NCBI GenBank assembly: GCA_029248755.1
Contig: JAQWIR010000004.1
Span: 1-62,098 of the forward strand
Length of the DNA stretch: 62,098 nt
Direction of reading: 5' to 3'
Source of the DNA: Porticoccaceae bacterium
GTDB taxonomy: Bacteria > Pseudomonadota > Gammaproteobacteria > Pseudomonadales > Porticoccaceae
The translations under genes were made by a program, and so were the position numbers. How positions within the stretch are numbered: position 1 is the stretch's first letter; each line of letters opens with the position of its first letter. The notes under the pieces are model-generated. The model ran no database searches. It was given only the letters and a program-made list of their open reading frames with translations, and was not told the origin of the DNA. Below are positions 1 to 62,098 of the stretch, one piece after another.

Positions 1-291
1 ACCATATGGGTTGTCGAAAAAAGCTTCAAAGAGGATCAAAATGGGGTTGGTTGCAAGAATGTTAAAAATCAACCAACACCCAAGATAACGCCAAAGCCCA
101 ACATAAACGATAGAATTGCTTCAATACCAAATAGATACTCGAGGGCTACGCGAAAAAATTACAAAAGTAATTATACTTACATAAAGAGTTATAGATCTTC
201 CAGATATGGACGCTATAAACGTTATTATGCTTACAGAAAGAGTTATAGATCTTCCAGATATGGACGCTATCGAATCCAAAGACACCGCTAA
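1..291 (+). CDS. C-terminal end of an unrecognised Arg/Tyr-rich protein (5' truncated by window edge)
   Basis: Reading frame 1 is open from the first base to a TAA at 289-291, giving 96 residues with no start inside the window, so the gene begins further left. The middle has a Pro/Lys/Asn-rich linker (NQPTPKITPKPN). The last ~45 residues are strongly basic and aromatic and contain two copies of an 18-residue unit with the core SYRSSRYGRY. The tail could bind nucleic acid or an anionic surface, but that is inference; no family is recognised. The next gene starts 18 bases after the stop, so the two are probably co-transcribed. Confidence 0.6.
   Translation, partial: TIWVVEKSFKEDQNGVGCKNVKNQPTPKITPKPNINDRIASIPNRYSRATRKNYKSNYTYIKSYRSSRYGRYKRYYAYRKSYRSSRYGRYRIQRHR
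187..270 (+). repeat. Two copies of a 30-bp exact repeat with 54-bp period
   Basis: The 30 bases at 187-216 recur exactly at 241-270, so the unit period is 54 bp or 18 codons. Flanking codons are similar but not identical (TYIK versus AYRK). The repeat keeps the reading frame and encodes SYRSSRYGRY both times. Exact DNA identity suggests recent in-frame duplication. Confidence 0.9.
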
Positions 292-309
292 ACGAGGAAG
301 TTATTAATA

Positions 310-1227
310 ATGAGAATTAATTGGAAAATTATTGGTTCAGTCGCATTGGTGGGTGTTCTTGCATATTTTGTGTATGACTCAAATCGAGCAGGCGTTTTAG
401 TCCCGCTTGCAATAGGCACTGTAACTACTCAAGAGTCTAAATTAGCAGTTTTAACACCTGCGGTTGCAGAAGTAGCTCCTGAATCTATCATTGTGGAATC
501 TGAACCTGAATACCCAATTAGAATTAACTATTTATCAGTTGAAGAAGCCTTTGAAGCTACAGAACAGCAGGCTTTGGAATTATTGGAAGATTATAAATTT
601 CATTTATCTCAAGATACTGCTGAAAGCCACTTTGGTATTTTTGGTATTAAGGCAAGCTGTATGGGTCTAAATTTCTACACACAGCGTGATTTAGATGATT
701 GGATTGCAATGGCAAAAGATCGAGAAAAAATAGAATTTAAGGCAATACAGTTAATGAAGCGCGTTTCTCGGTGTCGTGAAGTGTTGGCATTTATCGGTGA
801 TAAAGAAATGGATGATATAGACCAAATGTTTAACTCATTGCGTAAGTCAGCAGAAATGGGGCATCCGATGGCTAAATTGCTTTTCTACAAGAACTCAGAT
901 CATAAAGAAATGACCGCACTGTTTATCGATGCTTATGAATATGCAAAAGAATTTCCCCAGTTTAAAGCCGAGGTCTACAGCATAGCTTTAAGGTATGTAA
1001 CTAATGTGCGTAGTCCAACCTACGTGGCTTTGCACCAAATGGCTTTGCGAGATGAGTATATCTACAATGAAGTTAGTGATAATCCTAATGAGATTATTAA
1101 TGTCATAAATGAAAATTTAGTTGAGGATTATCTACCTTTAGATATAGGGGTTATTACCAAAAAAACAGAAGAGATTTCTGAGGCTATGGAAAATGGCGAT
1201 TGGAGTTGGTTGCTTTCAGAAAGCTAG
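310..1227 (+). CDS. Unrecognised membrane-anchored protein, 305 aa
   Basis: Starts at ATG 310 behind a purine-rich ribosome site (GAGGAAG, about 10 bases upstream). Residues ~7-24 form one hydrophobic segment after a short basic stretch, which fits an uncleaved signal anchor with most of the protein in the periplasm. A short stretch near residues 175-192 (KSAEMGHPMAKLLF) resembles a single Sel1-type helix pair, but there is no repeat array. The rest is helical and acidic with no motif I recognise. It lies 18 bases behind the truncated basic protein and is followed by a terminator-like hairpin, so the pair may be one operon. Function unknown. Confidence 0.7.
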   Translation: MRINWKIIGSVALVGVLAYFVYDSNRAGVLVPLAIGTVTTQESKLAVLTPAVAEVAPESIIVESEPEYPIRINYLSVEEAFEATEQQALELLEDYKFHLSQDTAESHFGIFGIKASCMGLNFYTQRDLDDWIAMAKDREKIEFKAIQLMKRVSRCREVLAFIGDKEMDDIDQMFNSLRKSAEMGHPMAKLLFYKNSDHKEMTALFIDAYEYAKEFPQFKAEVYSIALRYVTNVRSPTYVALHQMALRDEYIYNEVSDNPNEIINVINENLVEDYLPLDIGVITKKTEEISEAMENGDWSWLLSES

Positions 1228-1236
1228 TAATTTACC

Positions 1237-1276
1237 AGCCTCCTTCTTGAGGGCTTTTTAGGGTTATCACCCTAAA
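1237..1276 (+). terminator. Terminator-like hairpins after the 310-1227 gene
   Basis: Two adjacent stems are visible. The first pairs AGCCTC (1237-1242) with GAGGGCT (1249-1255, one bulged G) and runs into five T. The second is a perfect 8-bp stem, TTTAGGGT (1257-1264) with ACCCTAAA (1269-1276) around a TATC loop. The first has the layout of a rho-independent terminator for the plus-strand gene; the role of the second is unclear. Confidence 0.5.
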
Positions 1277-1288
1277 TCTCAGCCATAA

Positions 1289-1312
1289 AAAAACCTCCCG
1301 AAGGAGGTTTTT
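1289..1312 (-). terminator. Rho-independent terminator of tRNA-Ser
   Basis: A stem AAACCTCC / GGAGGTTT (1291-1298 with 1303-1310) with a 4-base loop has an A-run on the left, which reads as a U-run on the minus strand, just downstream of the tRNA 3' end. It could also work on the plus strand because T residues follow the right arm. Confidence 0.85.
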
Positions 1313-1318
1313 CTAATA

Positions 1319-1409
1319 TGGCGGTGGGATAGGGATTCGAACCCTAGATAGGCTATTAACCTATGCCAGTTTTCAAGACTGGTGCATTCAACCGCTCTGC
1401 CATCCCACC
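1319..1409 (-). tRNA. tRNA-Ser (anticodon UGA)
   Basis: The reverse complement gives a 91-base class II tRNA: acceptor stem GGTGGGA / TCCCACC, discriminator G and an encoded CCA (1319-1321). The D-arm fits tRNA-Ser, there is a long variable arm, and the T-loop has GATTCGAACCC-type sequence. The anticodon loop reads CTTGAAA, so the anticodon is UGA, which decodes UCA and other UCN codons. The 3' end faces the unrecognised genes on the left. Confidence 0.95.
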
Positions 1410-1486
1410 TAATTTTTTAATATCAAAGTCTGTCTTTGAAACTAGGCGCAGATTATACCGCGCCATTTTTCAGTGACAAGCCCGAA

Positions 1487-4255
1487 TTACTCTTCTGAAG
1501 GTTTTTCTTCCGTTTTTTCTGCTGCACGCTTTTGTCGTGGATCATTTGAGGCACGTTTTACTGGCGTTGCTTCTTTGGAAGTTGTTTCAATAGGAGCATC
1601 AGAAGTTGTTGGCGCGCCTTTTTTGGAGGTACGTCCCTCTGAACTAGTTTCTACCTTTGCAGCTGTTTTAGGCTTGCTTCTTGGGTCATTACTTGCCCTT
1701 GTAGATGCTGATGTTGTATTGCTCTCGAGTTTTGCTTCAGGCGCAGCTTTTGTTTCTGTTTTTGCTTTGGGCTCTGCTTTTGCTTTAGCCTTTGGCTTGG
1801 CTTTTGCTTTTGCCTTTGGCTTAGCTTTTGTTTCCGCTGCATCAGAACTTGAGGCAACTTGTTCTTTAGCCTCTGTAGGCGCGACATCAGCTTCAGCTGT
1901 TTTCTTTGGTTTGGTCGCTCTTCGTTTGCGCTTTGGCTTCTCTGTAGTCTCTACAGTATCCGTTTTAGGGCTTGTTTCAGAATTAGTTGCATCTGTTTTT
2001 GCTTTATCAGCAACAACAGTTTTATCGCTATCAGCTTCAGTATTATCTTTTGCTTTTGAAGTAGCAGGGCGTTTGCGACGCGTGGGTGCAGCTTCTTTTT
2101 CAGTAGTAGCTGAATCCTTTGGCGCTTGGTCTTTAGTCGTACTAGCATTATCTGTATTTGCTGTATCAACTGTATTTTCCAGCATTTCTTGAGGAACATC
2201 CTGTCTGCGTCGGCGTCTACGTGGACCTCGCTTACGATCATCTGGACGACGTTTAATGCCTGATTCGTCTTTCTGAGTGTTTGTTGTTACCGGATTGGTC
2301 TCTGAAACCTTAGTGTCGGTTTTAGCTTTATCATTGCGGTTATTGCGCTGATTGCGTTTGTTTGATCGATTGTCATTCTGACGTTGATCATTTTTCGAAT
2401 CATGCTTTTGATTGGTATCTGATTTACCCTGTGTAGGCTTGTCACCACGTCGCGTTCTGTTGTCATTGTTACGACCACGTTGGTTGTTTTGTTTGCCTCG
2501 TCTTTGTTGTGACCCTCGCTGATTTCTGTTGCGAGTGTTCTTTTTAGCAGGTTCTTTTTTTTCTTCAGGCTCACCAAACATACTATTCCATAGTCGCTGA
2601 ACAAGACTTGTAGATTTCTTTTTCTCTTCTACCTGTACCTGTGGAGCTGGAGTGTTAGGGACAATTGTTTTAACCGCAGGGGTTGGAATATTCTGCGCTG
2701 ATTGAAAATTATCAGTTTCTACCGATAGGTCTGGCTTACTTAATTCATTGGCCATTTTATAGCTAAAATCAGAATCATCTTCGTCTTGTGTGCGAATTCG
2801 AACTACTTCAAAATTAGGTGTTTGCATTTCAGAGTTTGGAAGAACAGTAATCTTGATACGGTTTCTAGACTCTATATTAGTGATTTCACTACGTTTCTCA
2901 TTCAACAGGAAAGTTGCCACAGAAATCGGCACAATGGCTCTAATTTCACGGCTATATTCCTTTTGAGCCTCTTCTTCAACTAATCTAAGAATCGATAGTG
3001 CAAGTGACCTTGTGCCTCTAATTGTACCCTGACCATTACATCGTGGACAGATTTTAGACATTGTTTCTTCTAGCGAAGGACGCAGTCTTTGTCGAGACAT
3101 TTCCATTAGACCAAAACGTGAAATACGGCCCACTTGAACACGAGCGCGATCGATCTCTAAAGCCTCACGCATTTTATTTTCTACAGCCTTTTGATGACGG
3201 TTATTGAGCATATCAATAAAGTCGATAACAATAAGGCCACCCACATCACGAAGACGTAATTGACGGGCAATTTCTTCTGCAGCTTCGAGGTTAATTGTGT
3301 AAGCGGTTTCCTCAATATCGCCACCTTTGGTAGCGCGAGAGGAGTTTATATCGATAGACACCATTGCTTCAGTAATATCAATAACTATTGAGCCACCAGA
3401 GGGTAGTGAAACTTCACGCTGGAATGCCGTTTGAATTTGATTTTCAATCTGATAGCGATTAAATAATGGGATTTCGTCTTGGTAGTATTTAATCTTGCTT
3501 TTAAAGTCAGGCATTACAGTGCCAATAAAGGCAGCAGCTAATGCATAAGCATCTTCATTGTCGATAATCACTTCACCAACATCTTGGCGAAGGTAGTCAC
3601 GTATAGCCCGGACAATGACGTTGCTTTCTTGGAATAAAAAATGCGGTGCTTTGCTATTATCTGATTCCTGGGTAATGGTACCCCATAGTTGTAACAAATA
3701 ATCTAAGTCCCATTGAAGTTCCTGTGCTGCTCTACCAATACCTGCGGTGCGAACAATAGCACCCATACCTTCAGGTATTTCTAATGAGCGCATGGCCTCA
3801 CGTAATTCAGCGCGATCATCGCCCTCAATTCTACGTGAGATACCACCAGCTCTTGGATTATTTGGCATTAAAACCAGATAGCGACCGGCAAGACTAATAA
3901 AGGTTGTTAAAGCAGCACCTTTTTGTCCGCGCTCTTCTTTTTCAACCTGAACAAGGACTTCTTGTCCTTCCTTGATAGCGTCTACAACTCTAACGCGACC
4001 ACTTTCCGATGATTTTTTACTGAAATATTCTCTGGAAATCTCTTTGAGAGGCAGGAATCCGTGTCTCTCAGCGCCAAAGTCGACAAATGCCGCCTCAAGG
4101 CTTGGCTCAACTCTAGTGACCTTGCCTTTGTAAATATTTGATTTTTTTTGTTCCCTGGTTCTGTTTTCGATATCTAGATCATAAAGTCTCTGTCCATCGA
4201 CCATTGCTACACGCATCTCTTCTGTATGTGATGCGTTGATTAACATACGTTTCAT
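1487..4255 (-). CDS. rne: Ribonuclease E
   Basis: Main endoribonuclease of mRNA decay and rRNA/tRNA maturation and scaffold of the degradosome at the inner membrane. The N-terminal half (~residues 1-500) is very close to the family: start [10 protein letters not shown]1 domain around residues 35-120, catalytic aspartates in SIDINSS and IVIDFIDM, and the zinc-link CPRC near residue 405. The C-terminal half is low complexity and disordered: Arg-rich RNA-binding stretches ([11 protein letters not shown]), then Lys/Ala repeats ([18 protein letters not shown]). I start it at ATG 4255, which matches the family N-terminus and has AAGGTG upstream; an in-frame GTG at 4264 is less likely. The 922-aa length is usual. 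Autoregulation through the 5' leader is known for the family and is not proven here. Confidence 0.97.
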
Positions 4256-4687
4256 ATATAACACCTTAAATAATTAAAGTGAGAGAGCTGCAATAGGATG
4301 ACAAGATAAGATAAAGAGATAGGCCTATACCGAAGTTTAACGGAATAGTGCTATAGAGCAGAGATCCATCTGCGAAACCGAAAGGGAACTGGGAGCTATT
4401 TGAGCGTACCATTTTACCTTTACATAGCGCCAAAAGGCACTAAATAGGTCATCTTAAACAGATGTAAACCGTTGCCAGAATTGGTATTTGACCAATACAG
4501 CTGTGTTATTAAGTTTAATGAGCCTAAAATAGGGTTTAAATAAAATAGGAATTAAACTTAAATTAACGCAATTCTCATACTGTGATTCTGCCATTTTGAG
4601 ACACAATGCTCTTTTTTTGGCGAATTATAATCACAAGCTTTTAATCTAATCTTAATGCAAACTAACTGAGCTTTCTCAGCTTATTTT

Positions 4688-4870
4688 CTATTGTCTCCCG
4701 CTATTACTGCGGCAAACAACTACAAATTCTTTCTTAAATAATAAAAAATATTTCGGTTCTGTGCCGTTTAATTGCACTTCAATTAACTCGAAATCGTTCC
4801 TATTGTAGCAATAATGGGCTCTTTCTACAATTTTTACTTCAGAGCAGGCTGTTTTAGCGGTCAATTTCAT
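4688..4870 (-). CDS. Doubtful small ORF upstream of rne, 60 aa
   Basis: ATG 4870 opens a 60-residue frame (an in-frame TTG at 4900 would add ten residues). The product would be soluble with three cysteines and a hydrophobic patch KYFLLFKKEFVVVC. Neither start has a clear ribosome-binding site and I recognise no family. It could be a real small protein, part of the rne leader, or chance. Confidence 0.2.
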   Translation of the reverse strand: MKLTAKTACSEVKIVERAHYCYNRNDFELIEVQLNGTEPKYFLLFKKEFVVVCRSNSGRQ

Positions 4871-5012
4871 ACTTTTATTTGATATATCTTTCGGGTTCAA
4901 AAATGTTAAAACTCAAACGGCAACGAGTTAATCACAAAAGTGATTTTTAGTGAATTTTTAAAAGTTATGTTTGTTTGATGGAGTTTATAGATTAAAGCCA
5001 ATACAAATAGGG

Positions 5013-5018
5013 TATAAT
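5013..5018 (+). promoter_or_regulatory. Candidate -10 box for rluC
   Basis: Perfect TATAAT, 31 bases before the rluC start. The -35 position 17 bases further up (GATTAA) is a poor match, so strength is uncertain. Confidence 0.45.
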
Positions 5019-5049
5019 TGGAATTAATCCCCCATGTGAATTAAGAATC

Positions 5050-6006
5050 TTGTCAGATATTAAATCAAACAATCCTTTTGCCGCTGTAACCTTTCATACT
5101 GTCGATGCCGAATATGAAGGTCAAAGACTGGATAACTTTCTTATTAGGTTGCTTAAAGGCGTGCCAAAGTCTCGTATATATAACCTTTTACGCAAAGGGG
5201 AAGTACGGGTTAACAAAGGCCGTGTCAAGGCAGACACTCGGCTTAAAACCAATGATGTCATCCGTGTGGCACCTATTCGAACGGCACAATCACAATCTTC
5301 TGAAATGCCAGGTAGTCAACTACGTAAACGCCTGAAGGATAGTATTGTATTTGAAGATGATGAGATCATAGTTCTTGATAAGCCTAGTGGAATTGCGGTT
5401 CATGGCGGCAGTGGTGTCTCTTTTGGCGTTATTGAAGGCTTAAGAGCTGATAGGCCTGAAAGTAAGTTTTTAGAGCTTGTCCATCGCCTTGACCGAGATA
5501 CATCAGGTTGTTTAATGCTGGCCAAAAGTAGGGCGGGGTTGGTTAATTTGCAACAGCAAATGCAAAAAAATCAAATTAAAAAGACTTATCAAGCCCTTGT
5601 TAAAGGCCGTTGGCCTAAGGGTAAGTCGACTATTAATGCCCCATTAAAGAAAAATACCCTATCATCGGGCGAGCGAATGGTGAAAGTTGATGTGGACGGT
5701 AAGGCTTCAGTCACGCATTTTAAGATTGTTCAAACTTTCCAACAGTCAACTTTGTTAGATATTCGTCTAGAAACCGGCAGAACACACCAAATACGAGTAC
5801 ATTGCCAATTTTCCGGTCAGGCGATTGCTGGCGATTCAAAGTATGGCGATTCATTGTTTAATCAAGATATGCGCGCCCTTGGCTTAAAGCGCCTATTTCT
5901 CCATGCTAATGCCTTGGAATTTAAGCATCCAGTATCTGGCGTAAGAATTTCTGTTGATGCGCCATTATCAAATGATCTAAAAAATCTTCTCAATCAGCTA
6001 AAATAA
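5050..6006 (+). CDS. rluC: 23S rRNA pseudouridine synthase RluC
   Basis: Converts uridines 955, 2504 and 2580 (E. coli numbering) of 23S rRNA to pseudouridine. An S4 RNA-binding domain (residues ~23-80, with GVPKSRIYNLLRKGEVRVNK) is followed by the RluA-type catalytic domain with HRLDRDTSG, catalytic Asp148. The start is TTG at 5050; the frame aligns with E. coli RluC from there and no better ATG exists. Full length at 318 aa. The next gene begins 5 bases after the stop. rluC divergent from rne is the usual gammaproteobacterial arrangement. Confidence 0.95.
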   Translation: MSDIKSNNPFAAVTFHTVDAEYEGQRLDNFLIRLLKGVPKSRIYNLLRKGEVRVNKGRVKADTRLKTNDVIRVAPIRTAQSQSSEMPGSQLRKRLKDSIVFEDDEIIVLDKPSGIAVHGGSGVSFGVIEGLRADRPESKFLELVHRLDRDTSGCLMLAKSRAGLVNLQQQMQKNQIKKTYQALVKGRWPKGKSTINAPLKKNTLSSGERMVKVDVDGKASVTHFKIVQTFQQSTLLDIRLETGRTHQIRVHCQFSGQAIAGDSKYGDSLFNQDMRALGLKRLFLHANALEFKHPVSGVRISVDAPLSNDLKNLLNQLK

Positions 6007-6011
6007 ATAAT

Positions 6012-6659
6012 ATGGACCATAAATATAAATTACTAATTTTTGATTGGGACGGTACTCTGAGTGATTCAGTGTCTCGAATTGTCCACTGTATACAGGTTGC
6101 TGCCAAAGAGAACAATCAGGCTATCCCAAGCTTTGATCAAGCAGCTAATATTATTGGACTAGGTCTAAATGAAGCTGTTTCTCGGTTATTCCCTGATGCC
6201 AATAATCAATTAGTATCCGATATAACCAATAGTTATTCCGTTTATTATCGACAAAAAGATGCTGGGCCTCCGGACTTTTTCCCCTATGTATTAGATACAT
6301 TGAATCAACTTAAAAAATCAGGTTATCTATTGGCAGTAGCTACAGGTAAGAGTAGGGCTGGTCTTGATAGAGCCCTCAAAGCTTCTAATATCGAGGATTT
6401 ATTTCATGATTCGCGCTGCGCTGATGAAACTGCTTCCAAGCCCAACCCTTTAATGCTCGAGGAGTTATTAAATAAGTTTGCTCTAGAAAGAAATCAGGCG
6501 CTTATGGTGGGTGACACAGAATATGATATGGATATGGCAGAGAAGATTAATATGCCAAGATTGGCTGTTAGTTATGGTGCTCATCATGCTGACCGTCTAA
6601 AGATATATAACCCTATAGCTTGTATTGACTGCTTTTCAAATATTAAAAAAATGATATAA
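6012..6659 (+). CDS. HAD-superfamily phosphatase (phosphoglycolate phosphatase-like)
   Basis: HAD hydrolase, subfamily IA. Motif I is FDWDGTLSD (nucleophile Asp11, acid/base Asp13), motif II VATGKS, the lysine is in SKPNP, and motif IV is MVGDTEYDMDMA. The helical cap lies between residues ~17 and 85. The substrate cannot be read from sequence; related genes next to rluC are annotated as Gph-like or simply hydrolases. Five bases behind rluC, so probably in one operon. In Pseudomonas an sppA peptidase usually follows; here maf is next, on the other strand. Confidence 0.88.
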   Translation: MDHKYKLLIFDWDGTLSDSVSRIVHCIQVAAKENNQAIPSFDQAANIIGLGLNEAVSRLFPDANNQLVSDITNSYSVYYRQKDAGPPDFFPYVLDTLNQLKKSGYLLAVATGKSRAGLDRALKASNIEDLFHDSRCADETASKPNPLMLEELLNKFALERNQALMVGDTEYDMDMAEKINMPRLAVSYGAHHADRLKIYNPIACIDCFSNIKKMI

Positions 6660-6687
6660 AACAATACATTATATTATATTATTAAAG

Positions 6688-7293
6688 CTATGCATTAGGT
6701 ATATTGACGCCATGCATTGCTAGCAATCTACAAAGATCAATTAGCGGCAGCCCAACCAATGAGCTAGGATCATTGGTATTGATACTACTAAAAAGGCTTA
6801 TCCCTAATCCTTCTGATTTAAAGCTACCAGCACAATTATATGGCTTATCCTGCTTGAGGTAATTTTCAATTTGTAGGCTAGTCAGCTGTTTAAAGACAAC
6901 GGTTGTGGTGTTTACCGTTGTTTTATCTGTAACATTGCCGTTTTCAAGTATCTTTACTACTGAAACTGCGGAGTGAAAATAAACTGTTTCGCCCGATTGT
7001 GCGCTCAACTGTCTAAAAGCTTGCTCAAAGTTGCCCGGTTTGCCCAATATTTTGCCATTTAGTTCGCCTACTTGATCTGACCCTATAATGATGGCATTCG
7101 GGTTTGTATCCGCTGCAGCCATTGCTTTTTCTTGGGCAAGGCGTAAGGCGAGTGCTTCTGGTTTCTCATATATTTTGGGTTGTTCGTCAGTATTGGGTGA
7201 CACACAGTTAAAAGGAATTTTTAGTCGTTCTAATAGCATTTTTTTATAGGGAGACGTTGATGCTAATACTAGGGGTGCTGTCATTGTATTCAT
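6688..7293 (-). CDS. Maf-family nucleotide pyrophosphatase, YceF type
   Basis: Maf proteins hydrolyse non-canonical nucleoside triphosphates to monophosphates; the YceF branch prefers 7-methyl-GTP. Family signatures are present: LVLASTSPYKK near the N-terminus, the acidic IIGSDQVGELNGKILGKPG, and the late CAGSFKSEGLGISLF and DPSSLVGLPL. Full length at 201 aa. Transcribed away from yceD, with about 100 bases between the two starts for divergent promoters. Confidence 0.93.
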   Translation of the reverse strand: MNTMTAPLVLASTSPYKKMLLERLKIPFNCVSPNTDEQPKIYEKPEALALRLAQEKAMAAADTNPNAIIIGSDQVGELNGKILGKPGNFEQAFRQLSAQSGETVYFHSAVSVVKILENGNVTDKTTVNTTTVVFKQLTSLQIENYLKQDKPYNCAGSFKSEGLGISLFSSINTNDPSSLVGLPLIDLCRLLAMHGVNIPNA

Positions 7294-7399
7294 TCTCTGT
7301 TAGTTGTAGTGCTCTATAAGGGGTATTTTAAGCAATTTTCTTTGACTATTCACAGTCTTAACCCTATTATGCGCGCCTAACTTGATACTGTCGAAAATT

Positions 7400-7906
7400 A
7401 TGTCTTTGCCGGCTCAGATTGATCCACGCAAATTAGCACTTCAGGGAATAAGCCTTGAGGGTGAATTTGCAGTTAAAAATCTGACTAGATTAAAAGATTC
7501 TGTCGAAGCTGTTACTGGTGCTCTAAAAGCATCACTTCAGTTTTCGTTGGATGAATCAAGACAACCGATGGTGACTGGTAATGCCTCTATCTGTGTTGAT
7601 GTGGTATGCCAGCGTTGTTTGGACATAGTTAATATAGAAATCAATACTGCAATTGCACTGCAGATTATTTGGTCTGAGGATCAGTTATCCAACGTGGCTC
7701 CAAATTTTGAGCCGTGGGTTGTTGTTGATAGATTCGCAGATTTAGATGTTGTGATAGAAGATGAGGTTCTTTTGGCTCTGCCAATAGTCAATTATCATAA
7801 TATTGGAGAATGTACAGGTGACGCTTTTGATTCAAAGGCAGATACTGATTTGGAAGAGGCTATTATAGATAGCCCCTTTAGTGTTTTACAGCAGCTTAAG
7901 AAATAG
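7400..7906 (+). CDS. yceD: 23S rRNA accumulation protein YceD (DUF177)
   Basis: Small acidic protein of the DUF177 family, which is linked to 23S rRNA accumulation and nearly always precedes rpmF. I use ATG 7400 (MSLPAQIDPRKLA) because it matches the family N-terminus; an in-frame TTG lies at 7382. CVDVVCQRCLD gives the family Cys pattern, and the C-terminus ends SPFSVLQQLKK, typical of the family. Thirty-one bases before rpmF, whose L32 product joins the same subunit. Confidence 0.92.
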   Translation: MSLPAQIDPRKLALQGISLEGEFAVKNLTRLKDSVEAVTGALKASLQFSLDESRQPMVTGNASICVDVVCQRCLDIVNIEINTAIALQIIWSEDQLSNVAPNFEPWVVVDRFADLDVVIEDEVLLALPIVNYHNIGECTGDAFDSKADTDLEEAIIDSPFSVLQQLKK

Positions 7907-7937
7907 TGGCTGTTAATAATTTTTAAGGAGAGTACCC

Positions 7938-8117
7938 ATGGCTGTTCAGAAAAGTCGAAAAACTCGTTCAAGACGTGGAATGCGTCGTTCTCACGATGCT
8001 TTAACCGCATCTACAGTGTCTACTGATGAAACGAGTGGCGAGAAGCATCTTCGTCACAATGTGACTGCTGACGGTTTTTATCGTGGTCGCAAAGTTGTTG
8101 AGACCAACGCAGAATAA
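7938..8117 (+). CDS. rpmF: 50S ribosomal protein L32
   Basis: A 59-residue basic protein beginning [20 protein letters not shown], the L32 signature. There are no zinc-binding cysteines, as in other gammaproteobacterial L32. An excellent AAGGAGAG ribosome site lies 7 bases before ATG 7938. It sits between yceD and plsX, the conserved order that couples ribosome and phospholipid synthesis. Confidence 0.97.
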
Positions 8118-8135
8118 TAAGTCGGTCTTTTGACC

Positions 8136-9119
8136 ATGAATGTAAAAATCTCCATAGATGCAATGGGCGGTGACTTTGGTCCCAGTGTAACTATGGAGGC
8201 TGTTATTCGCGTGCTGTCTAATCATTCAGATGTTACAGCACTAGTTTTTGGCGATCGTTCGGTATTACAGAATTGCATCGATAAAAACCTCACCTCCAGT
8301 ATTTCTTCTCGTTTAGAGGTCTGTCATTGTGAATCTACTGTAGATTGCCACGACAAGCCTTCTTATGCTGTTCGTACAAAACAAGACTCCTCTATGGCTC
8401 TTGCCCTTAAGTCCCTTAAAAGTGGTGATTCGATGGCTTGTGTTAGCGCTGGTAATACGGGCGTTCTGATGGCTCTTAGTCTTTTTACTCTCGGGACTTT
8501 GCCGAACATTTCTCGTCCGGCAATCTGCGCTGAAATACCAACATCAAACGGCAATAAGCTTATGCTTGATTTGGGTGCTAATGTAGACTGTTCAGCAGAA
8601 CAGCTTTATCAATTTACCATTTTAGGCTCTCACACCGCTCGTATAGCACTCGATATAACTAATCCCAGTCTGCGCTTACTCAACGTTGGTACAGAAGCGA
8701 GTAAAGGCAATAATTTAGTTCAGACTACGGCTAAGATGTTGGAAGCTGATACTTCGTTGAACTATCAGGGTTTTATTGAGGGTGATGGTATTTTTCAAGG
8801 TATTACTGATGTTATTGTGTGCGATGGATTTAGCGGTAATGTGGCTCTAAAAGCGGGTGAGGGCGTGGCACGGCATATATCCCAAAAGCTTTCTGCACTA
8901 TCTTCTAGTTCTAAAAATGATTTTGCCGAGCTTAAAGCGTCTATTCAGCCTTCGTTATTTAATGGCGCTTATTTGTTGGGTATTAATGGGGTTGTGGTTA
9001 AAAGTCACGGCGGTGCAGATGTTCATGGTTTTTCTAATGCTTTAGAAAGAGCCATTAATGCGGCTCGCCATCAGTTACCCGCAGCTCTTTCACCCTTGTT
9101 AGAAACGTTTAATTCTTAA
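8136..9119 (+). CDS. plsX: Phosphate acyltransferase PlsX
   Basis: Makes acyl-phosphate from acyl-ACP, the first step of the PlsX/PlsY route to phosphatidic acid; peripheral membrane protein. Motifs: SIDAMGGDFGPS at the N-terminus, VSAGNTGVLMA, LDLGANVDC, VCDGFSGNVALK and VVKSHGGAD. ATG 8136 is chosen because the frame from it matches the family; an in-frame TTG at 8130 is less likely. 327 aa, slightly shorter than E. coli. fabH does not follow; fabD is next, 20 bases on. Confidence 0.96.
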   Translation: MNVKISIDAMGGDFGPSVTMEAVIRVLSNHSDVTALVFGDRSVLQNCIDKNLTSSISSRLEVCHCESTVDCHDKPSYAVRTKQDSSMALALKSLKSGDSMACVSAGNTGVLMALSLFTLGTLPNISRPAICAEIPTSNGNKLMLDLGANVDCSAEQLYQFTILGSHTARIALDITNPSLRLLNVGTEASKGNNLVQTTAKMLEADTSLNYQGFIEGDGIFQGITDVIVCDGFSGNVALKAGEGVARHISQKLSALSSSSKNDFAELKASIQPSLFNGAYLLGINGVVVKSHGGADVHGFSNALERAINAARHQLPAALSPLLETFNS

Positions 9120-9139
9120 AAATTTATAGAGTGTACTTT

Positions 9140-10072
9140 ATGAGTAATTTTGCATTTGTATTCCCGGGTCAGGGTTCTCAAAAAATTGGCATGCTAGCCG
9201 AGCTAGCGGATCAAAATCCAATCATAGAAAAGACCTTTAGTGAGGCATCTGAAGTTCTTGGTTATGATATGTGGCAATTAATCCAGCAGGGTGCTCAGGA
9301 AGATATTAATCTTACGCAGCGTACACAGCCGATACTATTGACCTGTAGCGTTGCTATATGGCGCCTATGGAACCAAAAGCAAGGTGCTAAGCCAAGCCAA
9401 ATGGCCGGTCACAGTCTTGGTGAGTGGTCAGCTTTGGTCTGTGCCAATGTGATTGATTTCGCTGATGGATTAAAAATGGTGGAAGCCCGTGGTAAATTTA
9501 TGCAACAGGCGGTTCCCGTGGGTCAGGGTGCTATGGCGGCAATTATTGGTTTAGATGATCAGGCTATTTTAACCGCTTGTAGCGAAGCTAGTGCTCTAGG
9601 CGTTGTTGATGCGGTAAATTTTAACGCGCCAGGCCAAGTGGTTATTGCGGGTGCAAATGATGCTGTTGAGCGGGCGATGGACATTTGTAAGTCTGCAGGC
9701 GCAAAAAGGGCGCTGCCATTACCCGTTAGCGCACCATTTCATACCTCGTTGATGAAGCCTGCGGCGGATAACCTAGCCGAAATGGTAAATACTATTACAT
9801 TTAGAGCACCTGAAGTGCCTATAATGCATAATGTTCACGCTAAAAATGAACATGACCCTCAAGCAATTAAAGCTTTAATGCTAGAGCAAATATACAACCC
9901 AGTGAAATGGGTTGACTGTGTTGAGCAGTTGAAAAATAACGGTGTGAGCGCTTTAGTTGAGTGCGGACCCGGTAAAGTTTTAAGTGGTTTAGCTAAGCGA
10001 ATTGATCGCGATTTAACAGCGATTTCCACTGAGAGTGTTGCTGATTTTGATGCTGCACTGACAACAATATAG
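9140..10072 (+). CDS. fabD: Malonyl-CoA–acyl carrier protein transacylase
   Basis: Transfers malonyl from CoA to ACP for fatty-acid elongation. FVFPGQGSQ is at residues 7-15 and the active-site GHSLGEW holds Ser92. The catalytic His is in APFHTSLM and the second Gln-loop is NFNAPGQVVIAG. Start ATG 9140 (MSNFAFVFPG) matches the E. coli N-terminus and has AGAG upstream; an in-frame GTG at 9131 is rejected. 310 aa, normal length. In the plsX–fabD–fabG–acpP order. Confidence 0.97.
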   Translation: MSNFAFVFPGQGSQKIGMLAELADQNPIIEKTFSEASEVLGYDMWQLIQQGAQEDINLTQRTQPILLTCSVAIWRLWNQKQGAKPSQMAGHSLGEWSALVCANVIDFADGLKMVEARGKFMQQAVPVGQGAMAAIIGLDDQAILTACSEASALGVVDAVNFNAPGQVVIAGANDAVERAMDICKSAGAKRALPLPVSAPFHTSLMKPAADNLAEMVNTITFRAPEVPIMHNVHAKNEHDPQAIKALMLEQIYNPVKWVDCVEQLKNNGVSALVECGPGKVLSGLAKRIDRDLTAISTESVADFDAALTTI

Positions 10073-10118
10073 CCAATTAAATAAACTCATTTAATAGAGC
10101 CACTCACAGGAGTAGAGC

Positions 10119-10862
10119 ATGACCACAGAAACAAAAGTTTGCCTGGTAACAGGTGCTAGCCGAGGTATTGGTGCGGCTATTTCAGACCAGTTGGGTAATC
10201 AGGGGTATACAGTGATTGGTACTGCCACCTCAGTTTCTGGAGCAGAAAAAATTGATCAGCGCTTTAAAGATCAGTCCATTAATGGCGCCGGAATGGTACT
10301 TAATGTGACTGATAGCCAATCAATCAGTGATTTATTGGAGCAAGTGGTTGAAAAATTTGGTGCACCGACTATTCTTATCAACAATGCTGGTATTACAAAA
10401 GATAACTTATTATTGCGTATGAAAGATGATGAGTGGTTTGATGTGATTGATACCAATCTGTCCTCTATTTTTCGCTTATCTAAGGCCTGTTTAAAGCCTA
10501 TGACTAGAGCGCGCTGGGGTCGTATTGTGAACATTAGCTCAGTGGTTGGCTCTATGGGCAATGGTGGCCAGACTAATTATTCAGCAACAAAAGCTGGAGT
10601 TGCTGGTTTTGCGCGGTCTCTTGCTAAAGAAATAGGCTCTAGAGGTATTACGGTAAATACGGTTGCTCCTGGTTTTATTGCAACAGATATGACAAAAGAT
10701 TTAACCGATGCCCATAAAGAGACTATGCTTAGTCAGGTACCCCTAGGCAGATTGGGTGATCCAAGTGAAATTGCCTCTGTAGTTTGCTTTTTAGTGAGTG
10801 ATTCAGCCGGCTATATAACGGGTGAAACTATCCATGTTAATGGTGGTATGTATATGAGTTAA
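10119..10862 (+). CDS. fabG: 3-oxoacyl-ACP reductase FabG
   Basis: NADPH-dependent reductase of the fatty-acid cycle, classical short-chain dehydrogenase fold. TGASRGIG binds the nucleotide, NNAG is at residues 88-91, and the catalytic triad is Ser141, Tyr154, Lys158 (NYSATKAG). C-terminus GETIHVNGGMYM is typical. The CAGGAG ribosome site is 10 bases before ATG. 247 aa. A weak 5-bp hairpin follows the stop, then about 160 bases before acpP. Confidence 0.97.
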   Translation: MTTETKVCLVTGASRGIGAAISDQLGNQGYTVIGTATSVSGAEKIDQRFKDQSINGAGMVLNVTDSQSISDLLEQVVEKFGAPTILINNAGITKDNLLLRMKDDEWFDVIDTNLSSIFRLSKACLKPMTRARWGRIVNISSVVGSMGNGGQTNYSATKAGVAGFARSLAKEIGSRGITVNTVAPGFIATDMTKDLTDAHKETMLSQVPLGRLGDPSEIASVVCFLVSDSAGYITGETIHVNGGMYMS

Positions 10863-11023
10863 ACACCTTTTTGGTGTAAAAAAGTAATTATTTTGTCCTC
10901 TGGGCTAGCTATTTTAAATATCTACGGTAAAATGCGCGCCCATAATGTAATGATTTAGTAATTTTTGGCTTTTGTCTTAATTTTTTATGATACATCTGAT
11001 TCCTTGAAAGGAGATATACAACG

Positions 11024-11257
11024 ATGAGTAACATTGAAGAACGCGTAATTAAAATGGTCGCTGAGCAGCTTGGCGTTAAAGAAGATGACATCCAATCAAC
11101 TTCATCTTTTGTTGAAGACCTAGGGGCGGATTCACTGGATACTGTTGAATTGATTATGGCCCTTGAAGAGGAATTTGATGCTGAGATTCCCGATGAAGAT
11201 GCTGAAAAGATCGCAACTGTTAAAGATGCGGTTGATTATATTCAAGCTAACGGGTAG
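11024..11257 (+). CDS. acpP: Acyl carrier protein
   Basis: A 77-residue acidic helical bundle that carries growing acyl chains on 4'-phosphopantetheine. The attachment serine is Ser37 in ADSLDTVEL. An ideal AAGGAGATATACA ribosome site precedes ATG 11024, as expected for a very highly expressed protein. Followed by a strong terminator, so acpP expression is probably set apart from downstream pabC. Confidence 0.98.
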
Positions 11258-11269
11258 TTCCGATTTCGA

Positions 11270-11303
11270 AAAAACCGCTCCCAATTGGGGGCGGTTTTTT
11301 TTT
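11270..11303 (+). terminator. Strong rho-independent terminator after acpP
   Basis: An 11-bp stem (11272-11282 with 11287-11297, one G-T wobble) around an AATT loop, then a run of T. Classic intrinsic terminator 14 bases after the acpP stop. Confidence 0.95.
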
Positions 11304-11353
11304 GCGTCCAATTTTTGTCATAATGACCTTAAGATCAATTACTATTATTGGCT

Positions 11354-12238
11354 ATGACAACTTCAAAATCTTATTACAGTCTTAATGGTCAGCCCATTGC
11401 AGACAGCCTTCCTTTAAATCTTCTCGATGATCGGGGTTTGAGCTATGGCCATGGTTTGTTCGAAAGCATATTAATGCATCAATCAACCCTTCCATTAGTT
11501 AATCGTCATCTTGATCGGCTTAATAGAGGTGCTAATGCTGTTGGTATCCCTATTAAATCTGATCTTATCTATAACTATGTTCAGCTATTTCTAGAGCAGT
11601 TAAAAGGCGAGTCTATTTCACAGGGTGTCGTTAAGGTTATTGTCACTGCAGGTGTTGGAGGTCGTGGTTATAAGTCACCAGACACCATTGAGGCTAGGGT
11701 TGTTTGTAGTTATTCCAATTTACCCAAGGGTATCGAAGACTATCGTAATCAAGCTATAAATGTGCGCTTTTGTAAGCATAGGTTACCTATTAATCAGCCT
11801 TTAGCGGGTATTAAGCATTTAAATAGATTAGATCAAATTTTAGCGCGCAATGAATGGACCTGTGATAACTATCATGAGGGTTTGATGTTTAGCGAGTCTG
11901 GGCACTTAATAGAAGCGGTATCTGGCAATATATTTGTTAAATTGGCAGATTGTTGGTTAACTCCTTGTGTTGACCAAGCAGGCGTTTCTGGTGTGATGAG
12001 ATCGTTGATGCTTGAAGAGATTTTTCCTGCTTGTGGTATTCCACTCTATGTTAAACCAATCAGCATGTGTGAGCTGGCTGAAAGCCAAAGTTTATTGCTA
12101 TGTAATTCAATTAAAGGGCTTGCTGAGGTTGGGTCTGTTGATAACCATGACAATCAGTTGTTTAAGTCTTTGCCAATAGATGAGCAAACTCTTATGCTTA
12201 GACGTAAGCTAATTGAGTTATATCCTCAGTATCAATGA
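11354..12238 (+). CDS. pabC: Aminodeoxychorismate lyase
   Basis: PLP enzyme of fold type IV that releases pyruvate from 4-amino-4-deoxychorismate to give p-aminobenzoate for folate. Family features: DRGLSYGHGLFES near the N-terminus, IKHLNRLDQILARNEW with the PLP lysine, then the SGHLIEAVSGNIF and VSGVMR region. ATG 11354 is preferred over TTG 11348. It overlaps mltG by 4 bases (ATGA), so the two are translationally coupled. In many relatives fabF lies between acpP and pabC; it is absent here. Confidence 0.93.
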   Translation: MTTSKSYYSLNGQPIADSLPLNLLDDRGLSYGHGLFESILMHQSTLPLVNRHLDRLNRGANAVGIPIKSDLIYNYVQLFLEQLKGESISQGVVKVIVTAGVGGRGYKSPDTIEARVVCSYSNLPKGIEDYRNQAINVRFCKHRLPINQPLAGIKHLNRLDQILARNEWTCDNYHEGLMFSESGHLIEAVSGNIFVKLADCWLTPCVDQAGVSGVMRSLMLEEIFPACGIPLYVKPISMCELAESQSLLLCNSIKGLAEVGSVDNHDNQLFKSLPIDEQTLMLRRKLIELYPQYQ

Positions 12239-13293
12239 AAAAAATTGAATCTCTTGTCTTAGTTGGATCTTGTCTTGCTTTCCTTGTTTTTATAGGGACA
12301 AGTTATTATTTTCTATGTTCTATATTAAATGCGCCTGTCAATCTATCCAAGGAACTGCAATTAGATTCTAAAAATAGGTATTTATTCTCGATTGAAAAGG
12401 GCACCAACCTAAAACGTGTTAATGCCGAACTTAGCCATAAAAAAATACTATCTTCCTCTTTTTTAGTTACTAGCTGGGCTCGAGTCTTGGATAAGCATCA
12501 GGTGAAGGCTGGTGATTATTGGATTTCTTCATCGGATACAGCAAAAACTTTGGTGGAGAAATTTGGCCAAGGTGATATTGCTCAGCATAGTATTACATTC
12601 CCCGAGGGTTGGTCTTTTAATCAGTGGCTATCAAAATTGGCTGAGATTCCACAATTTGCGGTTATCAATGATTTGAATCACAGGCAATTACTTGATCAAG
12701 CAGCTATTGATTTATATCACCCTGAGGGGTGGTTTTTCCCAGATACTTATTATTACAGTAAAAATACGACTATTTTTACTCTCTTAAAGCAGGCTCATCA
12801 ACGTATGCGAGTGGAGCTGGAGATTGCTTGGAAGTCAAAAGATGATAATTTGCCCTACACCACTTCTTATGAGGCTTTAATTATGGCGTCGATTATTGAA
12901 AAAGAAACGGGCCAAGCCAATGAAAGAACTGAAATTTCCGGTGTATTTGTTCGCCGTTTAAAACAGGGAATGCGTCTGCAAACTGATCCTACAGTGATCT
13001 ATGGTATGGGTGACGACTATGATGGCAATATTCGTCTTCGTGATCTAAGGGCATACACTGCCTACAATACATACAGGATCGATGGGTTACCACCGACACC
13101 CATTGCTATGCCGGGTTTGGCATCAATTGAAGCGGCACTTCATCCAAAATCTGGTTCAAGTTTATATTTTGTTGCACGAGGTGATGGTAGCCATCATTTT
13201 TCTGATACTATAAGTGAACATCAAGAGGCAGTTCGTAAGTTTCAAATTGAGCAGCGTGTGAAAAATTATCAATCGGCACCCCAACAACCATAA
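12235..13293 (+). CDS. mltG: Endolytic murein transglycosylase MltG (YceG-like)
   Basis: Inner-membrane lytic transglycosylase that cuts nascent glycan strands and sets their length. One N-terminal membrane helix (residues ~6-29), a LysM-like region, then the catalytic YceG domain with ASIIEKETG, catalytic Glu222, and the later LQTDPTVIYG and LPPTPIAMPG. 352 aa, normal length. Coupled to pabC by a 4-base overlap and 19 bases before tmk. Confidence 0.95.
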   Translation: MKKIESLVLVGSCLAFLVFIGTSYYFLCSILNAPVNLSKELQLDSKNRYLFSIEKGTNLKRVNAELSHKKILSSSFLVTSWARVLDKHQVKAGDYWISSSDTAKTLVEKFGQGDIAQHSITFPEGWSFNQWLSKLAEIPQFAVINDLNHRQLLDQAAIDLYHPEGWFFPDTYYYSKNTTIFTLLKQAHQRMRVELEIAWKSKDDNLPYTTSYEALIMASIIEKETGQANERTEISGVFVRRLKQGMRLQTDPTVIYGMGDDYDGNIRLRDLRAYTAYNTYRIDGLPPTPIAMPGLASIEAALHPKSGSSLYFVARGDGSHHFSDTISEHQEAVRKFQIEQRVKNYQSAPQQP

Positions 13294-13312
13294 TAGTCAG
13301 AGTTAGGTATCT

Positions 13313-13948
13313 ATGAGAGGCAGGTTTATAACCATCGAAGGCACCGAGGGCGTCGGTAAAACCACTAATATTGAATATATTAAGCAGTGGTTAGATGCTA
13401 ATCATATTTCTTTTATAAATACCCGCGAGCCTGGTGGTACCCCTCTGGCTGAAGAAATTCGAGAGTTACTTCTGGCCAATAGGGAGGAAAAGGTCTGTAG
13501 TAAAGCTGAACTATTGATGATGTTTGCCGGTAGAGCACAGCATATTGATCAGGTAATTGAGCCTCAGCTAGCAGCGGGAAATTGGGTGCTTTGTGATAGA
13601 TTTACCGATGCTACTTATGCCTATCAAGGCGCTGGGCGAGCAATGGGTAGTGAATTAATAGCCAGCCTAGAAACCATGGTTCAGGGTAATATGCGTCCCG
13701 ATTTAACCTTAGTGCTTGATGTGCCTGTTGAGTTAGGTTTAGAACGTGCGGGTAACCGCAGTGAGCCGGATCGGTTTGAGCTTGAAAAAACAGATTTTTT
13801 TAATCGTGTGCGTCATGCTTATTTATCTATGGCTGAGCAAAATCCACAGCGCTATAAAATTATCGATGCTTCTAAAACCTTAGAAGTTGTGCAACAACAA
13901 ATTGCCAATACCCTCAATAATTTTTTAACTATTGATCATAACGGGTAA
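13313..13948 (+). CDS. tmk: Thymidylate kinase
   Basis: Phosphorylates dTMP to dTDP. P-loop GTEGVGKTT at residues 10-18, the DRF motif in CDRFTDATYAYQG, and the LID region around RAGNRSEPDRFE. 211 aa, normal. The 3' end nearly abuts holB in the standard tmk–holB order. Confidence 0.97.
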   Translation: MRGRFITIEGTEGVGKTTNIEYIKQWLDANHISFINTREPGGTPLAEEIRELLLANREEKVCSKAELLMMFAGRAQHIDQVIEPQLAAGNWVLCDRFTDATYAYQGAGRAMGSELIASLETMVQGNMRPDLTLVLDVPVELGLERAGNRSEPDRFELEKTDFFNRVRHAYLSMAEQNPQRYKIIDASKTLEVVQQQIANTLNNFLTIDHNG

Positions 13949-13955
13949 TATTTCT

Positions 13956-14921
13956 GTGACTGAAGCTACTACTAATTTAAAGGATTATCTGCTGCCATTG
14001 CCGTGGCATGATGAGTTTTGGCAGTCCTTTAATGAACGTGTCGATAGTCAGCGATTACCCCACGCTATAATGCTTAATGCCCTTGAGGGAGTTGGGGCTG
14101 AAAATTTGGCTCATTCTATGGCTTATAGAATGCTGTGCACCAATGTTCAATCAGGTGTTGCCTGTGGTCGTTGTAGTGGCTGTTTAACGCTAACTGCAAA
14201 AACTCACCCAGATTTCTTTTATGTGGCACCAGAAGAAAAGGGAAAACAAATCTTAGTTAAGCAAATCCGAAAACTCTGTGAATCTGTAGTTAAAACATCG
14301 CAACAGGGCGGTTGGAAGGTTGTAGTTATTAACCCTGCAGATTCAATGAATAGAAACGCTGCTAATGCGCTGTTAAAAAGTTTAGAAGAGCCAGAGGCTA
14401 ATACCTTACTTATTTTAATTTCTAATAGATTAAGCGTTGTGCCTACGACTATTCGCAGTCGATGCCAAATTGAATCTTTATCGGTTCCCTCAAAAGAAAT
14501 TGCCTATCAGTGGTTATCTAATCAAGTTGATGATGAACAGGTAAGTATTGATGATGTTTTAGAGATTGCTAATGGGTTACCACTGCTTGCATTGGATTAT
14601 ATTCAGGGAGATGGGCTTGAAAATAGGCAACAGGTTGAATCACTATTGGATGCAATGCGACATGCTAATGAAACGCCTCTTTTAGTTGCTCAGGCTTGTC
14701 AAAAATTCCCGCCTGATGATCTAATTGATTGGATTCTAAGTTATGTACATCGTTTGATTATGGGTGAATTACAAAATAAACCTAATCCTGCACTTTTTTT
14801 ATTTTTAGACAAATTAATACAAGCAAGGGCTTGGGTACTCTCTAGCGCCAATATAAATACTCAGTTACTTTGGGAAGAGTTGTTTATAGAATGGGCGCAG
14901 ATTTTTCAGGTTAAAAAATAA
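13956..14921 (+). CDS. holB: DNA polymerase III subunit delta'
   Basis: Clamp-loader subunit with an AAA+ fold but a degenerate ATP site: the P-loop position reads EGVGAEN and lacks Lys, as is normal for delta'. Zinc-binding CGRCSGC, then KVVVINPADSMNRNAANALLKSLEEP and the SRC motif IRSRCQ. I start it at GTG 13956, eight bases after the tmk stop, with GGG about ten bases before; a TTG at 13932 would overlap tmk by 17 bases and cannot be excluded. The pilZ gene often found next is missing. Confidence 0.93.
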   Translation: MTEATTNLKDYLLPLPWHDEFWQSFNERVDSQRLPHAIMLNALEGVGAENLAHSMAYRMLCTNVQSGVACGRCSGCLTLTAKTHPDFFYVAPEEKGKQILVKQIRKLCESVVKTSQQGGWKVVVINPADSMNRNAANALLKSLEEPEANTLLILISNRLSVVPTTIRSRCQIESLSVPSKEIAYQWLSNQVDDEQVSIDDVLEIANGLPLLALDYIQGDGLENRQQVESLLDAMRHANETPLLVAQACQKFPPDDLIDWILSYVHRLIMGELQNKPNPALFLFLDKLIQARAWVLSSANINTQLLWEELFIEWAQIFQVKK

Positions 14922-14957
14922 GTTAATAAATTGTTAATAGGGTTTTAAAGGTATTTC

Positions 14958-15734
14958 ATGCTAGTTGATTCTCACTGTCATCTTGATCGTTTAGATCTCT
15001 CAAATCGGGAGGGTGGTATCGAAGCTGTTATATCTGATGCTAAGGCACGTGGAATATCACATCTTTTAACAGTCGCCGTTGACCTTGATAGCTCAAAATC
15101 TCTAACTGAAGTTACAGCTAAATATGATCATATTTATTCCTCAGTCGGTGTTCACCCATTACAAGACGAAGAAATACCTCTACCAACGGTTGAGGAGCTT
15201 GTTGATTTAGCCAAACTACCCAAAGTGATTGCGGTTGGTGAAACGGGTTTAGATAACTTTTATAGCGCTGATAGCTATGATTGGCAGTATGAAAGCTTTA
15301 CTCGCCACTTATTAGCCTCAAAACAAGTAGAAAAGCCGGTTATTGTTCATACGCGAGATGCTCGAGAGCAGACAATTGGCTTGCTAAAACAACATCAATC
15401 AGATTCGGCTGGAGTATTGCATTGTTTTACTGAAACATGGGAAATGGCAAAGGCCGCCATGGAATTTGGTTTTTATATCTCTTTTTCAGGTATTGTTACC
15501 TTTAACAATGCTGGTGATCTTCGTGAGGTTGTGAAAAAAATTCCACTTGATAGGATATTGGTTGAAACTGATTCGCCTTGGCTGGCACCCGTGCCTTATC
15601 GCGGAAAGCAGAATGAGCCAAAAAATGTTTATGAAGTGGCGCAATGTGTGGCTGAAATAAAGGGTATTAGTATTGAACAATTAGCTGAGACTACCACTCA
15701 GAATTTTTTTAAATTATTTAAGTTAAGTCATTAA
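14958..15734 (+). CDS. TatD-family metal-dependent hydrolase (YcfH type)
   Basis: TIM-barrel metal-dependent hydrolase; relatives act as 3'-5' DNA exonucleases. Metal ligands: VDSHCHLDRL (His6, His8), VGETGLDNFY (Glu), VIVHTRDA (His), VLHCFTE (His) and VETDSPWLAP (Asp). 258 aa, full length. Lies right after holB, the usual place of ycfH. The exact substrate is not known from sequence. Confidence 0.93.
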   Translation: MLVDSHCHLDRLDLSNREGGIEAVISDAKARGISHLLTVAVDLDSSKSLTEVTAKYDHIYSSVGVHPLQDEEIPLPTVEELVDLAKLPKVIAVGETGLDNFYSADSYDWQYESFTRHLLASKQVEKPVIVHTRDAREQTIGLLKQHQSDSAGVLHCFTETWEMAKAAMEFGFYISFSGIVTFNNAGDLREVVKKIPLDRILVETDSPWLAPVPYRGKQNEPKNVYEVAQCVAEIKGISIEQLAETTTQNFFKLFKLSH

Positions 15735-15746
15735 TAGAGTTGTAAT

Positions 15747-16400
15747 ATGTCGGACAACCAACCAGACCCATCGCAGTTTATTATAAGGACTTTTCCTGTT
15801 GGTCCGCTTCAGTGCAATTGTTCGGTGATTGGAGATTCAGTTTCTGGACGTGCATTGGTGATTGATCCTGGTGGTGACGCCGATCAAATACTGGCGCTAT
15901 TAAAAGAACTTAATTTAACTGTCGTTGCTATTATTCATACCCATGCGCATTTGGATCATATCCTAGCGGCTGGTGAGATTAAAAAAGCCACGGGTGCACC
16001 TATATTACTGCATGAGTCGGATCAGTTTTTATGGGATATGGTTGAACAACAATGTGCCATGTTTGGGGTGCCACCTGTAACACTTCCTGATCCCGATCAC
16101 TATCTTCATGACGATCAGGCGCTTGATTGCTGTGGTGGTGTAGCAATCCATACTCCCGGACATACACCAGGATCAGTTAGCTTTTGGTTTGAGCAATATA
16201 AAACATTAATTGCCGGTGATACCTTATTTTTAGGTAGTATTGGTCGTACGGATCTTCCCGGTGGTAATTTTGATCAAATTGTCACCTCGATAAAAGAGAG
16301 AATCTACAGTCTTGATGATGAGGCAGTAGTAGTCACTGGGCATGGCCCTAATACAACAATTGGCAGTGAAAAAGTCACAAATGGCTTTGTTCGCGACTAA
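15747..16400 (+). CDS. Metallo-beta-lactamase-fold hydrolase, glyoxalase II-like (YcbL/GloC type)
   Basis: Binuclear zinc hydrolase. The HTHAHLDH motif around residue 70 is followed by the HTPGHTPGSV and AGDTLFLGSIGRTDLPGG segments typical of YcbL/GloC, which hydrolyse S-lactoylglutathione. There is no C-terminal helical domain, so it is the short form rather than GloB. 217 aa. Nine bases before the dUTPase gene. The precise substrate is inferred from the family. Confidence 0.88.
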   Translation: MSDNQPDPSQFIIRTFPVGPLQCNCSVIGDSVSGRALVIDPGGDADQILALLKELNLTVVAIIHTHAHLDHILAAGEIKKATGAPILLHESDQFLWDMVEQQCAMFGVPPVTLPDPDHYLHDDQALDCCGGVAIHTPGHTPGSVSFWFEQYKTLIAGDTLFLGSIGRTDLPGGNFDQIVTSIKERIYSLDDEAVVVTGHGPNTTIGSEKVTNGFVRD

Positions 16401-16409
16401 GGAATAATT

Positions 16410-17030
16410 ATGAAGCAACAAATTTTAACCATGTTAGAACTTCAAGACGGTATGAACGCAAAAGTAAATAAAGATTGGCGCCAGCAAAATTTTGAGTGGT
16501 ATCGTGCCATATGGATTGAATGCGCTGAGTTACTGGATCATCACGGTTGGAAGTGGTGGAAAAAGCAGCAACCTGATGTTAATCAGATTGCTTTAGAACT
16601 GGTTGATATATGGCACTTTGGCTTAAGTTTATTATTACTTAAAGATCATACGCTTGATGATATTTCTGACTCAGTTATCAACGCCTTTGATGAAGTAGAA
16701 GCCAGTGGTGATTTTGCTATCAACCTAGAGGAATTTACTGCCAATACATTAATGACCAAAGATTTTGATGTTAATGGCTTTGTTGGGCTAGTTAAAGGAA
16801 TCAATATGCAGTTTGATCAATTGTATATTGCCTATGTGGGTAAAAATGTTTTAAATTTCTTTAGACAGGATCATGGATATCAAGATGGAAGTTATCATAA
16901 GCAGTGGGGCGGTAAGGAAGATAACGAACATCTTGTGGAGATTGTCGCCAAGCTTGATACAAATTTGCCTAGCTTTAAAGATGATCTCTATAGCGAAATG
17001 AAAGCGACTTATCAAAGTCTCTGTAAATAA
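16410..17030 (+). CDS. Dimeric dUTP diphosphatase (all-alpha NTP pyrophosphatase)
   Basis: Belongs to the dimeric dUTPase family (dUTPase_2, all-alpha MazG-like superfamily), which hydrolyses dUTP and dUDP to dUMP. Seen in sequence: an N-terminal [22 protein letters not shown] with the metal-binding ExxE-like acidic residues, [11 protein letters not shown] as the second acidic helix, and a C-terminal [23 protein letters not shown] lies before ATG 16410. It is sequence-unrelated to trimeric Dut. 206 aa. Confidence 0.88.
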
Positions 17031-17095
17031 TAGGCAAATTTAATAAATCTATCGTTCAAGGCTGGGTTTTAGGGTGCTTTTTTTTCAATGAGCAC

Positions 17096-17101
17096 TATAA
17101 T
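17096..17101 (+). promoter_or_regulatory. Candidate -10 box for mdh
   Basis: Perfect TATAAT 55 bases before the mdh start. No good -35 hexamer lies at 16-18 bases upstream, so it may need an activator. Confidence 0.45.
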
Positions 17102-17155
17102 ATCCAGCTCTATATAGCCACATTCAAGTTTAACAATTTTTTTTGGAGACAAACT

Positions 17156-18136
17156 GTGACTTCACCCGTTCGCGTCACCATTACTGGTGCTGCAGGACAG
17201 ATTAGTTATTCCTTATTATTTCGCATAGCTGCTGGCGAAATGTTAGGTCCTAATCAGCCTGTTATATTACAAATGCTAGAAATTACTCCCGCTCTTGATG
17301 CCCTTAAAGGTGTCGCTATGGAGCTTGAAGACTGTGCCTTCCCTTTAGTGGCTGGTATTGTTTGCACGGATAAAGCCGATATCGCTTTTAAAGATGCCGA
17401 TTACGCATTACTTGTTGGGGCTCGCCCCCGTGGTCCAGGCATGGAGCGCAAAGATCTTTTGGAAGCTAATGCGGCTATTTTTTCAGCTCAAGGTAAAGCA
17501 ATTAATGATCATGCCAGCCGTGATATCAAAGTATTAGTTGTAGGTAATCCTGCAAATACTAATGCCCTTATCACTCAGCGCAATGCGCCTGATATCAATC
17601 CTCGCCAATTTACAGCCATGACTAGACTTGACCATAATCGAGCTATGAGTCAAATTGCAGAAAAGGCGGGGAAGACAATTAATGATGTTAAGAATATGAC
17701 CATCTGGGGCAATCATTCTGCAACTCAATACCCAGATCTGCATCATACAAAAGTTAATGGGCAGTCAGCCATTGATATGGTTGATCAAGATTGGTATGAA
17801 AATCAATTTATACCGACCGTACAACAGCGTGGAGCGGCTATAATTAAAGCACGTGGCGCATCCAGTGCTGCATCTGCGGCTAATGCAGCTATTGCTCATA
17901 TGCGGACTTGGGTTAAAGGTTCAGAATCAGGTGACTGGGTCAGCATGGGCGTATATAGTGATGGTAGTTATGGTATTACTGAAGGCCTTATTTATTCTTT
18001 CCCTTGTATCTGTGAAGCAGGTGATTGGAAAATTGTTCAGGGTTTAGATATTAATTCTTTCTCCCGTGACAAAATGTCAGCTACTGAGCAGGAGCTTACA
18101 GAAGAAAAAGAGGGCGTTGCCCATCTTCTTCCGTAA
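17156..18136 (+). CDS. mdh: Malate dehydrogenase (NAD, cytosolic/plant-like type)
   Basis: Interconverts malate and oxaloacetate in the TCA cycle. [15 protein letters not shown] is the nucleotide-binding glycine loop; [15 protein letters not shown] holds the substrate arginines; [11 protein letters not shown] holds the Arg/Asp pair; [11 protein letters not shown] has the catalytic His. At 326 aa with an insert after the glycine loop, this is the cytosolic-like clade (as in Thermus), not the E. coli clade. Start GTG 17156 follows a good TTTGGAGA site. Confidence 0.95.
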
Positions 18137-18178
18137 TATACTGTTTTATAAATTGTTAAAAATGATAGAGGTATCCTA

Positions 18179-18658
18179 GTGGGATTTGCAAAAGTTGGCA
18201 CTAAAGCCCCATCATTTACCCTTTTAGATCAAAGGGGTAATAATGTTTCATTGTCTGAGTATTCTGGCAAGAAAAATGTGGTAGTGTATTTTTATCCAAA
18301 AGCAATGACTCCGGGCTGTACTGTTCAGGCCTGTGGTATTCGTGATACCTATACTGAATATGAAGAGCAGGACACGGTTGTTTTCGGCGTTAGTCCAGAC
18401 TCTGTGGATCGATTGGTAAAATTTGAGGATAAGCAAGAACTTAACTTTAAATTATTATCAGATGAGAATCACGCAGTGACCGAATCTTTTGGTGCTTGGG
18501 GTCTTAAGAAATTTATGGGTCGTGAGTATATGGGTGTATTGCGCTCTACCTTTGTTATTGATAAACAGGGCGGGATCGTAATGGTGATGGAGAAAGTTAA
18601 AACAAAAACTCATCACCAAGATGTATTAGATTGGATTAAAGAAAATCTTAATGGTTAA
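18179..18658 (+). CDS. bcp: Thioredoxin-dependent thiol peroxidase (Bcp/PrxQ)
   Basis: Atypical 2-Cys peroxiredoxin that reduces peroxides with thioredoxin. The active site MTPGCTVQACG has peroxidatic Cys47 and resolving Cys52. Start GTG 18179 follows GAGG eight bases upstream. 159 aa, normal. Stands between mdh and yajC with short gaps. Confidence 0.94.
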   Translation: MGFAKVGTKAPSFTLLDQRGNNVSLSEYSGKKNVVVYFYPKAMTPGCTVQACGIRDTYTEYEEQDTVVFGVSPDSVDRLVKFEDKQELNFKLLSDENHAVTESFGAWGLKKFMGREYMGVLRSTFVIDKQGGIVMVMEKVKTKTHHQDVLDWIKENLNG

Positions 18659-18685
18659 AATTAAATTTATTTAAAGGGGTATATT

Positions 18686-19012
18686 ATGTTGTTCGCTTCA
18701 AATGCTTATGCAGATGCTGCCGCTCAAGCTGAGCCAAGTCCGTTATTCACTTTTATTATGTTTGGTGGTTTATTTATTTTTATGTATTTCATAATGATTA
18801 GACCCCAACAAAAACGTCAAAAGGAGCATAATAATTTAATTGCCTCGCTATCTAAGGGTGAAGAAGTTGTTATGACCAGTGGTTTGCTTGGTAAAATCAC
18901 TAAGTTAGAGTCAGAGTATTTGGTACTTGAGGTAGGCAATGGTCAGGAACTTAAGTTCCAAAAGGTAGCTGTGCATGCAGTTCTCCCTAAGGGAACAATT
19001 AAGGCTATCTAA
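18686..19012 (+). CDS. yajC: Preprotein translocase subunit YajC
   Basis: Small single-span membrane protein that associates with SecDF. The membrane helix lies at ~residues 20-41 (FIMFGGLFIFMYFIMI) followed by RPQQKRQKEHNNL, the family signature. AAAGGGG lies before ATG. 108 aa. Usually secD and secF follow; here a strong terminator follows and SecDF are not in the window. Confidence 0.94.
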   Translation: MLFASNAYADAAAQAEPSPLFTFIMFGGLFIFMYFIMIRPQQKRQKEHNNLIASLSKGEEVVMTSGLLGKITKLESEYLVLEVGNGQELKFQKVAVHAVLPKGTIKAI

Positions 19013-19032
19013 TACTGCTTAATGTTTAAAGT

Positions 19033-19068
19033 AAAAAAGCCCATATTGTTTTCGATATGGGCTTTTTT
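19033..19068 (+). terminator. Rho-independent terminator after yajC
   Basis: Perfect 14-bp stem (19033-19046 with 19055-19068) with an 8-base loop; the right arm ends in six T. A-run on the left makes it able to work on both strands. Confidence 0.93.
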
Positions 19069-19085
19069 ATTAACTTTTTTACAAC

Positions 19086-19115
19086 CTCTTGCACTCTCTT
19101 GCACTCTCTTGCACT
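19086..19115. repeat. Three tandem copies of a decamer (CTCTTGCACT)
   Basis: Exact 10-bp unit repeated three times, between the yajC terminator and the symporter gene. Ten base pairs is close to one helical turn, so the copies present the same face of DNA. No regulator is known for it. Confidence 0.9.
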
Positions 19116-19231
19116 AGGCTTATATGGAAAAATACTCGATTTAAAGCCCTTAGTGGCATAGTATTTAATTATTGAGTCGCACTCGTTGCGATATTAAACA
19201 CAAAATACATTAACAAAGGATATGTTTTTCT

Positions 19232-20590
19232 ATGTTTGAGCAAATCATTGACTCAGTAAACACTGTTGTTTGGGGTCCAGTCATGTTGTTTTTGTTGCTG
19301 GGCACTGGTGTATATTTAACCATTGGTTTGCGCGGTATGACCATTACTCGAATTCCTTATGCCTTTGGTCAGTTACTAAAAGGGCGCAAAGGCTCGGGTG
19401 AAGGTGAAATAAGCCCTTTTAATGCTTTAATGACAGCGCTATCTTCAACTGTGGGGACCGGTAATATTGCTGGTGTTGCTACAGCTATAGGTATTGGTGG
19501 TCCTGGGGCATTGTTCTGGATGTGGTGTACAGCTCTTGTGGGTATGGCCACCAAATATGCAGAAGCTTTACTGGCTGTAAATTACCGTGAGACAGATGCC
19601 TCGGGGAAAAAAGTCGGAGGGCCAATGTACTTTATAAAAAACGGTCTTGGGCAACGCTGGAAGCCTCTCGCATTCCTTTTTGCTTTATTTGGTAGTTTGG
19701 CAGGTTTTGGTCTGGCCAATACTGTTCAATCAAACACAGTTTCGCAGGTATTATTAACTAATTTTAATATACCAACCATAACCAGTGGGCTACTCATGTC
19801 CTTTATGGTGGCCTTGGTTTTACTGGGTGGTATCAAACGTATTGCCCTTGTCGCTGGCAAATTGGTCCCATTAATGACAATCATTTATGTGTTATCGACA
19901 TTAATCATTTTGTTAATGCATGTTTCAGAAATACCGCAAGCTTTGTTATTTATAGTAGACAGTGCATTTAATGGTACTGCCGCCACTGGTGGTTTTGCGG
20001 GGGCAACCGTTATGATCGCCCTAAGAATGGGGGTATCCCGAGGTATTTTTTCCAACGAATCAGGTTTGGGTTCCGCGCCAATTGCCCACGCAGCGGCAGA
20101 AACAAATAGTCCGGTTAGACAGGGTACTATTGCCATGTTGGGGACCTTTATTGATACACTGATTATATGCACTATGACGGGGTTGGTTTTGGTGGTATCT
20201 GGCGTTTGGAATTCCGATCTTCAGGGTGCGGCTATGACATTAATGGTGTTTGATTCTTCGCTTCCGTTGGGTGGCCATATATTATCCCTGTGTATAGCTT
20301 TATTTGCATTTACTACCATGTTGGGTTGGAGTTACTACGGTGAACGCTGTGCTCAGTTTCTCTTGGGGCCTAAGGTTGTATTGCCGTTTAGGCTACTTTG
20401 GGTTATAGGTGTGTTTATGGGCACTCAGATGAGTCTTGGTTTGGTATGGAAAATGTCTGATGCGCTTAATGGCATGATGGCAATTCCAAATCTATTGGCA
20501 CTCTTGCTACTATCGCCCGTTGTATTTAAGCTAACAAAGCAATACTTTCAACCCGTTGATAATTCACCAGAAGTACAAACTAGTAAGTAA
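19232..20590 (+). CDS. Sodium:alanine symporter, AGCS family
   Basis: Inner-membrane amino-acid carrier with about ten helices. It carries the AGCS signatures GEISPFNALMTALSSTVGTGNIAGVA near residue 60 (in the sequence as two shorter blocks) and SNESGLGSAPIAHAAAETN near residue 275, which line the Na+/substrate site. 452 aa, full length. The alanine or glycine preference is a family-level inference. Two bases separate it from the nucleotidase gene downstream, so they are probably one transcript. Confidence 0.93.
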   Translation: MFEQIIDSVNTVVWGPVMLFLLLGTGVYLTIGLRGMTITRIPYAFGQLLKGRKGSGEGEISPFNALMTALSSTVGTGNIAGVATAIGIGGPGALFWMWCTALVGMATKYAEALLAVNYRETDASGKKVGGPMYFIKNGLGQRWKPLAFLFALFGSLAGFGLANTVQSNTVSQVLLTNFNIPTITSGLLMSFMVALVLLGGIKRIALVAGKLVPLMTIIYVLSTLIILLMHVSEIPQALLFIVDSAFNGTAATGGFAGATVMIALRMGVSRGIFSNESGLGSAPIAHAAAETNSPVRQGTIAMLGTFIDTLIICTMTGLVLVVSGVWNSDLQGAAMTLMVFDSSLPLGGHILSLCIALFAFTTMLGWSYYGERCAQFLLGPKVVLPFRLLWVIGVFMGTQMSLGLVWKMSDALNGMMAIPNLLALLLLSPVVFKLTKQYFQPVDNSPEVQTSK

Positions 20591-20592
20591 TT

Positions 20593-21513
20593 ATGGCAAA
20601 GACACCTTCACCTAAGCTAGTAATCGCTATATCCTCAACTGCGTTGTTTGATATGCGTGAAAGTCATGAGATATACGAACAACAGGGTGTTGCCGCTTAT
20701 GCTGACTATCAACGACAACATGAAGACGATATTCTTCAGCCCGGTGAAGCATTCCCGTTAGCGTCTAAATTATTACGTATTAATGAAAAGCTCGGTGGTG
20801 AGCCTAAGGTTGAAATAATTCTTCTTTCCAGAAATTCTGCGGATACTGGTTTGCGTGTGTTTAATTCAATTGCCCATCATGGTTTAAAAATAACGAGAGC
20901 GGCTTTTTCCGGTGGTGATAGTCCCTATAGATATGTGTCAGCTTTTGCTTGCCACCTCTTTTTGTCGACCAATGCGGGAGATGTTAGGAATGCCCTAGAC
21001 AATGGCATGGCTGCTGCAACATTATTACCCTCACAAGGATCGAGTAAAAGTTCAGGTGAATTGCGCTTTGCGTTTGATGGCGATGCTGTGTTATTTAGTG
21101 ACGCCTCCGAAAGAATATTTAAAGAGCAGGGCTTAGATGCATTTACAGAAAATGAGAAAAAATCAGCCCATAAACCAATGGATGCCGGCCCATTTAAAAG
21201 CTTTTTAGAAGCCCTTCAGGGATTACAGTCAGAGTTCCCTGTCGGCGAGTGCCCAATTCGAACAGCACTTGTAACAGCCCGCGCAGCACCTGCTCACGAA
21301 CGTGTCGTTAGGACTTTGCGAGATTGGAATATACGAATTGACGAGAGCTTATTTTTGGGTGGGCTTAGTAAAGGAGATTTTTTAAAATCTTTTGAAGCCG
21401 ATGTTTTTTTTGATGACCAGCAGATACATTGCACCTCTGCCAGTGAATATGTAGCCACTGGGCATGTTCCTCATGGTGTGGCCAATGAAAAATCCGAAGA
21501 TAACAAAAGCTAG
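20593..21513 (+). CDS. Cytosolic 5'-nucleotidase, cN-I family
   Basis: Family of 5'-nucleotidases related to vertebrate cN-I. Family marks: VIAISSTALFDMRESHEIYE at the N-terminus, LLSRNSADTGLRVFNSI, ITRAAFSGGDSPYRY, and FDGDAVLFSDASE, which resembles a HAD acidic motif. ALVTARAAPAHERVVRTLRDW follows. 306 aa. It dephosphorylates nucleoside monophosphates; which one is not visible. Directly behind the symporter gene; converges with the TSUP gene with a 2-base gap. Confidence 0.9.
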   Translation: MAKTPSPKLVIAISSTALFDMRESHEIYEQQGVAAYADYQRQHEDDILQPGEAFPLASKLLRINEKLGGEPKVEIILLSRNSADTGLRVFNSIAHHGLKITRAAFSGGDSPYRYVSAFACHLFLSTNAGDVRNALDNGMAAATLLPSQGSSKSSGELRFAFDGDAVLFSDASERIFKEQGLDAFTENEKKSAHKPMDAGPFKSFLEALQGLQSEFPVGECPIRTALVTARAAPAHERVVRTLRDWNIRIDESLFLGGLSKGDFLKSFEADVFFDDQQIHCTSASEYVATGHVPHGVANEKSEDNKS

Positions 21514-21515
21514 AT

Positions 21516-22292
21516 TTAACCAACAATAAACTTAGTGCCCAATCCTAGAAGTATCAGCGCTATGAGTGTTTGTAATAAATCACTGGGTAAACGTTTGGCA
21601 AATTTAGTACCCAAGTGTATTGCCGGTAAAGAGCCTATCAACAAACTTCCGAGCAAAACTAAATCAACATTACCCAATACAAAGAAATGGCCTAAACCTG
21701 CTATTAATGTCAGCGGTACAGCATGCCCTATATCAGTACCTATAATTTTAATGGTTTTTAAGTAGGGATATAACAGCATCAATATAGCAGCACCAAATGC
21801 GCCAGCGCCAACTGATGAAAGCGTTACAAAAATCCCCAGAAATAACCCTGCAAATATCACTATAAAATCTGAATATTTTTTTGGTTTAGACTGTTCTTGG
21901 GATATATCAGCGTTAAGTCTTCCACGAAAAATAATCACTATTGATGTCAGCACTAACATAATGCCAAGACTATGGGTCAGTATGGATTGATAGTCAGAAG
22001 AGTCGGTAAAAACACGGCTTAAAAAGTGTGTGGTTAATAAAGAGGCTGGAATACTACCAAGAGCAAGTAGCCCCATAATACGCCATTCAATGGTTTTTTG
22101 CCGAGCGTGAGTGATCATTCCACCCGCTTTGGTAATAGCGGCATACAAAAGGTCTGTCCCAATCGCTATGTGATAGGGAATGCCAAAAAGAATGAGAAAA
22201 GGCGTCATAAGCGAGCCGCCGCCAACTCCGGTCAAACCAACAGCAAAGCCCACAACAGCACCAGCGGCAATAAAATAGAATAATTCGATCAT
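21516..22292 (-). CDS. TSUP-family sulfite/organosulfur exporter (TauE/SafE)
   Basis: Multi-pass inner-membrane protein (about eight helices, 258 aa) of the TauE/SafE family. Typical start GAVVGFAVGLTGVGGGSLMTPFL and a second related half with VTLSSVGAGAFGAAIL. It lies divergent from cysB, which suggests a role in sulfur-compound traffic, but direction and substrate are not seen. No clear ribosome site precedes ATG 22292. Confidence 0.88.
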   Translation of the reverse strand: MIELFYFIAAGAVVGFAVGLTGVGGGSLMTPFLILFGIPYHIAIGTDLLYAAITKAGGMITHARQKTIEWRIMGLLALGSIPASLLTTHFLSRVFTDSSDYQSILTHSLGIMLVLTSIVIIFRGRLNADISQEQSKPKKYSDFIVIFAGLFLGIFVTLSSVGAGAFGAAILMLLYPYLKTIKIIGTDIGHAVPLTLIAGLGHFFVLGNVDLVLLGSLLIGSLPAIHLGTKFAKRLPSDLLQTLIALILLGLGTKFIVG

Positions 22293-22397
22293 ATAAAAAT
22301 AGATTGATGTAAATATTGGGTCACTTTAACAACTGGACACTATTCATAGAAAGAATAAAATTATATAGTTTTATAGCTAAATTGAATATCAAAATGA

Positions 22398-23436
<1,039 letters not shown>

Positions 23437-23439
23437 GAG

Positions 23440-24168
23440 TTACTTAGATTCTAGATTGACAGCGTGAAGTCCACATTCTTTCTTAGTGGCTTCTTCCCAC
23501 CACCATCGTCCTTCACGTTCATGTTGTCCGGGCCCAGTCGGTCGAGTGCAAGGCTCGCAACCTATACTAACAAAGCCACGCTCATGTAATTCATTGTAGG
23601 GAACTTCAAATGCACGAATATAGTCCCATACTTGCTGTGAAGACCAGTTAGACAAGGGATTGTATTTAGTTAATGTCGCACCCTCTTTGGCAAAGAATTT
23701 ATCATCCTGAACAGCAGGCACATTAGCTCTTGTACCAGGGCTTTGGTCTTTACGCTGACCTGTAATCCATGCGTCAAGAGTATGCAAATGACGACGAAGT
23801 GGTGAAATTTTTCGAATACCGCAACATTCTTTGTGATCATCCTTGTAAAAGCTAAATAAACCCTTTTCTTTAACCAGTGCTTCAACCGCAGTTGTTTCCG
23901 GCATAATGATATCGATATCAATTTTGTAATGGTCTCTTACTCGCTCAATAAACTGATAGGTTTCTGCATGGAGGCGGCCGGTATCAAGTGAAAAAACTTG
24001 AATATCTGAGCGTATTTTATAGGCCATATCAATAAGCACAACATCCTATGCACCACTAAAAGAAATCGCAATATTATTGTGGTTTTCTAATGCATGGCGT
24101 AGTATCTGCTGAGGGGCTTTTGAGACGAGTTCGCTTTCTATATCTGTTATATTAATTGAATCATTCAT
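23440..24168 (-). pseudogene. cysH: Assimilatory APS reductase cysH, interrupted by an in-frame amber codon
   Basis: Reduces activated sulfate (APS, [4Fe-4S] type) to sulfite with thioredoxin. Read from ATG 24168 the frame runs 242 codons and matches the Pseudomonas-type enzyme along its length, including the cluster cysteines (ECCGIR, GCEPC) and the catalytic ECGLH near the end. Codon 41, at 24046-24048, is TAG inside the nucleotide-binding loop ISFSGA[12 protein letters not shown], where the family has Glu (GAG or GAA). One base change explains it. Restart at GTG 24039 would drop 43 residues including the loop. It may be a true nonsense allele, a sequencing error or a suppressed codon; other genes here end in TAG, which argues against recoding. 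Confidence 0.85.
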
Positions 24169-24382
24169 AGTTATTGTAGGCTTTCATTAACTGAATTAAT
24201 TAAATCGGAAATGGTTCCGAAGGCGAATATTGCAAGTTTGCTATTGTATCAAAAACAAAGGTTAATCGGTACAACATCTGTCTTTTGTATTGTAGATCTA
24301 TTATTAGCTATAGCCCCTATAGTTAATTGCAGCTGGATCATATTTTGAGTAGAGTGCTCATAGATTGTTTTGAGGAGTTATT

Positions 24383-25000
24383 GTGGAAATTGCTTGTTTA
24401 GATTTAGAAGGTGTATTGGTTCCTGAGATATGGATTGCATTCGCAGAAAAAACCGGTATTGAAGAGCTTAAGAAAACCACCAGAGATGAGCCAGATTACG
24501 ATGTGCTGATGCAATATCGTCTCGATCTTTTGCGTCAACATAATCTTGGCTTAAATGAAATTCAGGAGGTTATTGCAACCTTGTCGCCCCTTGAAGGTGC
24601 GGCTGATTTTGTCGATTGGTTACGTGAACGTTTTCAAGTGGTTATTCTCTCAGATACTTTTTATGAGTTTGCTAGCCCATTGATGAAACAGCTTGGTTAT
24701 CCAACCCTGTTGTGCCATAAGCTTGAGACAGATTCTAGCGGCAATGTAGTTAACTATCGGCTGCGTCAAGCCAACCCAAAGCGTCAAGCAATAGTTGGCT
24801 TTAAAAGCATGTACTATAGAACCATTGCTGCAGGCGACTCATACAATGATACAACCATGTTGGCTGAGGCAGATGCAGGTATATTATTTCATGCCCCAGA
24901 TAATGTAATTAAAGAATTCCCACAGTTTCCTGCGGTGCAGACCTTTGCTGATTTAAAGCAAGAATTTATACGCGCCAGTAATCGTAATCTTAGCCTTTAA
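24383..25000 (+). CDS. thrH: Phosphoserine phosphatase / homoserine phosphotransferase ThrH
   Basis: HAD enzyme that dephosphorylates phosphoserine and can pass the phosphate to homoserine. The nucleophile motif is CLDLEGVLVPE, with Glu where most HAD enzymes have Asp, as in ThrH. Other motifs: VVILSDTFYEF, the lysine region KRQAIVGFKSM and AAGDSYNDTTML. Start GTG 24383 follows TTGAGGAG. 205 aa, full length. Its place next to cysH and cysB is conserved in Pseudomonas. Confidence 0.92.
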   Translation: MEIACLDLEGVLVPEIWIAFAEKTGIEELKKTTRDEPDYDVLMQYRLDLLRQHNLGLNEIQEVIATLSPLEGAADFVDWLRERFQVVILSDTFYEFASPLMKQLGYPTLLCHKLETDSSGNVVNYRLRQANPKRQAIVGFKSMYYRTIAAGDSYNDTTMLAEADAGILFHAPDNVIKEFPQFPAVQTFADLKQEFIRASNRNLSL

Positions 25001-25018
25001 TCATGTTTGGTTGATTTT

Positions 25019-25702
25019 ATGCAAAATAATAGTTCCAGTGCTGATCGAATTCGTGAGAAAAAGAAACTTTTTCTTGCCCGTGAGCAAAGAATTATTGATG
25101 CTGCCGTTGAGCTATTTTTAGAGTCGAGTATAGATCGCATTACAGTCTCTAAAATTGCCGTTAGAGCAGGTATTGGTAAGGGAACTGTGTACAAGCACTT
25201 CCTCACTAAAAATGAAATTTTAATCAGAATTATCCTAGACTATGAACGTAATATTACAAGCAGTCTCACTGATGGAATCAAACGTGCTGAAGCGGGAGAC
25301 TCTGGTGCGGCTGCAAAGTCTTATTTTCAGTCTCGATTAGAAAACCCAAAACTTGATCGTCTCATTCAGCAGCTTGAAGACCGGCTGATTGAATCTGGGG
25401 ATGTAATCGATCAAGTTAAAGAGTTGCATCAACTTCGTCTTTCTAATGAGGGTGCCCTTAACGGGTTAACTTCAAAATTAATTGATCGCGGTGTACTTGA
25501 AGATGTTCCTCCACACTTTCATTATCTTGCCTGCTGGGCTTTAGCTCAGGGCGCTGTTGAACTTTGCTTTAATAAAACATGGAATGAAAAGATGGATAAT
25601 GCGGCGCTTATGGAATTTATTACCAATATTGGTGTAACCATGGGCAATAAAGGTCAATACCATTCCGATGAATCCCGGTCCAACAAAGAAAGTAAATCCT
25701 AG
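25019..25702 (+). CDS. TetR-family transcriptional regulator
   Basis: N-terminal TetR helix-turn-helix (ITVSKIAVRAGIGKGTVYKHF, residues ~40-60 as a continuous helix pair) and an all-helical ligand domain. ATG 25019 is used; TTG 25007 would add four residues. It shares one base with the next gene (stop TAG and start GTG), so they are coupled. Nearby etfBA and ETF-QO hint at control of fatty-acid or electron-transfer functions, but the ligand is unknown. Confidence 0.85.
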   Translation: MQNNSSSADRIREKKKLFLAREQRIIDAAVELFLESSIDRITVSKIAVRAGIGKGTVYKHFLTKNEILIRIILDYERNITSSLTDGIKRAEAGDSGAAAKSYFQSRLENPKLDRLIQQLEDRLIESGDVIDQVKELHQLRLSNEGALNGLTSKLIDRGVLEDVPPHFHYLACWALAQGAVELCFNKTWNEKMDNAALMEFITNIGVTMGNKGQYHSDESRSNKESKS

Positions 25703-26289
25703 TGAATTCCCTGATCAGTCCAGAACAATTGTTCGCTGATCTAATTGAACAGGCTAATAAGAGTTCGAGTCAATTACCCCCAGCCCATCTATGGCATCCG
25801 GAAAAAACTGGAGATATGGATATGTTTATTGATAGAGAGGGTAGGTGGTTACACCAGTCAGTTGAGATCAAAAGACCAGCAATGGTTAAGCTTTTTGCCT
25901 CTATATTAAGAATCGAGGATGGTGATTATTTCTTGGTAGCACCTAACGAAAAATGGCAAATTCAGGTCGATATTGCCCCCTTATATATTGTTGATGCAAA
26001 GCGAACATTAAGACAAGACATTCAAGTCATAAGTTTTACAACCAGTACTGAAGATCAGGTTTTACTAGGCCCTGATAACCGTTTAATTATGCATCAAAAA
26101 AAACCACTAGAATCTGTTTTCCCCCTAATTCACGTAAGAGATGGCTTAAATGCTTTGGTAAGTCGAAGCATTTATTATCAGCTAGTCGATTGGGGACGCG
26201 AAAAAACCCTAGATAACGGTAATTGTGAATTAGTTTTAGATAGTTTAGGCAGTCAGTTTTCCCTTGGCGATATAACCCAAAGCGGCTAA
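25702..26289 (+). CDS. DUF1285 protein
   Basis: Conserved gammaproteobacterial protein of 195 aa with the DUF1285 pattern: HLWHPEKTGDMDMFIDREGRW near residues 27-47 and ESVFPLIHVRDGLNALVSRS in the C-terminal half. The fold is known from structural genomics but the role is not. GTG start overlaps the TetR stop by one base. Its stop abuts the end of the convergent ETF-QO gene. Confidence 0.85.
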   Translation: MNSLISPEQLFADLIEQANKSSSQLPPAHLWHPEKTGDMDMFIDREGRWLHQSVEIKRPAMVKLFASILRIEDGDYFLVAPNEKWQIQVDIAPLYIVDAKRTLRQDIQVISFTTSTEDQVLLGPDNRLIMHQKKPLESVFPLIHVRDGLNALVSRSIYYQLVDWGREKTLDNGNCELVLDSLGSQFSLGDITQSG

Positions 26290-27930
26290 TTACATATTCG
26301 GATAATTAGGACCGCCAGAGCCTTCAGGGGTTACCCAGTTGATATTTTGACTGGGTTCTTTGATATCGCAAGTTTTACAATGCACGCAATTTTGCGCATT
26401 AATTTGAAATTTTGATGATCCATCAGAATCCTCAACCACCTCATAAACACCGGCAGGGCAGTATCGTTGCGCCGCTTCGTTATAGGCTGTCAAATTATGC
26501 AAAATAGGTAAATCGGGATCACTAAGTTGCAGGTGACAGGGTTGATCCTCTTCATGGTTGGTATTAGACAAAAAGACAGATGAGGGCTTGTCAAAGCTTA
26601 ATACACCATCGTATTTTGGATAATTGATAACATCGCATTCATCAACGGTTTTCATGGTTAAATGATCTTCTACTGTATCTTTAAGCGTCCAAGGTAAGCA
26701 TCCATTAAATATATTAATATCAATAAAGGCATAGGCAGAGCCCAACAAATAACCAAATTTATGCTGGGCTGGACCAAAATTTCTTTGCCTATGTAATTCT
26801 TTAAATGCCCATGATTTTTGGTAGGCATGAGCAAATTCCACAATATCACTATTTGCTTGATTATTCGCCAGAGCCTTAGCTACCGATTCAGCAGCAACCA
26901 TGCCAGATTTCATCGCGGTATGACTCCCCTTAATTTTGGCAAAATTTAGAGTGCCAGCATCATCACCAATTAATAAACCACCGGGAAATGACATTTTTGG
27001 CAGTGACTGAAGTCCACCTTTAGTAATCGCTCGCGCGCCATAGGTAAGACGTTCTCCACCTTCAAGATGCTGCTTTATACTTGGGTGGTGTTTATAGCGC
27101 TGAAATTCATCATACGGGCTTAAATGGGGATTGCTATAGGAAAGGTTAGTAATTAGCCCAACGGCCACTTGATTGTCCTCTAAATGATAAAGAAAACCAC
27201 CCCCCAGTGTATTAGTCTCATTAAGGGGCCACCCGGCAGAGTGAACTACAAGTCCAGGTTTATGCTGTTCCGAGGGTACTTTCCATAATTCTTTAATCCC
27301 AATACCATAATGTTGAGGATCTTTACCCTCATCTAAGTTGTATTTGTCGATTAGCTGCTTGCCCAAATGACCACGGCAACCCTCGGCAAACAGCGTATAT
27401 TTAGCCTGTAGTTCCATGCCTTGCATAAAGGTATCTTTTTTATCTCCAGTGCGACTCAGTCCCATATCACCTGTAGCAATTCCAGTAACCTTACCATCTT
27501 GATCGTAAAGAATTTCCGATGCAGCAAACCCGGGAAATATATCAACACCTAAGGATTCCGCTTGACCTCCAAGCCAAGAACAAAACTTACCCAAACTAAT
27601 AACGTAATTACCATGATTTTTCATGGTTTTAGGGGCCAATAATCCCGGCACCTTAATATGTTTTGAATCGCTGGTTAAAAGCAAAATTTGGTCATCTGTA
27701 ACCCCAGTAGTCACAGGAGCCGACATAGATTTCCAATCAGGAATAAGTTCGTTTAAGGCGGTAGGCTCAAAAACTGCACCCGATAAAATGTGGGCACCGA
27801 CTGCAGAACCTTTTTCGATCACACAAACTGAATAATTAGCATTTAATTGCTTTAGTCTGCAAGCAGCGGCAAGACCTGCCGGACCAGCACCTACAATGAC
27901 TACGTCATATTCCATGGATTCACGGGACAA
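26290..27930 (-). CDS. Electron transfer flavoprotein–ubiquinone oxidoreductase
   Basis: Moves electrons from ETF to ubiquinone at the inner membrane. FAD-binding VVIVGAGPAGLAAACRL at the N-terminus, a long FAD/quinone domain, and a C-terminal [4Fe-4S] segment with CPAGVYEV and CVHCKTC. 546 aa, normal. The start is TTG 27930, supported by AGGAG seven bases upstream, while the internal ATG 27915 has none. Divergent from etfBA, its electron donor. Confidence 0.95.
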   Translation of the reverse strand: MSRESMEYDVVIVGAGPAGLAAACRLKQLNANYSVCVIEKGSAVGAHILSGAVFEPTALNELIPDWKSMSAPVTTGVTDDQILLLTSDSKHIKVPGLLAPKTMKNHGNYVISLGKFCSWLGGQAESLGVDIFPGFAASEILYDQDGKVTGIATGDMGLSRTGDKKDTFMQGMELQAKYTLFAEGCRGHLGKQLIDKYNLDEGKDPQHYGIGIKELWKVPSEQHKPGLVVHSAGWPLNETNTLGGGFLYHLEDNQVAVGLITNLSYSNPHLSPYDEFQRYKHHPSIKQHLEGGERLTYGARAITKGGLQSLPKMSFPGGLLIGDDAGTLNFAKIKGSHTAMKSGMVAAESVAKALANNQANSDIVEFAHAYQKSWAFKELHRQRNFGPAQHKFGYLLGSAYAFIDINIFNGCLPWTLKDTVEDHLTMKTVDECDVINYPKYDGVLSFDKPSSVFLSNTNHEEDQPCHLQLSDPDLPILHNLTAYNEAAQRYCPAGVYEVVEDSDGSSKFQINAQNCVHCKTCDIKEPSQNINWVTPEGSGGPNYPNM

Positions 27931-28160
27931 TGTGTTGCTCCTAATTATTTCAACATTATTATTAAATACTGTTTAACAGCTATATACAATGGCTGTAAAT
28001 ACGTTTAAATACCACTGTTTAGTTTGTTATTAATGTGACTAACGAGTCGCAATGAACCCACCAACTGATTGATTTAAAGCTAGTTATTGGGCAAAATACT
28101 GCCATTGAAAATGCTGTGGTTAATAAAGTCTATAGTTAAGTTATTAAAATTGGAGTTTTG

Positions 28161-28913
28161 ATGAAAATCCTTGTAGCAATAAAGCGAGTCGTCGATTACA
28201 ACGTTAAAGTTAGGGCCAATGCAGATAGTTCTGATGTAGATTTAGCCAATGTAAAAATGTCCATGAATCCTTTTTGTGAGATAGCCGTCGAAGAAGCTGT
28301 TCGGCTTAAAGAAAAAGGGTTGGCTAGTGAAATAATTACCGTCACTATTGGATGTCAGAAGTCTCAAGAGCAACTGCGAACATCACTGGCACTCGGCGCT
28401 GATAGATCTATTTTAGTTCAAACGGAACAACCACTAGAGCCTCTAGCCGTAGCTAAATGTCTCAAAGCAGTGTGTGATAAAGAAAGCCCCGATCTAATTC
28501 TAATGGGCAAGCAAGCTATCGATGGCGATAACAACCAAACGGGTCAAATGCTCGCAACTTTACTTGATTGTTCACAGGGTACGTTTGCATCTGAAGTTGT
28601 GGTTGACGAGGGTAAGATTGCTGTGACCCGTGAAATTGATGGAGGTCTTCAAACCCTTTCACTGGATTTGCCTGCTGTTGTTACCGCAGATTTACGACTT
28701 AACGAGCCGCGTTACGCCTCGCTGCCCAATATAATGAAATCTAAACAAAAGCCTCTAGCAACACTTACATTAGACGAACTTGGGGTCAATGCCAGTCCAA
28801 GAACTAAGCTGCTTGGCGTAGAGCCCCCAGCGCAGCGTCAAGCCGGAATAATGGTTAGCGATGTAACTCAATTGATAGATAAGCTTAAAAACGAAGCTAA
28901 GGTGATCTCATGA
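28161..28913 (+). CDS. etfB: Electron transfer flavoprotein beta subunit
   Basis: Beta subunit of ETF, which collects electrons from acyl-CoA and other dehydrogenases. Opens [18 protein letters not shown], has the AMP-site region and the recognition-loop area [20 protein letters not shown] near residue 175. ATG 28161 follows TGGAG; the adjacent TTG 28158 is not needed. 250 aa. Overlaps etfA by 4 bases (ATGA). Confidence 0.96.
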
Positions 28914-29842
28914 GTATTCTAGTAGTTGCTGAACACAATAATCAGCAGTTAAATTCAGCCACTTTAAACGCTATATCGGCCGCTACTCAACTGGGTGATA
29001 CGATTGATTTAATAATTGCAGGTAAAGACTGTCAAGCGGTTGCAGAGCAAGCCTCAAAGGTGATAGCTGTGTCCAAGGTATTTGTTGCAGACAATTCTTG
29101 TTACGATTATTTTCTTGCAGAGAATATGGCGCCATTAATTGCCGATGTGGCTGCTGGTTATACGCATATTTTGGCAACAGCAACCACCACTGCAAAAAAT
29201 ATAATGCCGCGTGTTGCAGCCTTGTTAGATGTTCAGGCTATTTCAGATATCAGTGAAATAGTCAGTCAAGATACCTTTAAAAGACCGATTTATGCCGGCA
29301 ACTTAATTGCCACAGTGCAGTCTATAGATACAGTTAAAGTTCTAACCATACGTGGTACATCATTTGACCCAGTATCAGCAGAAGGCGGATCAGCTAGCAT
29401 TGAAATTCTTGATGCGGCTCATGATGCGGCAGTTTCCAGTTTCGTTAGTGATCAGCTTGCGCAATCTGATCGACCTGAACTGACTGCTGCCAATATCGTT
29501 ATATCAGGTGGTCGTGGTATGGCCAGTGGTGATAACTTTGATCTTCTTTATAGAATTGCAGACAAATTGGGTGCCGCTGTCGGTGCTTCAAGGGCAGCGG
29601 TAGATGCTGATTATGCCCCCAATGATATGCAGGTGGGTCAAACTGGAAAGGTAGTGGCTCCGGATTTGTACATTGCCGTGGGTATTTCTGGCGCGATACA
29701 GCATTTAGCTGGAATGAAAGACAGCAAAGTCATTGTTGCCATCAATAAAGATGAAGAAGCGCCTATTTTCTCAGTAGCAGATTATGGCTTAGCGGCTGAC
29801 TTATTCGCCGCATTACCAGAATTAGAATCAAAGCTTTCTTAG
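28910..29842 (+). CDS. etfA: Electron transfer flavoprotein alpha subunit
   Basis: FAD-binding alpha subunit. The C-terminal domain carries [46 protein letters not shown] and [18 protein letters not shown], the family FAD site. 310 aa, full length. Translationally coupled to etfB; its stop touches the stop of convergent xthA. Confidence 0.96.
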
Positions 29843-30664
29843 CTATAGATTTATATCAAACCAAATAGGGCAGTGGTCAGAGGGCTTTTCATGGCCTCTG
29901 GCCTCTAGATCGATGCCTGTACCACTGCAAACGGCCATTGCAGCTGATGAGGCGAGTATAAGATCTATTCTAAGGCCTATTTTAGGGTCTTGATCAAAGC
30001 CACGGCTTCTATAATCGAACCAGCTGTAGGTGTTATTCTCGGGGTTATCTGCTCTGTAAGTATCAATTAGCCCCCAATCTAGGATAGATTGTAGCCATTC
30101 TCGCTCTTCGGGTAAGAACGAACTTTTGCCTGTTTTAAGCCAGCGCTTAGCGTTTTCAGGTTTGATGCCAACATCAGCATCCCTATGGGCTACATTCATA
30201 TCACCCATTACAATCACAGCGTCATCTTGACTAAAATTATTATTTAGATAATCCAATAGATCCTTGTAAAATTTCTGTTTAGCGGGGAATTTAGTAGGGT
30301 GATGCCGACCTTCTCCCTGAGGGAAATAGCCATTAATTACATGTAAAGTGCGGCCATTTATTTCATATTTTCCGTGTATTATTCGACATTGACTATCCGA
30401 ATCATCAGTGGGAAAGCCGCATTGCAGACTTGATGGGCTATTTTTGGTCAAAAGAGCGACACCATAATGGCCCTTTTGGCCATGGATACTAGCTTTATAT
30501 CCTAGGGCTTCAATATCCTCAAAGGGGAATTCTTCATTACAGACCTTGGTTTCTTGAAGGCCAATAATATCGGGTTGATGTTGTTTTATAACCGAAGAAA
30601 GCTGATTAATACGTGCGCGTATCCCATTGACATTAAACGATATTATTTTAATTTTATTGCTCAT
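29843..30664 (-). CDS. xthA: Exodeoxyribonuclease III
   Basis: AP endonuclease and 3'-5' exonuclease of base-excision repair. Motifs of the EEP fold: ISFNVNGIRAR, GLQETKV (metal Glu), GDMNVAHRDADVG, the loop YTYRADNPENNTYSWFDYRS region, and SDHCPIWFD (catalytic Asp-His). 273 aa. Lies 12 bases after prc on the same strand, so it is probably co-transcribed. Confidence 0.94.
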   Translation of the reverse strand: MSNKIKIISFNVNGIRARINQLSSVIKQHQPDIIGLQETKVCNEEFPFEDIEALGYKASIHGQKGHYGVALLTKNSPSSLQCGFPTDDSDSQCRIIHGKYEINGRTLHVINGYFPQGEGRHHPTKFPAKQKFYKDLLDYLNNNFSQDDAVIVMGDMNVAHRDADVGIKPENAKRWLKTGKSSFLPEEREWLQSILDWGLIDTYRADNPENNTYSWFDYRSRGFDQDPKIGLRIDLILASSAAMAVCSGTGIDLEARGHEKPSDHCPIWFDINL

Positions 30665-30675
30665 AATTATTAGTT

Positions 30676-32778
30676 TTATTGTTTTAATTGAGTAGCTAAT
30701 TTGGATTTTTTATCGGCATATATTGCACTTGATAATATCTTAATTTGATCACTTAGAAGTATACCTGTTTCATAAAGCATAGGGTCGCTTTCAGCAGTGG
30801 GGATTTGGTCTTTATCTTTATTTTCATCAGCCTCCTCTTCAGCGGCTTCCCAAGCCTCTATATCCTTATAAGCCTTAAGATTTTGTTCTATTCTACGTTT
30901 ATTTTCTATGGCAAAAAGGGATTCATCAAAACTATCGTCTCTTTTTTTACGTTGCTCAAGGTTTAAATTGGAGCGGTTTTGTTCTTTCCATTCTTGCTTT
31001 AGCGCTAATTGATTAGTCAAGCTTGAAAAATTTGCATCTGACAGCACACGGTTCTTGTGTACTTTGCTTAAGGGTATGATTAATTCACTTAATTTCGCTG
31101 AATACTGATGGGGAACAGCATGAATTTGGTCCCAGGGCAGGGCACTATCTAAATGGCTTTCTCCAATTTCATCTGAATCAAACAAGGATGGATACTTAAT
31201 ATCGGGGATGATACCCCGATGCTGTGTGCTTCCCCCTGACACTCTATAAAATTTAGAGACTGTTAATTTTAAAAAGCCACTACTTAACTCAGCCATGGTC
31301 TGGACAGTGCCTTTACCATAGCTCTGACTACCAACGATTAAGCCTCGGCCATAATCTTGTATCGCGCCGGCGAAAATCTCTGATGCCGATGCGCTGAGAC
31401 GGTTGATAAGCACTATCATAGGCCCATCATAATAAGCGTCATATCTGGCTCGTTGATTGCGATAGATTTTTTTATTGGCATCACGAATTTGAACCACAGG
31501 GCCATAATCTATAAATAGATCGGTGAGGGCAGTGGCCTCATATAAGGAGCCGCCGCCGTTATTTCTTAAATCAAGAACAACACCGTCAACAGACAGTTGT
31601 TTTAATTCTTTTAACAGCTTTCGAACATCGCGCGAAGTGCTTTTATAATTGGGATCCTGTCTTCTGGCGGCTTCAAAGTCCATATAAAAAGTAGGTATTT
31701 CAATCACGCCTATATTGTATTTTTTACCATCATTCTCAATGCTGATAATATGACTTTGAGCCGACTTCTCTTCAAGTTTCACAGTGTCTCTTACAATGGA
31801 GATTATTTTGTCACTACTGCCACCTGAATCAATTTGTAGACGAACCACAGAGCCTTTTTTACCGCGAATTAAGTCAACCACATCATCAATACGCCAACCG
31901 ATTACATCGACAATTTCTTTATCGCCTTGGCCTACGCCAATTATCTTGTCTTTTGGCTTAAGAATACCCTGTACATCTGCCGGACCACCGGTAATAACAT
32001 CAACAACTTCAGTAAATTCATCTTCGGTTGTTAGCTGTGCACCAATACCCTCAAGGGATAACGACATATTAATCTGAAAGTTTTCCGAAGAGCGTGGGGA
32101 AAAGTAAGAAGAGTGGGGGTCATACAGGGATGCAAAGGCATTGGCATACTGCTGAAACACATCTTTACTGTTTCTTTGAATATAGCGATTTAATAGTGCT
32201 TTATAGCGCTTTATAAGCAGTTTTCGAGCTTCCTGCTGCTCTTTACCGCTTAGCATTAGTCTAATCATTGAGTCTTTCATAGCCTTACGCCAGAAATCAT
32301 CTGCTTGTTTTGAATCTATAAACCAATCACGATCATCCGCATCTAAAAAGATATGCTCATTAAGTGTAAAATCAAATTTATGCTGCTTGTTTTCTAATAA
32401 CTCAATATTATGTTGTAAACGATCAGTAGCGCGTTCACGCAATAGATTAAAGATTTCAAAGCCAGCACTTACGTCACCACGTTTAGCTAAGTCATCAAGT
32501 TTATATTGCCATTTTTTAAATTCCGCTATGTCTGAAGCCATGAAAAATCGTTTTGGAGAGTCTAGTCTATCTATATAGGCCGTTAAATAGGCTTCAGATA
32601 GCTGATCATTAAGTGATACTGTTGAATAATGTGATGTCGCTAATTGAGTGTAAATTTCACGAAACAGCTTTGCATGATGGGATTCAGGCAAAATATCACT
32701 AAGTTCCTCTGTGTTTGACGATACAAAGGTAACAAAGAGGGCAGATATAAATATCGTTAAGATGGCTAGCTGGCGCAT
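30676..32778 (-). CDS. prc: Tail-specific (C-terminal processing) protease Prc
   Basis: Periplasmic S41 protease that trims or degrades proteins with exposed nonpolar C-termini, including lipoproteins and murein hydrolases. N-terminal signal peptide (residues ~1-21), PDZ domain around residues 235-325 (LEGIGAQLTTEDEF), the Ser in NRLSASASEIFAGAI and the catalytic Lys in GSQSYGKGTVQT. A charged C-terminal domain follows. 700 aa, normal for the long form. Confidence 0.95.
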   Translation of the reverse strand: MRQLAILTIFISALFVTFVSSNTEELSDILPESHHAKLFREIYTQLATSHYSTVSLNDQLSEAYLTAYIDRLDSPKRFFMASDIAEFKKWQYKLDDLAKRGDVSAGFEIFNLLRERATDRLQHNIELLENKQHKFDFTLNEHIFLDADDRDWFIDSKQADDFWRKAMKDSMIRLMLSGKEQQEARKLLIKRYKALLNRYIQRNSKDVFQQYANAFASLYDPHSSYFSPRSSENFQINMSLSLEGIGAQLTTEDEFTEVVDVITGGPADVQGILKPKDKIIGVGQGDKEIVDVIGWRIDDVVDLIRGKKGSVVRLQIDSGGSSDKIISIVRDTVKLEEKSAQSHIISIENDGKKYNIGVIEIPTFYMDFEAARRQDPNYKSTSRDVRKLLKELKQLSVDGVVLDLRNNGGGSLYEATALTDLFIDYGPVVQIRDANKKIYRNQRARYDAYYDGPMIVLINRLSASASEIFAGAIQDYGRGLIVGSQSYGKGTVQTMAELSSGFLKLTVSKFYRVSGGSTQHRGIIPDIKYPSLFDSDEIGESHLDSALPWDQIHAVPHQYSAKLSELIIPLSKVHKNRVLSDANFSSLTNQLALKQEWKEQNRSNLNLEQRKKRDDSFDESLFAIENKRRIEQNLKAYKDIEAWEAAEEEADENKDKDQIPTAESDPMLYETGILLSDQIKILSSAIYADKKSKLATQLKQ

Positions 32779-33105
32779 GATTTCCTTTTTAATGCGGTTG
32801 CTTCGTGTTAATTATACGAAATAAACCTATGAATGATAATAATCTTATACGGTTTAAATCAAAAGTATCACACTAACTATACGTCTTATATTATATCTGG
32901 GTGTCTTTAGTTTAATATTTTCATCATGCCTAACGTTTTCTTTTTCTAAAGACATCGATTATTTACTAATAAAGGGGCACCTATAGTATTTGTGCTATTT
33001 CCTCTAATCTCAATTAGTGGACATAACTAGACATTCAGTTTTAGGCTTGATACAGTGCATAACAGCTAGAATATACAGTTAACCCCATTTATAGCCGTTG
33101 TTATT
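32779..33105. other. Divergent intergenic region between prc and the recombinase
   Basis: 327 AT-rich bases with the prc promoter on one side and the recombinase promoter on the other. A weak TTGATA (33047-33052) lies 17 bases before AATATA upstream of the recombinase. I see no attachment-site core, inverted repeat or tRNA. Confidence 0.35.
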
Positions 33106-34392
33106 ATGAGTTTAGTTATGTCCAAGTTTAAAGCAACACCTCTATTTGATGCCCATAAAAGATACACGCGGTTACCCATGGGTATGGCCATGCTTAATGA
33201 ATATCCAGACTCAAAATTATTTATTGAAGCACTGGTTAAAGATAATCCAGATGTAAGTAAGGACTTTTTACACAGTCAGGCATTCCTAAAAAGTTACAGT
33301 CGCAAAAGTGAAGCCACCTATCGTAGCTATAGAAACGAAGTTGAGCGCCTTTTGTTATGGTCCTGGACAGTTGCTTACAAAAGTATCATCCAACTTAAAC
33401 GTCCAGAATTAGAAGCATTTTTTGATTTTATTCATAGTCCACCGACTGAATGGGTCGGTGAATCGGTGCAGGACCGATTCAAGCCAATCGGCGGAGAGTG
33501 GCTTCAAAATGAATTTTGGCGGCCATTTGCCGCAAAAATAAGCAAGGAAGACCGCAAAAAAGCCACAGCAGGGGGTTTGGATGTAAAACCCGATACAAAG
33601 GGTCATACACTCTCAGGTGAGGCTATAAAGATCTGTTTTTCAGCTATTTCTTGTTTTTATGACTATTTGGCCGATGAGGGTTATGCGTTTGGCAACCCTA
33701 TTCCTGCAATCCGCAAGCAATCACCCTACCTTATTAAAGGCGCTACCCAAAAGAATATAAAACGGTTATCTAACCTTCAGTGGGATTATGTTTTAAGCTG
33801 CGCTGAAGCTAAGGCAAATGCCGATACTAATTATGAACGAATGTTATTTGTTGTTGCCTTAATTAAAACATTGTATCTGCGAGTATCAGAATTATCAGAC
33901 AGGTCCAATTGGCAACCTATTTGGCAGCATTTTTGGCAAGATTCCGATGGCAATCACTGGCTAAAGGTTTTGGGGAAAGGCAATAAAATACGTGATATTT
34001 CAGTGCCAAGTGCCCTATTTCCCTACATTAAACGTTATCAGGCATTTAGAACGGAACAAAATAGTAATTTTAATAGTAATGCGCCATTGGTGATTAAAAA
34101 CCGTGGTACTGGGGGTATGAGTTCTCGACAATTAAGGCGTATTGTTCAAGAAGCCTTTGATATGGCTTATGAAAAAATGCTTTCTGAGGGCTTTTCTGAC
34201 GAGGCTAAAGCTTTAAGAGAAGCCACAACCCACTGGCTTAGACATACAGGTGCTTCTCAGGATATAGCTACACGACCCCTTAAACATATGGCCGACGATC
34301 TTGGGCATGCGAGTATGGGCACCACCGATCAGGTTTATATTCAATCGGATATGAAAGAACGGGCCAAAACCGGTAAAGATCGGGATGTTTAG
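33106..34392 (+). CDS. Tyrosine-type site-specific recombinase (integrase)
   Basis: Phage-integrase family. The N-terminal SAM-like core-binding region (residues ~55-110) is followed, after an unusual ~65-residue insert, by the catalytic domain with Arg259 (LRVSEL), Lys291 (LGKGNK), His376/Arg379 (HWLRHTG), His401 (LGHASM) and nucleophile Tyr411. All catalytic residues are present. Start ATG 33106 or 33118; neither has a clear ribosome site. It is not beside a tRNA and no excisionase or phage gene is seen, so it may be a chromosomal recombinase or remnant of an element that brought in the porin–DUF4956–VTC block. Confidence 0.88.
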   Translation: MSLVMSKFKATPLFDAHKRYTRLPMGMAMLNEYPDSKLFIEALVKDNPDVSKDFLHSQAFLKSYSRKSEATYRSYRNEVERLLLWSWTVAYKSIIQLKRPELEAFFDFIHSPPTEWVGESVQDRFKPIGGEWLQNEFWRPFAAKISKEDRKKATAGGLDVKPDTKGHTLSGEAIKICFSAISCFYDYLADEGYAFGNPIPAIRKQSPYLIKGATQKNIKRLSNLQWDYVLSCAEAKANADTNYERMLFVVALIKTLYLRVSELSDRSNWQPIWQHFWQDSDGNHWLKVLGKGNKIRDISVPSALFPYIKRYQAFRTEQNSNFNSNAPLVIKNRGTGGMSSRQLRRIVQEAFDMAYEKMLSEGFSDEAKALREATTHWLRHTGASQDIATRPLKHMADDLGHASMGTTDQVYIQSDMKERAKTGKDRDV

Positions 34393-34448
34393 TTTGTATG
34401 CCCTTTAAATCTAATGCCTGTGAATTTCATTCACTTTGAGATATGAGA

Positions 34449-35636
34449 CTAAAGTCTTATTTGAACTCGAAGTGTAAGGGCTTTACCTGAACTATGCTGG
34501 CTGTCTTCTAGGATACCTTTGGCATTAGTTTTACTAGTGTTAAGCATTAACTTCATGCGTTTATTAAGGTAATAATTAAGCCCTAAAACTGTGGTTGTTA
34601 TATCTATACTATTATTTTTATTCAAAGCACCAATGCGAACTGTTTGTAAAGTGCCCTTTCTCAGGTTTAGTTCCCATGCACCCATAGATGAGGTGGGCTT
34701 AACATTTGCAAACCGGCCTTTTTTATAAGGTCGGTGATCATCGGTCAAAAAATAGGATAGCTGGGTGTAATAGCCTTGGTACTCAGCACTTTGGTCAGTA
34801 TCTAAGGCATTGATTTTTAGGTGTTGGAATTCACCTTGTAGAGATAAGGCTCCCCTGCCCCATGCAGCTTCAACGCCTTTTTTAACTATGGTATTAGTTG
34901 CAATATTACGAGTATCTAAGAAATTAATAGCGCTATCTACACCGCCATTAGTTTTAATTTCATATTCAGCACCCTGGAGGTCTCTGGTTGAATAGGCCAT
35001 CCCGAAGTGATTGTAATTTTTTTTGTCATTAACTGGGCTGAGGGTATACCTTGCAGTATAGGCTTTATCGCCATCCGCTTTAACTTTGCCGCTTTTTTCA
35101 ACATTATATACTCCGACACTCCAGCTATACTTTTTATTAGAGTCAGACAGATTGATTCCTTTACTGCGACCCAAAGAAAAAGTTGAAAGAGCTCTCTCGG
35201 TAAATAATGTATTTGCTGAGCTTGTGATGTTTTCTAGACCAAAGGGCTCTTTTGATTGGCCGATCCTGATCTCAGCAAAATCAAAGCCTCTGTAACGTAA
35301 ATATAAATCTTTGGTTTCGTAGGTATCATCACTTTCATTGATTGCAACTTGAAGCTTGCTTGACCAATTTTCACCCAGTGGTAGTTTAAATGTTAATCTT
35401 GCTCTTCTTAGTTGAGAGTCATAATTATAATTATCCAGTTGATCTTCTCGGTACATACCAGCAAAGCGGGTTGAATCAAGATTAATCCTTATGCCTACAT
35501 CTAAATCTCGGATAAGATCATTGTTTAAATATTCAGCTTTCAAGCTTGAATTGTCTATTTCAACTGCAAATGATGATGAGGTAAATACGCTGAAACAAAG
35601 CCAGGTTAGAACTGTAAGAAAGCTAATTTTAAACAC
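34449..35636 (-). CDS. OprP/OprO-like outer-membrane porin
   Basis: Signal peptide of ~24 residues ending SSSFA, then a 16-strand-type beta barrel with the phosphate-selective porin O/P pattern (RRARLTFKLPLGENW, EIRIGQSKEPFG, LTERALSTFSLGRSKG). 395 aa. GTG start at 35636 after AAAAGG. Last gene of a three-gene minus-strand operon with the VTC-type protein and DUF4956 protein. OprP and OprO pass phosphate and pyrophosphate, which fits a polyphosphate context; the selectivity of this one is inference. Confidence 0.82.
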   Translation of the reverse strand: MFKISFLTVLTWLCFSVFTSSSFAVEIDNSSLKAEYLNNDLIRDLDVGIRINLDSTRFAGMYREDQLDNYNYDSQLRRARLTFKLPLGENWSSKLQVAINESDDTYETKDLYLRYRGFDFAEIRIGQSKEPFGLENITSSANTLFTERALSTFSLGRSKGINLSDSNKKYSWSVGVYNVEKSGKVKADGDKAYTARYTLSPVNDKKNYNHFGMAYSTRDLQGAEYEIKTNGGVDSAINFLDTRNIATNTIVKKGVEAAWGRGALSLQGEFQHLKINALDTDQSAEYQGYYTQLSYFLTDDHRPYKKGRFANVKPTSSMGAWELNLRKGTLQTVRIGALNKNNSIDITTTVLGLNYYLNKRMKLMLNTSKTNAKGILEDSQHSSGKALTLRVQIRL

Positions 35637-35663
35637 TTTTTTTACCTTTTTATGATCTACATT

Positions 35664-36275
35664 CTAATTTTCTGTTGAATCATTAATGTTACTAGCAGGC
35701 TCACTATATGATACCTTGATGCTGGCAACATCGCTTAGAAAATCAATATTGTTTATTTGGATATCTTTTACATCTAACCCGGTACGCTCTTCGATGTCAG
35801 CAACAAGTAAGTGGTGATTTTCAGGCCGAATATTATGAATATTTTCGTAACGAATCGTCTTTTCAAAAACTCTTGGCGCAAATAATCCAGTCTCACCAAC
35901 GGCGACCATGACACACAATATAGCATTAACAAATGCAGCACTTAGGAAACTTAAGGGACCTACACCATTGAGAAGGGAGATAACAATAACAAGAAAAAGA
36001 TAGGTCATATTACGAATAGATATGGATTCTGTTCGATAGCGCAACATTGCAAATATAGCGAATAATCCAAAAGCAAAACCCATGGAAATTTCAACGCCTT
36101 GCAAAAGATGCGTAAGTAAAAATACACCTGTACCGAACATAAAGAAACCAAAAACAGAGTTTCTATCGGGCGTATAACGATAGAAAATACCACGCAATAA
36201 TACCCCTAGAAAAATGGTATTTATTAAAAGTAGTGGAAAAAATTGACCCACAAAAAGCCCGAAAATATCATTCAT
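35664..36275 (-). CDS. DUF4956 multi-pass membrane protein
   Basis: 203 aa with about four or five membrane helices (~10-28, 42-59, 62-78, 90-104, 108-128) and a soluble C-terminal tail of ~70 residues. A cytoplasmic-looking basic loop LRYRTESISIRN (residues 78-89) lies between helices and is a hallmark of the family. DUF4956 proteins are often coded beside VTC-domain polyphosphate polymerases. GGGAGC within the end of the upstream gene serves as ribosome site, so translation is coupled. Function not established; a channel or anchor for the polymerase is plausible. Confidence 0.82.
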   Translation of the reverse strand: MNDIFGLFVGQFFPLLLINTIFLGVLLRGIFYRYTPDRNSVFGFFMFGTGVFLLTHLLQGVEISMGFAFGLFAIFAMLRYRTESISIRNMTYLFLVIVISLLNGVGPLSFLSAAFVNAILCVMVAVGETGLFAPRVFEKTIRYENIHNIRPENHHLLVADIEERTGLDVKDIQINNIDFLSDVASIKVSYSEPASNINDSTEN

Positions 36276-36279
36276 TAAA

Positions 36280-37089
36280 TTATGCTCCCATCTTGAGTTT
36301 CATCAGATTCGCTTTAAAACGATTTGACTTGATATGTTTGTTATTAGTTAGTGATTGCCCCATGCAGTATTTACTAAAACCTTTGGGTCTTATTCCCATA
36401 TCGCGCATGAGTCGATAAAAAGGCGATTGTCGGTCTAATTTTTCCTGCTTAAGCTCGGCAATATAAAAATTAGAAAGGTTAAAGTTATCATCAGATTTTG
36501 CATGTTTAAGCCTGCTAGAAAAATTAATATTTAAATCTAAGGTTAATCGTTCTTTACGGGCATCACTTGCAAGACTGATTCTACGGTAAGAACAGGCTTG
36601 AGAAAGAATAAGTTGGTCAGGGTTGGGAATACCATAATCTTGTAAAAAAGAATAATTATCAGCCAAGGCAATCTTTGGGTCACTATCGACAAGACATCGA
36701 TTTTTAATAGTGCGACCTTTATTATTCTTAAATTTAACCTCTAAAAAACTATTGCCTACATCAGCGTAGTGTCTATGACGAACCTTGTGACGATTAAGTT
36801 TACGGTTATGGTGATTGTTATAAAAATGAAGCTTATTGGTGTCAAAATAAATATTGTCATATTGGAAAATACTTACACCATCAATATTAAGTATCGAATA
36901 AAACGGTTTACAGGCTTTTAAGACACCAAGAAGCGAGCCTAAAGGTAGCAAAAACTTGCTATCTACACGATTCATTAGTGAAGAGTTAGCCAGCCCAGAA
37001 AGATCATGATGAGCAAATCTCTCAACTACATGATGCAGTTGATCGTTTATATCAGGTAATAAGGCTGTTTTATCCAAATCGTACAACAT
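36280..37089 (-). CDS. VTC-domain polyphosphate polymerase-like protein
   Basis: 269-aa soluble protein of the VTC (vacuolar transporter chaperone) domain family, a tunnel-type triphosphate-tunnel relative that makes polyphosphate from ATP in yeast. Basic and acidic tunnel residues are recognisable: Arg41 and Lys45 (MNRVDSKFLLP), YFDTNKLHFY (81-90), Arg104/Arg106 (HKVRHRHY), Glu117, Lys119 and Lys121 (LEVKFK), Lys124/Arg126, Arg131, Arg181 and Glu212/Lys214 (AELKQEK), Lys240. No membrane helix and no SPX domain. First gene of the operon with DUF4956 and the porin. Activity in this organism is inference. Confidence 0.85.
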   Translation of the reverse strand: MLYDLDKTALLPDINDQLHHVVERFAHHDLSGLANSSLMNRVDSKFLLPLGSLLGVLKACKPFYSILNIDGVSIFQYDNIYFDTNKLHFYNNHHNRKLNRHKVRHRHYADVGNSFLEVKFKNNKGRTIKNRCLVDSDPKIALADNYSFLQDYGIPNPDQLILSQACSYRRISLASDARKERLTLDLNINFSSRLKHAKSDDNFNLSNFYIAELKQEKLDRQSPFYRLMRDMGIRPKGFSKYCMGQSLTNNKHIKSNRFKANLMKLKMGA

Positions 37090-37512
37090 CTATAAATCCT
37101 AGCGGCACTCTTAAACACTTATCAATTATTAAAATATATCAAACCATAAAGTAGCTGCTGAATAGTTCGTATGCGTCAAATGAACTATATATTTAAAGCT
37201 ATAGAGGTAATAAAAGAGTGTTTTATTAATTATTACAGCAGTAAAACTGAGAGTCATCTGCAAGAAAAGAATAAACTCAAGTGGTAATGCTTTGTTAGTA
37301 TTTTATCTAATCACTATACATTAGCGATAATTACTTATGATTGCAATGCTTAATGCATATATAGCCTTGCTTATAGAGGAATATTACTGCTTGGAAAAAA
37401 CAACATTTACCCTATTATTGAATAATAACTCAAATTATATTGAGTAATTATTCGGAATTTAGTTTATATTTAAGTATGAGGTTTAAGGGTTAATATGAAT
37501 AAGGGGTAAATT
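37090..37512. other. Divergent regulatory region between VTC operon and tetR
   Basis: 423 AT-rich bases holding the start regions of the VTC–DUF4956–porin operon (left) and the TetR gene (right). The clearest element is a 34-bp palindrome at 37420-37453. No Pho-box (CTGTCAT-type repeats) is recognised by eye. Confidence 0.5.
37420..37453. promoter_or_regulatory. 34-bp palindrome, probable TetR operator
   Basis: GAATAATAACTCAA (37420-37433) and TTGAGTAATTATTC (37440-37453) are inverted repeats of 14 bp with one mismatch around a 6-bp spacer ATTATA. The right arm contains TTGAGT, a possible -35, with TATATT 19 bases later. Size and place are typical for an operator that its own TetR protein binds. 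Confidence 0.6.
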
Positions 37513-38133
37513 ATGCCAAAGAAGTTAAGTTCTAGATCTGAACCGATTCAAGGTAGAGCAAGGTTACAGCGTGATAAAATATTAAAGGAAACCTGTTATC
37601 TATTGCAAACAGTGGGGTTGAGCGAACTAACGACAATTCTTGTGGCTAAAAAAATGCGTATATCCGTGGGTACGCTCTACCATTATTTTCCAAACAAACA
37701 TGCAATATTATATGCTCTGTCAGAACTGTGGTTAGAAAATATAATGCAGGTTATGGATGCTATTAACGCTGAAGATATTGAGAAAATGCAGTTAAAGCCC
37801 TTTGTCAGCCTTACCGTAGATAGTCTCTTGCAAGCTTATAAAGAAAATTCTTATTTATTACCCATTGTCCCTGTAATGGCTATTATACCTGAGCTTAAGT
37901 CGATCTATGACAGCTACTTAAACTGCGTCCATAGTGGCTTTATACGGGCTTTTAATAGAACATCCATAGGAATAAGTGACGATGCCGCCTTACATCTGCC
38001 AGTTTTTATCCATCAGATTAGCCATACGATACTATTTAATCTCAGCGGGGATACTTCTTCTGATGCAAGATCAATAGCAGATTTAAAGTATTTATTGTTA
38101 ACGTTACTAGAGCGAGAACGGCTAAAGTTCTAA
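37513..38133 (+). CDS. TetR-family transcriptional regulator next to the VTC operon
   Basis: 206 aa. The DNA-binding domain is clear: LTTILVAKKMRISVGTLYHY then FPNKHAILYAL (residues ~35-70). The C-terminal ligand domain is not assigned to a subgroup. AAGGGG precedes ATG 37513. It is divergent from the VTC–DUF4956–porin operon with a palindrome between, so it probably controls itself and perhaps the operon. Ligand unknown. Confidence 0.88.
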   Translation: MPKKLSSRSEPIQGRARLQRDKILKETCYLLQTVGLSELTTILVAKKMRISVGTLYHYFPNKHAILYALSELWLENIMQVMDAINAEDIEKMQLKPFVSLTVDSLLQAYKENSYLLPIVPVMAIIPELKSIYDSYLNCVHSGFIRAFNRTSIGISDDAALHLPVFIHQISHTILFNLSGDTSSDARSIADLKYLLLTLLERERLKF

Positions 38134-38175
38134 TGTAGATATTATAAATACTATATAAACTGTTGAAATATAATA

Positions 38176-39522
38176 CTATTTTAGCGTTACAAATTCTTCT
38201 GCAGTCGACGGATGGATACCAATCGTTGAATCAAAATGTGATTTTGTAGCGCCTGCTTTTATGGCGATGGCGACTCCCTGAATAATTTCTGCGGCATGGT
38301 GGCCCACCATATGACAGCCAATAACCTTGTCATTGGTTTTATTAACGATCATTTTCATAAACGTACGATCACTACCCTGCCCTAATGTTTCAAACATGGG
38401 CTTAAAGTCTGAACGATAAACAGCAATATCGGTATATTGTTGCTTAGCTTGGGCTTCTGTTAAGCCTACCGTGGCTAATTCAGGTTGGCTAAACACTGCG
38501 GTTGGTATATTTGTGTAATCTAGCTTGGCTGTATCATCTGCGTATAAGTGATTAATCAATACCATGGCCTGTTTGATGGCTACCGGTGTAAGCTGAACCC
38601 GGTCTATAACATCACCAATAGCATAGATACTGGGCTCATTGGTACAGTAGTTTTCATCAACCACAATTGCGTTACGATCATTTAATGTAACTTTGGTATT
38701 CTCAAGCCCTAACCCTTCGGTATTGGCCTGCCTACCTGTGGCATAAAGCACCATATCTGCAGTAATTGAGCTCCCACTATCTAAGTTGATATTAAGCTGT
38801 TGGTGACACTTGGCAATTGAACTGACATTGGTATCTAGAGTCATTTTGATACCCTTTTTAATCATGCCTTCTGTTACTTTTGCGCAACAATCGCTATCAA
38901 ATGATTTTAATAACTGATTCCCACGGTATATTAGGTGTGTCTCAACCCCTAGCCCATTAAGAATCCCTGCGAATTCAACTGCTATATAGCCCCCACCTAC
39001 AATAACAGCCCTTTTAGGGAGCTCTGCTAGGCTAAACATTTCATTAGAACTAACCGCCAGTTCTTTACCGGGTATATCGGGTATACGGGGCCAGCCGCCG
39101 GTTGCAATTAATATTTTTTTTGCGCTGTATTGCTGTCCGTTAACAGAAATACGCTGAGGAGCTTCTATTTTAGCTCTGCCTTGAATAATGGTCGCACCGC
39201 TATCCTTCAATAGTCTTTGATAAATGGCGTTTAAACGGCCTATTTCGTTGGATTTATTGTCTCTGAGGGTATTCCAATTAAACGTTGCCTGATTTGAATG
39301 ATTCCAACCATAACCTTCGCCAGCATGAAACAATTCAGGAAACTGAGAAGCATAGACAAATAATTTTTTTGGCACACAGCCAACATTGACACAGGTGCCG
39401 CCAAGATCAGAAACCTCAGCGATGGCAACTCGCTTACCCTGAGAAGCAGCAACTCTGGCGGTTCTAACCCCGCCGGAACCCGCACCTATAACAAATAGAT
39501 CAAAGTCAAAATTGTTACTCAT
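38176..39522 (-). CDS. gor: Glutathione-disulfide reductase
   Basis: NADPH-dependent flavoenzyme that keeps glutathione reduced. FAD-binding VIGAGSGGVRTARVAA, redox pair Cys44–Cys49 in GGTCVNVGCVPKKL, NAD(P) motif VGGGYIAVEFAGIL, and the C-terminal GIHPSTAEEF with the active His-Glu pair. 448 aa. Overlaps cysG by 4 bases (ATGA), so it is the last gene of the serS–cysG–gor string. Confidence 0.95.
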   Translation of the reverse strand: MSNNFDFDLFVIGAGSGGVRTARVAASQGKRVAIAEVSDLGGTCVNVGCVPKKLFVYASQFPELFHAGEGYGWNHSNQATFNWNTLRDNKSNEIGRLNAIYQRLLKDSGATIIQGRAKIEAPQRISVNGQQYSAKKILIATGGWPRIPDIPGKELAVSSNEMFSLAELPKRAVIVGGGYIAVEFAGILNGLGVETHLIYRGNQLLKSFDSDCCAKVTEGMIKKGIKMTLDTNVSSIAKCHQQLNINLDSGSSITADMVLYATGRQANTEGLGLENTKVTLNDRNAIVVDENYCTNEPSIYAIGDVIDRVQLTPVAIKQAMVLINHLYADDTAKLDYTNIPTAVFSQPELATVGLTEAQAKQQYTDIAVYRSDFKPMFETLGQGSDRTFMKMIVNKTNDKVIGCHMVGHHAAEIIQGVAIAIKAGATKSHFDSTIGIHPSTAEEFVTLK

Positions 39523-40942
39523 TCTTCACTCTGTGAATTTTGATTAAACCAAGCTAATTTATCATGCAGGCTAACAACGGTACCGACAATAATCAGTGTA
39601 GGCGCTTTAGCTTCAGCATTGCGAACGATAGTAGGCAGACTGTTTAAATCACCGGTAAATACTCGCTGTTTATCTGAAGTCCCCTTTTCAACTAAAGCAA
39701 CAGGCATATTGGCATCTAAACCATGCGCTTTGAGTTGTTCACAGATGGTTTCTAGACCATTAAGACCCATATAAAAAACCAGTGTTTGATTGGGCTGAGC
39801 TAATTCATTCCAATTAAGATCAAGCTTTCCGGAGCGGTGATGACCAGCTATAAATCGCACAGACTGGGCATGGTCGCGGTGTGTCAGGGGTATTCCGGCA
39901 TAGCTAGCGCATCCAGAGGCTGCAGTAATACCCGGAACTACTTGAAAAGGAATCCCCTGTTCGGCTAAGGTTTCAAGTTCTTCGCCACCGCGACCAAAAA
40001 TAAAAGGATCACCGCCCTTAAGCCGGACTACGCGATTGCCTTCAAGGGCATAATCCACCATTTTTTGATTAATATTTTCTTGGGTCACAGGATGATCACC
40101 CGCGGTTTTCCCCACGTAGATTCTCGTAGCATCCCGCCTAACCAAATTCAGAACAGGTTTGGAGACCAGTCTGTCGTATAAAACAATATCGGCTTGTTGC
40201 ATCAGTCGTATGGCCTTAAAGGTTAACAGATCTGGATCACCTGGCCCGCCTCCAATAAGATAGACCTCACCCGTTTTAAATTCTTCAGTGGTGTCGAGCT
40301 TGTCCTTTAACAGTCGCTCCGCTTCATCTAGGTTGTTGCTATAGGCTTGTTCTGCAATAGGGCCACCAAACACTTCTTCCCAAAAAGCTTTTCGATCGGC
40401 ACCATTAGAAAATTTGGCTTTTACCTTTTCTCTAAAACTACCAGCTAACGCGGCTAATTTACTCATACCTGCAGGAAAAAGGCTTTCTAGCTGAGTTCTA
40501 ATAAGACGCACTAAGACCGGAGCATCACCACCGCTTGAGATAGCTATTTGTATGGGTGATCTATCGACGATGGATGGAAAAATAACCGTTGAAAAACCAG
40601 GGTCATCCACAACATTAGAGAGCATATGCGCCTGTTGCGCATGCTTTGATACTTCACGGTTAAGTTCAGGGTCATTGGTGGCCGCAATCACTAGAACTGC
40701 TTCAGGGTAGTTTTCAATATACTGTTGTTGGTAAGGCGCTGTTATTAGCTCAAGATTATGGATACCTTTTTTGGCATTGCTGTCTCTTATTTCTACAAGA
40801 TCAGCACAGTACTCTTTGGCGACAATAGTAATTAAGGCGCTGGCTTCAGCCACAAGGCGTACTTTGCGCAGGGCAATTTCGCCGCCACCGATAACAATAA
40901 CGCGCTTACCATTAAGATTATGAAATAGCGGTAAGAAATCCA

Positions 40943-40943
<1 letters not shown>
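39519..40943 (-). CDS. cysG: Siroheme synthase CysG (trifunctional)
   Basis: Makes siroheme, cofactor of sulfite and nitrite reductases, from uroporphyrinogen III. N-terminal NAD-dependent dehydrogenase/chelatase (residues 1-~200, VIVIGGGEIALRK) and C-terminal methyltransferase (~215-460, VYLIGGGPGDPDLLT, VRLKGGDPFIFGRGGEE, VVPGITAASGCASYAGIPLT). 474 aa, full fusion. Shares one base with serS. Relevant to the sulfur genes at 21516-25000. Confidence 0.96.
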
Positions 40944-42602
<1,659 letters not shown>

Positions 42603-42613
42603 TTAATTTTTCC

Positions 42614-43936
42614 TTATTTTTCAGTCTTCATTTTCTTATCTAAACTACGAAGATAAGTTAATTTTTCAGCTATTTTACCCTCTAGGCCACGATCAGTGGG
42701 GAAATAATATTGCTTATCCTTTAACTCCTCGGGCAAATAGCGCTCTGCTGCGGCATAGCCGCTCTCTTCATTGTGGGCGTATCTATAATCTTTGCCATAA
42801 TCTAGCTGTTTCATTAGTGTTGTGGGTGCATTGCGCAAATGCAACGGCACTTCATAGCTAGGCATAGAGCGAATATCTGCCATCACAGCTTTGTACGCTG
42901 TATAAATAGCATTACTTTTAGCCGCTATAGCTAGATAAGTAACAGCTTGAGCTAAACCAAGCTCACCCTCTGGGCTCCCCAATCTTTCTTGGGAGTTCCA
43001 AGCATTTAATGTTATTTCAAGGGCTCTTGGATCGGCATTGCCAATATCTTCACTAGCAATTCGTACCAAGCGTCGCGCTATATAAAGTGGGTCACACCCG
43101 CCATCGAGCATACGACAAAGCCAATACAAAGATGCATCAGGATCAGATCCTCTAATGGATTTATGCAGAGCGGAAATTTGATCATAAAAATACTCACCCT
43201 TATTATCAAATCTTCGATTATCACCCACCAAAACCTGCTGCAAAATATCAGTATTCAGCTCACAGGAATCATCTGGCACAAGATCAGCCGCTATCTCAAG
43301 AAGGTTAAGTGCACGCCGAGCATCACCATCCGCTGCATTAGCCAGTAATTCCAATGCCTTTTCTTCAATGGTTATAGTGCTGTTATTGTTAGCATTTAAC
43401 GCAGGTAGCGAATGAGTGACAATATTTTTTATATCATCGAGTGTTAAACTTTTTAGCACATAGATGCGACAACGAGACAAGAGTGCATTATTAAGTTCAA
43501 ATGAGGGGTTTTCTGTGGTGGCACCAATAAAAATTACAGTGCCGTCTTCAACATAGGGTAGAAAAGCATCCTGTTGTGATTTGTTAAAGCGATGAACTTC
43601 GTCAACAAATAATAGTGTTTTTCGACCATGAGCATCACGCTGTTGTTGTGCAATTGATATTGCTGCCCTGATTTCCTTAACCCCAGATAGCACAGCTGAT
43701 ATAGACTCAAAATGAGCATCTGCGGCTTGTGCAATTATCTTGGCTAAGGTAGTTTTGCCAACACCGGGAGGACCCCAAAGTATCATTGAATGAGGAAGAC
43801 CGCTGTTAATAGCCTCTCTAAGAGGTTTGCCATGGCTAAGTATATGTTGCTGGCCTAAAAAATCAGATAGACTTTCAGGGCGCCTTTTGGAGGCTAATGG
43901 CTGGTAAACCTCTTGGGTAAAAAGATCAGTGGCCAT
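42614..43936 (-). CDS. rarA: Replication-associated recombination protein A
   Basis: AAA+ ATPase (MgsA/WHIP-like) acting at stalled forks. Walker A GPPGVGKTTLAK, Walker B LFVDEVHRFNKSQQDAFL, sensor region GATTENPSFELN and the C-terminal tetramerisation domain. 440 aa, normal. The start ATG 43936 lies inside the end of lolA (11-base overlap). Confidence 0.95.
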   Translation of the reverse strand: MATDLFTQEVYQPLASKRRPESLSDFLGQQHILSHGKPLREAINSGLPHSMILWGPPGVGKTTLAKIIAQAADAHFESISAVLSGVKEIRAAISIAQQQRDAHGRKTLLFVDEVHRFNKSQQDAFLPYVEDGTVIFIGATTENPSFELNNALLSRCRIYVLKSLTLDDIKNIVTHSLPALNANNNSTITIEEKALELLANAADGDARRALNLLEIAADLVPDDSCELNTDILQQVLVGDNRRFDNKGEYFYDQISALHKSIRGSDPDASLYWLCRMLDGGCDPLYIARRLVRIASEDIGNADPRALEITLNAWNSQERLGSPEGELGLAQAVTYLAIAAKSNAIYTAYKAVMADIRSMPSYEVPLHLRNAPTTLMKQLDYGKDYRYAHNEESGYAAAERYLPEELKDKQYYFPTDRGLEGKIAEKLTYLRSLDKKMKTEK

Positions 43937-44561
43937 GGCTTACAACATCCACTCCTTCGGGTATTTTAAAGGTGAAAAAATTATCCTCAAATGATGGATT
44001 CAATATAAAATTTTGAAACTCAATAAGAGTTTTTTGGCCAAGATTATCGGTAAAGTTTATACCAGACAAACTACCCTTAGAGAATTCAATTGATAGTTGC
44101 TTATATAAAGTGGTTAGCGCAATAGGTTCGAGAATAAATTGCTGGGTAGAATCGTTAACTAATTTTTGTCCTGTAACATTAAAGCTTTCACTTATCTGTT
44201 GTGGACTACCAAGCAGCAAGATGATGGGGTTAGTTTCAGGATTATTAGCATAAGGTTCAACAATAACTTGTTCCAAATCAGGATCATAAAGCCATAGGCG
44301 AGCACCATTACTGACAATCGTTTGTGCCGCTGGCTGAAATACAGTCCAATGTACTTGGTTAGGCTTTTTCCCATGAAAAATACCCGTTAATTTTTGGTAG
44401 GAATTGCCTTTGGAGTCCAATAGCTGCTGGCTAAAGTTAGCTGAAAAACTATTTATGGGGCTTAATAAATCAGCTAGTTGTTCAGATGCGTCTTTAGTTA
44501 TTTCAGCCCAAGAAATACTTGTAGTGAAAATAGCCATTAGCGCCCAGCAAAATAATTTCAT
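43926..44561 (-). CDS. lolA: Outer-membrane lipoprotein carrier protein LolA
   Basis: Periplasmic chaperone that takes lipoproteins from LolCDE to LolB. Signal peptide residues ~1-20 (ending SISWA), then the incomplete-barrel domain with INSFSANFSQQLLDSKG and GARLWLYDPDLEQV. ATG 44561 overlaps the ftsK stop TGA by one base and is the natural start (an adjacent TTG 44564 is possible). 211 aa. The ftsK–lolA–rarA–serS order is common in gammaproteobacteria. Confidence 0.94.
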   Translation of the reverse strand: MKLFCWALMAIFTTSISWAEITKDASEQLADLLSPINSFSANFSQQLLDSKGNSYQKLTGIFHGKKPNQVHWTVFQPAAQTIVSNGARLWLYDPDLEQVIVEPYANNPETNPIILLLGSPQQISESFNVTGQKLVNDSTQQFILEPIALTTLYKQLSIEFSKGSLSGINFTDNLGQKTLIEFQNFILNPSFEDNFFTFKIPEGVDVVSHGH

Positions 44562-46933
44562 CAATTAGATCCCGATGGTGCTAATACTTCCCTACTTCCA
44601 TTATTGCCCATAGAACTAACAACACCACTTGCTTCCATTTGCTCTATCAGCCTAGCCGCACGATTGTAGCCAACTCTAAGTTTGCGCTGGACAGAGGAAA
44701 TGGAAGCTTTGCGTGTCTCTAATACAAAGGCAACGGCCTCGTCATAAAGAGGATCGCTTTCTCCATTATCATCTGAATCATCACTGCCATTAAATCCAGG
44801 AACTATAACACCAGAAGATGAAGCTTCATCGGTTATGTCTGATAGGTAATTAGGCTCGCCACGACGCTTCCAATCGGCAACTACCTTATGAACTTCGTGA
44901 TCATCTACAAAAGCCCCATGAATTCTTTCCGGAACACTGGTTCCTGGTGGTAGATATAACATATCACCATGACCTAAAAGTTGCTCAGCACCACCCTGAT
45001 CCAAAATGGTTCGAGAATCTATTTTGGATGATACTTGGAATCCAATTCTAGAGGGCACGTTAGCCTTAATAAGGCCAGTGATAACATCGACTGAGGGTCG
45101 CTGTGTTGCCAAGATTAGATGAATACCCGCTGCCCTCGCCTTCTGTGCAATGCGAGCAATTAACTGCTCCACTTTTTTACCGACAATCATCATCATATCG
45201 GCAAATTCATCGACGACGACTACGATATAAGGGAGGGTTTCTAAGGTCGGTGCTTCTGGTGGCTCTTGGGTTTCGTCCCAGCCCATCTCTTCTGGATTGA
45301 ATACCCACAGCGGATCAGTAATTGGATTGCCAGATTTAATAGCATCTTCTATTTTACGGTTATAGCCTGCAATATTTCTTACTCCAAGTGCGGCCATTAA
45401 TTTGTATCTACGCTCCATTTCACCCACACACCATCGCAGACCACTAGAGGCATCCTTCATATCTGTAATAACTGGCGTTAAAAGATGGGGGATATCATCA
45501 TAAACAGATAATTCAAGCATTTTTGGATCAATAAGGATTAGCTTAACTTCGTCGGGTGAGGCTTTAAACAAAAGACTCAAAAGCATAGCGTTAATACCAA
45601 CAGACTTACCTGAACCTGTGGTGCCCGCTACCAGTAAATGTGGCATTTTAGCGAGATCGGCGACAACTGGAATACCTGCGATATCATTGCCTAATGCCAA
45701 GGTTAAAGGTGAACTAGAGTTATCATAAGCAGCAGAGGTAAGTACCTCGCTTAGGCGAACCATTTCTCTAGTCTCATTAGGAATCTCAATACCAACGACA
45801 GATTTACCTTGAATAACTTCAACCACACGAACACTAATTACAGCCATTGAGCGAGCTAAATCTTTAGCCAATCCGGTAATACGGCTTACTTTTATACCTG
45901 CAGCTGGCTGGATTTCAAAACGAGTAACCACAGGCCCTGGAAGAACTTCTACTACCGTAGCACTTATGCCAAAGTCTTGAAGCTTGACCTCCAAAAGTCG
46001 AGACATATGCTCCAAAGATTCATCTGAAAAGCCAGTATTTGTTGTTTTATCTTGAGTGTCGAGAAGATTTAATGGCGGTAGAACCCCTACTAGTTTCTCG
46101 TCAATAAATAATGGTTGTTGTTTTTCTCTTTCAACACGCTTGCTATTTTTCGCCTTAACCTCAGGTGCACTAATGGTGACTGGGGTTTGCTTCTGTCTTT
46201 TTTTGGTTGCAGCCTCTACTTTAATCGAGCGCTCAGCTTTCGCTTCTTTGGCAATATTATTTTCAATTTGCTTGCGTCTCATTTCACTAAAGCTGGCGGA
46301 TAACCATCGTCCCAGCGCCATTGTTGAAGTACCCAGAGAATCTATAATGGTAATCCATGAAATCTCGGCAAAAACAGTTAATCCAAAAAAGAATAATGAA
46401 AGTAAAATAACAGTAGCACCTGTGTAGCTAAATACTTCCAAGACAGATTCGCTAATCGTCATACCAAGTACCCCACCATAACCTGATGGGTAACCAGTAA
46501 GAGAATCATCGAATTGTATGTTTGCTATGGATGTAGCGCTTACCATGACTAATACAAAGCCGATTAGACGTAGGCTAAAAGTTACTGTATCGAACGGCAT
46601 TGCCTCTTTTAATAAGCAGGTTCGCAATATCTGTAGAGCCCTAGCGGCCAGTAAAAGCGGAAACAAAAAAGCCATAGCGCCGAATAGGTTAAAAAATATA
46701 TCGGCAAAAAGTGCTCCAGCTGGGCCAATGGCGTTTTCTACTTGTTGAGAAGTAGCTGTTTTTGACCAGCCTGGATCCTCTGGAGAGTAGCTTAAAAGTG
46801 CCACCATCATGATCAGACAAAGGGCAATACAACCAATGAGAGCACCTTCAGTAAGAAGCTGCTTAGACCTTGCATCAGTATCAGCCTGATTAGTCGGAGT
46901 CGAGTTATTTTGTTTAGTTTTCTTATTACTCAA
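44561..46933 (-). CDS. ftsK: DNA translocase FtsK
   Basis: Septal DNA pump that clears chromosome ends and triggers XerCD at dif. Four N-terminal membrane helices (residues ~28-190), a short charged linker, the motor with Walker [17 protein letters not shown] and Walker [14 protein letters not shown], and the C-terminal gamma winged helix ([20 protein letters not shown]) that reads KOPS. 790 aa; the linker is much shorter than in E. coli, as in Pseudomonas. Confidence 0.96.
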
Positions 46934-47041
46934 AATAGAAGCCCTATTAGCTTTGTAAAGCAGTAATTGTAGCTTAATTTCGATTAAACGCCATGCCGTA
47001 AAGCTATATTCATGAACTATGTAAAGAAATTTAAAAATTAA

Positions 47042-47077
47042 TTGGTGACTGGCGCAGGAATCATTATGATAGTCACC
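47042..47077 (+). promoter_or_regulatory. Candidate trxB promoter inside an inverted repeat
   Basis: TTGGTG (47042-47047) and TATGAT (47065-47070) are spaced by 17 bases. A perfect 7-bp inverted repeat, GGTGACT (47044-47050) and AGTCACC (47071-47077), brackets the promoter. It may be an operator or just a chance hairpin. Confidence 0.5.
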
Positions 47078-47107
47078 CTATAAAACGGTTTTATAAACCA
47101 AACATAA

Positions 47108-48073
<966 letters not shown>

Positions 48074-48754
48074 ATGGAGCTAGCAGTACTAAACTCGCAA
48101 AAACCCGAGTTTCCAGACCCTAATGCTGCATTAGAGGATCCAGATGGTTTACTGGCTGTAGGTGGAAATCTACAGTCAGATACACTTCTTTCAGCCTATT
48201 ATCAAGGCATATTCCCATGGTACAACGAAAATGACCCTATACTTTGGTGGTCACCAAGTGCTCGCTGTGTAATCGAGCCAAATAATCTCCATATTTCTAA
48301 AAGCCTGCAAAAACAACTTCGTAAAAAACCTTTCAAAGTAACGTTTAATCAATCATTTGAACAAGTTATAACAGCATGCGCTGATAGAAATTTTAAAACA
48401 GATACTTGGATAAACAATGACATGATTTTAGCCTATACTAATTTAAATAGACTGGGTAAAGCGCATTCAGTAGAGGTTTGGCACGATAAAGAATTAGTGG
48501 GTGGTGCTTATGGTTTATCTATTGGCGCAATTTTTTGTGGTGAATCTATGTTTAGTAGACAAACTAATGCTTCAAAAATCGCTTTAGTATATTTATGTAA
48601 ACACATAGCCAAGCTGGGCTTTAAGCTAATAGACTGCCAATTAGAGACTGAACACTTAGTAACTATGGGTGCAAAAGCGATAAAAAGAAAAACTTTTTTA
48701 ACCATGCTTCATCAGCTAAGAGACAGTGATATTAAATGGAGCACAGAGGAATAG
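48074..48754 (+). CDS. aat: Leucyl/phenylalanyl-tRNA–protein transferase
   Basis: Adds Leu or Phe to proteins with N-terminal Lys or Arg, making N-degrons for ClpS–ClpA. Family marks: FPDPNAALEDPDGLLAVGG, YYQGIFPWYNENDPILWWSP and GLSIGAIFCGESMFSRQ. 226 aa. Begins directly after the trxB stop. The arginyl-transferase gene (bpt/ate) that often follows is absent; infA comes next after 116 bases. Confidence 0.95.
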   Translation: MELAVLNSQKPEFPDPNAALEDPDGLLAVGGNLQSDTLLSAYYQGIFPWYNENDPILWWSPSARCVIEPNNLHISKSLQKQLRKKPFKVTFNQSFEQVITACADRNFKTDTWINNDMILAYTNLNRLGKAHSVEVWHDKELVGGAYGLSIGAIFCGESMFSRQTNASKIALVYLCKHIAKLGFKLIDCQLETEHLVTMGAKAIKRKTFLTMLHQLRDSDIKWSTEE

Positions 48755-48870
48755 CTTACAGCCGCAAGGAATTATTTCATAAAGATGGGCCTATAGTTTG
48801 AATAATGACTTTGCTATGTTGTGCAAATTAAGGCAAACTGCGCGCTTTTTACAGAGTTCTAAAATTAGTT

Positions 48871-49089
48871 ATGGCAAAAGAAGATCATATTGAATTCGAC
48901 GGCGAGGTAATCGATACCCTGCCCAATACCATGTTCAAAGTAAAACTTGAAAATGACCATGTTATTACTGCGCATATCTCAGGAAAAATGAGAAAACATT
49001 ATATTCGTATTTTGACAGGTGACAAAGTTAAGGTAGAAATGACTCCCTACGATCTATCTAAAGGCCGTATTACCTTTCGCGAAAGATAG
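48871..49089 (+). CDS. infA: Translation initiation factor IF-1
   Basis: 72-residue S1/OB-fold protein that binds the ribosomal A site during initiation. Begins [19 protein letters not shown] and contains the [18 protein letters not shown] segment. Converges with clpA, with only 17 bases between stops. Confidence 0.97.
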
Positions 49090-49096
49090 AAATTTC

Positions 49097-49130
49097 ACCA
49101 TGGAGACTAGGCTTCAGATAGCTCCATGGT
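49097..49130. terminator. Hairpin at the convergent infA/clpA ends
   Basis: Perfect 9-bp stem ACCATGGAG (49097-49105) with CTCCATGGT (49122-49130) and a 16-base loop that contains the clpA stop. No T-run follows, so it is a weak terminator candidate for infA. Confidence 0.4.
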
Positions 49131-51401
49131 TTCAATTTCGATACAAAGCTCATCGTTTTTAACTGATACAAAAACAGTTCCTCCACGCTGACTTAAGGTT
49201 CCAAATAACACTTCCTCAGCAAGTGGATTCTTGATTTTATCCTGAATAAGACGATCCATGGGGCGTGCACCCATTTTTGCATCATAACCATTAACCGCCA
49301 ACCAATTCCTCGCTTCGGCATCAACACTTAAAAATACTTTTTTCTCATCCAGTTGATTTTGTAATTTGACTAAAAACTTATCGACAACTGTTGCAATAAT
49401 ATTGAGTGGCAAACTGCCAAACTGGACAATAGTATCAAGTCTATTCCTAAATTCTGGACTGAATGTTTTCTTAATGTCACTCAGTGCGTCAGTACTATGA
49501 TCTTGTTTTGCAAAACCAATTGAGCTTTTATCTAAACTCTCTGCACCGGCATTGGTAGTCATTATCAATATGATATTGCGAAAATCAGTTTTACGACCAT
49601 TATTATCAGTTAGTGTTCCATGATCCATTACTTGAAGTAACAAATTAAAGATATCTGGATGGGCTTTTTCAACCTCATCAAGCAATACAACACCATGAGG
49701 CTGTTTAGCAACAGCCTCAGTCAAAAGACCTCCCTGATCAAAACCAACATAGCCAGGAGGTGCGCCTATTAAACGAGAAACAGCGTGACGCTCCATATAT
49801 TCTGACATATCAAAGCGAATTAAAGGAATACCTAGCAACTTGGCTAGTTGACGGCTCATTTCGGTCTTACCAACACCCGTAGGCCCAGCAAATAAGAAAC
49901 TACCAATAGGCCGCTCCCCTTCTCGCAAACCTGCACGTGCAAGCTTTATAGCGCTAGTTAAGGCACTGATAGCTGGGTCCTGACCAAATACTACCAATCG
50001 TAACTGATCGTCTAATCCTTTTAGCTTTGAACGGTCAGAGGATGAGACGGTTTTAGCGGGTATCTGAGCAATTTTTGAAATCATCAGCTCAATGTCAGTA
50101 ACACCGATAGTCTTCTTTTGACGACTCTTTGGCTGAAGACGCTGAAATGCTCCAGCTTCATCTATAACATCAATCGCTTTATCAGGTAAAAAACGATCTG
50201 AAATATGCTTGCTAGAGAGCTCGGCTGCCGCCTTAAGAGCAGTATTAGTGTATTTTAAATGATGATGGTGCTCAAATTTCTCTCGTAAACCCTTTAAAAT
50301 CTGATAGGTTTCTGCTGTAGAGGGTTCATCCACATCAACCTTTTGAAAACGACGAGATAATGCCCGATCCTTATCAAAAATTTCTCTATATTCTTGGAAA
50401 GTTGTGGAGCCAAAACATCTTAATTTACCCGATGACAATAAAGGTTTGAGTAAATTAGAAGCATCCATTACCCCGCCCGAGGCAGAACCTGCGCCAATAA
50501 TCGTGTGAATTTCGTCTATAAACAAGATACTTTCACCCTGATCTAATAATTCACTAATCAAACCTTTAAGACGTTTTTCAAAATCGCCTCTATATTTGGT
50601 TCCGGCTAGAAGACCACCAAGATCCAGAGAAAAAATAGTAAAGTCTAAAAGCGGTTCAGGGGCGTTTCCTTCAACAATAAGTTGGGCAAGACCCTCAGCT
50701 ATGGCGGTCTTCCCAACACCAGACTCACCAACCAATAAAGGGTTGTTTTTACGGCGTCTAATCAGAGTTTGTCCGACACGATCCAGCTCCTTAGCGCGCC
50801 CGACTAAAGGGTCGAGACGACCCTGTTCAGCTTCAAAATTTAGATTAATGGTAAACTGAGCTAATAGTTGCCCATCAGTGGACTGCCCCTCTTCAGAGGC
50901 TTTATTTGTTTGTTGATATTCAGCTTCAGTACTATCAGCAGCAACACTTTCGTTGGGTATTTTTGAGATACCATGAGCGATAAAATTGACAACATCGATA
51001 CGTGCAATATTTTGTAAGCGTAAAAAATAAACAGCCTGACTCTCTTGCTCGCTAAATATAGCCACTATAACGTTAGCACCAACAACTTCTTCACTGGTAC
51101 TTGAGCTTACCTGAAAAACGGCTCTTTGGAGTACTCTTTGGAAACCATGAGTGGGCTGAACATCAATGTCTTCGTGATGTCCTAATGTTTTGGGTATTTT
51201 TGAAGTTGTGGCATCAATAAATTCGATTAAATCCTGCCGTAAAATACTTAAATCGACACCACAGGCCTTTAGAACTTTTACTGCAGAATTATCGTCTAGT
51301 AAAGCTAATAGCAAATGCTCTACTGTCATAAATTCGTGACGTTGCTCTTGAGCATTCTTATAGGCACGATTAAGTGTTAATTCTAGATCCTTACTGAGCA
51401 T
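49107..51401 (-). CDS. clpA: ATP-dependent Clp protease ATP-binding subunit ClpA
   Basis: AAA+ unfoldase that feeds ClpP. N-domain (residues 1-~145) that binds ClpS, first AAA module with GESGVGKTAIAEGL and LFIDEIHTIIGAG, second with AGPTGVGKTEMSRQL and VVLLDEVEKAHPD, then the ClpP-docking loop IGFAKQDHS. 764 aa. clpS lies 2 bases upstream, so they form one unit. clpP is not in the window. Confidence 0.97.
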   Translation of the reverse strand: MLSKDLELTLNRAYKNAQEQRHEFMTVEHLLLALLDDNSAVKVLKACGVDLSILRQDLIEFIDATTSKIPKTLGHHEDIDVQPTHGFQRVLQRAVFQVSSSTSEEVVGANVIVAIFSEQESQAVYFLRLQNIARIDVVNFIAHGISKIPNESVAADSTEAEYQQTNKASEEGQSTDGQLLAQFTINLNFEAEQGRLDPLVGRAKELDRVGQTLIRRRKNNPLLVGESGVGKTAIAEGLAQLIVEGNAPEPLLDFTIFSLDLGGLLAGTKYRGDFEKRLKGLISELLDQGESILFIDEIHTIIGAGSASGGVMDASNLLKPLLSSGKLRCFGSTTFQEYREIFDKDRALSRRFQKVDVDEPSTAETYQILKGLREKFEHHHHLKYTNTALKAAAELSSKHISDRFLPDKAIDVIDEAGAFQRLQPKSRQKKTIGVTDIELMISKIAQIPAKTVSSSDRSKLKGLDDQLRLVVFGQDPAISALTSAIKLARAGLREGERPIGSFLFAGPTGVGKTEMSRQLAKLLGIPLIRFDMSEYMERHAVSRLIGAPPGYVGFDQGGLLTEAVAKQPHGVVLLDEVEKAHPDIFNLLLQVMDHGTLTDNNGRKTDFRNIILIMTTNAGAESLDKSSIGFAKQDHSTDALSDIKKTFSPEFRNRLDTIVQFGSLPLNIIATVVDKFLVKLQNQLDEKKVFLSVDAEARNWLAVNGYDAKMGARPMDRLIQDKIKNPLAEEVLFGTLSQRGGTVFVSVKNDELCIEIETMELSEA

Positions 51402-51403
51402 AC

Positions 51404-51754
51404 TTAAAACTCTTTTTGGTTGCAGGGTTCAAATTCACAGCGCAATGGGTGCTGATTGCTCTGTGAATATTCATTTACGAGCGTAGCTTTAGTTGCAGCT
51501 ACATCCTCAGTATATATACCGCAGACACCTTTTCCAGCATGGTGTATATCGAGCATTATTTTGGTTGCCTGTTCTCGTGAGTGATAAAAAAACAACTCCA
51601 AAAGTTCAACTACAAAATCCATTGGCGTGTAATCGTCATTAAGAAGAACCACTTGATACATCAAAGGCTCTTTTATTTGAGGCTTCGCTTCCTGTATTTC
51701 TGTATCCCCATGATCAAAATAAGGGACATGATTGTGATCGTTCATCTTGCTCAT
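51404..51754 (-). CDS. clpS: ClpS adaptor of the N-end rule
   Basis: Binds destabilising N-terminal residues and hands substrates to ClpA. Core motif [20 protein letters not shown] with the pocket residues, then [16 protein letters not shown]. 116 aa; the tail after the core is slightly long. Coupled to clpA and, with aat, completes the Leu/Phe N-degron pathway in this cluster. Confidence 0.96.
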
Positions 51755-51885
51755 AACATTTAGCCAATATTTTTCTTACGTAATAATATTAATTTTATAC
51801 CACAAGTGTTTATCAAGGTGTAAATTTACTTAAAAAATAAAAAGCAGTCTAAGAAGCCTAAAAAAATCAAAATACTTACTATACT

Positions 51886-51891
51886 TATAAT
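51886..51891 (+). promoter_or_regulatory. Candidate -10 box for the cold-shock gene
   Basis: Perfect TATAAT 58 bases before the start at 51949. The -35 position is not conserved. A ~50-base leader follows. Confidence 0.4.
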
Positions 51892-51948
51892 CAGTGGTTG
51901 TTTATCAATTATGTTAACTGCTAATGACAAGGATTAAGGCGATACATT

Positions 51949-52185
51949 ATGGCAGATTCAGGGATGATTAAATGGTTTAGTAATTCTAAAGGCTTTGGAT
52001 TCATTGTAAATGAAGATGGGCCTACGGATATATTTGTTCATTACAGCTCAATTGTTAGTGAAGGATACAGAACACTAAAAACTGGACAAATTGTTAATTA
52101 CGAAATAAAGCAAGGAGAGAAAGGTTTACATTCAGAAAATGTTATTCCAATAGGTCAAAAAAGGAGACATCACAAACACCTTTAG
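51949..52185 (+). CDS. Cold-shock domain protein (CspD-like)
   Basis: 78 aa. Contains the nucleic-acid motifs KGFGFI (RNP1) and DIFVHY (RNP2). Its place between clpS and icd matches Pseudomonas cspD, which in E. coli inhibits replication initiation in stationary phase. The basic tail GQKRRHHKHL is longer than in typical CspA. The symbol is left blank because CspD and other Csp proteins are hard to separate by eye. Confidence 0.92.
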   Translation: MADSGMIKWFSNSKGFGFIVNEDGPTDIFVHYSSIVSEGYRTLKTGQIVNYEIKQGEKGLHSENVIPIGQKRRHHKHL

Positions 52186-52231
52186 TGTGTATTGGTAGAA
52201 AGGATTAAGAACAATCGAAGAAAACACAATA

Positions 52232-52264
52232 AGCTGCCCCGATAAATCAAAAATCAGGGCAGCT
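52232..52264. terminator. Hairpin between the convergent cold-shock gene and icd
   Basis: Stem AGCTGCCC (52232-52239) with GGGCAGCT (52257-52264), extended inside by GAT/ATC. GC-rich, in the 90-base gap between two convergent genes. No strict T-run, so it is a terminator by position. Confidence 0.7.
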
Positions 52265-52276
52265 CGTTGTTAGAGA

Positions 52277-53530
52277 TTACATATTGGAAATAATTGCATC
52301 ACCAAATTCAGAACAAGATTTCAGTATTGCATCATCCATCAAGCGTTCAAAATCATAGGTCACTGTTTTATTTGAAATTGCACCTTCGATACCGGTGATT
52401 AAAAGATCTGCCGCATCAAACCAACCAAGATGGCGAAGCATCATTTCAGCCGAAAGAATCAGTGAACCTGGGTTAACCTTATCCTGACCAGCATACTTTG
52501 GGGCCGTACCGTGAGTTGCTTCAAAAATAGCAACATCATCAGAAAGATTAGCACCTGGTGCAATACCAATACCACCCACCTGTGCTGCTAGGGCATCCGA
52601 AATATAGTCGCCATTAAGATTAAGTGTTGCAAGAACACTGTACTCATCAGGTCTAAGAATGATCTGCTGAAGCATCGCATCAGCAATGACATCTTTAATA
52701 ATAATTTGTTCGCCTGTATTTGGATTTTTAATGGTATGCCAAGGACCACCATCTAGTGGCTCAGCACCAAACTGCTCACGGGCGACTTCATAACCCCAAT
52801 CACAAAATGCACCTTCGGTGAACTTCATAATATTACCTTTGTGAACAAGGGTCACAGAAGGCTTGTTTTGATCAACCGCATATTGAATGGCTTTAGTAAC
52901 CAAACGTTTAGTACCCTGCTCTGATACAGGCTTTACACCAATGCCACAGTTCTCATCAAAACGAATTTTCTTAACACCCATTTCGTTCTGTAAAAAATCG
53001 ATCACTTTACCTGCTTCTTCAGTCCCCGCACGCCATTCTATACCTGCATAAATATCTTCAGAGTTTTCACGGAAGATGCACATATCAACCTTATTAGGCT
53101 CTTTAACCGGTGAAGGAACACCGGTAAACCAACGAACAGGACGCTGACACACAAATAAATCTAATTCTTGACGCAATGCCACATTAAGAGATCTAAAGCC
53201 ACCACCTACTGGGGTAGTCAGTGGACCCTTAATAGAAACAGCATAGTCTTTAATAGCCTCTAAAGTTTCTGCAGGGAACCAATCACCATCGTACTTATCA
53301 GCTGCCTTTTCACCACAGAATACTTCCATCCATGAAATCTGCTTTTGACCGCTATAGGCCTTTTCAACGGCAGCATCGATGACCTTAATCATCACTGGTG
53401 TAATATCAAACCCAATGCCATCCCCTTCAATGTAAGGGATAATTGGATTGTTTGGTACATTTAGGCTCAGGTCGCCGTTAACTGTAATCTTTTCGCCAGA
53501 TTGCGGAATCTGGATATGCTGATATCCCAT
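52277..53530 (-). CDS. icd: NADP-dependent isocitrate dehydrogenase
   Basis: TCA-cycle enzyme making 2-oxoglutarate and NADPH. Strong match to the E. coli type: [30 protein letters not shown] with the regulatory Ser114 (Ser113 in E. coli, target of the AceK kinase), [17 protein letters not shown] and [16 protein letters not shown] with the NADP-specific Lys-Tyr. 417 aa. Transcribed away from rluE. Confidence 0.97.
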
Positions 53531-53661
53531 TAAGATTCTCCATGGAGTGATGTAAATAGTGTGTGAAATGGTTCAATAACAATAAAGGCCTGCATTTTAC
53601 ACGTTTTTATGCGCTTTTTTAACCCTGTTTCCTATAGAATATCGGTTTTAGAGGAAAATCA

Positions 53662-54246
53662 GTGCCAAAATTGGTTTTATTTAACAAACCCTACCATGTG
53701 TTGAGTCAATTTACCGACGAAGCAGGTCGAAAAACGTTAGCTGATTTTATTAAAATAAAGAGTATCTACCCTGCTGGACGTTTAGATTATGATTCCGAGG
53801 GACTGTTATTACTCACCGATAATGGGCAGCTACAATCGCTTATAAGCCATCCTAAGTATAAGTTAAACAAAACCTACTGGGCTCAAGTAGAGGGCCAAAT
53901 TGGTAGCAACGATTCTCAAAAGCTAATAAATGGTGTGGAACTAAAAGATGGTCCAGCTCGTGCAATTAAGTGTAAACCTATATTGCCACCAAACTTATGG
54001 GAAAGAATCCCGCCCATACGACAACGAAAAACAGTGTCTGATAGTTGGGTTGAACTCAGTATTGCTGAGGGCCGTAATCGACAGGTTAGACGAATGACAG
54101 CGGCTATTGGATTTCCAACATTAAGACTAGTTCGCGCACAAATAGGTCAATTAAATATCCAAGATATAGGCCTTGGCGAAACAAAAACTTTAACGGGTAA
54201 AACCGCAGCTGATTTATTTAATCAAGTTTTAAAAGGGCCAGAATAG
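53662..54246 (+). CDS. rluE: 23S rRNA pseudouridine synthase RluE
   Basis: RsuA-family synthase for uridine 2457 of 23S rRNA. It lacks an S4 domain, as RluE does. Catalytic Asp is in PAGRLDYDSEGLLLLT, with KTYWAQVEG and IAEGRNRQVRRMTAAIGFPTLRL in shorter blocks behind. Start GTG 53662. 194 aa. The next gene starts 2 bases after its stop. Confidence 0.9.
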   Translation: MPKLVLFNKPYHVLSQFTDEAGRKTLADFIKIKSIYPAGRLDYDSEGLLLLTDNGQLQSLISHPKYKLNKTYWAQVEGQIGSNDSQKLINGVELKDGPARAIKCKPILPPNLWERIPPIRQRKTVSDSWVELSIAEGRNRQVRRMTAAIGFPTLRLVRAQIGQLNIQDIGLGETKTLTGKTAADLFNQVLKGPE

Positions 54247-54248
54247 TC

Positions 54249-54695
54249 ATGCCAGATAAAATCCACCTTACTGTTGCAACCATTGTGGTTAAAGATAACC
54301 GCTACCTAATGGTTAAAGAAATAGACAATGGTAAATTAGTTATCAACCAGCCCGCTGGGCATGTTGAGCCTGGTGAAGATATTATTGATGCTGCGGTAAG
54401 AGAAACCTATGAAGAAACAGGTTGGCATGTAGCAATAAAAGAATTTATTGGGATTTACAGTGCAACTTCCAGTGAATCGGGTATCACATATTACAGATTG
54501 GCATTCACTGGTGAAGCAATCTCTTTAGATGAAAAAGCTGTTATCGATTCGGATATTGAGCAAGTTGTTTGGATGGAATCAAAAGAAATACACCAAAATA
54601 AAGATCAATTACGCAGTGAATTAGTTATAGATTGCCTCAATGATTATGAGCAAGGTAGGGTTTTTCCATTAGAATTGTTTCGCAACCGCCTTTAG
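54249..54695 (+). CDS. nudJ: Nudix hydrolase (NudJ-like)
   Basis: Hydrolyses nucleoside di- and triphosphates; NudJ also removes phosphate from the thiamine precursor HMP-PP. The Nudix box is EPGEDIIDAAVRETYEETG. HLTVATIVVKDNRYLMVKE precedes it. 148 aa. It lies between rluE and mnmA as in E. coli-like gene orders, which supports NudJ. Confidence 0.88.
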   Translation: MPDKIHLTVATIVVKDNRYLMVKEIDNGKLVINQPAGHVEPGEDIIDAAVRETYEETGWHVAIKEFIGIYSATSSESGITYYRLAFTGEAISLDEKAVIDSDIEQVVWMESKEIHQNKDQLRSELVIDCLNDYEQGRVFPLELFRNRL

Positions 54696-54744
54696 TGTGT
54701 AAAAATTAAAACTATAAAATTAAGATAAAATAAGATAAATCAAT

Positions 54745-55836
54745 ATGAGCAGTGCAGAAAAAGTTATCGTCGGTATGTCCGGTGGAGTAGATAGTTCAGT
54801 CGCCGCCCTACTGCTAAAACAGCAGGGTTACTTGGTTGAAGGACTATTTATGAAAAACTGGGATGAAGATGATGGCTCTGAATACTGTACTGCCATTCAG
54901 GACCTACAAGATGCCCAACAAGTATGCGACAAGATGGGTATTCCTCTGCATACAGCAAATTTTGCCGCCGATTACTGGGATAACGTCTTTGAACACTTTT
55001 TGGCAGAATACAAAGCGGGGCGAACCCCTAATCCTGATATTCTGTGTAATCGGGAAATCAAATTTAAAGTATTTCTCGAGTATGCTGAGATGCTGGGTGC
55101 AAAATATATCGCTACCGGCCACTATGTCAGGCGGGGTAATACAGAGGGTCAGGCTAGCCTGCTAAAAGGCCTTGATAATAACAAGGATCAAAGCTACTTT
55201 TTACATGCCGTTGAGGAAAAAGCCCTAAGCCGAGCCTTGTTTCCAGTGGGAGAATTAGATAAAACTGAGGTGCGAAAAATAGCCCAAGACAATGGGTTTG
55301 TCACCTCAAAGAAAAAGGATAGTACAGGCATATGCTTTATCGGCGAGCGTCGCTTTAATGATTTTTTAAAGCAATACCTCCCTGCTCAACCGGGTAGAAT
55401 GGTAACCCCAGAAGGTGTGGATATGGGCGAGCATCAAGGGCTTATGTTTTATACTCTCGGTCAGCGACAGGGTCTTGGTATAGGCGGTGTCAAAAACGGT
55501 AGTGATGAACCCTGGTTTAGTCTTAAAAAAGATTTAGACAATAATGTTCTTATTGTTGGCCAAGGCACTGAACACCCACTTTTATTTAACGATAACCTTA
55601 GCGCAACTGATATTCATTGGATAAATGGGGCGCCTGAAAGCGGCTATCAATGCCACGCTAAAACGCGCTACCGCCAGCCCGATCAAGCCTGTAATATAAC
55701 CTTAGATAAATCAGGAAGTTGTCATGTGCTATTTGAACAGCCTCAACGGGCTATAACACCCGGTCAATCGGTGGTTTTTTATCAAAATGATCTGTGTCTT
55801 GGCGGTGGTGTGATCGATAAAGCATGGCAATCATAA
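54745..55836 (+). CDS. mnmA: tRNA 2-thiouridylase MnmA
   Basis: Adds sulfur at U34 of tRNA for Lys, Glu and Gln. PP-loop GMSGGVDSS near residue 10, catalytic cysteine in [12 protein letters not shown] and the second in [11 protein letters not shown], then the central and beta-barrel domains ([10 protein letters not shown]). 363 aa, full length. hflD follows after 27 bases. Confidence 0.97.
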
Positions 55837-55863
55837 GTTGTAACCCTATAAGAGATAGATAAC

Positions 55864-56487
55864 TTGTTTTCAAAGCCAACCAAACAACAGGCCTTAGCAT
55901 TAGCCGCAATATTTCAGGCAACCCATCAGGTCTATAAGCTTGCTCATACAGGGGATTCTGATCAAGATAAAATGGAATTCTCTATGTCCACCCTGCTTAA
56001 TCAAAATCCAGATTCATTGGAGAATTTATATGGGCCTGTAGAAAACTTACAGGATGGTATAGATACAATGCAGACTTTTCTCGAAAACACCAATAGTGTT
56101 ACTGATCTCAAAAACAAAGAAGTGATTGGCTATGTTATGTCCTCAATCCACTTGGCCAGTAAGTTATCAAATGACAAGCAGCTACTGATTAAAATTGAAA
56201 ATGGCATTGATAATGCCCGTCAGCAAGCTGAGCATTTTTCTATCACCCATGAAAATGTCTACAGTAATATCGGTGCTCTGTATCAGGATACCGTGAGTAA
56301 AAAGCGCTTAAGAATACAGGTGATGGGCTCAGCGGTTTATCTTCAACAGTCGGGCGTTGCCGCTCGAATTCGCTGCATGTTATTTGCCGCCATAAGAAGC
56401 GCTTTTTTATGGCGACAACTAGGCGGTAAAAGGCGTCATCTTCTTTTTCAGCGAAAAGCATTACTTGAGGTGATATCAACCCAGTAA
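55864..56487 (+). CDS. hflD: Lysogenisation regulator homolog HflD
   Basis: All-helical protein (207 aa) associated with the inner membrane. In E. coli it restrains lambda CII. Family features: residues ~9-60 with ALAAIFQATHQVYKLAHTG and the C-terminal RIQVMGSAVYLQQSGVAARIR plus LLFQRKALLE. Start TTG 55864; there is no near ATG in frame. The order mnmA–hflD–purB is standard. Confidence 0.9.
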   Translation: MFSKPTKQQALALAAIFQATHQVYKLAHTGDSDQDKMEFSMSTLLNQNPDSLENLYGPVENLQDGIDTMQTFLENTNSVTDLKNKEVIGYVMSSIHLASKLSNDKQLLIKIENGIDNARQQAEHFSITHENVYSNIGALYQDTVSKKRLRIQVMGSAVYLQQSGVAARIRCMLFAAIRSAFLWRQLGGKRRHLLFQRKALLEVISTQ

Positions 56488-56526
56488 AAAGTATTCTAAA
56501 AGCGCCTATGTAACTTTTAGAGAACT

Positions 56527-56555
56527 CTGACAACTATTTATAAACCAGTTATAAT
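56527..56555 (+). promoter_or_regulatory. Sigma-70-type promoter for purB
   Basis: CTGACA (56527-56532) lies exactly 17 bases before a perfect TATAAT (56550-56555); 11 of 12 consensus bases. The purB start is 41 bases downstream. Thus purB has its own promoter besides any read-through from hflD. Confidence 0.7.
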
Positions 56556-56565
56556 CGCAATATAA

Positions 56566-57972
<1,407 letters not shown>

Positions 57973-57980
57973 CAGGCATA

Positions 57981-58919
57981 ATGTCTAATTTTCCTGTTTT
58001 AGGTGATATCTCTGCTGAGCGGTTTCTAGCAGAGTATTGGCAAAAAAAGCCGCTACTGATTCGCAACGCAATCCCCAACTTTCAACCACCGGTTGATGGC
58101 AATGACCTTGCAGGGTTGGCTCTAGAACCTGAAGTAGAATCTAGGTTAGTCATAGGCAAAGATTGGCAGATCGAACATGGCCCATTTGCAGAACAACGTT
58201 TTCAATCACTCCCTGAGAGAGACTGGACATTATTGGTTCAGGCTGTGGATCTATGGATACCCGAAGTTGCGGATATACTAGAACACTTTGGCTTTCTGCC
58301 GCGCTGGCGTATAGACGACATTATGGTCAGCTATGCCGCTAATGGTGGGAATGTAGGCCCTCACTTTGATAATTACGATGTATTTCTTCTGCAGGGCGAG
58401 GGACAACGACAATGGTCTGTAGGTGGCCTGTGCGATCAAAATAGCGCCCTATTACCCCATGAAAACTTGCGTATTCTTGCCAACGAACAGTTTAGTGAAA
58501 CCTGGACATTAAACTGTGGCGATATGCTGTATCTGCCACCCAAATATAGCCACCATGGTGTTGCCATAGGTGAATGTACTACCTACTCTATTGGATTTCG
58601 CGCGCCTACAGTAACAGAGATGCTGGATGATTTAACCACTGAGTTAATTAGCAAGGGCGATAACAATGATGTACTAACAGATCCCCTACTGACCCCAGCA
58701 ATGGCTAATCAGCCTATTTCTAGCGCCTATTTAGAGCAAATAAGAGCATTATTAACTAAAACCCTTAACGATGATGAGTTGCTACTTAATTGGTTTGCCC
58801 AGTTTATGACGCAACCTAAATACCCTGAGTTAGTTGATGAGACTGGGGAATGCCGAAAAGCAACCATTCAAGCTACTTCCGACACAGCCACAGATTATGC
58901 CAATGGTCAGACTCAATAA
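57981..58919 (+). CDS. JmjC/cupin 2-oxoglutarate oxygenase (ribosomal oxygenase RoxA/YcfD-like)
   Basis: Fe(II)/2-oxoglutarate enzyme. The iron triad is visible: GPHFDNYDVFLLQGEGQRQW (His and Asp) and YSHHGVAIG (His). Domain: JmjC barrel residues ~20-220, then dimerisation and winged-helix parts. E. coli RoxA hydroxylates an Arg of ribosomal protein L16. 312 aa, somewhat shorter than E. coli. Right after purB, as in Pseudomonas. Confidence 0.9.
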   Translation: MSNFPVLGDISAERFLAEYWQKKPLLIRNAIPNFQPPVDGNDLAGLALEPEVESRLVIGKDWQIEHGPFAEQRFQSLPERDWTLLVQAVDLWIPEVADILEHFGFLPRWRIDDIMVSYAANGGNVGPHFDNYDVFLLQGEGQRQWSVGGLCDQNSALLPHENLRILANEQFSETWTLNCGDMLYLPPKYSHHGVAIGECTTYSIGFRAPTVTEMLDDLTTELISKGDNNDVLTDPLLTPAMANQPISSAYLEQIRALLTKTLNDDELLLNWFAQFMTQPKYPELVDETGECRKATIQATSDTATDYANGQTQ

Positions 58920-59043
58920 GTTTTTTTGTGAGGCTGCATATTTATAAATTCAACTCTAGTTTAGTGGTAGTGGCCTTAAATTAAGCATTCCCCTTGTACA
59001 AATCATTAGTATCATTAAGTCGAGCTTTAAAGACACGTTTTCA

Positions 59044-62000
59044 TTAGTTTTCAACCAAAACACCCTCACTATAGTTTTTATTCTTATAGGCCCCAGTGAA
59101 AAGAACACCATCCTGGTATAATTTATCATCTAGCGTGGCAAAAATCACACTGCGCATAAATGTTATAGGTTCCATTTCATTATTTCCTTTATATATCCAT
59201 TTATACTCAAAGTCTTCTTCTGTTGAATTGCTAGCTTTTTTACCATCGATATAATAAGCATGATTCCATGTGTAACCATAGTATGGTTTTGAAGCAACCC
59301 CTTTTTTGAGGAGACCTGATAATTGACTATTTAATCCATCAACATTTGGATTTGGCTCCCAATACTTATGGGCATAAAAAATTCTCCAATATCCTGAAAT
59401 ATCTCTGGAGCTACCGACGGTATACAAAAAAATGTCACCGGAGCGAACAGATTTATGAGGCACATTATTAATACTTCCTTTAAAAAGTTCGCCATTAATA
59501 TATAGATCAACGTTATTACGTACCGTCCATTCTGAATCATTAAAATCATAACAATTGTTGGTATCTATAAAATCAATTTGTGTACCATTAGAGTCAAAAT
59601 TTTGTCCATTAAATACTTTTTCACAAAACTCTATATTGAATTCCTTCAACATTCCATGGGGACTGTCATAATAATAAAAGCTATAATCCGAATATTCTTC
59701 TTTGGTTACAAAGCTACAATCCTGTGGCGAACCAACAACTGTCCCATAATCTCCTTCTGGATTAATTACTTTTCCTTTCGTATAGTCTGCTTTGCAGAAT
59801 GCAATCGGATAATTCACTGACTCAAGGTACAGCGCGCCTTTTTTATAGAAATACAAAGTATTGTAAATATAATCAGCAATTCCAACTGTATATCTGAAGT
59901 TAGCTTTTTTGGTATTGTGTTTTATTTGAAAATGTGTGCCCGGATCAAGCTCATCGAGCGAAATAAGACCACTTTTCTTGCGTTCATAATTAGGTTCGGT
60001 TGGGCTATCAGTATCAGTATCAGTATTAGTATTAGCAAAATAAATAAATATTTCCTTTTTAATGCCATTTTCATAGTACCAATAATTTTGAGCGGTATTA
60101 TCAGGGTTTTCCTCTTTGTAAAATCCAGTAAAAAACTTTCCGTTTTTTAATAAATGTGTTTCGCTGCTATCTAAGGGTGCTCCATAAAATCTTTGAGCCC
60201 TCTTTTGATCCTCATAAGATAGTTTTAAGGAAGGGTTTTTTTCGGTCTCAGTGAGATTGAGGTAATGTCTATTGATTTCGTTTTGGTTATCCATAGTTAA
60301 TGCAAGGGAATCAGCAACACGCATATTTTTATAGGAAAAAGCATCTTCGCAATAATTCATAATAGAAAATGGATCATACGGGCTTTCCTGCCAATCTTGA
60401 TAGCTAATTAATTTCAATCCTTGGTTACTACGTTTGTCTTTGCCCTCTTGATTGTAAAAATAAACAGGATTATTGTTGGTAGACTCAGCTGGTTTGCCAT
60501 AGGTAATATGGTGACACATATTTTCGGGCTGATTGTCATTCGTATACTCAAGAATAAAATCACCAGCTCTGTAGGTATCTAACCTTTCATGTTCATGGGG
60601 AAATCCCAATAAATGGCCAAATTCATGAGCAATAACGTGTTCAAGGCTAGTATTATTAATAGTAGAAAAAACTGCATCAGTTCCCATTTCCGCAGTCCAT
60701 CTATAATCATATAGAACTATGATATTGTCTTTTGCGCTGTAATAGTGACTCTGTAATTCGTCACCACTACTCAAAATCATTTCACCGTCTTTTCGAAGGA
60801 TACGAATTGTTACTCTTGTATCATCTGAGTTACAATCTTGATCCCAACCAGAAAATTTAACGGCAGAACTTTTACCCCAAGTATTCTCAACGACTTGTTT
60901 AACTTTAAGCTTAGTGTTTTGCCAAGCTAGATCAACACTTGTTAGTGCATCATTACCTTGAAAACAAAGATTGATTGTGGTTGATGCATCTTTAAATCCA
61001 AATACATCAATATCAAATTCTTGTTTTTGATTATCATGTGAAAGAAGTACTACAGAATTATTTCCAGTAAACGCTGTTGGTGTCCCTTTAAGAAGCCATT
61101 GGCCATCCATTGAATTGGTAAGCTCCAACCATTCAGGCAAAAGACTACTACTTAATATCACATCAGAATCAGGATCATGAATTCCGATGGTGTAACTATA
61201 TTCCTTATTAAGGAAGGCATTAGTTAGGGGCTCTGTATTAAATGTAGATTTATCGTCATCAGCATTAACTTTAATAGTTAATTCTTTAGAGTTAGTTGCA
61301 TTATCTGTGCCCGTTTTATCATCTACATCTATTGTGACAACAACATCGTAGTTTTTATCATTTTCTTTAGGTGTAAATGTCAAACGGCCACTATCTTGAT
61401 CAATAGCTATATCTTTAGGCTCATTAGCCACACTAACCCTTTTTAATGCATATATAACTTCGGATTGATTATCTATATCTTCTATTTGAACATCAAAGGT
61501 GAATGGTATTCCCTCTTCAGCTTTGGGTATGATAGATGAGATAAATTTTGGCTGATCATTAATATCGATCACTTTTGATGTTTTTGCGCTTTCTATGGAA
61601 TGCGTGTTATCAAATAAATCTTTGTATGTCACAGTAACGGAGATTTGTTGATTAACCTCTGCTTGAGTTAATATATAATCACTCTCTACTCCAATGGTTT
61701 GTCCATTAGCCTTCCATGCATAGGTATAGCTTGAAGGATTGATTTCGTCATCGTAGGTTATTAAACTTGTTTCGGCTGTTAGAAGAGTATTCTGCTCTAT
61801 TCTTGTGGTATTGCTTATAATCTCAGGCTTACCTGTTGGAGCGTCATTAACATTGATCACTTTTGATGTTTTTTCGCTTTCTATGGAATGCTCGTTATCA
61901 AATAAATCTTTGTATGTCACAGTAAGGGAGATTTGTTGATTAACCTCTGCTTGAGTTAATTCATAATCACTCTCTTCTCCAATGATTTGTCCATTAGCCT

Positions 62001-62098
62001 TCCATACATAGGTATAGCTTGAAGGATCGATTCCGTCATTGTCGATTATTGAACTTGTTTTGGCGTTTAGAAGAGCACCCTGCTCTATTCTTGTGGTA
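59044..62098 (-). CDS. Large secreted repeat protein with an astacin-like metalloprotease domain (5' end beyond window)
   Basis: The frame is open from the stop at 59044 to the last base, so at least 1017 residues and no start in the window. Order from the N-terminal side: two ~96-residue beta-rich repeats (61523-62098), two cadherin/He_PIG-like Ig domains (~61000-61520), a metzincin domain with HEFGHLLGFPHEHER (HExxHxxGxxHE at ~60585-60630) and the Met-turn SIMNYC (~60350), then a C-terminal part with repeats such as NGKFFTGFY and DGVLFTGAY. The zinc and Met-turn pattern is of the astacin (M12A) type. No LPXTG or membrane anchor is seen. Cell-surface or secreted role is inference; the codon use and repeats suggest acquisition. 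Confidence 0.85.
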   Translation of the reverse strand, partial: TTRIEQGALLNAKTSSIIDNDGIDPSSYTYVWKANGQIIGEESDYELTQAEVNQQISLTVTYKDLFDNEHSIESEKTSKVINVNDAPTGKPEIISNTTRIEQNTLLTAETSLITYDDEINPSSYTYAWKANGQTIGVESDYILTQAEVNQQISVTVTYKDLFDNTHSIESAKTSKVIDINDQPKFISSIIPKAEEGIPFTFDVQIEDIDNQSEVIYALKRVSVANEPKDIAIDQDSGRLTFTPKENDKNYDVVVTIDVDDKTGTDNATNSKELTIKVNADDDKSTFNTEPLTNAFLNKEYSYTIGIHDPDSDVILSSSLLPEWLELTNSMDGQWLLKGTPTAFTGNNSVVLLSHDNQKQEFDIDVFGFKDASTTINLCFQGNDALTSVDLAWQNTKLKVKQVVENTWGKSSAVKFSGWDQDCNSDDTRVTIRILRKDGEMILSSGDELQSHYYSAKDNIIVLYDYRWTAEMGTDAVFSTINNTSLEHVIAHEFGHLLGFPHEHERLDTYRAGDFILEYTNDNQPENMCHHITYGKPAESTNNNPVYFYNQEGKDKRSNQGLKLISYQDWQESPYDPFSIMNYCEDAFSYKNMRVADSLALTMDNQNEINRHYLNLTETEKNPSLKLSYEDQKRAQRFYGAPLDSSETHLLKNGKFFTGFYKEENPDNTAQNYWYYENGIKKEIFIYFANTNTDTDTDSPTEPNYERKKSGLISLDELDPGTHFQIKHNTKKANFRYTVGIADYIYNTLYFYKKGALYLESVNYPIAFCKADYTKGKVINPEGDYGTVVGSPQDCSFVTKEEYSDYSFYYYDSPHGMLKEFNIEFCEKVFNGQNFDSNGTQIDFIDTNNCYDFNDSEWTVRNNVDLYINGELFKGSINNVPHKSVRSGDIFLYTVGSSRDISGYWRIFYAHKYWEPNPNVDGLNSQLSGLLKKGVASKPYYGYTWNHAYYIDGKKASNSTEEDFEYKWIYKGNNEMEPITFMRSVIFATLDDKLYQDGVLFTGAYKNKNYSEGVLVEN
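60006..60035. repeat. Hexanucleotide microsatellite in the metzincin gene
   Basis: Three copies of TATCAG then two of TATTAG. It encodes an NTDTDTD-type linker on the minus strand. Units of six keep the frame, so slippage would only change linker length. Confidence 0.85.
61523..62098 (-). repeat. Two tandem 288-bp repeats (96-residue units)
   Basis: The unit at 61811-62098 is matched by 61523-61810 with few base changes, for example TTRIEQ, SSYTY-WKANGQ and TQAEVNQQIS recur. The right unit reaches the window edge, so more copies may lie outside. The second unit diverges in its last ~10 residues. Each unit looks like a beta-sandwich adhesion module. Confidence 0.9.

Follow-up and report, generated by a model that had tools for sequence, protein, structure and literature searches.

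The VTC-domain protein, DUF4956 membrane protein and outer-membrane porin encoded by three adjoining genes of a marine Porticoccaceae bacterium may form the core of an envelope system that exports a phosphate polymer, with an outer-membrane barrel as the exit and exported CotH proteins as envelope-side users. We put the probability of this reading at about 40%. The sequence-only reading of this DNA had named the three genes alone; CotH is a fourth partner, which makes the system a four-part one.

The cassette and its genomic site

All three genes lie on the reverse strand of the window, the whole 62,098-nucleotide stretch of DNA that was analysed. The first encodes a 269-residue VTC-domain protein, a probable polyphosphate polymerase of the triphosphate tunnel fold (positions 36280-37089; PF09359, E 4.9e-20, 72.5 bits against a curated cut-off of 23). 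It is followed after 4 bases by the gene for the 203-residue DUF4956 protein (35664-36275; PF16316, 1.7e-47, 161.8 bits against 30.6) and then, after 27 bases, by a GTG-initiated gene for a 395-residue Porin_O_P outer-membrane porin (34449-35636; PF07396, 8e-47, 160.7 bits against 20.9), whose N-terminus resembles a signal peptide by eye. The earlier description of three tightly spaced, same-strand genes was thus right in both coordinates and strand. The same gene order was present at four other loci (L081-L084) from Porticoccaceae/UBA7375 and other Pseudomonadales MAGs.

Upstream of the cassette lies a divergent TetR-type regulator on the forward strand (37513-38133; PF00440, 1.2e-8) with a reductase-like gene near it (38176-39522). 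Downstream lies a convergent XerC-like tyrosine recombinase, also on the forward strand (33106-34392; PF00589, 8.4e-7; TIGR02224, 2.2e-16, below the model cut-off). Of 35 genus genomes, 32 gave a recombinase match (partial in some) and 6 a VTC match. A recombinase so widespread is no marker of an integrating element, and we dropped the idea that the cassette is mobile by virtue of this neighbour. The VTC and DUF4956 proteins had no match among 50,697 phage records.

The cassette was present at 3 of the 30 recombinase loci examined (the window, L182 and L183). At five others (L184, L185, L188, L192 and L209) the recombinase, TetR and reductase-like genes adjoined without it, so that the regulator may not belong to the cassette; at the remaining recombinase loci TetR and the reductase were not seen within the 1500 bases examined. 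Two of the five genomes with the cassette-less site had no VTC match (G010, G005), and three carried VTC elsewhere (G017, G018, G034). Taken with the G+C content of the cassette (36.2% vs 40.0% for the window), this comparison fits a gain of the cassette at the window site, though loss may account for it instead.

The VTC-domain protein and its membrane partner

In an alignment of 67 VTC proteins, the equivalents of Vtc4 R196, K200, R264, R266, K281, K294, R361 and K428 and of the metal-binding E426 were identical in all 67. The R373 equivalent was arginine in 66 and lysine in one, and that of the catalytic K458 was lysine in 66 with a gap in one. The window protein holds every one of these positions, and the earlier statement that its basic tunnel residues are intact therefore held. 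A structural comparison returned Vtc4, Vtc2 and Vtc3 as best matches. From family, fold and residues, the protein would be expected to synthesise polyphosphate from ATP in the cytosol.

Two observations count against this expectation and the export that would follow from it. The structural-match scores of two Vtc4 entries were no better than that of YgiF (5iiq 15.9, 3g3t 15.2), and the position of T198 in yeast Vtc4 was acidic (D/E) in all 67 bacterial rows, being D43 in the window protein. The VTC protein might instead be a tripolyphosphatase or another triphosphate-handling enzyme, with DUF4956 exporting a small product. The acidic residue at the T198 position favours this reading, as does an excerpt of PMC4641920 according to which the acidic-patch Glu-4 of AtTTM3 is missing from Vtc4p. 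Other tunnel enzymes with the same fold are hydrolases or cyclases. However, the remaining acidic-patch positions appear basic (R41, K129 or R131, and K214, in our reading of an alignment whose mapping to AtTTM3 is partly inferred), the K458 equivalent is kept in all rows except the gapped one, and VTC subunits head the structural matches. We consider this alternative quite unlikely.

The DUF4956 protein was modelled from 64 sequences (pLDDT 82.5) as five long N-terminal helices followed by an alpha/beta C-terminal domain of strands and a helix. The motif LRYRTE (residues 78-83) was invariant or nearly so across the 64 sequences. The loops after helices 1 and 3 carry three basic residues each and those after helices 2 and 4 carry none. 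Basic loops of membrane proteins lie on the cytosolic side (the positive-inside rule), which would place the LRYRTE loop and the tail of the protein in the cytosol. The model, the motif and the loop charges agree with the multi-pass protein with a conserved basic loop that had been described from sequence. A search of DUF4956 against solved structures gave no clear match, and this counts against a channel role. Foldseek with the model returned nothing at E 0.001 or better, which does not by itself imply a new fold, and VIA-align gave middling matches, mainly over the C-terminal domain.

Two further ideas about DUF4956 were set aside. A motif likeness to MgtC noticed by eye gave 0.4% over 20 columns in hhalign against a three-sequence MgtC alignment (three of six MgtC loci were taken in), and it was dropped, though not disproved. 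An apparent VTC-DUF4956 fusion at L092, suggested by a long DUF4956 frame, proved to be no fusion, since VTC sits in a separate overlapping frame.

Like the yeast VTC complex (Vtc4 with Vtc1/Vtc3), the cassette pairs a soluble domain with a membrane protein, and its VTC protein shares the fold of the tunnel and the active-site residues with the yeast catalytic subunit. The cassette differs in that the membrane partner is DUF4956: neither SPX nor the Vtc1-type domain (PF02656) was matched in the three cassette proteins, for which Pfam at E values up to 1 gave VTC, DUF4956 and Porin_O_P only. The DUF4956 profile also matched no VTC chain in the PDB. Together with D43 in place of T198, these results indicate that calling the genes a split VTC complex had been an overstatement.

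Gene neighbourhoods, porins and CotH

VTC and DUF4956 occurred in the identical 9 of 56 relatives (Fisher p 1.3e-10). In a class sample of 370 genomes VTC was found in 11, DUF4956 in 13 and both in 10 (Fisher 2.7e-16); this count includes one genome (G388) with a marginal VTC match (1.1e-4) to a protein that is CYTH-type by eye, and without it VTC coincided with DUF4956 in 10/10 and with CotH in 9/10. DUF4956 without VTC was seen in 3 of the 370, one of them below the cut-off. The two genes therefore co-occur beyond chance, as the sequence-only reading had supposed, and a Porin_O_P gene lay beside DUF4956 in 8 of the 9 VTC-holding relatives.

We extended the survey with a profile search of genome contigs using an alignment of window-type DUF4956, which confirmed 423 stretches. 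The best 80 were used, and all locus counts below refer to these 80 of 423. Because they were picked by DUF4956 similarity, they are biased to the window type and include near copies. Genes were counted on the same strand within 4 kb, overlapping reading frames included. By their titles, thirteen loci came from Bacteroidota and most of the rest from Gammaproteobacteria (Marinobacter, Hahella, Halieaceae, Oceanospirillaceae and others). VTC was near DUF4956 in 73/80 and the porin in 59/80, so that the porin's place with the pair was supported beyond the window. Forty-one loci held CotH, VTC, DUF4956 and porin, 15 the last three without CotH, 13 VTC and DUF4956 only, four CotH-VTC-DUF4956, three DUF4956-porin and four DUF4956 alone. 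Among the seven VTC-less loci, four (L101, L105, L150 and L154) were cut by a contig end less than 200 bases upstream, and three Arenicella-type loci (L094, L095 and L102) truly lacked VTC; at L094 the 552 bases upstream of DUF4956 held no VTC match, which indicates a real absence.

OprP and OprO are uptake porins for phosphate and diphosphate. Their solved chains were the nearest to the window porin (OprP 2o4v, 2.1e-20; OprO 4rjw, 2.4e-16), and these matches, with that to PF07396, bear out its assignment to the phosphate/pyrophosphate family. The window porin keeps the equivalents of R34, R59, R60 and R133 and is basic at OprP positions 62 and 114 as well, where OprP and OprO differ from each other (Y62/F62 and Y114/D114) and the window protein has R and K. 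OprP R226 and R242 had no counterpart in the alignment, and position 313 was left out of our claims because it shifted between two alignments. According to a table in PMC12653301, double mutations can swap specificity between the transport of phosphate and that of diphosphate. Positions 62 and 114 were basic in 47/56 and 51/56 cassette porins, vs 5/9 and 6/9 control porins (20 non-cassette loci were scanned and 9 distinct porins passed). Since the controls show the same tendency, we dropped these residues as a cassette-specific sign; they appear to be a family trait, at most perhaps enriched in the cassette, and their frequency elsewhere counts against export. The basic constriction of the window porin, a sign read from sequence, might point to phosphate or polyphosphate selectivity.

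At 8 of the 13 Bacteroidota loci the gene after DUF4956 encodes a DUF2490 protein. Several of these proteins match barrel families weakly, which suggests that they may be outer-membrane barrels. In Bacteroides thetaiotaomicron the DUF4956 and DUF2490 genes (BT3498-99) appear together in an iron-dependent set in a table of PMC10434189.

A CotH gene lay within 4 kb on the same strand at 45 of the 80 loci. In 40 of the 41 four-gene loci the order was CotH-VTC-DUF4956-porin (one of the 40 has two CotH genes), and in the remaining one CotH came last. One cultivable carrier of the four-gene operon is Marinobacter salarius R9SW1 (L152). Among the 45 strong CotH proteins, a loose lipobox was present in 44, a strict lipobox in 37 and a signal-peptide-like start in one. 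The CotH of the four-gene operon at L097 matched the solved spore coat protein H (5jd9, 1.1e-11), and CotH is a kinase according to an excerpt of PMC7112168.

CotH was also encoded in 9/9 VTC-holding relatives, adjoining VTC in three (G037, G052 and G055) and lying apart from it in the six that belong to the genus. Of the class sample's 11 VTC holders, 9 had a CotH match, vs 17 of 359 genomes without VTC, counting one holder (G324) that falls below the CotH cut-off; one class genome (G192) has VTC and DUF4956 with no CotH match. The link was weak within the genus (6/6 vs 15/29, p 0.03). VTC was absent from 15 of the 24 relatives that have CotH and from 17 of the 26 CotH-holding class genomes, which argues against a general dependence of CotH on VTC.

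The window genome gave two CotH matches, both on other contigs than the cassette: a protein of 1111 aa (LTD, CHB_HEX_C_1, Fn3_assoc and CotH domains; lipobox by eye) and one of 1772 aa (CBM6, GH16, Ig-like and CotH; signal-peptide-like start by eye). A CotH tree of 69 rows (66 different) out of 71 found, which carried long-branch warnings, placed the 1111-aa protein in a group (99/99) made up of seven genus rows and the operon CotH of Psychrosphaera (L109). From this grouping, and subject to those warnings, the 1111-aa protein may descend from an operon-linked form.

Proposed export weighed against storage and matrix assembly

The proposed product of the VTC protein is that of PPK1 and PPK2, which belong to a different protein family and were not matched in the window genome (completeness 88.7%). 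PPK1 was found in 0/35 genus genomes vs 19/21 from other families, and PPK2 in 4/35 (one a short fragment) and 0/6 VTC holders. The PPX model had no match in 34/35 and one weak match (6.1e-4). In the six VTC-holding genus genomes none of the three gave a recognisable match, which leaves VTC as the one candidate polymerase detected there, with no recognised enzyme for drawing on a store. This argues against a storage role, in which the porin would import phosphate or pyrophosphate, VTC would store cytosolic polyphosphate and DUF4956 would be an anchor or regulator. Such a role would suit the homology of the porin to uptake porins. It would also suit some other genomic contexts: phytase-like genes adjoin the pair in alphaproteobacteria (DUF4956-VTC-phytase-like on Shinella and Aminobacter plasmids; DUF4956-VTC-phosphate transporter-phytase-like in Nitratireductor). 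Further contexts differ: in Deinococcus QL22 VTC-DUF4956 adjoins genes for an acid phosphatase and for a phosphonate transporter, in Deinococcus taeanensis the order is CotH-VTC-DUF4956, and on a Pseudoalteromonas CuT4-3 plasmid DUF4956-porin is accompanied by VTC recognised as a fragment only. Storage leaves an exported CotH in the operon unexplained, however, and a 14-position Pho-box scan upstream of 75 operons, the window's included, gave no signal above chance. On average, 68% of shuffles scored at least as high as the best real site, and 2/75 operons fell at 2% or less; we therefore rejected the Pho box as evidence. We regard storage as unlikely.

An excerpt of PMC7112168 describes a CotH-polyphosphate polymerase-DUF4956-DUF4832 group beside Gram-positive pel clusters, which shares CotH, a VTC-type polymerase and DUF4956 with the system described here. 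The hosts of that group are Gram-positive, whereas the present system belongs to Gram-negatives and has an outer-membrane porin, its CotH being lipoprotein-like. A scan of the five proteins encoded at 33106-38133 of the window gave no pel, DUF4832 or CotH match. NELoc-2 of Clostridium perfringens, compared here through its description in an excerpt of PMC11677781, likewise combines a protein of the CotH kinase family with proteins that carry a polyphosphate polymerase (VTC) domain, in a Gram-positive host to which a porin is inapplicable. The suggestion of an undescribed system thus needs dividing. CotH with VTC-type genes is already in print for Gram-positives in these two excerpts; a VTC-DUF4956-porin cassette was not described among the literature matches listed, in a search of papers mostly outside subscription journals and preprints.

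The pel association also favours an alternative in which CotH phosphorylates surface polysaccharides or exoproteins from ATP or another donor, with VTC-DUF4956 as an accessory in matrix assembly. A second, exopolysaccharide-like subtype, consisting of a CotH of about 850-980 aa with DUF4956 and VTC, points the same way and resembles the Pel-linked group in the excerpt of PMC7112168; most of its genes were identified from order and sequence start only. At one such locus (L058) the neighbours resemble polysaccharide O-acetylation genes by eye. The GH16, CBM6 and LTD domains on the window-genome CotH proteins would also suit matrix assembly. It would leave the Vtc4-type active site and the phosphate-type porin unexplained, however, and the many CotH genes without VTC also speak against it. 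We think this account improbable.

The sequence-only interpretation was, overall, partly supported: the data favour its Vtc4-type tunnel, VTC-DUF4956 pairing and porin adjacency. The export route that we infer would begin with polyphosphate made from ATP by VTC in the cytosol. DUF4956 in the inner membrane would pick up the chain on the cytosolic side, where its face is basic and conserved, and move it outwards, a role suggested by its near-obligatory pairing with VTC and its predicted topology. An outer-membrane barrel, the OprP/OprO-type porin here and a DUF2490 protein in several Bacteroidota, would then let the anion reach the surface, outward flow through the porin being assumed, and exported CotH kinases would be the likeliest envelope-side users. 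Export would explain why the genes co-occur, why an exported kinase occurs with them, why the porin is of the phosphate type and why storage enzymes are missing; the occasional DUF4956 without VTC, the frequent CotH without VTC and the lack of a Pho box count against it.

The cassette and the exported kinase gene that adjoins it in many relatives suggest a possible way to supply phosphate for extracellular reactions. It is rather doubtful that exported polyphosphate goes as far as replacing ATP as the phosphate donor of surface CotH kinases, while polymer or freed phosphate crosses the outer membrane through the porin. Bacterial proteins with a VTC domain carry the annotation polyphosphate polymerase, with no assay of one in the literature looked into. 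The four-part cassette makes both this activity and the phosphate source of exported bacterial kinases testable in cultivable Marinobacter strains. If true, export would give DUF4956 a function and would point to genes from which extracellular polyphosphate in the sea may stem.

The neighbouring recombinase and the CotH proteins

The gene for the XerC-like tyrosine recombinase beside the cassette (window positions 33106-34392) was matched in 32 of the 35 genomes of the genus; this distribution suggests a gene that resides in the chromosome, not the integrase of a mobile element.

The window genome encodes, on a contig other than that of the cassette (C38, locus L074, 9099-14417), a CotH protein of 1772 aa in which the kinase domain is combined with CBM6, a glycan hydrolase domain of family GH16 and an Ig-like domain. 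Close to a CotH gene of this genome, a short reading frame (locus L073, 7078-7512) displayed a dockerin-like calcium-binding pattern by eye.

Other arrangements of DUF4956 and VTC

A second subtype consisted of CotH of ~850-980 aa, DUF4956 of ~230 aa and VTC (loci L057, L058, L062, L066, L067, L068 and L070). Inspection by eye revealed a hydrophobic segment at the N-terminus of this CotH and, in L058, putative polysaccharide O-acetylation genes adjoining the set.

On the alphaproteobacterial plasmids (L169, L170 and L171), the DUF4956-VTC pair was followed by a phytase-like gene. A phosphate transporter gene lay between them in one of the three loci, and sigma and anti-sigma factor genes were near the pair in two of the three.

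Window-type DUF4956 was also found without VTC, at the Arenicella-type loci L094, L095 and L102 and in genome G181 (locus L061). At these loci DUF4956 adjoins an opposite-strand reading frame of ~1200 aa. In L095 (7612-11271) this frame had no Pfam match, and a calcineurin-like phosphoesterase flanks DUF4956 on the other side.

A possible clue from Bacteroides

An iron-dependent stimulon table includes the B. thetaiotaomicron DUF4956-DUF2490 pair BT3498-99 (PMC10434189). This listing is a possible clue to regulation.
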